A stretch of 32,627 nt of DNA. Source: Desulfuromonadaceae bacterium (GTDB lineage Bacteria > Desulfobacterota > Desulfuromonadia > Desulfuromonadales > JAAYDE01). Shown here piece by piece: positions 1 to 32,627 of the stretch (positions are counted from its first letter, which is position 1; each line of letters opens with the position of its first letter). The notes under the pieces are model-generated. The model saw only the letters and a list, made by a program, of their open reading frames with translations. It was not told the origin of the DNA and ran no database searches. A program made the position numbers and the translations under genes. Location: contig JAAZDE010000028.1 of NCBI GenBank assembly GCA_012512925.1, positions 1 through 32,627 of the forward strand, read 5' to 3'.

Positions 1-1641
1 CAGTTGGCCCTGGACCCGGACCGCGACCCGGAATCCCACAAAGCCGCCGAGGATGTCCGCAACGAGTATGTTCTGGCCGTTCATGGCGTGGTTTCACACC
101 GCCCCGATGGAACCGTCAATCCCAAGATGAAAACCGGGGAGGTCGAGGTGGAGGTGGACCGCCTCATCGTTCTCAACACGGCCAAAACCCTCCCCTTCGT
201 TCTCGACGAGTATTTTGAAATCGCTGAAAACCTGCGCCTCAAATACCGCTATCTCGATCTGCGCCGTCCGGCGGCCCAGAAGAACCTTATCCTTCGCCAT
301 CAGGTGGCGCAGAACGTGCGCACCTTTCTCAACCGGAATGGATTTCTGGAAATCGAAACCCCGGTTCTGACCAAAAGCACCCCCGAGGGCGCCCGGGACT
401 ATCTGGTGCCCAGCCGTGTTCATCCGGGCTGTTTCTACGCTCTTCCCCAATCACCGCAAATATTCAAACAGCTGCTGATGGTTTCGGGATTCGACCGTTA
501 CTATCAGATCGTCCGCTGCTTTCGGGACGAGGATCTGCGCGCCGACCGGCAGCCGGAATTCACCCAGATCGACTGTGAAATGAGCTTCATCCAACGCCGC
601 GACATCATGGACATCATGGAGAAGATGATCGCCGGCGTGTTCCAGGACATTCTCGGCCTGGAAGTGACCCTCCCCATCCCCCGGATCACCTACGCGGAGG
701 CGATAAACCGCTTCGGGGTCGACAACCCCGATCTTCGCTTCGGCCTGGAACTGGTCGACCTTTCCCCTTTCGTGGCCGAAACCGGATTCAAGCTTTTCCG
801 TGACGTGGTGGCGCAGAAGGGACTGGTCAAAGCCCTGAACGTCAAGGGATGCGCCGTCCTCTCCCGCAAGGATCTTGACGATTTGACGGAATTCGTCAAG
901 ATTTTCGGAGCAAAGGGATTGGCCTGGGCCAAGGTTCAGGAGGGGGGCGGCTGGCAATCACCGATCAGTAAATTTTTCTCCGCCGCCGAGTTGGCCGAAA
1001 TCAACCGCGCCCTCGATTCCCAGCCGGGAGATCTGCTTCTGTTCATCGCCGACACCCCCCGGATAGCCAATGAATCCCTTGGTCGGCTTCGCGTCCATCT
1101 GGCCCAGAAACTGAACCTGATCGATAAGAACCAGTTCCGTTTCATCTGGGTGACGGACTTCCCTCTTCTGGAATGGGATGCCGAGGCAAAACGCTATGTG
1201 GCGGTTCATCATCCCTTTACCGCTCCCATGGATGAGGACCTTCCTCTTCTCGACAGCAATCCCGGTGAGGTCAGGGCCAAGGCCTACGATCTGGTGTTGA
1301 ACGGTTCGGAAATCGGCGGCGGCAGCATCCGTAACCATGACCCCGAGCTGCAGAGTCTGATGTTCAATCTGCTCCATATTGGACCCGAGGAAGCGGAGTC
1401 GAAATTCGGCTTCCTCCTCCATGCTCTTGAATTCGGCGCTCCACCTCACGGCGGGATCGCCTTCGGCCTCGACCGTCTGGTGATGATACTGACCGGTTCC
1501 GAATCGATTCGGGATGTCATCGCTTTCCCTAAAACCCAAAAAGCCGCCTGCCTGATGTCCTCGGCGCCTGACCGGGTCGCGGATTCCCAACTGGAGGAAC
1601 TGAGTATTCGCCTTTCTTCGAAAGCCAAGGCTCTGTTATAA
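1..1641 (+). CDS. aspS: Aspartyl-tRNA synthetase, 5' end cut by window edge
   Basis: Charges tRNA-Asp with aspartate in the cytoplasm. The reading frame is open from base 1, so the true start lies upstream. About 545 residues are present, against roughly 590 for bacterial AspRS, so only part of the N-terminal anticodon-binding OB-fold is missing. Class II synthetase signatures are clear: RYLDLRRP at the start of the catalytic domain, [19 protein letters not shown], motif 2 around [18 protein letters not shown], and motif 3 [14 protein letters not shown] near the C terminus. The insertion domain typical of bacterial AspRS lies between motifs 2 and 3. The stop is TAA at 1639-1641. The lipoprotein gene follows in the same direction. 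Identification is secure; only the missing start is uncertain. Confidence 0.97.
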
Positions 1642-1740
1642 TCGTTGTTCTTCAGCACTTCTCCCGCGGAGGAGATGGTTTCCACCGCCCCCGTGAAAAA
1701 CCGCATCCCCCGATCGGGATATGCTTTGGGATTGTGGCTT

Positions 1741-2436
1741 ATGGGGAAACCCGTTCTTCTCATTTCGATAGTGACCGTTCTTCTTCTCGGCGCCTGTGCA
1801 ACAAGGCCTCAGGAAGAGTTGCGCCTGGCCAGGGAAGCCATAGCCCAGGCCCGCGCCGCCGGCGCCCCGGAATTGGCCGCGGATGAATACGAAAGTGCCC
1901 GGACGGCTCTCGAGAACGCCGAAAATCTGATCCATTTCAAAAATTATCGCCTGGCCCGCACTGTCCTTCCCATGGCCGCCTCCCTCGGCTACCGTGCAAC
2001 CTTCAAGGCTCGAGAGGAAAGGGTCAGGCTCGAATCGGCGAAAAAAGAGGAGGAACAACTCAAACTAAAGGATGAGATATCGAAAAAGGTTCAGCCGCGA
2101 CCGGACAGAGCGCCGACGCGAAAAGAGCCGCCGAGAACCGAGGGCGCCAAAGAGAAAAAACCCCCTTCTCCACCGCCCCCGCCAACCAGGTACGAGGTCA
2201 AAAAAGAGGAATCGCTGTGGATCATCGCCGCCCTAAAGGAGGTCTACAACGACCCCCTGTTGTGGACTCTCATCTACAAGGCGAACCGGGACCAGATCAA
2301 GGATCCCAGGCAGGTTTTTCCAGGACAGGTTCTGGCCATCCCCCGCTCGGCAAGTCCGGAAGATCGGGAAAAGGCCCGTCTGGAGGCTCGGGAATCGGAA
2401 TTTTTCCCCGCCGAACGTGCCAACCTGCCGCCCTGA
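1741..2436 (+). CDS. Lipoprotein with DUF4398-like helical region and C-terminal LysM domain
   Basis: Likely an outer-membrane or periplasmic lipoprotein that touches peptidoglycan. The ATG at 1741 is preferred because it gives a textbook lipoprotein signal: Lys3, a hydrophobic stretch and a lipobox LLGAC with Cys19. The frame is open further upstream (TTG 1645, ATG 1675), but those starts would put about 22-32 extra residues before the signal, and the GGAGG before 1675 is only 2 nt from that ATG. After the Cys comes an Ala/Glu-rich helical region (LRLAREAIAQARAAGAPELA and onward) of the DUF4398 type. A charged Lys/Glu/Pro linker follows, and then a LysM repeat in the last 70 residues (YEVKKEESLWIIA, then VFPGQVLAIP). 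The product is 231 aa. The exact role is unknown. Confidence 0.85.
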   Translation: MGKPVLLISIVTVLLLGACATRPQEELRLAREAIAQARAAGAPELAADEYESARTALENAENLIHFKNYRLARTVLPMAASLGYRATFKAREERVRLESAKKEEEQLKLKDEISKKVQPRPDRAPTRKEPPRTEGAKEKKPPSPPPPPTRYEVKKEESLWIIAALKEVYNDPLLWTLIYKANRDQIKDPRQVFPGQVLAIPRSASPEDREKARLEARESEFFPAERANLPP

Positions 2437-2500
2437 AGTGAAATCATTCAATCATCTGTAAATCGATAAATTCTTTTTGAAAAAGACTTCGTTCTATTTT

Positions 2501-2593
2501 TTGACATAAAAAGCAATTTTTTATCGAATACTTAGATTCGAAATTTTCAAATTTGATTTATATATTGACATAAATAAAATAGCGTTTTATTTT
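2501..2593 (+). promoter_or_regulatory. Tandem promoter/operator region of mdh-kor
   Basis: A very AT-rich stretch carries the 10-mer TTGACATAAA twice, at 2501-2510 and 2565-2574, each including a consensus -35. For the downstream copy a weak -10 (TATTTT, 2588-2593) sits 17 nt away. The downstream copy is part of a 29-nt element (2562-2590) that recurs upstream of acs, with inverted arms AAATAAAA (2572-2579) and TTTTATTT (2585-2592). Two further symmetric elements lie between the copies: TCGAAT-6-ATTCGA (2524-2541) and the palindrome TCAAATTTGA (2547-2556). Seen: the repeats and their symmetry. Inferred: a regulated promoter with an operator across the -35/-10 spacer. Confidence 0.5.
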
Positions 2594-2601
2594 TATAAAA
2601 A

Positions 2602-2798
2602 GACCCTGGAACTTCATCTCACTGGTCAGCATCGAAAAGGAAACGCTGATCCTCTGATCATCGTTGGATTCCAGGTCAAAAAGGAAGGTTCTCTCCGTCG
2701 ACTTTCCATGGCAGAAATTGCAATTGATTGATTTGCGGCGCTTCTGACCAAAATAAAGGGGAAACAAGCGTGTCCGTTGCTTCCCCGCGTTCTTTTGG
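2602..2798 (+). promoter_or_regulatory. Structured 5' leader of mdh
   Basis: If transcription starts near 2600, mdh has a leader of about 265 nt. Two foldable units are visible. The first pairs GACCCTGGAA (2602-2611) with TTCCAGGTC (2669-2677), with one bulge, enclosing GGTCAGC (2624-2630) paired with GCTGATC (2645-2651). The second has outer arms CCAAAA (2748-2753) and TTTTGG (2793-2798), middle arms GGGGAA (2758-2763) and TTCCCC (2781-2786), and inner arms CAA (2765-2767) and TTG (2777-2779). I recognise no riboswitch class. No convincing protein gene lies between 2437 and 2864. Confidence 0.35.
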
Positions 2799-2864
2799 AA
2801 AGGCCCGATTTGAAACCTTTTGCAATTTGCTAATCCACATTTCACGTTTTTTCGGAGGGGGATC

Positions 2865-3848
2865 ATGGGCAGAATAGGCAGAGCAAAAATCGCCATCATC
2901 GGCAGCGGCAACATCGGTGGTATTCTGGCTTACCATGCCACGTCGCGAAAGCTCGGCGACATTGTTCTTTATGATATTGTCGAAGGTCGTCCTCAAGGCA
3001 AATCGATCGACATTTCCGCCGCGGCCCGGGAAGACGAATTCGATCTGCGCATCATCGGCACCAACGATTATGCCGACCTCAAGGGTTCCAACATCGTTAT
3101 CATCACCGCCGGCGCCACCCGCAGGCCGGGAATGAGCCGGGCCGACCTGGTCCATATCAACTCCAAGATCATGCTGGATGTCTCGGAAGGGATCAAAAAA
3201 TACGCACCGAATTCCCATATCATCGTGGTATCCAACCCCCTCGACGCCATGGTGACCCTTTGCCAGCGCTTTACCGGCTTTCCCCATCACAAGGTCATGG
3301 GCATGGCCGGAGTCCTCGACTCGGCGCGTTTCGCCACTTTCATCGCCCAGGAACTGGGAATTTCGGTCCGTGATATCAACGCCACGGTCCTGGGCGGGCA
3401 CGGTGACACCATGGTTCCCATCGTCCGTTTTGCCAATGTCAACGGCATTCCCGTTTTCGAACTGCTGGAACGCAAATACAAAGGGGACAAGGTACATGCC
3501 AAAAAAATCATGGACGACCTGGTCGAACGGACCCAGAAAGCCGGCGGCGAGGTAGTCAAACTGCTTAAGGACGGGAGCGCCTTTTTCTCCCCCGCCTCCA
3601 GCATCCTCACTATGGTGGAAGCGATCCTCCAGGACCAGAAACGGCTCATGTCAGCTTCCGTCTATCTGACTGGACAATTTGGGGTATATGGTTATTATGT
3701 GGGGGTTCCCTGCATCATCGGGTCCGAAGGAGTGGAACAGATCGTCGAGTTCGCCATGAACGAGGAAGAAAAGGCGATGTTCGACAAATCGGTTGCCGCC
3801 GTCAAGGAGATCGTCGACAACCTCTGCGACTCGCCTTCCGCCGCTTAA
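2865..3848 (+). CDS. mdh: Malate dehydrogenase (NAD-dependent, LDH-like fold)
   Basis: Oxidises malate to oxaloacetate with NAD+ as a TCA-cycle step. The ATG at 2865 is chosen because CGGAGGGG (2853-2860) lies just upstream and it places the Rossmann motif G13-S-G15-N-I-G18 at the expected position; the open frame extends to 2820 but adds no family sequence. Asp37 at the end of beta-2 fits NAD rather than NADP preference. The substrate loop reads RRPGMSR (86-92); Arg at the position that is Gln in lactate dehydrogenases supports malate. The catalytic His179 lies in [10 protein letters not shown]. The product is 327 aa, normal for this type. It is followed after 80 nt by korD, so the five genes probably form one unit under the promoter region upstream. 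Confidence 0.95.
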
Positions 3849-3928
3849 AAGGAAATCAGAAAACGGATCGAGTCTGGCAAAAAACTGTCCATTAAAAATA
3901 CGGTTAGACGTATCGAGGAGATCGTTTC

Positions 3929-4120
3929 ATGGGTATTCCGAAAATAGAGATCATCGAAAAATACTGCAAGGGATGCAGTATCTGCGTGGAATTCTGTCCC
4001 ACCCAGGTTTTGCAGATGGATGGGTTTGTCGCCAGAGTAGTCAAGCCGGAGGCCTGCATCAAGTGCATGCAGTGCGAACTGCGCTGCCCGGACTTCGCCA
4101 TCAAGGTTTATCCGGAATAA
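3929..4120 (+). CDS. korD: 2-oxoglutarate:ferredoxin oxidoreductase, ferredoxin-like delta subunit
   Basis: A 63-residue protein with two [4Fe-4S] motifs, CKGCSICVEFC near the N terminus and CIKCMQCELRC near the C terminus. It carries electrons out of the Kor complex to free ferredoxin. The SD-like CGAGGAG (3914-3920) is 8 nt before the ATG. It lies 22 nt upstream of korA, in the order D-A-B-C common for the four-subunit anaerobic enzyme. The second cluster is followed by DFAIKVYPE, typical of delta subunits. The substrate is inferred from the neighbours (korA, korB, mdh); a related 2-oxoacid substrate cannot be excluded from this subunit alone. Confidence 0.9.
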   Translation: MGIPKIEIIEKYCKGCSICVEFCPTQVLQMDGFVARVVKPEACIKCMQCELRCPDFAIKVYPE

Positions 4121-4142
4121 AATAGAGGAGGAGTTCCATACA

Positions 4143-5276
4143 GTGGCCAAAAAAACCGCTTTGATACAGGGAAATGAAGCCTGCGCCCACGCCGCCATCT
4201 ACGCCGGGTGCACCTTTTTCGCCGGTTATCCCATCACCCCGTCTTCAGAAATCGCCGAAGTTCTATCCAAAGAACTGCCCAAAATCGGCGGCAAATTCAT
4301 TCAGATGGAGGACGAAATCGCCGCCATGGCCGCCATCATCGGCGCCTCTCTGTGCGGTCACAAGGTCATGGACGCCTCCTCCGGCCCCGGCATGTCCCTC
4401 AAGCAGGAACTGATCGGCTACGCCTGTATCGCCGAGATTCCCTGCGTCATCGTCAATGTCATGCGCGGCGGCCCTTCCACCGGCATGCCCACCGGTCCCA
4501 GCCAGTCCGACGTGATGCAGGCCCGCTGGGGGACCCACGGCGACCATGCAACCATCGCCGTGGCGCCCGCCTCCTGCCAGGAGATCTTTTCGGAGACGGT
4601 GCGCGCCTTCAATCTTGCCGAAACCTACCGCATGCCGGTGCAGATCCTCATGGATGAAATCGTCGCCCACATGCGGGAGAAGATCGTCTTCCCCGAGCCG
4701 GGGGAACTGGAGATTCTCAATCGTCAGCTGCCCGCCGTATCCCCGGCGGATTACAAGCCCTTCGACACCTCCTTCGGGGATGTCCCCCCCCTGGCGGCCA
4801 TGGGAAGCAATTATCGCTATCACGTCACCGGCCTCAACAAGGCCCCCGACGGCTTCCCCACCACCACGGCGGAACTGGTCGATGCCGAGGAACGGCGCCA
4901 GCTTCGCAAGGTCGAGGCGAATGCGTCAGCTATTGAAAAAAACGAGGAATACCTCGTTGACGATGCCGAAATCATCATCCTGGCCTTCGGGATAACCAGC
5001 CGCTCGGCCCGCTTCGCCGTCGACAACCTTCGCAAGGAGGGGGTGCGCGCCGGGCTGTTCCGTCCCATCACTCTCTGGCCTTTTCCTGAAAAAAGGGTCG
5101 CCGGGTTGGCCGGACAGGTCAAGGCGATAATCGTTCCGGAGATGAATCTGGGCCAACTGATCCATGAAGTGGAACGGGTCGTCAAAGGTTCCTGCAAGTT
5201 GGCCGGCCTCGGACGCGTCGACGGCGAACCGATTACCCCCTACCAGATCATCGACAAGGTCAAGGAGGTTTTATAA
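4143..5276 (+). CDS. korA: 2-oxoglutarate:ferredoxin oxidoreductase, alpha subunit
   Basis: Catalytic-core subunit of the enzyme that converts 2-oxoglutarate, CoA and oxidised ferredoxin to succinyl-CoA, CO2 and reduced ferredoxin. The start is GTG at 4143 with AGGAGG at 4126-4131. The N-terminal pyrimidine-binding domain shows GNEACAHAAIYAGCTFFAGYPITPSSE. The conserved MEDEIAAMAAIIGAS and GPSTGMPTGPSQSD segments are those of KorA-type proteins. The C-terminal domain II runs from about residue 270 (IIILAFGITSRSARFAV). It is 377 aa, the usual length. The stop abuts the korB start directly (TAA then ATG), and the korB SD (AAGGAGG, 5262-5268) lies inside this gene, which suggests translational coupling. 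Confidence 0.94.
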   Translation: MAKKTALIQGNEACAHAAIYAGCTFFAGYPITPSSEIAEVLSKELPKIGGKFIQMEDEIAAMAAIIGASLCGHKVMDASSGPGMSLKQELIGYACIAEIPCVIVNVMRGGPSTGMPTGPSQSDVMQARWGTHGDHATIAVAPASCQEIFSETVRAFNLAETYRMPVQILMDEIVAHMREKIVFPEPGELEILNRQLPAVSPADYKPFDTSFGDVPPLAAMGSNYRYHVTGLNKAPDGFPTTTAELVDAEERRQLRKVEANASAIEKNEEYLVDDAEIIILAFGITSRSARFAVDNLRKEGVRAGLFRPITLWPFPEKRVAGLAGQVKAIIVPEMNLGQLIHEVERVVKGSCKLAGLGRVDGEPITPYQIIDKVKEVL

Positions 5277-6107
5277 ATGGCATTCGATTATGAGAAATAT
5301 ATCCGGCCCGGCAAGCTGCCGCACATCTGGTGTCCCGGCTGTGGCCACGGCATCGTCATGAAGGGGCTGATCCGCGCCATCGACAAGTGCGGCCTAAGCA
5401 AGAACCGCACCGCCATCATCTCCGGCATCGGCTGCGCCAGCAGACTCCCAGGCTATGTCGACTTCAACACCGTCCATACCGCCCACGGCCGGGCCGCGGC
5501 CTTCGCCACCGGCATGAAGATGGCCGACCCCGGCCTGACGGTGCTCTGCGTCGGCGGTGACGGCGACGGCGTGGCCATCGGCGGCAACCACTTCATCCAT
5601 GCCTGCCGCCGCAACATCGACATCACCTACATCATCATGAACAACCACATCTACGGCATGACCGGAGGGCAGTTTTCCCCCTGCACCCCTACCGACGGCT
5701 TTGCCTCGACCACACCCTACGGCAATCCCGACCCCGTTTTCGATATCGCCAAACTGGCCATCGGCGCCGGCGCCACCTTCGTCGCCCGGACCACCGCCTA
5801 TCACGCCAACCAGATCGACAAGATGATCGTGGAAGGGATTCAGCACAAGGGATTTTCGGTCATTGAAATCCTCGACTGCTGCCCCACCTCCTACGGGCGG
5901 CGCAACAAATTCCGCTCCGTGGTCGAGATGATGAAGCAGCATAAAGAACTAGCCGTTCCGGTGACAGCAGCGGCCAAAATGACGCCGGAGGATCTGCAAG
6001 GGAAGATTATCACCGGCATCCTCCACCAGGAAGAGAAGCCGGAATACTGCGAGCAATACGCCCGGCTGATCGACAAGGTTCAGGCGCAAACCGCCGGGAA
6101 GGGATAA
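5277..6107 (+). CDS. korB: 2-oxoglutarate:ferredoxin oxidoreductase, beta (TPP-binding) subunit
   Basis: Binds thiamine diphosphate and Mg2+ and forms the active site with KorA. The protein opens with the conserved WCPGCGHGIVMKGLIRAI, includes SGIGCASRLPGY, and has the TPP/metal motif CVGGDGDGVAIGGNHFIHA followed by NNHIYGMTGGQFSPC. It is 276 aa, standard for beta subunits of this class. The start is directly at the end of korA, with no intergenic base. The many CxxC-type cysteines (CPGCG, GIGCAS, DCCPTSYG) fit an iron-sulphur cluster in this subunit family. Thiamine dependence links it loosely to the ABC importer at 22283-24710 if that imports a thiamine precursor; that link is inference. 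Confidence 0.95.
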   Translation: MAFDYEKYIRPGKLPHIWCPGCGHGIVMKGLIRAIDKCGLSKNRTAIISGIGCASRLPGYVDFNTVHTAHGRAAAFATGMKMADPGLTVLCVGGDGDGVAIGGNHFIHACRRNIDITYIIMNNHIYGMTGGQFSPCTPTDGFASTTPYGNPDPVFDIAKLAIGAGATFVARTTAYHANQIDKMIVEGIQHKGFSVIEILDCCPTSYGRRNKFRSVVEMMKQHKELAVPVTAAAKMTPEDLQGKIITGILHQEEKPEYCEQYARLIDKVQAQTAGKG

Positions 6108-6121
6108 AGGAGAAACGGCAG

Positions 6122-6667
6122 ATGTCACAACGATATGAAATCAGATTCTCTGGAGCCGGCGGACAAGGGTTAATCACCGCCGGTATCATCCTGGCCGAAG
6201 CGGCGGCCATAATCGAAGGAAAACATGCCGTCCAATCCCAAAGCTATGGGCCGGAGGCCCGCGGCGGCGCCTCCAAATCGGAAGTCATCATCGCCGACAG
6301 CCCCATCGATTACCCCAAGGCGACCCAGGTCAACGCCTGCCTGGCCCTTACCCAGGAAGCGGCGGACAAATACGCCCATGGAATCATCGACCAAGGGGTG
6401 CTGCTGATCGACTCAGATCTGGTCAAAAATCCCCCCCAGGGGAATTTCACCCTCTACCGACTCCCCATAATCCACACCGCCAAGGTGGAAATCGGCCGGG
6501 AAATCGTCGCCAACGTGGTGGCGCTGGGGGCCATGGTCGCCCTGACCGGCGTAGTCTCCTTCAAATCGGGGGAGCAGGCGGTTCTGGCCAGGGTTCCGTC
6601 GGCCTTCAAGGAATTGAACCAGAAGGCCTATCGGGTCGGGTTCGAAAAGATGAAGGAAATTCTTTGA
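6122..6667 (+). CDS. korC: 2-oxoglutarate:ferredoxin oxidoreductase, gamma subunit
   Basis: Third core subunit of the Kor complex. Start ATG 6122 with AAGGAG nine bases upstream. The N terminus YEIRFSGAGGQGLITAGIIL carries the GAGGQG motif of gamma subunits, followed by QSYGPEARGGASKSEV, also diagnostic. It is 181 aa and intact. It closes the mdh-kor cluster: the next gene, fbp, is convergent, and a strong hairpin at 6696-6727 lies between them. With this gene all four subunits are present, so the complex should be functional as encoded. Confidence 0.94.
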   Translation: MSQRYEIRFSGAGGQGLITAGIILAEAAAIIEGKHAVQSQSYGPEARGGASKSEVIIADSPIDYPKATQVNACLALTQEAADKYAHGIIDQGVLLIDSDLVKNPPQGNFTLYRLPIIHTAKVEIGREIVANVVALGAMVALTGVVSFKSGEQAVLARVPSAFKELNQKAYRVGFEKMKEIL

Positions 6668-6695
6668 GCCGAGTCGCAGAACAGAACTGTCAAAA

Positions 6696-6727
6696 ACGGA
6701 AAAAGCCTCTTGCGAGGCTTTTTCCGT
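6696..6727 (-). terminator. Rho-independent terminator between korC and fbp
   Basis: A perfect 14-bp stem pairs 6696-6709 with 6714-6727 around the loop TTGC. Read on the minus strand it is followed by TTTTT, so it is best placed to end fbp. On the plus strand no T-run follows the stem, so termination of korC would depend on the T-run inside the stem. It may serve both convergent units. Confidence 0.85.
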
Positions 6728-6755
6728 CTGGTTCTGGGGCTGAAATGAAAGGCGT

Positions 6756-7700
6756 TCAATCCCCGGCGGCGATAAACTTCTCCGCCTTGGCCACATCCTC
6801 CCGGCAACCGATAAAGACGGGAGCTCTGTCCTCGACCTTCTGGGGAACGATGTCCAGGATCGGCCCCCTGCCGGTGGAAGCGGCGCCCCCCGCCTGCTCC
6901 ATCAGAAAGGCCATGGGGTTGAGCTCGAACAGGAGACGCAGTTTGCCCTGAGGAGCGTTTTTCAGATGGGGATAGAAGAAAATTCCTTTGCCCTTCAGCA
7001 GCACCTGGTTGAAATCGGGGACAAAACCGCCGCTGTAACGGAGCTTGACGCCGTTTTCCTCCAGATAGGCGGCAAAGCTTTCGACCCCCTGGGTGTAGAG
7101 ATTGCGCTGCCCACCGGGGGAGTAGATGGCCGCTTTGTCGCCCATGCGGATATTCTCCCGAACCAGGGTATATTCCATCAGCTGGTTCATGCTGAATTCA
7201 TGCACTCCCTTGCCCGTGGAGTAGACCAGGGTTGTGCGGGGGCCATAGAGAATATAAAGGGCGGCCGCCTGTTTTCTCCCCGGCTGCAGCAGATTTGAAC
7301 CTTTGAAAATGGACACGATGGTGCCCACCGCCAGATTGACATCGACCAGAGAAGAACCGTCCAGCGGATCGTAAGCTACCGAATAATATTCATCACCATT
7401 CTCATGGATGGTGGTTACTTCCCGGGATTCCTCGGAGGCGATTTTGGCCACCACCCCCGAATAAGTCAGACGTTTGACGAGGATGCGATCGCTCAGGACA
7501 TCGAGCGCCAACTGTTCTTCACCATAGAGATTGGAAGTCCCCGCCAGGCCGAGATCGCCGGTACGGATGGAGTTGATGATGTACTTCGAAGCCTCGGCGA
7601 TTTCGCAGATCAGGCGGATGAGCCTCGGGTCCTCGTTGTTTTCCCTCAGGTGCCGGTGCAGATCGATATGGAGTTTCGTTTGCCCCGCTTCTTTGACCAT
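6756..7700 (-). CDS. fbp: Fructose-1,6-bisphosphatase, class I
   Basis: Removes the 1-phosphate of fructose-1,6-bisphosphate in gluconeogenesis. The metal-binding DPLDGSS motif is at residues 111-117, with the upstream acidic pair in ASEESREV (Glu90/Glu91). The C-terminal substrate region GKLRLLFELNPMAFLMEQAGG is that of class I enzymes. It is 314 aa, slightly short against about 330. Start ATG 7700 follows GGGGGAGGAT, a close but usable SD; no better in-frame start is evident. The gene stands alone on the minus strand. With PEPCK in the same window it completes the irreversible steps expected of a cell making sugars from acetate. Confidence 0.95.
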   Translation of the reverse strand: MVKEAGQTKLHIDLHRHLRENNEDPRLIRLICEIAEASKYIINSIRTGDLGLAGTSNLYGEEQLALDVLSDRILVKRLTYSGVVAKIASEESREVTTIHENGDEYYSVAYDPLDGSSLVDVNLAVGTIVSIFKGSNLLQPGRKQAAALYILYGPRTTLVYSTGKGVHEFSMNQLMEYTLVRENIRMGDKAAIYSPGGQRNLYTQGVESFAAYLEENGVKLRYSGGFVPDFNQVLLKGKGIFFYPHLKNAPQGKLRLLFELNPMAFLMEQAGGAASTGRGPILDIVPQKVEDRAPVFIGCREDVAKAEKFIAAGD

Positions 7701-7716
7701 ATCCTCCCCCTTAACG

Positions 7717-7744
7717 TTAATAATTGAAATTTATTGCAATTCAA
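7717..7744 (-). promoter_or_regulatory. Candidate fbp promoter
   Basis: On the minus strand TTGAAT (7739-7744) and TATTAA (7717-7722) are separated by 16 nt; each matches consensus at 4 of 6 positions. The -10 overlaps the palindrome TTAACGTTAA (7711-7720), a possible operator. It lies 17 nt before the fbp start. Supported by position and AT-richness only. Confidence 0.3.
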
Positions 7745-7837
7745 TGAAAATTCTAACGCAAACGGCGCCCATCAGCAAGGAGGAGCTGCCGAACATTCCC
7801 TTTATCGGCGTCAAAACGGCTTGGAAGGAAACCCGTT

Positions 7838-8251
7838 TCAGAAACGAATACTGATGACCGGTCGCTCCCGAGGAAGAATTTCGAATCGAACGTTTTTTTC
7901 AGCATCCTCGAAGCCGGCCAGTAACTCCACGGGGCACTGAAAAAGTTCCTGCAGGCAGATGACCATGTCATTTCGCAGAGGCGACAAGGAAACTCCCTGA
8001 AATTCCGGGTTGAAAGGCTTCAGGAGCAAATCCCCCGATTCAAACAACTTCCGGGCGCCTTTAAGGTTTCCCCGCTGAAAATGGTAGAGGGAGAGCGCCC
8101 ACTGAATTAGCCCCTGGAGGAATCGCCTTGTTTCACCACCGGCGGCCAGCCAGATCTCTTCCCATATCTCATGGGCCGCGAAATATTCACCACGGTTGAA
8201 GAGGTCCGTTCCCGCTCTGAAAGCCTCATCCTCAGTGATTTTTCTGTTCAT
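7838..8251 (-). CDS. DUF309 family protein
   Basis: A 137-residue protein of the DUF309 family, recognised by the helical core YFAAHEIWEEIWLAAGGETRRFLQGLIQWALSLYHFQRGNLKGARKL. The family has no established biochemical role; its conserved His-Glu-Trp-Glu and Gln-Gly-Leu-Ile-Gln positions suggest a buried or ligand-binding face. No signal peptide or membrane segment is visible, so it should be cytoplasmic. Start ATG 8251 has only a weak SD-like sequence upstream. It reads in the same direction as fbp, but the 137-nt gap contains a candidate fbp promoter, so co-transcription is uncertain. Confidence 0.8.
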   Translation of the reverse strand: MNRKITEDEAFRAGTDLFNRGEYFAAHEIWEEIWLAAGGETRRFLQGLIQWALSLYHFQRGNLKGARKLFESGDLLLKPFNPEFQGVSLSPLRNDMVICLQELFQCPVELLAGFEDAEKNVRFEILPRERPVISIRF

Positions 8252-8335
8252 TAAAGGGCACTTTCGGGCTCTTGTTGTCGGGAGCAGTCTGAAGAAAGTC
8301 TATTATCCTGCAAACCGAACCTGTTTCCTGAATTA

Positions 8336-8357
8336 TAAAAGGATTATTTTATTTATG
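8336..8357 (-). promoter_or_regulatory. Copy of the shared AT-rich box upstream of a lipoprotein gene
   Basis: Read on the minus strand this site is CATAAATAAAATA followed by ATCC and TTTTA. The first 13 bases are identical to the mdh element (2569-2581), and the TTTTA arm is displaced by one base. It lies 60 nt before the start of the lipoprotein gene at 8417. A TATAAA sequence overlaps it at 8335-8340. Confidence 0.35.
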
Positions 8358-8416
8358 GGAAAATCTTTCCCTAATTTTTCCGGTAAGATGTATTTACTGT
8401 TTCAAGTGGAGGAATC

Positions 8417-9301
8417 ATGGCGGGCGGAAAGATTTTCATTCTTGGCGTTCTCCTTGTTCAATTTATGGTTTTCGTCCCGGGCTGTTCGAATGAGGATCCT
8501 CCCGCCAAGGTCGAACCGGTTTCGGTGGCTGAAATCACTCTGCCCGGACCAGCATCACAACCCGGAAAGGAGGAGAAGGAGGATTTCTACGACAATGGAG
8601 AGGAATGCATCGGCCACGAATATATCGTGGTTCCCGGCATGACCGTCACCATGGACTTCCAGGTAAGAATGAAAAAGAACATCATTGCCGATCTGGGGGA
8701 AAAAGCCCTTCGGGAGGAGGAGATCACCCCTGAAATCGTCACCACGACCCTTCAGACCTGGGAGCAAGCCGGCGTCATTTCCCAAATAGAATCCATCTTT
8801 TTCGACCGCGAAGAAAGCACCATCCTCCTTTGGGGAGTTCGTGTCCCCCTTAAAAAAACCGAAATGGTCAGCACAAAGGGCCAGGGGAACGCTCCGACCG
8901 AACCCATTCTGGTCAACGCCGGAACGTCGGCAGAAGTGGCCCTTTCATTTCCTCCCGAAAGAGATTTCGGGATCATCCTCCAAATCGGCGGCCACGGCAA
9001 CCCAAGGGAACTGGCGGACCTTTCCTACGATAAACTCATCGAGCGGACCGGCGGGAAGAAACACCTGATCTATGAAGACAAAGACTATGCCATCGAGCAG
9101 ATCCCCGTCCCCTTGACTCGTTTTTACACTACTCTGGCACTGAAAACCTCGTTTCCTTTGGGCTCTCCGGCTAAAACGGCGGAACGGAATTACTGTCTGG
9201 AAATTCTGGGCACCCCGCTCTGCCTCTCCCTCTCCATCAACCCACAGACGGACAACCGATTTCACGTCTATGGTCCCTGGGATATCTGGGATTGCCGTTG
9301 A
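8417..9301 (+). CDS. Lipoprotein of unknown function
   Basis: I do not recognise this family. The 294-aa product starts at ATG 8417 behind GGAGG (8408-8412). It has a lipoprotein signal: Lys5, a hydrophobic stretch and VPGC with the lipidated Cys23, followed by Ser-Asn, which does not suggest inner-membrane retention. The mature part is soluble, acidic and rich in short beta-type segments, with few cysteines (for example NYCLEILGTPLCL near the end and a C-terminal DCR). The segment MTVTMDFQVRMKKNIIADLG superficially recalls the start of FKBP domains, but the rest does not follow that fold and I do not assign it. A small helical protein follows 116 nt downstream, and a copy of the mdh/acs box lies upstream. 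Confidence 0.75.
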   Translation: MAGGKIFILGVLLVQFMVFVPGCSNEDPPAKVEPVSVAEITLPGPASQPGKEEKEDFYDNGEECIGHEYIVVPGMTVTMDFQVRMKKNIIADLGEKALREEEITPEIVTTTLQTWEQAGVISQIESIFFDREESTILLWGVRVPLKKTEMVSTKGQGNAPTEPILVNAGTSAEVALSFPPERDFGIILQIGGHGNPRELADLSYDKLIERTGGKKHLIYEDKDYAIEQIPVPLTRFYTTLALKTSFPLGSPAKTAERNYCLEILGTPLCLSLSINPQTDNRFHVYGPWDIWDCR

Positions 9302-9417
9302 CGATGGCTTTGCAGGGGGTGCGCGAATCCCTCCCCACCTATGATCTTGACTCGCTTTTCTGCCATGTTATCGTTTAAGCAAAAGTTGGGTCGTTGAAGC
9401 GGAAAAAGGAGGGGAAG

Positions 9418-9774
9418 ATGGCCGAACAGGAGAAACCGAGGGAAGAAAAGACAAGCCGGGAAAACTTTTGGGACTCGACGCGAAAAACACTTAATGTCGC
9501 CGCCGCCGGCGCGCAGCGATACACCCGCATGGTCCAGAAAAAAATCAACCTGGCCGTCACCCAGAGAAAAATCCCTGCGGTTCATGCCGAATTGGGAAAA
9601 TTGATCGACGATCTCCACGCCAAAGGGGAAACAAGGTTTCTCGAAAATGGCGAAGTAGTTGAACTTCTTGGAAAACTGGACCACCTCCGGCAGATGGTTG
9701 CGGCCCTTGAAGGAGACCTCGAGCAATCCCGAAGAGGAGAACCGGAGACCCCCGAAGGCACCTCCAGCCACTAG
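9418..9774 (+). CDS. Small, charged helical protein of unknown function
   Basis: A 118-residue protein. ATG 9418 is chosen because AAGGAGGGG (9407-9414) precedes it; the frame is open to a TTG at 9394 with no SD. The N-terminal 30 residues are Lys/Glu-rich and probably disordered. A helical segment follows (TRKTLNVAAAGAQRYTRMVQ, then KKINLAVTQRKIPAVHAELG), then a predicted coiled-coil (EVVELLGKLDHLRQMVAALE) and a polar tail. No signal peptide or membrane segment is visible. The layout recalls small cytoplasmic proteins with zinc-ribbon tails, but no cysteines are present here. A terminator follows at 9808-9838, so it ends its transcription unit. Confidence 0.7.
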   Translation: MAEQEKPREEKTSRENFWDSTRKTLNVAAAGAQRYTRMVQKKINLAVTQRKIPAVHAELGKLIDDLHAKGETRFLENGEVVELLGKLDHLRQMVAALEGDLEQSRRGEPETPEGTSSH

Positions 9775-9807
9775 GGCAAAAAACCGCACCTCGGCTCCCC
9801 TGACGAT

Positions 9808-9838
9808 ACCCCGTTCAGTTTTCCAACGGTGGTTTTTT
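9808..9838 (+). terminator. Rho-independent terminator after the small helical protein
   Basis: ACCCCGTT (9808-9815) pairs with AACGG-T-GGT (9825-9833) with one bulged T, and a run of six T (9833-9838) overlaps and follows the stem. It is well placed to end the 8417-9774 unit. Confidence 0.65.
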
Positions 9839-9943
9839 CAGTCAAGGGCTCAGAAGTGGCCCGAGGGATCCGATTTCACCTTGTCTGCCTTCTCGCCAAT
9901 TTTGGCAAAACCGGTTCTGTAGCCACTTGGGGGAGGACCATTT

Positions 9944-11800
9944 TCATGTGAAGGCCAAGGGAGATGCCTGCCCTTCGCCGAAATATTTCCGCGCCTCTTC
10001 CAGTTCCCTTTTTTCCCTCTCCATCTCCAGGAAAAAGCCCTCCGGAATATGGTCCTCGGCGGCAAAAGCCGCCTCCATGCGTCCAATCCGTTCCAGCAGT
10101 CGATCGATCCGCAGGGCAAAGTGACTTTCGTAATCCTCGACCCGATAATCCTTTGCAAAAATTTCCAGGAAGAGTGATCTCAGGTCGTCATAACGGGGAA
10201 TCCAGCCAATAGGGGTTCGGAGCGCCTGGAATTCGCCATGAACACGCCCTTCCATCCACCACAGCCAGACTTTCTTGTCCAGCTTGCCGTTGAGAAACCT
10301 GCCGTTTTCCCGTAGAAAATAGTTGGTTCTGAAAATCCGCGGAGGGACCCGCAGAGCCTCGCCGAATTGAAGGTATTTGCTCAGATATCGCCCCAAGGGG
10401 ATGGAAAGAAATTCCACGATGGCCATGGGATTGTGTTTGAGCACCCCCTGCCGACCGAGAGTGGCCGCGGTTGTTTCCGACTCGATGGTAGCGCCGCAAT
10501 AGACTCCATGGGCCCAGGTCAACGCTTCGAGTACCGGCACCGAGGTGTCCGGGTCCCGGCCACCGAAAATAACCCCCCCTACGGGCACCCCTTGCGGATC
10601 GTTGGCACGAGGGTCGGCGTTCTCAAGTTCGTCGATGCGCAGGGTGTAGCGGGAATTCTTGCTGGAGAAGGGGATTTCCTTTCCTTCGGCGTCCCGCTTG
10701 CCCCGATGCCATTCCCCCGAATGATTGAAACCATGATCAGGGATTTCCCGCCCCATGTTCGACCAGTAGGGCACCCCGTCCTTGACCAACACATTGGAGA
10801 AGATGATCTCCCGCGGCGTGGTCAGCACCCGCCATAAAAGGGGATCGTCAGCGGCGTTGATATCCTCGATGATACCGAAGATCCCCTGCTCGACGTTGGC
10901 GGCCCAGGCCCCTCCGTCGGTTCCGGGGCCGATAAAGGCCAGGTCGTCGCCAACGATGGTGTGACCGGGAATCATCGCCGTCGAGGTCTTGCCGGAGGCG
11001 CTGGGAAAGGCGCCGGTGAAATAGGTGATGCGATTTTTGACCGGACGAAACACTCCTGAGATGAACATATGCTCACACATCCACTCCTCGCGCAGGGATT
11101 GGTGGATGGAAAGTCGAAAGGCCAGCTTCTTCAGGCCGAGACTGCTGCCGGCATACTGGTTGTTGATAGTGAAGACCCGGTTTTCCTGCAGATCGATGAA
11201 AGTCCGCCGCCAATGGAGGTTCCTGCTGTTCCCCCGTTCGTCCACCTCGCCAACGCCATGGATGAAATGGAAAAATTCCGGTGACCCGTTCAGCCGCCGG
11301 AATTCCTCATAGCCCTGCCGATAAAGAAGGTTCTGGCAATGGGCCACATAAAAGGAATCGGTGATCTGCAGCGAGGGAATGGAAAATCGAGAGTTGACCG
11401 GTCCCAGATCGTAAAAACAGACCAGCATCTCCCTGCCGGCCATGATGCCGCCCATCAGGCCATGAATCTCCGCCAGGCCTTCACTCCTCCCGATGGCATT
11501 GATCCCGCGGCCCATCGACTCTCCCGGGACCGCCAGAATCCGGGTGTTCCGCGTATCCCTGGCCTGATCGTAATAGCCGTCGAAGTGAACGGTATGGCCA
11601 GGGACCGCCAGGGGGAATTCCTCCCCCTTCGCCAGAGCCATCTCCCGGACATACTCCATATCATCTTGGGAGCCGGTCAGGACCGTCACCTTGGCGGGAC
11701 GGCACAGGCGGACCACATCCTCCACAATGGCCGTCAAGCGCGGATTGGCCAACTGCCGCAATTTCTTCCGGCCCTGGTATGCGGGTGAGGTTGCCATCAT
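9944..11800 (-). CDS. pckG: Phosphoenolpyruvate carboxykinase (GTP-type)
   Basis: Converts oxaloacetate and GTP to PEP and CO2, the entry to gluconeogenesis, or can run in reverse. At 618 aa it matches GTP-PEPCKs rather than the shorter ATP type. Visible motifs are the substrate-side VPGESMGRGINAIGR (91-105), the kinase-1a P-loop FPSASGKT (265-272), the following GDDLAFIGPGTDGG with metal- and nucleotide-binding acids, and the guanine-side RTNYFLRENGRFLNGK near residue 470. Position 269 is Ser, where many GTP-PEPCKs have a hyper-reactive Cys (FPSACGKT). The gene starts 12 nt after the HIT gene stop, with no strong SD before ATG 11800 (ATG ATG), so it may depend on translation of the upstream gene. 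Confidence 0.93.
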   Translation of the reverse strand: MMATSPAYQGRKKLRQLANPRLTAIVEDVVRLCRPAKVTVLTGSQDDMEYVREMALAKGEEFPLAVPGHTVHFDGYYDQARDTRNTRILAVPGESMGRGINAIGRSEGLAEIHGLMGGIMAGREMLVCFYDLGPVNSRFSIPSLQITDSFYVAHCQNLLYRQGYEEFRRLNGSPEFFHFIHGVGEVDERGNSRNLHWRRTFIDLQENRVFTINNQYAGSSLGLKKLAFRLSIHQSLREEWMCEHMFISGVFRPVKNRITYFTGAFPSASGKTSTAMIPGHTIVGDDLAFIGPGTDGGAWAANVEQGIFGIIEDINAADDPLLWRVLTTPREIIFSNVLVKDGVPYWSNMGREIPDHGFNHSGEWHRGKRDAEGKEIPFSSKNSRYTLRIDELENADPRANDPQGVPVGGVIFGGRDPDTSVPVLEALTWAHGVYCGATIESETTAATLGRQGVLKHNPMAIVEFLSIPLGRYLSKYLQFGEALRVPPRIFRTNYFLRENGRFLNGKLDKKVWLWWMEGRVHGEFQALRTPIGWIPRYDDLRSLFLEIFAKDYRVEDYESHFALRIDRLLERIGRMEAAFAAEDHIPEGFFLEMEREKRELEEARKYFGEGQASPLAFT

Positions 11801-11812
11801 GGTCTGGGCCGT

Positions 11813-12199
11813 TTATATGTGCTTCATCCGTTCGGGCACGGCGCCGCGAATACCTCCCTGGGGATCCTTGGCGTCTCCTTTGCGGCGCGGAATCAGATGA
11901 ATGTGGGCATGAAAGACGGCTTGCCCCGCCGACTCGCCGCAGTTGATGCCGATATTGAAACCGGTGATGGTGGGGTCCTTGTCCATCAGTTCCCGCCGCA
12001 GGCGGAGCAGACAGGTCTCGGCATCACGCCGCTCGTTGGAGGTCATGGAAAAAAAATCCTCGGAATGGCGGATGGGAACCACCAGGTGGTGGCCGGTGGT
12101 CACCGGATAACGGTCTTCGATGGCGTAGACGGAGCCGACTTCCATAACGATACGTCTCAGAGTCTTTTCCTGGCAGAAAATGCATTCTTCCGATTTCAT
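11813..12199 (-). CDS. HIT family nucleotide hydrolase/transferase
   Basis: A histidine-triad protein, expected to act on nucleotide phosphoramidates or dinucleoside polyphosphates. The catalytic triad is HAHIH at 97-101, in the usual setting GQAVFHAHIHLIPRR. The N-terminal CIFC (Cys6, Cys9) with His45 matches the zinc site found in many bacterial HIT proteins. ATG 12199 is preferred (SD CAGGAGAG, eight bases of spacing) over the upstream ATG at 12232, giving 128 aa. It sits 60 nt after the DUF4130 gene and 12 nt before PEPCK, so it probably belongs to the same minus-strand transcript. Whether it serves nucleotide clean-up for either neighbour is unknown. Confidence 0.9.
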   Translation of the reverse strand: MKSEECIFCQEKTLRRIVMEVGSVYAIEDRYPVTTGHHLVVPIRHSEDFFSMTSNERRDAETCLLRLRRELMDKDPTITGFNIGINCGESAGQAVFHAHIHLIPRRKGDAKDPQGGIRGAVPERMKHI

Positions 12200-12259
12200 G
12201 AGTTTCTCTCCTGAGAAAAAGGATGGTGGCAATGGGACTGTATCCCTCGAAAAAATCTG

Positions 12260-13003
12260 TCAGGTCCGCGTGAGTTCGGTGAGATAGCGCCAGTACCGGA
12301 CCGGCATGAACTGGCGCTGCAATGTCGGATTACGGCGACCCTCCACGGCGATTCGCCGGTGATAGTTTCGCCAGCATTCCTGAAAAAAGTTTTCCCGGTC
12401 CGAAACCGCCGGGTTTTCCACCTTCTGGTCCAGAACCGCCGGAACGAATTCCCTCCCGTCCCAGAAAATCCCCAAATCCCGGCGACGATCATGGATCAGC
12501 CAGCGTTCCTTCCCCATTCGTCGGGCGAAATGGGGGGCCAGGGCGGCGGCGATATTGTAATCGGGTTCAAAGGGGGCGTAAAAACTGCCGTCGGCCAATT
12601 GGCGGAAACGGAGCAGACCGGTGAAGCGATGCGCTTCGTGGGCGACGCGGCGCGCGGTCCGAACGGCTTCCGCCACCACGGGATGAGTCAGCCAGCCCCC
12701 AATATCCTTGCCCTGTTCCATAGTGACACGGATATAGTCGCGAATCAGCCTCTCCCGCGGCGCCGTATCGGCCAGAAAAAGCAGCAGAAGAAGGCGCAGA
12801 CCTCTTTTCCCCGCGTAACAGTGGAAATCGGTCAACAGCGCCCGGGCAGCCTCTTCGCTGGTCGCCACCCTGTCACCGCCGAAAAGCAGCTCTTCGGAGC
12901 CTTCGACAGGAAGGATCTCCCCGCCCTTCGCCCCCTTCTCCAGAACCAGCTTGACGGCGGTCAGCATCCCTTCGAAGCTGCCGTCGTAAACTAGCGGAGT
13001 CAT
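12260..13003 (-). CDS. DUF4130 protein, partner of radical SAM nucleic-acid repair candidate
   Basis: A 247-residue protein of the DUF4130 type, a family that accompanies a helix-hairpin-helix radical SAM protein and has been labelled a probable DNA metabolism protein. Visible landmarks are the N-terminal YDGSFEGMLTAV, the mid-region VRTARRVAHEAHRFTGLLRF, and SFYAPFEPDYNIAAALAPHF followed by ERWLIHDRRRDLGIFWDG. In some genomes this domain is fused to a uracil-DNA-glycosylase domain; here it stands alone. Its ATG overlaps the stop of the radical SAM gene (ATGA), so the two are translationally coupled. The enzymatic role is not established. Confidence 0.85.
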   Translation of the reverse strand: MTPLVYDGSFEGMLTAVKLVLEKGAKGGEILPVEGSEELLFGGDRVATSEEAARALLTDFHCYAGKRGLRLLLLLFLADTAPRERLIRDYIRVTMEQGKDIGGWLTHPVVAEAVRTARRVAHEAHRFTGLLRFRQLADGSFYAPFEPDYNIAAALAPHFARRMGKERWLIHDRRRDLGIFWDGREFVPAVLDQKVENPAVSDRENFFQECWRNYHRRIAVEGRRNPTLQRQFMPVRYWRYLTELTRT

Positions 13004-14253
13004 CCGAACAGCCTCAACTGGTTGGCGTCGGATGCCCGCTTCGATCCGGTCAGCAGTTCCCGGCGGACCCTTTCGGGGGAGTGATTGAATTTCGGCTCGG
13101 CGCCGTAACGTCCCCCACAGGTGATGAAGAAGCGGGCCCTTTTGAGCACCACTCCGATACGCTGAAGATCTTCCACAGCGAGCCGGGCGTACCTCCGCGC
13201 CGCAATAATCCGTTTCGCCGAGGTCACCCCGATCCCCGGCACCCGCAACAGCGTTTCATAGCCGGCGGAATGGATCTCCACCGGAAAGGAAGCCGGATGG
13301 CGCAAAGCCCAGGCGGTTTTGGGGTCGAAGTGCTCGTCCAGATCGGGCTGGGAAGGGGTCAGGATCTCCTCGGCACGGAAACCATAATAGCGCATCAGCC
13401 AATCGGCCTGATAGAGCCGATGCTCACGAAGTGCCGGCGGCTGGCGCAAGGCCGGTAGACGACTGTCCGCGTTGACCGGTACATAGGCGGAATAATAGAC
13501 CCGTTTGAGACTGAATCGGTTGTAAAGGGATTCGGTCAGATGAAGAATCTGCAGATCGCTTTCCGGAGTGGCCCCGATCACCAGCTGGCTACTCTGCCCG
13601 GCAGGCGCGAAGGAAGGCGCCTTGCGGAATTTTTTCCGCTCGGCCCGGTTTTCCACAATCCCCTCGCCAATCTGGCGCATCGGATGCAAAATGGCCTGAC
13701 GGGTCTTGTCCGGAGCCAGCAGTTTCAACGACTTTTCGGTGGGCAACTCGATATTGACGCTCAGCCGATCAGCCGCCAGACCGGCGCGGCGGATCAGGTT
13801 CGGATCCGCCCCCGGGATCGCCTTGAGATGGATGTAACCGTTGAAACGGTGGCGAAAACGCAAGGTTTCCGCCACTTTGGCCAGGCATTCCATGGTATCG
13901 TCGGGGCTGCGCCAGATGCCGGAGCTGAGAAACAGCCCCTCGATGTAGTTTCTTTTATAAAATTCCAGGGTCAGCTCCGCCACTTCATCGACGGTGAAAG
14001 TCGCCCGGGGAATGTCGTTGCTGCGTCGATTGAGGCAAAAAGCGCAGTCGTAGATGCAGACATTGGAAAAGAGAATTTTAAGCAAAGAAATGCAACGGCC
14101 GTCCTCTGACCAGCTGTGGCAGCACCCGGCCACGGCAGCTGAACCGATCCCTGACGGAGATCCGCGACGGCGGCTGCCGCTGGACGAACAGGAGACATCG
14201 TACTTGGCCGAAGCGGCCAGAATGTCGAGTTTCTGTGCGGTATTCAGGAACAT
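13000..14253 (-). CDS. Radical SAM protein, putative DNA modification/repair
   Basis: A 417-residue radical SAM enzyme of the class annotated as putative DNA modification or repair protein. The cluster motif CIYDCAFC gives Cys66, Cys70 and Cys73 (CX3CX2C). The N terminus QKLDILAASAKYDVSCSSSG is characteristic of this family, with additional cysteines (Cys44, Cys45, Cys54) before the core. Near the C terminus a helix-hairpin-helix segment, LLRVPGIGVTSAKRIIAARR, suggests nucleic-acid binding. The last bases overlap the DUF4130 start. The substrate is unknown. The start ATG 14253 has no SD; instead an AT-rich box like that of mdh abuts it, which may mean weak or regulated translation. Confidence 0.88.
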   Translation of the reverse strand: MFLNTAQKLDILAASAKYDVSCSSSGSRRRGSPSGIGSAAVAGCCHSWSEDGRCISLLKILFSNVCIYDCAFCLNRRSNDIPRATFTVDEVAELTLEFYKRNYIEGLFLSSGIWRSPDDTMECLAKVAETLRFRHRFNGYIHLKAIPGADPNLIRRAGLAADRLSVNIELPTEKSLKLLAPDKTRQAILHPMRQIGEGIVENRAERKKFRKAPSFAPAGQSSQLVIGATPESDLQILHLTESLYNRFSLKRVYYSAYVPVNADSRLPALRQPPALREHRLYQADWLMRYYGFRAEEILTPSQPDLDEHFDPKTAWALRHPASFPVEIHSAGYETLLRVPGIGVTSAKRIIAARRYARLAVEDLQRIGVVLKRARFFITCGGRYGAEPKFNHSPERVRRELLTGSKRASDANQLRLFG

Positions 14254-14271
14254 AAATAAAATGCCGTTTTA
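14251..14271 (+). promoter_or_regulatory. Copy of the shared AT-rich box at the radical SAM start codon
   Basis: The sequence CATAAATAAAAT-GC-CGTTTTA matches mdh positions 2569-2589 at 19 of 21 bases. Its inner symmetric arms are TAAAA and TTTTA around TGCCG. The first three bases are the complement of the radical SAM ATG, so the box occupies the region where that gene's SD would be. Confidence 0.35.
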
Positions 14272-14423
14272 AAAATGCAAGATACTCTTTCCATTATCAT
14301 TTTACCAACTTTTTGACAAGATGAAAAAATCCGCCGGGGAGCGGCGGCTGAAAAATTTTCCATGATCTTGCGGCTAATCCCTGGATGCTGTCAATAGGCG
14401 GTTTCCTTATGAGCCACTTCTGA

Positions 14424-14429
14424 TAAAAT
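14424..14429 (+). promoter_or_regulatory. Candidate extended -10 promoter for the acyltransferase gene
   Basis: TGA followed by TAAAAT (14421-14429) forms an extended -10 about 30 nt before the ATG at 14460. No good -35 is visible, which is acceptable for an extended -10. Confidence 0.3.
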
Positions 14430-14459
14430 GCCGGACATCCCGATTGCAGAGGCGATTCT

Positions 14460-15260
14460 ATGAGAAATTTGATCCTCAAACCCGATGGCTGTTATCTCAC
14501 CCCGGAAAAAAAAATAGGCCTGCTGTCGAGCCTTTTTCCATCCCTTGTCTTCCATTCCAGACAAATATGGATAGTGTGGAAAGCCAGCCGAAGGGCCAAA
14601 GCGGGCCAATACGAGGAAATTGACTGGGGCCAAAGCAGCGACGACATCCTGACCGCTTTGGAATCGGTGGGCGCCCGTCTGGAAATCAAGGGTCTCGACA
14701 AGGTCAGGAAGGTCGAGGGACCCTGTGTCATTATCGGCAATCATATGAGCACCCTGGAGACTTTTGTCCTCCCATCGCTTCTCATTCCGGCCAAACCCCA
14801 CACCTTCGTGGTCAAAGAGGCGCTGCTCAATTATCCGGTTTTCAAATATGTCATGAAAAGCCGGGATCCCATCGCCGTAACCCGCAGCAACCCACGAGAA
14901 GACTTCAAAATCGTCATGAATGAGGGGCAGAAAAAGTTGGAAAAAGGCATTTCGGTCGTGGTCTTCCCGCAAACGACCCGCACCGTCGATTTTACACCGT
15001 CCCATTTCAACACCATCGGCGTCAAACTGGCCAAAAGGACCGGAGTTCCCGTCGTGCCGCTGGCCCTGAAGACCGATGCCTGGGGAAATGGACCGGATTG
15101 TTTAAAGGATTTCGGGAAAATCGATCGGTCCAAAAGGATCCACTTTGAATTCGGGGAGGTCATGAGAATCGCGGGCAGCGGACAGGAGGAAAACGATCGG
15201 ATCGTGTCCTTCATCCTGGAACGTCTGGAAAAGTGGCGGGAGGAAGACCAAAAGCGCTGA
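14460..15260 (+). CDS. Atypical PlsC-like acyltransferase
   Basis: A 266-residue lysophospholipid acyltransferase-fold protein, probably acting at the inner membrane on a phospholipid or related acceptor. The family's HX4D motif appears as NHMSTLET, i.e. His95 and Glu100 (HX4E), and the phosphate-binding FPEGTR motif appears as FPQTTR (169-174). A third motif, GVPVVPLALKTD, is normal. The N-terminal region (residues 18-45) contains a moderately hydrophobic stretch but no clear signal peptide. ATG 14460 has a modest SD (CAGAGG). With both signature motifs altered, the acyl acceptor cannot be assigned as glycerol-3-phosphate or lyso-PA with confidence. It stands alone between divergent and convergent neighbours. 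Confidence 0.8.
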   Translation: MRNLILKPDGCYLTPEKKIGLLSSLFPSLVFHSRQIWIVWKASRRAKAGQYEEIDWGQSSDDILTALESVGARLEIKGLDKVRKVEGPCVIIGNHMSTLETFVLPSLLIPAKPHTFVVKEALLNYPVFKYVMKSRDPIAVTRSNPREDFKIVMNEGQKKLEKGISVVVFPQTTRTVDFTPSHFNTIGVKLAKRTGVPVVPLALKTDAWGNGPDCLKDFGKIDRSKRIHFEFGEVMRIAGSGQEENDRIVSFILERLEKWREEDQKR

Positions 15261-15293
15261 TCGTCCCTTCCTTCGGCAGGGCACCAAAAACAA

Positions 15294-15318
15294 AGGCCGG
15301 AGGTTGATCCTCCGGCCT
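15294..15318 (-). terminator. Rho-independent terminator after the SlyD-type PPIase gene
   Basis: A perfect 10-bp GC-rich stem (15294-15303 with 15309-15318) surrounds a TTGAT loop. On the minus strand it is followed by TTTGTTTTT, so it should end the PPIase gene, whose stop is 21 nt before it. It lies between two convergent genes and may also help stop the acyltransferase transcript. Confidence 0.8.
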
Positions 15319-15338
15319 CGTCGCTGCCATACGGAACC

Positions 15339-15770
15339 TTATTGGATCTGCAGCAGGGTCACCTCAAAAATGAGCTTCCGGCCGGCCATGGGATGATTGG
15401 TATCCACTTTGACCGAATCCTCACCAACTTCAAGTATTTTGGCCAATCCGATCTGGCCGTCGGGCTGCATCCACTCGATGAAGCGATCGGCCTCAAGTTC
15501 CATTTCCTCCGGAAGATGGGCACGATCGATGTCAACAACCAGATCTTCCCGATAGGCGCCATACCCCTCTTCGGGCAGAACCTCTATCGTCCTGGTTTCG
15601 TTCAACGCCATCCCCAGAACCCCCTTCTCGAAGGCGGGGATCATCTGCCCCTGGCCCAGAACAAACTCCAGCGGTTTGCCATGCTCATCGGAGCTGTCAA
15701 AGACGGAACCGTCTTCATAGCGCCCGGTGTATTTGACTTTGACCGAATCCCCATTTTTTGCCTGCGTCAT
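15339..15770 (-). CDS. FKBP-type peptidyl-prolyl isomerase, SlyD/FkpB-like
   Basis: Catalyses proline cis-trans isomerisation and probably acts as a cytoplasmic folding helper. The FKBP core is VKVKYTGRYEDGSVFDSSDE, followed by LEFVLGQGQMIPAFEKGVLGMA. An insert-in-flap domain follows (YGAYREDLVVDIDRAHLPEE and onward), and the FKBP strand returns with HPMAGRKLIFEVTLLQI. At 143 aa it ends right after the catalytic domain: the His/Cys-rich metal-binding tail of E. coli SlyD is absent, as in FkpB-type members. The SD AAGGAG is eight bases before ATG 15770. No signal peptide is visible. Confidence 0.92.
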   Translation of the reverse strand: MTQAKNGDSVKVKYTGRYEDGSVFDSSDEHGKPLEFVLGQGQMIPAFEKGVLGMALNETRTIEVLPEEGYGAYREDLVVDIDRAHLPEEMELEADRFIEWMQPDGQIGLAKILEVGEDSVKVDTNHPMAGRKLIFEVTLLQIQ

Positions 15771-15864
15771 CCGCTATTCTCCTTGTAATTTCTTCAAAAA
15801 TTCCGTTCACCAATCTGCGCCAGACCGGATACGGGAATCAAATGGGCGTTTAAACAAGTAACTT

Positions 15865-15894
15865 TTATACTATAAGGCCCTCTCCTTTGTAAAA
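15865..15894 (-). promoter_or_regulatory. Candidate promoter of the SlyD-type PPIase gene
   Basis: On the minus strand TTTACA (15889-15894, 5 of 6 to consensus) and TATAAA (15865-15870, 5 of 6) are 18 nt apart. Transcription from here would give a leader of about 85-90 nt. Confidence 0.5.
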
Positions 15895-15982
15895 CAATAT
15901 CCCCTTTCCGGCCTGGCAGAGGCAACCGATTTGTGCTATCAAAGTATATTTTCCCCAGCAGCCATCCAGCCGGTCAAGGGAT

Positions 15983-16459
15983 ATGCCGAATATAGAAGAT
16001 ATCAAAGAATTTCTGGCCGCCCGCGACATCGAGGTGTGGGAATTCAGCGATCCGACCCCTACCTCGATCGACGCCGCCCGCACGGTGGGGTGCGGGGTGG
16101 CGGAAATCGCCAAAACCATCCTTATGATCGTCAACGGAAGCCCTGTAACGGTGGTGACCTGCGGCGACATGAAGGTCAACACCTCGAAGCTCAAAAAACG
16201 GACCGGGATGACCGGCAAGGCCCGCCTTCCAGGCCAGGAGGAGGTGCTGCAGTTCAGCGGCTATCGTCCCGGCGGGGTCTGCCCCTTTCTGCTGCCGCCG
16301 GAGCTCCCGGTTCTCCTCGACAGTTCGCTGCGGCGCTTCCGGAAGGTCTATGCCGCCGCCGGCAACGACCATTCTGCAGTGCCGATCACCTTCGACCAGC
16401 TTCTCGAATTGACCGGCGGCCAGGAAGCCGATGTCTGCATGCCGCTGGCCGAGTACTGA
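15983..16459 (+). CDS. YbaK/ProX-type aminoacyl-tRNA deacylase domain protein
   Basis: A 158-residue stand-alone editing-domain protein of the YbaK/EbsC family, which hydrolyses mischarged aminoacyl-tRNA (for YbaK, Cys-tRNA-Pro). Landmarks are CGVAEIAKTILMIV with the conserved Lys, VTCGDMKVNTSKLKK, and the loop SGYRPGGVCPFLLP, the family's GG-[VI]-[SC]-P signature. The C-terminal AAGNDHSAVPITFDQLLELT is also typical. Start ATG 15983 has only a weak purine-rich stretch (AAGGGAT) before it. The substrate is not readable from sequence. The next gene is convergent and no strong terminator separates them. Confidence 0.85.
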   Translation: MPNIEDIKEFLAARDIEVWEFSDPTPTSIDAARTVGCGVAEIAKTILMIVNGSPVTVVTCGDMKVNTSKLKKRTGMTGKARLPGQEEVLQFSGYRPGGVCPFLLPPELPVLLDSSLRRFRKVYAAAGNDHSAVPITFDQLLELTGGQEADVCMPLAEY

Positions 16460-16499
16460 AAAACAGCCAAGCGCCGGCGGCACTGTGCCAGCCGACAAC

Positions 16500-17171
16500 T
16501 CAGTCCACCGGCCTCAGGCCGAGATTCTCTTCCCCCCAGGCTGCCAGATCGGAATAGATGGCGGATACCCCCTCCTGACCTGCAAACTCCCCGGCGACGT
16601 CGTTGATACCGACAAAATCGACGCCGGACAGACGGGCGGCCTCAAGATCTCCCCGCCCGTCGGCGAGGAAAAGGCATTCTCCGGGCTGAAAACCCTCCTC
16701 TTTCAGGAGTCGGGCCAGCGATTCCGATTTGGGCCAATCGCCGCCGCCGCGGACCACATCGAAAAACCGGTCCAGGCACCGCTTTTTCAGAATGTCATCG
16801 AGTTGACCAGGCGGCGTGTTGGAAAGAGCCACCCGCACCTTCCCCCGCTCCCCAAGACAGGCGAGAACCTCACGGCAGCCCCTTCCCAACGGCGCCGTCA
16901 TCATGCTGCGGCTGGAGAGTTCCCGGAACCGTTCCCAGCGCAGTTCAAATTCCTCTTCCTGAAAAGGACGGCGGATGATCCGGTCCTGAACCAGGCGGAT
17001 CTTGCTGCCTCGGTCGAGGCCTCCCATCTGCCAGTAGAGTTGAACAATCCTGTCGGCCAGTTTCGGATCACTGGTGAAGGCCTCGGCCATGCCCCAGGCG
17101 TTGCCGACATTTGAGAGCACCAATACGCCATTGACATCGAAAATAAAAACCCTTTTAGTGTTTATATCCAT
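16500..17171 (-). CDS. HAD-superfamily hydrolase-like protein with altered motif I
   Basis: A 223-residue haloacid-dehalogenase-fold protein. ATG 17171 is used because it follows AAAGGAGGGG; the longer open frame upstream has no SD. Motif I reads FIFDVNGVLV: nucleophile Asp12 is present but the usual second Asp is Asn14. Motif II is VALSNTP (Ser), motif III includes the Lys in DWPKSES, and motif IV is FLADGRGDLEAARLSG. The cap is helical and of the type inserted after motif I (residues 18-95). The second Asp is the general acid in HAD phosphatases, so its loss questions phosphatase activity; dehalogenase- or phosphonatase-like members also lack it. The gene follows the thioesterase gene by 40 nt, probably on the same transcript. 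Confidence 0.83.
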   Translation of the reverse strand: MDINTKRVFIFDVNGVLVLSNVGNAWGMAEAFTSDPKLADRIVQLYWQMGGLDRGSKIRLVQDRIIRRPFQEEEFELRWERFRELSSRSMMTAPLGRGCREVLACLGERGKVRVALSNTPPGQLDDILKKRCLDRFFDVVRGGGDWPKSESLARLLKEEGFQPGECLFLADGRGDLEAARLSGVDFVGINDVAGEFAGQEGVSAIYSDLAAWGEENLGLRPVD

Positions 17172-17211
17172 GCCGCCCCTCCTTTTTTGCGAGCCATTGG
17201 AACCTGGTCGA

Positions 17212-17619
17212 TCACCTGCGAAAACCGCGGTATTCACCATGGAACAAGGCGCAGCGCCGGTTGCGGGCGTCGATCGCCTCAACCGTTACAAAGACCGCCA
17301 GCCGCCCCTCTCCCCGCTCTTCCGGGGCTCTTTCGAGACGAGCGACGGCCCGGCAATCGGAACCGGCGGGTCGCGTGAAAGAAATCCGGCAATCCTTGAT
17401 CACCGCCTCCCAACTCCCTTGCAGCCCGGCGCAGAGTTTCATGGTCAGGCACCATCCAGCCAGCACCATGGCCGAATAGAGGGAACCGGCGAAAAAGGTG
17501 TTTTTGTCGTTGCGGTTCCCCTCCACAGGAATGGCAACCACCGCCTCTTCGGCGGTCAACGACACCAGAACGATCCCCAGCGCCGAAACCGCGTCGATCC
17601 GTTGCAATACATCGCGCAT
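17212..17619 (-). CDS. Putative thioesterase, YiiD C-terminal domain type
   Basis: A 135-residue hot-dog-fold protein similar to the C-terminal thioesterase domain of YiiD. The diagnostic region is VAIPVEGNRNDKNTFFAGSL followed by YSAMVLAGW, matching the family's N-x-N-x-K-x-T-x-FxGSLYS pattern. It is expected to hydrolyse an acyl-thioester, with unknown acyl group. ATG 17619 (SD GGGAGAG) is preferred over the ATG at 17736, because the extra N-terminal residues are unlike the family and would run across the divergent photolyase promoter. In YiiD the domain is fused to a GNAT acetyltransferase; here it stands alone. The HAD gene follows downstream. Confidence 0.8.
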   Translation of the reverse strand: MRDVLQRIDAVSALGIVLVSLTAEEAVVAIPVEGNRNDKNTFFAGSLYSAMVLAGWCLTMKLCAGLQGSWEAVIKDCRISFTRPAGSDCRAVARLERAPEERGEGRLAVFVTVEAIDARNRRCALFHGEYRGFRR

Positions 17620-17682
17620 TCGTTCTCTCCCGGCTGATTTCCGTCGCGGCCCGAACCCTCTTCTTTTAAGCCCCGGTCCTCC

Positions 17683-17691
17683 TGATATAAT
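17683..17691 (+). promoter_or_regulatory. Extended -10 promoter of the photolyase gene
   Basis: TGA-TATAAT at 17683-17691 is a consensus extended -10 lying 28 nt before the photolyase ATG. The -35 region (around 17663-17669) is weak, as usual for this promoter type. It sits in the divergent gap between the thioesterase and photolyase genes. Confidence 0.55.
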
Positions 17692-17719
17692 GCTCTGAAA
17701 CGAACGGAAAGGAAACCCC

Positions 17720-19096
17720 ATGAGCCATCCCGACATCCCCGCCGAACGGATTCATCCCCTGAACAAAAAATCTGTGCGAGCCGGGAAATTCGTTCTTTAC
17801 TGGATGCAACAGAGCCAGCGCGCCGAGGATAACCACGCCCTGGAATACGCCATACGCCAGGCCAATGAGCTGCAGCTGCCGGTCATGGTGGTGTTCGGTT
17901 TGTGGTCGGCATATCCGGAAGCCAACGTTCGCCACTTTACCTTCCTTATCGAAGGATTGCGGCAAACCCAAAAGGAACTCATGAAAAGGGGGATTCCCCT
18001 GCTGGTTACGGAACAACATCCTGTGGACGCCGCCCTGGGCCAGGCACCATCGGCGGCGCTGGTAGTCACCGACCGGGGCTATCTGCGGCACCAGAGAGAT
18101 TGGCGGAAAAAGGTGGCTGAAAAAACCGCCGGGCTGATGGTGGAAGTGGAAAGCGACGCCATCGTGCCGGTGGAAACCGCCTCCCGAAAAGCCGAGTATG
18201 CCGCCTACACCCTCCGCCGCAAGCTGTGGAATCATGCCGGCCGATTCCTGATTCCCGTACAGGCGACACCCCTCCATAATCCCCTGAATTATGTCCCACA
18301 GGGCGGACTTGACCTGAATAATGCCGCCTCCCTCTGTCAAATGCTGAAAATCGCCGATGGAGGACCATCGACGGTCAGCCGTTTTTTCACCGCGGGAACC
18401 TCTCCGGCTAAAAAGCTCTTCCGCCGTTTTCTGGAAAAAAACCTGTCCGCCTACAAGTCCCACCACAACCAGCCCCAATATGAGGATATTTCCCGCATGA
18501 GCCCCTATCTCCATTTCGGGCAGGTATCCCCTCTCTGGCTGGCTCTCGAGCTCGCCGGCATTCCGCCCTCGGAAAACACCGAGGCCTTCGAGGAACAATT
18601 GCTGGTGAGAAGGGAGTTGGCCCTCAACCAGGTCTGGTTCAATCCCGCATACGATTCCTTTTCATCATTGCCGGCCTGGGCCATCCAGACATTGAAAGAA
18701 CACGCCGCCGATCCCAGGGAGCATCGTTATTCGCCGCGCCGGTTGGAAGAAGCCGAAACCCACGACCCCTACTGGAATGCCTGCATGAAAGAGATGCGCC
18801 ACTCCGGCTTTCTGCACAACTATCTGCGTATGTACTGGGGGAAAAAAATCCTCGAATGGAGTTCCTCTCCCGAGGAGGCCCATGGGACGGCTCTGTCATT
18901 GAACAATAAATATTTTGTGGATGGGCGGGACGCCAACTCTTACACCGGTATAGGCTGGATTTTCGGTCTTCATGACCGGCCATGGCCATCCCGTCCGATA
19001 TTCGGCAAGGTTCGCTCCATGATGGCTTCAGGCCTCGAACGAAAATGCGACATGAAAGCCTACCTCGCACTGGTGGAGAAAAAACTGAAAAAATAA
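17720..19096 (+). CDS. phr: Deoxyribodipyrimidine photolyase, class II
   Basis: Repairs cyclobutane pyrimidine dimers using light, with FAD as cofactor. Class II features are clear: the N-terminal antenna domain (VLYWMQQSQRAEDNHALEYA), and a FAD-binding domain with YEDISRMSPYLHFGQVSPLW, LRMYWGKKILEWS and RDANSYTGIGWIFGLHDRPW. It is 458 aa, a normal length. The SD AAAGGA lies upstream of ATG 17720. A light-dependent enzyme in an otherwise anaerobic-looking genome implies exposure to surface or shallow environments. The gene is monocistronic as far as can be seen, since the rubrerythrin-like gene starts 146 nt later with its own symmetric upstream elements. Confidence 0.95.
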   Translation: MSHPDIPAERIHPLNKKSVRAGKFVLYWMQQSQRAEDNHALEYAIRQANELQLPVMVVFGLWSAYPEANVRHFTFLIEGLRQTQKELMKRGIPLLVTEQHPVDAALGQAPSAALVVTDRGYLRHQRDWRKKVAEKTAGLMVEVESDAIVPVETASRKAEYAAYTLRRKLWNHAGRFLIPVQATPLHNPLNYVPQGGLDLNNAASLCQMLKIADGGPSTVSRFFTAGTSPAKKLFRRFLEKNLSAYKSHHNQPQYEDISRMSPYLHFGQVSPLWLALELAGIPPSENTEAFEEQLLVRRELALNQVWFNPAYDSFSSLPAWAIQTLKEHAADPREHRYSPRRLEEAETHDPYWNACMKEMRHSGFLHNYLRMYWGKKILEWSSSPEEAHGTALSLNNKYFVDGRDANSYTGIGWIFGLHDRPWPSRPIFGKVRSMMASGLERKCDMKAYLALVEKKLKK

Positions 19097-19145
19097 AATC
19101 TTAGTCCAAGGAAATTACCGATCCACCCGACAAATTCCAAAATAC

Positions 19146-19190
19146 CGGGATCGAACCTCCAGTTTTCTAGTAAACTGATTGTATATCCCG
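19146..19190. promoter_or_regulatory. Nested inverted repeats between photolyase and rubrerythrin-like genes
   Basis: CGGGAT (19146-19151) can pair with ATCCCG (19185-19190), enclosing a second hairpin, CAGTTT (19160-19165) with AAACTG (19172-19177). No T-run follows, so it is not a classic terminator. It could be an operator or leader structure for the gene at 19243. Confidence 0.3.
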
Positions 19191-19242
19191 ATAGAAAGCA
19201 CGTATTCCCATTCCCCCCCGTTTCATGATGAGGAGGAAAGCC

Positions 19243-19743
19243 ATGCTGAACCAATCCGATCTTTCCAAAGCTGTCAGAGATTCCATCCAGACCGAGAAGA
19301 ATGCCATGGATTTCTACCGTCTTGCCGCCCGACAAGCGCAACAAAAGGAGGTACGGCGGGTATTTGAACTGCTGGCTGCGGAAGAGATGGAACACGCCCA
19401 TTCCTTCTTCGGAATCTACGAGGGAACGGAAATCAAAGACCTGGAGACGTTTCTCCGGCAGCCTCCGGAACCGGAGTCCAAGTGGTCCAATGCCCTGGCC
19501 AAAATGATCGCCGAACCCGACTTCAATGAGCGCCGTGCCCTGGCCCTGGCCATGGAAAAGGAAGAAGAACTGGAACGGCACCTGCGGACGATGAGCGAGC
19601 GGATCGCCGATCCTGAAGTAAAGGAGATTTACCTCAAAAACGCCGAATGGACCCACAACCATTATCTGCTCATCGAATCGGAATATGCCCGGCTGATGGG
19701 CATGGTCCATGAAACCGATATCGACACCTACGTTCGCGAATAG
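19243..19743 (+). CDS. Rubrerythrin/ferritin-like diiron protein
   Basis: A 166-residue four-helix-bundle protein, probably a non-haem diiron peroxidase or iron handler in oxidative stress defence. Start ATG 19243 has AGGAGG six bases upstream; the ATG at 19225 lies before that SD and is rejected. Expected iron ligands are all visible: Glu18, Glu48-x-x-His51 (EMEH), Glu105 or Glu108 in helix 3 and Glu135-x-x-His138 (EWTH). There is no C-terminal rubredoxin domain (no CxxC pairs), so it resembles the erythrin-only forms and would need an external electron donor. The candidate small-RNA locus begins just after its stop. Confidence 0.85.
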   Translation: MLNQSDLSKAVRDSIQTEKNAMDFYRLAARQAQQKEVRRVFELLAAEEMEHAHSFFGIYEGTEIKDLETFLRQPPEPESKWSNALAKMIAEPDFNERRALALAMEKEEELERHLRTMSERIADPEVKEIYLKNAEWTHNHYLLIESEYARLMGMVHETDIDTYVRE

Positions 19744-19763
19744 AGACGCTGTAACCGGCCAGC

Positions 19764-19792
19764 CTGAAACCCTGGCCGGAATGTGCTAAAAT
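19764..19792 (+). promoter_or_regulatory. Promoter of the candidate small RNA
   Basis: CTGAAA (19764-19769, 4 of 6) and TAAAAT (19787-19792, 5 of 6) are separated by exactly 17 nt, and the -10 is extended by TG at 19784-19785. No protein gene begins downstream on this strand before the terminator at 20017. It overlaps a hairpin (CCGGCCAG 19755-19762 with CTGGCCGG 19772-19779) that lacks a T-run. Confidence 0.5.
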
Positions 19793-19798
19793 AGTATT

Positions 19799-20048
19799 AA
19801 AGAAGCGAAAATGATCACTTCCTCAAGTGTGATCGGATCCCACGCCAGAAGCCCTGTCTTCTCATTCTCGGATCCAGAATCGAAAAGGAAAGGATCGCAT
19901 CAGGTCCCCTAAGGAGCTGAGAGGATTCTCCCCCGGTAGGTTCAGGATTTGCGGATTGGCCCAAAGCGGATTCCGGTCACACTTTTTTTCATGCCATCCG
20001 GCCGGATTGATCAGCAAAAAAAGCGGGGGTCGAAACCCCCGCTTTTTT
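19799..20048 (+). ncRNA. Candidate GGA-rich small RNA
   Basis: This 342-nt gap (19744-20085) has no plausible protein gene. It contains a promoter-like sequence (19764-19792) and a strong terminator (20017-20048), which together would yield an RNA of about 250 nt. Ten GGA triplets occur between 19835 and 20006, starting at 19835, 19870, 19887, 19892, 19913, 19923, 19945, 19953, 19968 and 20004. At least one lies in a hairpin loop: ATTCT (19864-19868) pairs with AGAAT (19876-19880) around CGGATCC. Another hairpin is CACTT-CCTC-AAGTG near 19815-19828. GGA motifs in loops are the mark of CsrB/RsmZ-type RNAs that titrate CsrA. That assignment is inference; no known family is matched. Confidence 0.4.
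20017..20048. terminator. Bidirectional Rho-independent terminator
   Basis: A perfect 14-bp stem (20017-20030 with 20035-20048) has loop CGAA and a core of GCGGGGGT/ACCCCCGC flanked by A-runs and T-runs. On the minus strand seven T end the hairpin, suited to acs, whose stop is 38 nt before it. On the plus strand six T are present, suited to the candidate small RNA. Confidence 0.88.
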
Positions 20049-20085
20049 CATTTCCATGGATGAACAGTTCGCTTCCTGGCAACCC

Positions 20086-21978
20086 CTATTCTTCCAGAGT
20101 GCTCAGATTGCCGGGGTCGATTCCCAGCGCCTTCGCCTTGAGAACCCGGCGCATGATCTTGCCGCTCCGTGTTTTGGGAAGGGAGGAAACGAACTCGATC
20201 TGTTCCGGCCGGGCGATCGGCCCAACCTCATGGCCGACATGCTGGCGAAGCTCCTCGGCCAACTGGGCGGTCCCTTCGACCCCCTCCTTAAGGATAACGA
20301 AGCAATGGATGGCGTTCCCCTTGACATCGTGGGGGAGACCTATGGCCGCGGCTTCGGCAACGGAGGTGTGGCTGACCAGGGCGCTTTCGATTTCCGCGGT
20401 GCCGAGACGATAGCCGGACACCTTGATGACGTCGTCGACGCGCCCGATGATCCAGTAATAACCGTCTTCGTCACGGCGGGCCGAGTCTCCCGTCAGATAG
20501 TAGCCGGGATAACGGCTCCAGTACTGGTTGACGTAGCGATCAGGATCGTTGTAGATGGTGCGCATCATCGACGGCCAGGGGCGTTTGATGATCAGGAACC
20601 CTTCCTCATTGGGTTTCACCGACTCACCGTCTTCGTTGACGATATCCATGATCAGTCCGGGGAAAGGCCGGGTGCCGGAACCGGGCTTGAGAGGAACACA
20701 TGGCATCGGGGTGATCATAAACATGCCGGTTTCGGTCTGCCACCAGGTGTCCATGATCGGACACTCGCCGCGTCCGATGACACGATGATACCACTTCCAC
20801 GCTTCCGGATTGATCGGCTCCCCGACCGTTCCCAGAAGCCGCAGGGAAGAGAGGTCGTGGCGTTGCGGCCAGGCGTCCCCATACTTCATCAGGCCGCGGA
20901 TGGCGGTCGGAGCGGTGTAGAGGATGTTGATCCCGTATTTCTCGATCAGCTGCCACCAGCGATTGGGATAGGGATGAGTCGGAGCGCCTTCGTACATGAA
21001 AGAGGTGACGCCGGTCAGCAGCGGTCCATAGACGATGTAACTGTGGCCGGTGATCCAGCCAGGATCGGCGGCGCACCAGAAACGGTCTTCCTCATGGATA
21101 TCAAAGACATATTTGAGGGAGGTGTAGGTACCCACCATATAGCCGCCATGGGTATGGAGGATCGCCTTCGGCTTGCCCGTGGTTCCCGAGGTGTAGAGCA
21201 GGAACAGCGGCGTCTCGGCATCGAGCACTTCCGCTTCGCAGCCCTGATTGCCCATCGGCAGGGAGCTGAGTTCGTGATACCAGTAATCGCGGCCGGCCTC
21301 CATGTTGATCTCGTGGCCGGTCCTTCTCACCACCACCACGTGTTCCACGGTGGCCGCCCGCATCAGGGCCTCATCGGCAATCTTCTTGAGATTGACGATC
21401 TTGCCGCGTACATAGGAGCCGTCGGAAACGATCAGCACCTTCGATTTGCTGTCTTCAAGCCGCTCATGGAGCGCCTCGACGGAAAACCCCCCGAAAACCA
21501 CCGAATGGATGGCCCCCAGGCGGGCGCAGGCCAGCATGGCGAAAACCAGTTCCGGAACGCGCCCCATGTAGATAGTGACCCGGTCTCCCTTGACCACCCC
21601 CATGCTCTTCAGGATATTGGCGAACTTACAGACCTGCTTGTGCAGAAGATAGTAGGAATAGGACTGGAAATCGCCATTCTCTCCTTCCCAGAACAACGCC
21701 AGCTTATTCCGTCGCCAGGTGCTGAGATGGACGTCGAGGCAGTTGTAGGAGATGTTGGTGGTGGCGCCGGTAAACCATTTGTAAAAAGGCTTGTTGGATT
21801 CATCGAGGACCTTGTCCCACTTCTTGAACCAATGAAGCTTTTCCGCTTCGGCCGCCCAAAACCCCTCGTAATCCTCTTGAGCCCTTTTGCTCATTTCATC
21901 CCAATCTTTGACGTTGGCTTTTTCAACCACCGCTTTGGAGGGAAGGAACACTTCTCCGGACAACTTCTTTTGGGCCAT
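20086..21978 (-). CDS. acs: Acetyl-CoA synthetase
   Basis: Activates acetate with ATP and CoA to acetyl-CoA. It is an ANL-family adenylating enzyme with the P-loop YTSGTTGKPKAILHTHGG, the adenine-site motif DTWWQTETG, the hinge region GRVDDVIKVSGYRLGTAEIE and the C-terminal catalytic, acetylatable Lys in PKTRSGKIMRR. At 630 aa it is near the family norm. The start at ATG 21978 is preferred: AGGAGG lies six bases before it, while the upstream ATG at 21984 touches the SD with no spacing. It is transcribed alone, with an AT-rich regulatory region upstream and the terminator at 20017-20048. Confidence 0.95.
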   Translation of the reverse strand: MAQKKLSGEVFLPSKAVVEKANVKDWDEMSKRAQEDYEGFWAAEAEKLHWFKKWDKVLDESNKPFYKWFTGATTNISYNCLDVHLSTWRRNKLALFWEGENGDFQSYSYYLLHKQVCKFANILKSMGVVKGDRVTIYMGRVPELVFAMLACARLGAIHSVVFGGFSVEALHERLEDSKSKVLIVSDGSYVRGKIVNLKKIADEALMRAATVEHVVVVRRTGHEINMEAGRDYWYHELSSLPMGNQGCEAEVLDAETPLFLLYTSGTTGKPKAILHTHGGYMVGTYTSLKYVFDIHEEDRFWCAADPGWITGHSYIVYGPLLTGVTSFMYEGAPTHPYPNRWWQLIEKYGINILYTAPTAIRGLMKYGDAWPQRHDLSSLRLLGTVGEPINPEAWKWYHRVIGRGECPIMDTWWQTETGMFMITPMPCVPLKPGSGTRPFPGLIMDIVNEDGESVKPNEEGFLIIKRPWPSMMRTIYNDPDRYVNQYWSRYPGYYLTGDSARRDEDGYYWIIGRVDDVIKVSGYRLGTAEIESALVSHTSVAEAAAIGLPHDVKGNAIHCFVILKEGVEGTAQLAEELRQHVGHEVGPIARPEQIEFVSSLPKTRSGKIMRRVLKAKALGIDPGNLSTLEE

Positions 21979-22046
21979 GATCATCCTCCTTTTGGTTTTG
22001 TTTTACAACGGCGTTAAATTTTATGCATAACTGGCATAACAATCTG

Positions 22047-22155
22047 TTTTAAAATGAAAATTTATCATTTTAAAAAATTTTTCAAACGCTTTTTCGGGTT
22101 TTTTTAAAAGCGCTATTTTTTGAAATTTAAAATACTATTTTATTTTTGTCAATAT
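22047..22155 (-). promoter_or_regulatory. acs promoter/operator region with shared box
   Basis: The roughly 300 nt between acs and the ABC importer hold no gene. On the minus strand 22155-22127 matches the mdh element (2562-2590) at 25 of 29 positions, including a consensus TTGACA (22152-22147). The palindrome TAAAATAGTATTTTA is centred in it. A second, related box, AAAATAGCGCTTTTA, is at 22119-22105. A third element is a perfect 11-bp inverted repeat (22047-22057 with 22065-22075, 7-nt spacer), arms TTTTAAAATGA and TCATTTTAAAA. Together these suggest a promoter under one or more repressors or activators. Confidence 0.5.
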
Positions 22156-22190
22156 GCTGGAGAAAAAAATTACCATCCTTTAAAAAAATA

Positions 22191-22221
22191 ACCGCTCCAG
22201 GGCCTTTTTCCATGGAGCGGT
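22191..22221 (-). terminator. Rho-independent terminator after the ABC importer genes
   Basis: ACCGCTCCA (22191-22199) pairs perfectly with TGGAGCGGT (22213-22221). On the minus strand the hairpin is followed by TATTTTTTTAAA. It lies about 60 nt beyond the stop of the substrate-binding protein gene. Confidence 0.75.
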
Positions 22222-22282
22222 CAATTATTTTCAAAAATTTAAAATTTTATTTTACAGGGGCTGTTTTCGACCCGCCTAAGGA

Positions 22283-23218
22283 CTATTCCCAGGACTGCAA
22301 TGCCGGTGCGGTATCGACAGGCTTTTCGATGAGACCGTGCTGGGCCGCGAAATCAGCAAACTTCTGCCAACGCTGAGAGTCATGCTTCTGGTTATGGGCA
22401 TAGTAAGGGAGGGTCAGCTTGAAGGCCCGACTCTCCAGACCATGATCGGCGTCGGGAACCCCTTTGAAAAAAGCTTGCAGGGCGCGATCGGGATTGCTTC
22501 TGGCCAGTTCGATGCCGCGCTGCACACCTTCCACAAAGGCTTTTATGGCCTCTTTCTTCTTGCCCAGGGCTTTTGATCCGGCAATAAAAATCAGTTCATC
22601 ATAATCGGGGACCCCCCAATCCTGCAGTTGAAAATAATCCGCTGGATGTCCGGCATCCTCGAGGGCGATGGTTTCGTAGTTCTTGTAGGGACCCATGATG
22701 GCATCCACTTTGTCGGCCGTCAACGAAGGGACGATGGCGAAGCCGACATTGATCAGGCTGTAGTCCTTGACGCCGTTGATCTTGGCAAAGGCTCCCAGCA
22801 GCACCTCCTCGGTGCCGGGAACGGTATAGCCGATTCTCTTGCCGTTGAGGTCCTGAGGCTTCTTGTACCCTTTTTCCTTGAGGAACAGCAAGACGCCGAG
22901 GGGATGTTCCACCAGCCGCCCGACCACCTTGATGTCGAGCCCCCGGGCCAGGCCGATCACCGCCTGGGGCTGATAGGAAACGGCCAGATCCACATTGTCG
23001 CTAGCCGCCAGTTTGAGGGCGTCGGTGGTTTCCGAGGGACTCATGATCTTCACCTCCAGCCCCTTTTCTTTGAAATATCCCTCCTGCTGCGCCGCGTAGA
23101 TCGGCAGATGGTCGATATTGGGGAACCAGTCAAGCATCAGGGTCAGCTTTTCCCCCAGACAGATTCCAGGCACAAAAAACATCCCTGCCACCAGCAAAAC
23201 CAGCCAACTGCGTTTCAT
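22283..23218 (-). CDS. ABC importer substrate-binding protein, ThiY/NMT1-like
   Basis: Periplasmic solute-binding protein of the NMT1/THI5-like (NitT/TauT) class. The N terminus is a Sec signal peptide (Lys2, Arg3, hydrophobic core, probably cut after CLG). The mature protein begins LTLMLDWFPNIDHLPIYAAQ, the segment typical of ThiY proteins that bind the thiamine pyrimidine formylaminopyrimidine/HMP. Further family features are DALKLAASDNVDLAVSYQPQ and RIGYTVPGTEEVLLGAF. It is 311 aa. The SD GAGGAGG lies before ATG 23218. It is the last gene of a three-gene transport unit. The ligand is inferred; taurine, nitrate or a riboflavin precursor are alternatives in the wider family. Confidence 0.85.
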   Translation of the reverse strand: MKRSWLVLLVAGMFFVPGICLGEKLTLMLDWFPNIDHLPIYAAQQEGYFKEKGLEVKIMSPSETTDALKLAASDNVDLAVSYQPQAVIGLARGLDIKVVGRLVEHPLGVLLFLKEKGYKKPQDLNGKRIGYTVPGTEEVLLGAFAKINGVKDYSLINVGFAIVPSLTADKVDAIMGPYKNYETIALEDAGHPADYFQLQDWGVPDYDELIFIAGSKALGKKKEAIKAFVEGVQRGIELARSNPDRALQAFFKGVPDADHGLESRAFKLTLPYYAHNQKHDSQRWQKFADFAAQHGLIEKPVDTAPALQSWE

Positions 23219-23239
23219 CTTTTCCTCCTCAGATTGGTT

Positions 23240-23977
23240 TTATTTCCAGCGAATCACTCTGCGTTCCAGAACGTTGACCAGCTTCCACATTCCCAGCCCC
23301 ATCAGCGACAGCCAGAGGATGGCGGCAAAGACCATATCGACCCGCAGCCGGGCGTTCGACTGGATCATCAGATAGCCGAGCCCCTGCTGGGAGCCGACCC
23401 ATTCGCCGATGACGGCGCCGATGGTGGCCACGGTCACCCCGACCTTGAGACCGGCGAAAAAATAAGGAAGCGCCCAGGGCCAGTAAAGAAGGCGCATCCG
23501 GGTCCAGAATCCGGCCCCCATCAGACGGAACAAGACGACATATTCGGAACCGCAGTTCTTGAATCCCTCGAGCAGACTGACCGTGATCGGAAAAAAAATG
23601 ATGATCGCCGCCATCAAAACCTTGCTGGCGATTCCGTAACCCAGCCAAATCACCAACAGGGGGGCCAGGGCGAAAACAGGGATTGACTGGGAGGCGACCA
23701 GAAAGGGGGATACTGCCTCCTCGATGCTGGGATGGGAAAACATCATCACCGCCAGGGGAATAGAAACCATAAGTGACAGGAGAATGCCGAGAAGAATCTC
23801 CAGCGCCGTTACCGCCGCGTGGGGGAGCAGAAGCGAGGTCCGGGTCACGCTAATTTCCAGTATAGCGGAAGGTGTGGGGAGGATGTAGTCGGGAACCTGG
23901 AAAAGACGGCAATACCCCTCCCAGACGATGAGAATGACGAGGATCAGAGCGAGGGACACCCATCTAGACCGCATCAT
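23240..23977 (-). CDS. ABC importer permease, ThiX/SsuC-like
   Basis: Inner-membrane permease of the NitT/TauT class with several hydrophobic segments, starting with LALILVILIVWEGYCRLF. The EAA-type cytoplasmic loop is recognisable near LMGAGFWTRMRLLYWPWALPY. The conserved GAVIGEWVGSQQGLGYLMI lies towards the C terminus. It is 245 aa. Start ATG 23977 has AGGAGG upstream inside the ATPase gene; the two genes overlap by 14 nt, which indicates coupling. The 21-nt gap to the substrate-binding gene places all three in one operon. Confidence 0.87.
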   Translation of the reverse strand: MMRSRWVSLALILVILIVWEGYCRLFQVPDYILPTPSAILEISVTRTSLLLPHAAVTALEILLGILLSLMVSIPLAVMMFSHPSIEEAVSPFLVASQSIPVFALAPLLVIWLGYGIASKVLMAAIIIFFPITVSLLEGFKNCGSEYVVLFRLMGAGFWTRMRLLYWPWALPYFFAGLKVGVTVATIGAVIGEWVGSQQGLGYLMIQSNARLRVDMVFAAILWLSLMGLGMWKLVNVLERRVIRWK

Positions 23978-24710
23978 GGTTCAATTCCTCCTGGAGTTCC
24001 TCGAGGATATGCTCCTTCATGCCCATCAGTTCCGGATCGGTGATCTTTCTCGGTTTGGCGGATGTGAGACGGAAACGCTCGCGGATTTTCATCGGCGCCT
24101 GGCTCAAAACCACCACCTCGTCGGCCAGGAGAAGGGCTTCCTCCACATCGTGGGTGATCATCAGCAGGGTCTTTTTGAACTCCGTCTGCAGCAGCAGTAA
24201 AACCGAATGGAGGCTGCGGCGGGTGATAGCGTCCAGGGCGGACAGCGGTTCGTCGAGGAGCACCAGTTCCCTTTCGAACATGAGGGTGCGGACCAGGGCG
24301 CAGCGCTGGCGCATCCCTCCGGAAACCTTGCCGGGGATATAGCCTTCGAAACCTTCGAGGCCCAGGCGACGGAACAGGGCCCGGGCTTTTTCTTCTTCCC
24401 CCTTGCGAACACCCTTGCCTACCCGAACCGGCAGCAGAGCGTTGTCCATAAGGGAGAGCCAGGGCAGGAGAAGATCCTTCTGCTGCATATAGGAAGCAAC
24501 GCCGCAGAGATGGTCGACCTCTTCTCCCAGCCAGCTGATCTGCCCCCTGTCCTTGGCAACCACCCCGGTCAACAGATCAAAAAAAGTGCTTTTTCCGCAT
24601 CCCGATGGTCCCACCAGGGCGGTAAACCCGTTCCTCGGCACGGTCAGGGAGAATCCGCTCAGCACTTCCAGGGCGGCGAACCTTTTGTAAAGCTCGGCGA
24701 CAGCCAACAA
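23964..24710 (-). CDS. ABC importer ATPase, ThiZ/SsuB-like
   Basis: Cytoplasmic ATPase that drives the importer. Walker A is GPSGCGKST, the signature is SGGMRQRCALVRTLM, Walker B is LVLLDEPLSALD and the switch His is in MITHDVEEALLLADEV. The open frame begins with GTG at 24719, but that codon overlaps the SD GGGAGG (24724-24719). The TTG at 24710 sits eight bases from the SD and is the better start, giving 248 aa. A short C-terminal extension after the ABC core (ITDPELMGMKEHILEELQEE) is common in this class. The order ATPase-permease-binding protein differs from many ThiXYZ operons but is compatible. Confidence 0.87.
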   Translation of the reverse strand: MLAVAELYKRFAALEVLSGFSLTVPRNGFTALVGPSGCGKSTFFDLLTGVVAKDRGQISWLGEEVDHLCGVASYMQQKDLLLPWLSLMDNALLPVRVGKGVRKGEEEKARALFRRLGLEGFEGYIPGKVSGGMRQRCALVRTLMFERELVLLDEPLSALDAITRRSLHSVLLLLQTEFKKTLLMITHDVEEALLLADEVVVLSQAPMKIRERFRLTSAKPRKITDPELMGMKEHILEELQEELNHDAV

Positions 24711-24892
24711 ACCAAACACCTCCCGGCCTGTTTCTTATCCAAAAATGCTACCAGGCGGCCCCGATTCGATATAAGCCAGACCCTTCGGGAAGCTATCATC
24801 AGCACCGCCCCACTTCAATCAAAAAAACCTCCTTTCCATCACTTGCCGAACCCGGGGCGCCCCCCTTCCCTCGCAAAAAAACTCCTCTCAGG

Positions 24893-24898
24893 TATAAT
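24893..24898 (+). promoter_or_regulatory. Candidate pcm -10 element
   Basis: A perfect TATAAT lies 46 nt before the pcm ATG, with a poor -35 around 24870-24876. The rest of the 234-nt gap between the divergent ABC and pcm genes shows no riboswitch or other feature I can name. Confidence 0.4.
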
Positions 24899-24944
24899 CG
24901 AAAAAAGGGGAAACCGGGTCCGACAAACCCAAGGAACTGCAGCC

Positions 24945-25604
24945 ATGCCCAAGACCCCCATGCAAAAGATGCTCGAAAGCATCCGACTCGCCTACCAGTT
25001 CTCCTTCGATTCCTCCCGCGGCCACATCCCCCCGGAAAAGATTCTTACCGCCATGGCCGAGGTTCCCCGCGAGGAATTCGTTCCCCTGGAGATGCAATCC
25101 TTCGCCTACGACAACAACGCCCTTCCCATCGACCATGGGCAGACCATCTCGCAACCCTTCATCGTCGCCCTGATGACCGAATTGCTGCAGCCGACTCCGA
25201 AAAGCGTCATCCTTGAGGTCGGCACCGGTTCCGGCTACCAGGCGGCCGTCCTCTCCAATCTCGTAGCGAAGATATATTCCCTTGAAATTATTCCTGAAAT
25301 GGCACAGGAAGCACGGGACCGGCTGGCCCGTCTCGGTTACGACAATGTGGAGGTACTGATCCGCGACGGCTATCACGGACTGCCGGAATACGGCCCTTAC
25401 GACGGCATCATCGTCACCGCCGCATCACCCTCCGTTCCGCCCCGCCTGATCGGCCAACTCAAACCCGGAGCGAATCTGATCATCCCCCTGGGCGAGCCTT
25501 TTCACTATCAGGAACTGACTATGATCCGCAAGGAAGTGAACGGCGAAATCCGCTGGCAGGAGATCCTGGGGGTCGCTTTCGTTCCCATGACCCGCAGAAG
25601 ATGA
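24945..25604 (+). CDS. pcm: Protein-L-isoaspartate O-methyltransferase
   Basis: Methylates L-isoaspartyl residues to start repair of damaged proteins, using SAM. ATG 24945 (SD AAGGA) is used; the frame is open far upstream but that region is non-coding or antisense to the ABC ATPase. The family motifs are ISQPFIVALMTELL, the SAM-binding EVGTGSGYQAAVLSNL followed by YSLEI, DGYHGLPEYGPYDGIIVTAA, and the C-terminal LKPGANLIIPLG. It is 219 aa, typical. The CBS-domain gene follows 81 nt later in the same direction; co-transcription is possible but not shown. Confidence 0.95.
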   Translation: MPKTPMQKMLESIRLAYQFSFDSSRGHIPPEKILTAMAEVPREEFVPLEMQSFAYDNNALPIDHGQTISQPFIVALMTELLQPTPKSVILEVGTGSGYQAAVLSNLVAKIYSLEIIPEMAQEARDRLARLGYDNVEVLIRDGYHGLPEYGPYDGIIVTAASPSVPPRLIGQLKPGANLIIPLGEPFHYQELTMIRKEVNGEIRWQEILGVAFVPMTRRR

Positions 25605-25685
25605 TGATTTTAAAAAAAATCTTGGTTCCAGAAAAAACGTTTCTGGCCAGGCGATCCCACGCTCGACAACAGACAGGAGGAAATC

Positions 25686-26135
25686 GTGAAAGTAGGAGAG
25701 GTCTGCAATCGTGAAGTGGTGGTGGCGGACAAGGAAACCACGGTGATTGATGCCGCCAAACTGATGCGCCGCCACCATGTGGGGGACATCGTGGTGGTGG
25801 AGAACCGGAAGGATCCGCCGGTTCCGGTCGGCATCCTCACCGATCGCGACATCGTCGTGGAACTGCTGGCCAACGATGTGGATGTCCGCCTGCTTTCCCT
25901 GGGGGAAGTGATGACCTTCGATCTGATCACCGCGGGGGAGGATGAGGATATTTTCGAGACGTTGAAAAAGATGAAGGCCCCTGGGGTGCGGCGCATTCCC
26001 GTTGTGGATGGGAAGGGAAGGCTGGCGGGCATCCTCGCCGTGGACGATCTGATCGAGTTGATCGCCGAGCAACTGGGAGATCTGATCACCCTCTTCCGCA
26101 GACAGGAAATGCGGGAAAAAGAACATCGTGGCTGA
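25686..26135 (+). CDS. Two-CBS-domain protein
   Basis: A 149-residue protein made of a CBS-domain pair, which usually binds adenine nucleotides and acts as an energy or redox sensor module. Domain 1 runs from KVGEVCNREVVVADKETTVI to GILTDRDIVVELL, and domain 2 from LGEVMTFDLITAGEDEDIFE to LAGILAVDDLIELI. The linker DRDIV motif is well preserved. Start GTG 25686 follows AGGAGG with a five-base spacer. There is no attached catalytic or transport domain, so its target is unknown. The terminator at 26151-26182 lies just downstream. Confidence 0.9.
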   Translation: MKVGEVCNREVVVADKETTVIDAAKLMRRHHVGDIVVVENRKDPPVPVGILTDRDIVVELLANDVDVRLLSLGEVMTFDLITAGEDEDIFETLKKMKAPGVRRIPVVDGKGRLAGILAVDDLIELIAEQLGDLITLFRRQEMREKEHRG

Positions 26136-26150
26136 CGGGTCACCTTAAAA

Positions 26151-26182
26151 AAAAGGGTGGCGATTGTCTTCGCCACCCTTTT
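26151..26182. terminator. Bidirectional Rho-independent terminator
   Basis: A perfect 13-bp stem (26151-26163 with 26170-26182) surrounds loop TTGTCT. On the minus strand eight T follow, on the plus strand four. It separates the convergent CBS-domain and Spy-like genes. Confidence 0.85.
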
Positions 26183-26286
26183 AAATCACGGTTGAAGTTC
26201 AGTTTTCGTCAGCCTGCCGAAAACCGGATATTCAATCTCTCGGAAAAATCGCGGTTTTGCAGCAGCCTGATGGGGGATGATGAAAT

Positions 26287-26766
26287 TTACTGGTTGGCGG
26301 CGGGGCCGCTTTTCCCCTGGCCCTTGAACTTACCCCGGCATCCGTTCTCCATGCGCTCCTTGCGCCATGCTTCGCGCTCTTCCTTCATTTTACGATACTC
26401 TTCCTTCTGTTCCGGAGTGAGGATGTCGTTGAGGCGTTCGCCCATGCGGTCGTGACGGGCCTTCATTTCCTTGCGGAATTCACCTCTCATCTCCCTCATC
26501 TTCTTGTGATGTTCCGCTTTCAGTTCCATCATTTTGGCGCTTTCCTCCTGAACGACGGGACGCACCTTCTCCATCTGTTCCGGAGTCAGTTTGAGCCGGT
26601 ACTGGAGATGCCCCAGCATGCGTTCTTCGGAGGGCCCTTCGCCGTGGGGTCCGCGGGCTTCGGAGATGGAAGGCGCCGCCGCCACCAGCAGCAGGGAAAA
26701 GAGAGCAACTGCCGCCGGCATAAACCGTTTAAAGGAAAGATGGGATGCCATTTCGATTTTTTTCAT
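26287..26766 (-). CDS. Spy/CpxP-like periplasmic protein
   Basis: A 159-residue exported protein of the Spy/CpxP/ZraP type, which act as periplasmic chaperones or envelope- and metal-stress sensors. The N terminus has Lys/Arg residues, a long hydrophobic stretch (AAVALFSLLLVAAAP) and a probable cleavage site near SEA. Two LTxxQ motifs mark the family: LTPEQMEKV and LTPEQKEEY. Between them lies a very charged helix with many Met and His (EHHKKMREMRGEFRKEMKAR), which could bind metal. The C-terminal tail is Lys/Gly-rich. SD AAGGAG is seven bases before ATG 26766. Confidence 0.87.
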   Translation of the reverse strand: MKKIEMASHLSFKRFMPAAVALFSLLLVAAAPSISEARGPHGEGPSEERMLGHLQYRLKLTPEQMEKVRPVVQEESAKMMELKAEHHKKMREMRGEFRKEMKARHDRMGERLNDILTPEQKEEYRKMKEEREAWRKERMENGCRGKFKGQGKSGPAANQ

Positions 26767-26884
26767 TTTGTTTCTCCTTGAGGTAGGAATGAAAGGTTGT
26801 CTGTCGCGCGACCTGCCGTTTTCTCGGCCTGACTGATGAATTCATATCGATAATGGTCATCTATCCGAAAAGGGTTACAAAAAA

Positions 26885-26914
26885 AATCGGGACAATCTGC
26901 CGATTGCCCCGATT
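26885..26914 (-). terminator. Rho-independent terminator after the aldo/keto reductase gene
   Basis: A 13-bp stem with one mismatch (26885-26897 with 26902-26914, loop TGCC) is followed on the minus strand by eight T. It lies 50 nt beyond the aldo/keto reductase stop. Confidence 0.8.
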
Positions 26915-26964
26915 CATCATTTCTTTTGATGCCGAACTGGCGATTTTTCCTCATCCGGTCAAAA

Positions 26965-27918
26965 TCAGACCACCCGGATCAGAAAGTTAGGACAGGCCGC
27001 CGCGCAGTAGCCACAGAGAATGCAATCTTCCTCCCGCAAACACGCCCTCCCCTCTTCCACGAAAAGGGCGTTGTTGGTGCAGGCCTTGACACAGGCACCG
27101 CAGCCGTTGCAGAACATCGCCATGATCCGCAGATGCCGTTTGCGGCTTTGCAATACCTGCCAATCGCTTTTGTCGTTCTCCAGGCCGCAGAGGAGAGCAA
27201 GATTGGCGTCGATTTCTGCGGCGGACAGCATCCCCACCGCCACCGCCGCCACCCCCGGCAGATCTTTCACATAGAACAGGCTTGCGCGGGCCGCGGAGAT
27301 CAGATTCCCTCCGGCCAGCGCCTTCATGGCGTAAACCCCCTTGCCGGCATCGCTGCAGGCCTGAATCGCCGCGGCCATCTCTTTGCTGTCGCCGCCAAGG
27401 ATTCCCATGCCGGTGCGGTTGATGAGGGGATGAATCACTTCCACCTCCGAAGAGGAGGCCAGAGCCCGGACCACCGGAACCAGGTGGGAAGAAACGCCGG
27501 CATGGCGCACCTTTCCTTCCTCCTTCATCCGCAGAATCTCTTCCCAGACCCCTTTCCTTTCCTGCAGGGGGTCGGTCAGGCGCGCTGCGTGGAGATGAAA
27601 GATGTCGACATGATCCCGGCCCATCTCCCGCAGGGCCCGCTCCAGATGCATCCTGGCGGTGCGGGGATCGGTGGCGTGGGTTTTACTGGCGATCAGAACT
27701 TCCCCGCCGAAGCCGTCGAGGGCGGCGCGGATGTGGCCATAGGTACCGTACATCTCGGCGGTATCGAGGAGATTGATCCCCCTCTCCAGACCATGACGGA
27801 TCAGCCGGCCTCCCTCCTCAGCGGAAAGATTGGCCTGCAAAGGGCCGAGAGGCAAGGTGCCGAATATCAGTGGACAGACCTCCAGGCCGGTGCGCCCGAA
27901 CATCACTTTTTTTCCCAT
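26965..27918 (-). CDS. Aldo/keto reductase fused to a 2x[4Fe-4S] ferredoxin domain
   Basis: A 317-residue protein with an N-terminal aldo/keto reductase barrel and a C-terminal ferredoxin domain. The barrel begins FGRTGLEVCPLIFGTLPLG and holds the catalytic tetrad: Asp and Tyr in DTAEMYGTY, Lys in ASKTH and His in FHLHAA. The ferredoxin part has CNGCGACVKACTNNAL and CILCGYCAAACPNF. This fusion occurs in anaerobes, where it could couple ferredoxin to reduction of a carbonyl; the substrate is unknown. ATG 27918 has only a weak SD (AAGGTGA). The gap to the upstream radical SAM gene is 47 nt, so it may belong to that unit. Confidence 0.9.
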   Translation of the reverse strand: MGKKVMFGRTGLEVCPLIFGTLPLGPLQANLSAEEGGRLIRHGLERGINLLDTAEMYGTYGHIRAALDGFGGEVLIASKTHATDPRTARMHLERALREMGRDHVDIFHLHAARLTDPLQERKGVWEEILRMKEEGKVRHAGVSSHLVPVVRALASSSEVEVIHPLINRTGMGILGGDSKEMAAAIQACSDAGKGVYAMKALAGGNLISAARASLFYVKDLPGVAAVAVGMLSAAEIDANLALLCGLENDKSDWQVLQSRKRHLRIMAMFCNGCGACVKACTNNALFVEEGRACLREEDCILCGYCAAACPNFLIRVV

Positions 27919-27965
27919 AAAATCACCTTACTTTCCCGATAGCTTGAAGAAACCGGTGGAAATCG

Positions 27966-29483
27966 TCACTTCTCGTTCATGAAGTAATCGGAGATCACTC
28001 CCATGAAGGGATTGTACTTCACGGCGTAATGGCACAGATTCTTCTTCTGCAACTCGGCCGAGAGTTTTTTGTCCTCCTGAAGCAGATCCGGAGAGACCCG
28101 CTCCCATTCCTCCCGTCCCAGGGCCAGAAGGTACTCGCTTTTCTCCCGGTAGCGGGGGGAAGCCTCGAAACCGGCGTGGGCGTTGACAAACCAGGGCATG
28201 ATGCGGCCGATCTTCTCCAGGAAAAGATTGTGTTCTGCGCCGAAGTCGAGAGGCGATTCGTCGGTGAAGTTCATCAGCGATTCGGCCTTGTCTGGATTCA
28301 CGTAGCCCCCTTCGATGCTCAGCCGCTGGGATTCGGTGCCGGGAAATGGGAAGAAATAGGTCCAGCGGAAGCGCCCCGGTCTGGCGACGCCGAGAAAGCG
28401 GACGGTGTCCAGCACATCCTCCCGTTCTTCAAAAGGGAGGCCGATCATGATGAAGACCGAACTGTGCATGCCGTAGCGATGGACATGGCCGAGGGCCTCG
28501 ATGATCTTGTCGTTGCTCATGTGACGGTTCATCACCGTGGCGCGGATTTTGGGACTGCCGCTTTCGACCCCAAACTTGACGATCCGGCAGCCGGCGTCGG
28601 CCAGCAGACGGGCGCGGCGGTCGTCGAAAAAGCCGACGTGGCCGTTGACCACAAACGGAAGGGAAGTGACCTTTTTGTAGGCGGCACAGAACTCGGCCAC
28701 GAAATCGGTATCGTAGGTGAAAAGATCGTCGTCGAAGATGTACATGGTGATGTTGCGGTAGTTTTTCTCCAGGAAGACGATCTCGTCGATCAATTGGGCA
28801 ACGCTGTGGTGGCGGATGTAATTGAGGCCCTGGAAGGTGCAGCCCAGATCGGCCCGGTACTTCTTGACCATGAAGTGGTTGAAGCAGTAACTGCATTTGA
28901 AGGGGCAGCCGCGGGAGGCCATCAGGCCGACCCAACCGTGCTTGGCGTCGATGATCTTCTGGAAGTCGAAGATGTCGTAGGCCTTGAAAGGCAGAGAGCG
29001 CAGATCGGGCAGGGGGCGCACCGGATTGATCCGCGGCGTCCCGTCCACCATCAACCCCAGGTTGCGGACATCTTTGACATCTTCTTGGCGGGACAGTCTT
29101 TCCACAAACTCCAGCAGGGCGTCTTCCCCCTCTCCCACCAGGACATAGTCAAAAAGGCCGGTGCCAAGAACCTCATCGGCGGCCACTGTGGCATGGATGC
29201 CGCCGCACACCAGCGGCACGTCGACCGCTTCCCGCAACCAGCCGGCCAGCTTGGCGGTGTAGCTCCACTGGTTGGTGACCACGGAAAAACCGATGAGATG
29301 AGGACCGATCTCCTTTACATAGGCGATCAATTCCTCCCTGGTGGGGAGCGGCTCCAGGTCTTCGCACAGCTGGCGGAAATGAACCTCGTGTCCGGCCTGC
29401 TGAAGCACCGCGGCCAGGTAGGCGACACCATAATTAAAACCGAGCTGGGAGCCGGAATTGGGATAGAGAAAAAGTATCTTCAT
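27966..29483 (-). CDS. B12-binding-domain radical SAM protein
   Basis: A 505-residue protein with an N-terminal cobalamin-binding-type domain (MKILFLYPNSGSQLGFNYGV to about residue 130, including PLVCGGIHAT and DYVLVGEGE) and a radical SAM core with Cys193, Cys197 and Cys200 in SRGCPFKCSYCFN. Later segments such as VKFGVESGSPKIRATVMNRH are typical of this Elp3/MiaB-like barrel. The DxHxxG cobalamin motif is not visible, as in most members of this class. Such enzymes commonly methylate or rearrange inert carbons of lipids, polyketides or sugars. It lies 36 nt after a GT9-type gene, so a cell-envelope substrate is plausible but unproven. No strong SD is present. Confidence 0.88.
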   Translation of the reverse strand: MKILFLYPNSGSQLGFNYGVAYLAAVLQQAGHEVHFRQLCEDLEPLPTREELIAYVKEIGPHLIGFSVVTNQWSYTAKLAGWLREAVDVPLVCGGIHATVAADEVLGTGLFDYVLVGEGEDALLEFVERLSRQEDVKDVRNLGLMVDGTPRINPVRPLPDLRSLPFKAYDIFDFQKIIDAKHGWVGLMASRGCPFKCSYCFNHFMVKKYRADLGCTFQGLNYIRHHSVAQLIDEIVFLEKNYRNITMYIFDDDLFTYDTDFVAEFCAAYKKVTSLPFVVNGHVGFFDDRRARLLADAGCRIVKFGVESGSPKIRATVMNRHMSNDKIIEALGHVHRYGMHSSVFIMIGLPFEEREDVLDTVRFLGVARPGRFRWTYFFPFPGTESQRLSIEGGYVNPDKAESLMNFTDESPLDFGAEHNLFLEKIGRIMPWFVNAHAGFEASPRYREKSEYLLALGREEWERVSPDLLQEDKKLSAELQKKNLCHYAVKYNPFMGVISDYFMNEK

Positions 29484-29519
29484 TGCGTCCTGTCGGGGTT
29501 GCGGGTTTTACCCCTGAAT

Positions 29520-31010
29520 TCAGACCGCCCGAGCATCGATGAGGCGGGTGATCACGTCCTCGACCTCGAACATGGGGGGATGGGTCAGGGTATCAACGTG
29601 GATTATTTCACTCCGGTTCGGCCCGCAGGGACTCCACCGGCGGATGAAGCGGGGGTTGTTGCTGCCGGCGAAGATTGTACAGGTCGGCACCCCCAGGGCC
29701 GCCGCCATATGCTGGCAGGCGGAATCGTAGCCGATGAACTCGTGGCTGTGGGCGATCAAGGCGGCGATTTCCCCGATTCCCGCCGCAACGGCGATGATTC
29801 CCGAGGAGAGGCGCATCTCCCCCCGGGCTCCGAAAACCGCCGCCTCGGTGGCGATCCCCCGCCATTGGGCCGAGCGGATCAGGGCCCGCGACCGCGACCG
29901 TTCTTCCTCCCCGAAACCCTGATCGAGGAGGATCACCGTATCGGGGTCCTCCAGCAGGCGGAGAATCAGCCGCTCCTCGAAGGCGTCCCCAAGACGCTTG
30001 CGGGAATTGCCTCCGACGCCGAGATTGATGACGATCCGCTTCCGGCAGCCGGCGTTTTCCAGGTCCTCGGCAAGTTTCCGGGCCTGTGCCAGGACCGGTT
30101 CCGTCAACCAGACCTGGGGATAACAGAATTCTCCCGGTTCCAGCACCTCGTTGACCCAGTGGTTGGCCAGCTCCGCGATCGACATCTTTTTGGGATAGGC
30201 GTCACTGCCCCGGCTGTTGAAAAAGAGGTATCTGTCGTTGCCGATGACGGGGAGCACGCCGAGCTGGGACAGACGCGAATCGGGATCAACGACGATCACC
30301 CCCTCTTCGTCCAGACCCTCCCGTTCCGCCTCGATGGCCGCACGCACGGCAAACCAGCTGTTGAAGCGCTCCACCAGGTTGCCCCTTCGGGAATAGGCGA
30401 CCTCGCGGATGCGGATGCGCGGATTGCCCCGGTAAATTTCTTTCAGCTTGTCGCTGCCGAGAAGAACGATTTCCGCCGCCGGGAACAGGCGGCCGAGACG
30501 CTGGACGAGAACGCTGGTCACCGCCACGTCCGCGCCGATGGTGACCCGCGAAAGAAAGATGATTTTGCGCGGCGCCGTCTCCGGAAGAGCCTTCTCTCCG
30601 GCCCGGGAACGGATCCCTTCGATCCTTTTGAAGAGGTCTTCATAAGTGGTCAGGCCGAAGGAACCAAGCTCCCGGTCCAGCCGCTCTCCGCCGGGGGCAT
30701 GGCGGCAGAAATCGACTACCCGGCTCATGACCCGGTTGTATTCTTCCGTCTGCAGTTCCTCGAAATCGTCACAAAGCCCTTCCACGATGATGCCGAAGAG
30801 AGCGGACGACCCCGGCTTGTTCAGCTCCTCCTCTGCAAAGGAAGTAGCCATCTCGCAGAGGAGGCGGATATATTCGGCCTCATGAAGATCGTTGAAATAG
30901 TACCGGTCCAAAAAGGAGAGGGCGATCTGTCTGGCCAGGCGGTCGAGCGCTTCCCGTTCCGGGCTCATCCTGAGGGCATTCCATTGCCGGCGGTAAAATT
31001 CGGGTTTCAT
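29520..31010 (-). CDS. GT9-like glycosyltransferase with extra N-terminal domain
   Basis: A 496-residue protein whose C-terminal two-thirds resembles ADP-heptose:LPS heptosyltransferases (GT9). The GT-B features are IIFLSRVTIGADVAVTSVLV at about residue 150, a nucleotide-binding half starting IVINLGVGGNSRKRLGDAFE, and FIGYDSACQHMAAALGVPTC followed by FAGSNNPRFIRRWSPCGP. The first 145 residues are helical and charged and do not belong to that family; I do not recognise them. Its ATG overlaps the waaF stop (ATGA), indicating translational coupling. No membrane segment is evident. Sugar donor and acceptor are unknown; LPS core or another surface glycan is likely from context. Confidence 0.78.
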   Translation of the reverse strand: MKPEFYRRQWNALRMSPEREALDRLARQIALSFLDRYYFNDLHEAEYIRLLCEMATSFAEEELNKPGSSALFGIIVEGLCDDFEELQTEEYNRVMSRVVDFCRHAPGGERLDRELGSFGLTTYEDLFKRIEGIRSRAGEKALPETAPRKIIFLSRVTIGADVAVTSVLVQRLGRLFPAAEIVLLGSDKLKEIYRGNPRIRIREVAYSRRGNLVERFNSWFAVRAAIEAEREGLDEEGVIVVDPDSRLSQLGVLPVIGNDRYLFFNSRGSDAYPKKMSIAELANHWVNEVLEPGEFCYPQVWLTEPVLAQARKLAEDLENAGCRKRIVINLGVGGNSRKRLGDAFEERLILRLLEDPDTVILLDQGFGEEERSRSRALIRSAQWRGIATEAAVFGARGEMRLSSGIIAVAAGIGEIAALIAHSHEFIGYDSACQHMAAALGVPTCTIFAGSNNPRFIRRWSPCGPNRSEIIHVDTLTHPPMFEVEDVITRLIDARAV

Positions 31011-32062
31011 GACAACCGATTTTCCTTTAAAAGCGACACGACCTCATCGAACACCCGTTCCGGCGGGATGCCTTCCATACAGCGGTGGTCGGTGGGACAG
31101 ACCTTTTTGTGGCAGGGAGCGCACTCCAGCTCATTGCGGATCACCCTGGTCTTTTCCAGGTTGGCGGCCGTGTAGAGAGGATTGGTCGGCCCCATCAGCA
31201 CTACCACCGGGACATCGAAGGCCACCGCGTAGTGGCGGGGTCCGGTGTCATTGGTCACCAGCAGATCGCAGCGCCGGATCAGCGGTTTCAGTTCGGCCAG
31301 ATCGATGCGGTCGGGAACGGTATTGACGATCTTCGCCTGGCTGGCGGAAACGATGGCTTCGGCGATCGGCTCCTCTCCAGGACCGCCGAAAAGGAGGATG
31401 CGGCAGTCGAAGACCTCCTCGATCAGTTCGGCCAGGCGCGCGAAATGGTCGGCAGGCCAGCACTTGGAGGACCCGAAGCTGGCCCCCGGATTGAGTCCGA
31501 TAACCATCTCGTCAGCGGCGACTCCGTACCCCTCCAGCCGGCGCCGCCCCTTCTCCTCAACCTCATCAGACAGGTAAAGCTTCGGCTTGGGGTGCTCTGG
31601 CATAGCCAGACCGAGAAAGCGGCCTAACTCGGCATAATACTCCACCATCGGCCGCGGTTTGAAGACCCCATTTTCCATCATCGGAGTCGGCCCGTCCGTT
31701 ACCAGGAATCTCCTCATCTGCCATTTATAGCCGTAAATCGATCGGACGCCTCCCAGCCGGGCGGAAAAGTAGGAGCGGAGGCTATTGGGCAGCAACACGG
31801 CGGCATCCGGCCGCAGGGCGCGGATTCGGCGGACGGTCTCGAAAAAATTGGCTGTCCCCTTGTCCCGGCATCCGATCACATGATCGAACCAGGGGCTCCC
31901 TTCCAGAATGCCACGGGCATAGGAGCGGACAACAGCGATCATCTCGGCCCGCGGGAAACTTTTCCGGAAACACTCGAAGAGCGGAGTGGCCATGACGATA
32001 TCCCCCACCCAGTTGGGGCAGCGGATCAATATCCGTTGGGCGTTTTTCAGGTCGTCAGACAA
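31007..32062 (-). CDS. waaF: ADP-heptose:LPS heptosyltransferase II
   Basis: Adds the second L-glycero-D-manno-heptose to the LPS inner core at the cytoplasmic face of the inner membrane. The family start IRCPNWVGDIVMATPLFECF is present, followed by GLNPGASFGSSKCWPADHFA and the donor-site motif NDTGPRHYAVAFDVPVVVLM with GPTNPLY. The C-terminal CAPCHKKVCPTDHRCM segment is also typical. It is 351 aa, a standard length. The start is TTG at 32062 (AAAGG seven bases upstream); no ATG near the N terminus fits the family start. It overlaps the downstream GT9-like gene by 4 nt. Confidence 0.92.
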   Translation of the reverse strand: MSDDLKNAQRILIRCPNWVGDIVMATPLFECFRKSFPRAEMIAVVRSYARGILEGSPWFDHVIGCRDKGTANFFETVRRIRALRPDAAVLLPNSLRSYFSARLGGVRSIYGYKWQMRRFLVTDGPTPMMENGVFKPRPMVEYYAELGRFLGLAMPEHPKPKLYLSDEVEEKGRRRLEGYGVAADEMVIGLNPGASFGSSKCWPADHFARLAELIEEVFDCRILLFGGPGEEPIAEAIVSASQAKIVNTVPDRIDLAELKPLIRRCDLLVTNDTGPRHYAVAFDVPVVVLMGPTNPLYTAANLEKTRVIRNELECAPCHKKVCPTDHRCMEGIPPERVFDEVVSLLKENRLS

Positions 32063-32218
32063 GAAGAAACCTTTCCATCATCATTTCGGCGCTATTAATT
32101 CCGCCGCAATCCTTATCAAATATCGTTCCCCAAAACAAGACACAGTTGCCGCTCCGGACCACCGCCCCAACGGAGTCATGCCCCGCCACGGCATTTTTCG
32201 CCACTGCCTGCTTCTTTC

Positions 32219-32627
32219 TCAGGCTTTCAGGGCGGCGCCGACGGTGAACCAGCCATGGGTGCGGGGCGCTCCCGGCAGGTAAAAGTTTTTCACCCGCCGA
32301 AAGCGAAAACCGTTGTCGGCCACCAGCGTGGCCACCGGCCGGGTGAGATGACAGCCGCAGGCCAGGGTCACCTCCAGAGGATCGAGACGGCGCTGCCAGC
32401 GAGCGACTCCCGTATCCCCGGAGAGCCCATGCTCCATGAGGAGCAGGATGCCGTCATCGCACAGCACGCGCCGAAGCTCGCGAAGCACCCGTTCGGGATT
32501 GTCCACGGAACAGAGGGTGAGAAAACTGACGGCACAGTCAAATGAGCGGTCGGGAAAAGGGACAACCTCGGCAGAGCCGTGAACAACCTCGACGGTAATC
32601 GGCGAGGCCGCGATCCGCGCGGCCGCC
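32219..32627 (-). CDS. Class I SAM-dependent methyltransferase, 5' end cut by window edge
   Basis: C-terminal 135 residues of a methyltransferase of the Methyltransf_11 type; the frame is open to the window edge, so the N-terminal SAM-binding GxGxG motif is not seen. Visible are HGSAEVVPFPDRSFDCAVSF followed by LTLCSVDNPERVLRELRRVL and CDDGILLLMEHG, which are motifs after the SAM site in this class. The C-terminal part with CGCHLTRPVATLVADNGFRF resembles small phospholipid or quinone-type methyltransferases, but the substrate cannot be told. The 156 nt between its stop and waaF hold nothing I can name. Confidence 0.82.
   Translation of the reverse strand, partial: AAARIAASPITVEVVHGSAEVVPFPDRSFDCAVSFLTLCSVDNPERVLRELRRVLCDDGILLLMEHGLSGDTGVARWQRRLDPLEVTLACGCHLTRPVATLVADNGFRFRRVKNFYLPGAPRTHGWFTVGAALKA

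Follow-up and report, generated by a model that had tools for sequence, protein, structure and literature searches.

A promoter-embedded palindrome at mdh, acs and sdhC as the predicted operator of an autoregulated IclR-family repressor in a Desulfuromonadaceae bacterium

Introduction

Upstream of two sets of acetate and TCA-cycle genes in a Desulfuromonadaceae bacterium, mdh-kor and acs, stands a very similar short sequence, and the question we address is what this box is and which regulator might read it. The stretch analyzed (the window) is 32,627 nucleotides long and comprises an entire contig (C117) of a 2.6-Mb genome in 213 contigs. The analysis covers where the sites lie, how they sit in their promoters, how far they are conserved and how they relate to iclR promoters. 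Our reading, which we hold with high confidence, is that an autoregulated IclR-family repressor uses this box as its operator and would switch acetate activation along with most of the oxidative TCA cycle.

Results

A box shared by mdh, acs and sdhC

On direct reading, the plus-strand sequence at 2562-2590 on the mdh side (ATATTGACATAAATAAAATAGCGTTTTAT) and the minus-strand sequence at 22155-22127 on the acs side (ATATTGACAAAAATAAAATAGTATTTTAA) were the same at 25 of 29 positions, just as the first-pass annotation of this DNA had it, and a search of the whole window with the mdh-box pattern (up to three mismatches) returned three matches against 0.00 in shuffles. Searching the whole genome with the 25-mer TTGACAWAAATAAAATANYRTTTTA, again with up to three mismatches, we found exactly three matches, each with zero mismatches, and none with the reversed control; the third was at C69:26371, upstream of sdhC, encoding the succinate dehydrogenase/fumarate reductase membrane subunit (Pfam Sdh_cyt). 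Strict sites thus stand at mdh-kor, acs and sdh, and the earlier suggestion that the box is tied to acetate/TCA genes holds with one more locus than it was drawn from. When the mdh and acs upstream regions were aligned with those of relatives, the box appeared as a conserved island amid diverged DNA, at mdh in a genome of the same genus (G001) and at acs in both G001 and a genome of the same family (G002).

The box at iclR genes across the order

A relaxed pattern allowing at most one mismatch matched in 51 of 136 genomes of the order (reversed control, none), and the genes downstream of these loci were mostly of the IclR family, in two related types, an IclR-family regulator being the commonest order-wide. 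To avoid selection by motif, we gathered 80 iclR loci from named genomes, among them Geobacter argillaceus, Malonomonas rubra and Desulfuromusa kysingii, by protein similarity alone. Within ~300 bases upstream of the gene, TTGACANNNATAAAACANNNTTNTAT (up to three mismatches) was present at 72 of the 80 loci versus 0 of 1,600 mononucleotide shuffles; the columns of these promoters comprise an invariant TTGAC, a TARAAC core, TTYTA, and TAWWWT at spacing 17. The regulator's own promoter accordingly carries a palindromic operator that is kept across species.

From this collection we built R1, a sequence-only profile of 47 of the iclR promoter sites with the source genome excluded, and the operator matrix, a symmetric weight matrix from the iclR promoters of other species with a maximum of 25.9. 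Over the 498 kb of the 80 iclR loci most R1 matches fell upstream of iclR, and 127 of the 136 genomes had matches at E<=0.02.

These results bear on HgtR (GSU3364), which the first-pass annotation had raised as a candidate regulator. In Geobacter, HgtR is known to repress central metabolism, with gltA, atpG and nuoA as named targets (PMC7726332), and the targets here, as TCA genes, likewise belong to central metabolism. However, in at least 72 of 80 loci the box is a promoter element of an IclR gene, a different regulator, and neither gltA, atpG nor nuoA is among the annotated R1 matches at E<=0.5 in the source genome (G000), G001 and G002; by this indirect comparison, an HgtR site is a very improbable reading of the box.

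Three further observations concern regulator genes and recR elsewhere in the order. In other families (L045, L047, L062, L233) the promoter of a second IclR paralog (KESYSIQAVENALDVLEAL) holds a variant of the box, TAAAACAGCGTATTA. In three genomes (L263, L265, L266) TAAAACAGCATTTTA occurs ~45 bases before the recR start. Several genomes of genus g16 have the operator in the promoter region of an XRE-cupin regulator gene (L218, L223, L224, L264), which suggests a regulatory cascade.

Promoter anatomy and sites in the window

In form the box is a promoter of sigma-70-like type, TTGACA-17-TAWWWT, whose hexamers are of the TTGACA and TATAAT-like kind and whose spacer holds the predicted palindromic operator TARAAYANYRTTYTA. 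In all four promoters (mdh, acs, sdhC and iclR) the 15-base palindrome lies inside the 17 bases between TTGACA and the -10 hexamer; the TAAAA-5-TTTTA symmetry fills that spacer and runs two bases into the -10. Both the earlier proposal of a regulator site embedded in a promoter and its choice of this inner symmetry as the predicted operator are borne out. The features of the window are as follows.

2565-2593, plus strand: mdh-kor promoter, with TTGACA (2565-2570), a 17-base spacer and TATTTT (2588-2593), in the same register as in 72 iclR promoters
2574-2590, plus strand: predicted IclR operator ATAAAATAGCGTTTTAT in the mdh promoter spacer (R1 18.9 bits; operator matrix 24.3 of 25.9)
2868-3848, plus strand: mdh, malate dehydrogenase (TIGR01763)
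4143-6667, plus strand: korA, korB and korC, 2-oxoglutarate/2-oxoacid:ferredoxin oxidoreductase subunits, downstream of mdh (PRK08659, PRK09628, PRK08537)
13000-14253, minus strand: putative DNA modification/repair radical SAM protein (TIGR03916)
14256-14272, minus strand: predicted IclR operator TTAAAACGGCATTTTAT directly before the radical SAM gene (R1 16.1 bits; operator matrix 20.2)
20086-21984, minus strand: acs, acetate--CoA ligase (TIGR02188)
22124-22152, minus strand: acs promoter, with TTGACA, a 17-base spacer and TAAATT
22127-22143, minus strand: predicted IclR operator ATAAAATAGTATTTTAA in the acs promoter (R1 17.8 bits; operator matrix 21.8)
22239-22255, minus strand: weak palindrome GTAAAATAAAATTTTAA, 112 bases upstream of the acs operator (operator matrix 15.1)

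In Markov copies of the whole window the best operator-matrix score averaged 7.0, with a maximum of 14.6. For the AT-rich gaps, 300 Markov copies gave no score above 17.7, which the mdh, acs and radical SAM sites all surpass. A rival idea is that the box is an AT-rich sigma-70 promoter without a regulator, its likeness between genes coming from promoter constraint. TTGACA-17-TAWWWT is indeed present, but a conserved spacer palindrome is no promoter element, the sites score far above these Markov controls, and the target genes recur across species. Moreover, at the iclR genes of the family the -35 has decayed (TTGCTA, TTGTTA) and the operator has been kept. Of the explanations considered we give this one the least credence, marginally below HgtR.

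The radical SAM site, where 19 of 21 positions (14251-14271) match the box, directly abuts the start of the minus-strand gene. The sister species G001 has an operator at the same place (L230, 22.4), and the radical SAM proteins of the two genomes are 79% identical; the earlier idea that this gene shares the control of mdh and acs stands, as that of a predicted regulon member. Only 2-3 bases separate the operator from the start codon, which leaves no room for a ribosome-binding site, and either the transcript is leaderless or the start is misplaced. A further site, at 8345-8357, had been taken to bring an unknown lipoprotein gene under the same control, and here the proposal fails: the 13 of 13 identical positions cover one half of the box only, the operator matrix gives -30.8, and profile R1 reported no match at the site. 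With its second half-site missing, we rejected it as a chance half-match.

The weak palindrome at 22239-22255 is possibly an auxiliary site for a tetrameric IclR; it had no counterpart in the stretches of G001 and G002 that were aligned, though these may end short of that distance upstream.

On the mdh side, a degenerate TTGACATAAAAAGCAATTTTTTATC lies at 2499-2524 (plus strand), ~66 bases upstream of the mdh box, with a score of only 7.7. The predicted mdh leader (2594-2867, plus strand) is ~270 bases long, and the distance from box to ATG in G001 exceeds 400; no Rfam family was found in the window, the long mdh leader included.

The IclR regulator

The source genome has one IclR of the type common in the order, with 73% identity to it; a second IclR (on contig C41) has only 31%.

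G000:C57:50196-50969: iclR of the source genome (Pfam PF09339, 1e-14; PF01614, 2e-52)

The protein has the N-terminal HTH_IclR and C-terminal IclR_C domains of the family. In its own promoter the operator keeps the register of the other sites in a degenerate form, TTGCTA-AAAG-TAAAAAGTTGTTTTA-TATT, scoring 15.7 of 25.9, a weaker predicted autoregulatory site than elsewhere in the order. Of 80 IclR homologs, 79 share an identical recognition-helix stretch, HKNNVFRLLATLE, and such a near-invariant helix would fit an unchanged operator. A usp gene lies near iclR on the opposite strand in 46 of the 80 loci, and in Geobacter sulfurreducens GSU0515 is a universal stress protein (PMC6964889). Judging by family, distribution and the usp neighbor, this IclR is a probable ortholog of G. 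sulfurreducens GSU0514.

The predicted regulon in the source genome and its relatives

The best R1 loci in the source genome were sdh (18.9 bits), mdh (18.9), an MFS transporter (18.6) and acs (17.8), followed by a NuoE/HndA-like operon (17.6), the radical SAM gene (16.1) and nqrA (13.0), with sucC and aconitase at 10-10.5 bits. The sucC operator is weak by the operator matrix as well (16.2 of 25.9), and that matrix found no operator at the source-genome fumC. Five of the 11 source-genome loci at R1 E<=2.4 were TCA/acetate genes, compared with 0 of 20 weaker palindromes (Fisher p 0.0027); having no TCA genes among them, these 20 were set aside as noise and served as the control.

Similar targets were found in the relatives, where we named genes from translated sequences and from similarity to named source-genome proteins. 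Sites in G001 are at acs, mdh, the radical SAM gene, a NuoE-like gene, nqrA, fumC, an ABC solute-binding gene and an MFS transporter; those in G002 are at acs, sdhC, fumC, sucC, aconitase, iclR, a NuoE-like gene, an ABC gene of the G001 type and an MFS transporter. In the family of the source genome two TRAP solute-binding genes also have operator sites. The source-genome MFS is ~34% identical to those of G001 and G002, so this target is of the same kind in each rather than orthologous. Four targets (nqrA, MFS, fumC and the radical SAM gene) do not show the operator clearly placed in the usual register within the spacer. A third genome of the family, G003, has the IclR (66%) and no R1 site at E<=0.5; sites therefore turn over within the family, as the source-genome fumC also shows.

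One TRAP solute-binding gene type (PLxxWKPxFDPSGAExTYxLSNVSHP) has the operator both in the source genome (G000:C79:17522) and in another family (L254).

With operators at sucC, at aconitase, at fumC in two relatives and at the other loci above, the sites would make up a joint switch for acetate activation and most of the oxidative TCA cycle. At R1 E<=0.02 there are 5-6 sites in each of G000, G001 and G002 and 1-3 in most genomes of other families, in which the second sites we examined were at the IclR paralog, the XRE-cupin regulator, bioB, recR and transporters, with no TCA genes among them. Given the fewer sites and the non-TCA second sites elsewhere, the large TCA regulon is probably particular to the family of the source genome.

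Discussion

We infer from sequence that IclR binds the operator, that it represses, and that a ligand is involved. As the palindrome lies between TTGACA and the -10, a regulator bound there would exclude RNA polymerase; IclR on the spacer palindrome would in this way repress, and a small ligand on its C-terminal domain would relieve the repression. The case for repression draws on the operator position, the IclR_C domain and the example of GSU0514, which represses sucCD in G. sulfurreducens (PMC7894505). IclR might instead bind and activate the TCA promoters, since proteins of this family are activators or repressors, according to Molina-Henares et al. 2006 as cited in PMC7962754, and since, in one proteomic study, growth on hydrogen brought high levels of both GSU0514 and succinyl-CoA synthetase, which speaks against simple repression (PMC7894505). 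We nevertheless regard activation as unlikely, although less so than the other two alternatives, because a protein bound between -35 and -10 normally blocks polymerase and because published work describes GSU0514 as repressing sucCD. Since the box recurs at the regulator's own gene in almost all relatives, one regulator is probably the switch of the central energy pathway of this bacterium.

Among the closest known systems is that of GSU0514, which shares with ours the IclR family, a sucC target and a neighboring usp gene; a probably orthologous type is also found in Geobacteraceae loci with the box upstream (e.g., L145, Geobacter argillaceus). The source-genome sites, in contrast, span acs, mdh-kor, sdh, sucC, aconitase and more, and the binding sequence of GSU0514 is reportedly not apparent elsewhere in the G. 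sulfurreducens genome. The operator of E. coli IclR, the acetate operon repressor, is palindromic, as it is here. That protein also has the IclR fold in common with ours (which matches PDB 1td5 and 2o99) and acetate-related targets; however, its targets are aceBAK and iclR, its operator sequence is unlike the present one, and the source-genome IclR falls below the NCBIfam cut-off for IclR proper (144.5 vs 380 bits). GSU1072, likewise an acetate-related member of the IclR family, controls hydrogenase and acetate transport genes, its targets being Hya, GSU1068 and GSU1070 (PMC7962754). A limited search of the open literature found no IclR TCA regulon in Desulfuromonadales; the predicted operator and regulon would be new, within the well-known kind of IclR repressors.

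As to how the system arose, we lean toward a scenario in which, within this uncultivated family, an ancestral and mainly self-regulating IclR repressor came to serve as the master switch for nearly all of the oxidative TCA cycle (acs, aconitase, mdh-kor, sucCD, sdh and fumarase) and for NADH/quinone electron entry, with a DNA-repair-type radical SAM gene joined to it. The box gives a probable recognition sequence for a conserved central-carbon regulator in Desulfuromonadia, a group of acetate oxidizers and metal reducers, and with this sequence in hand any cultivated member could serve for a test of the regulon. It is also a DNA element that is fixed at its regulator's own gene while the regulon differs greatly between families. 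For the source bacterium, it predicts a set of enzymes that would change together as acetate oxidation turns on or off.
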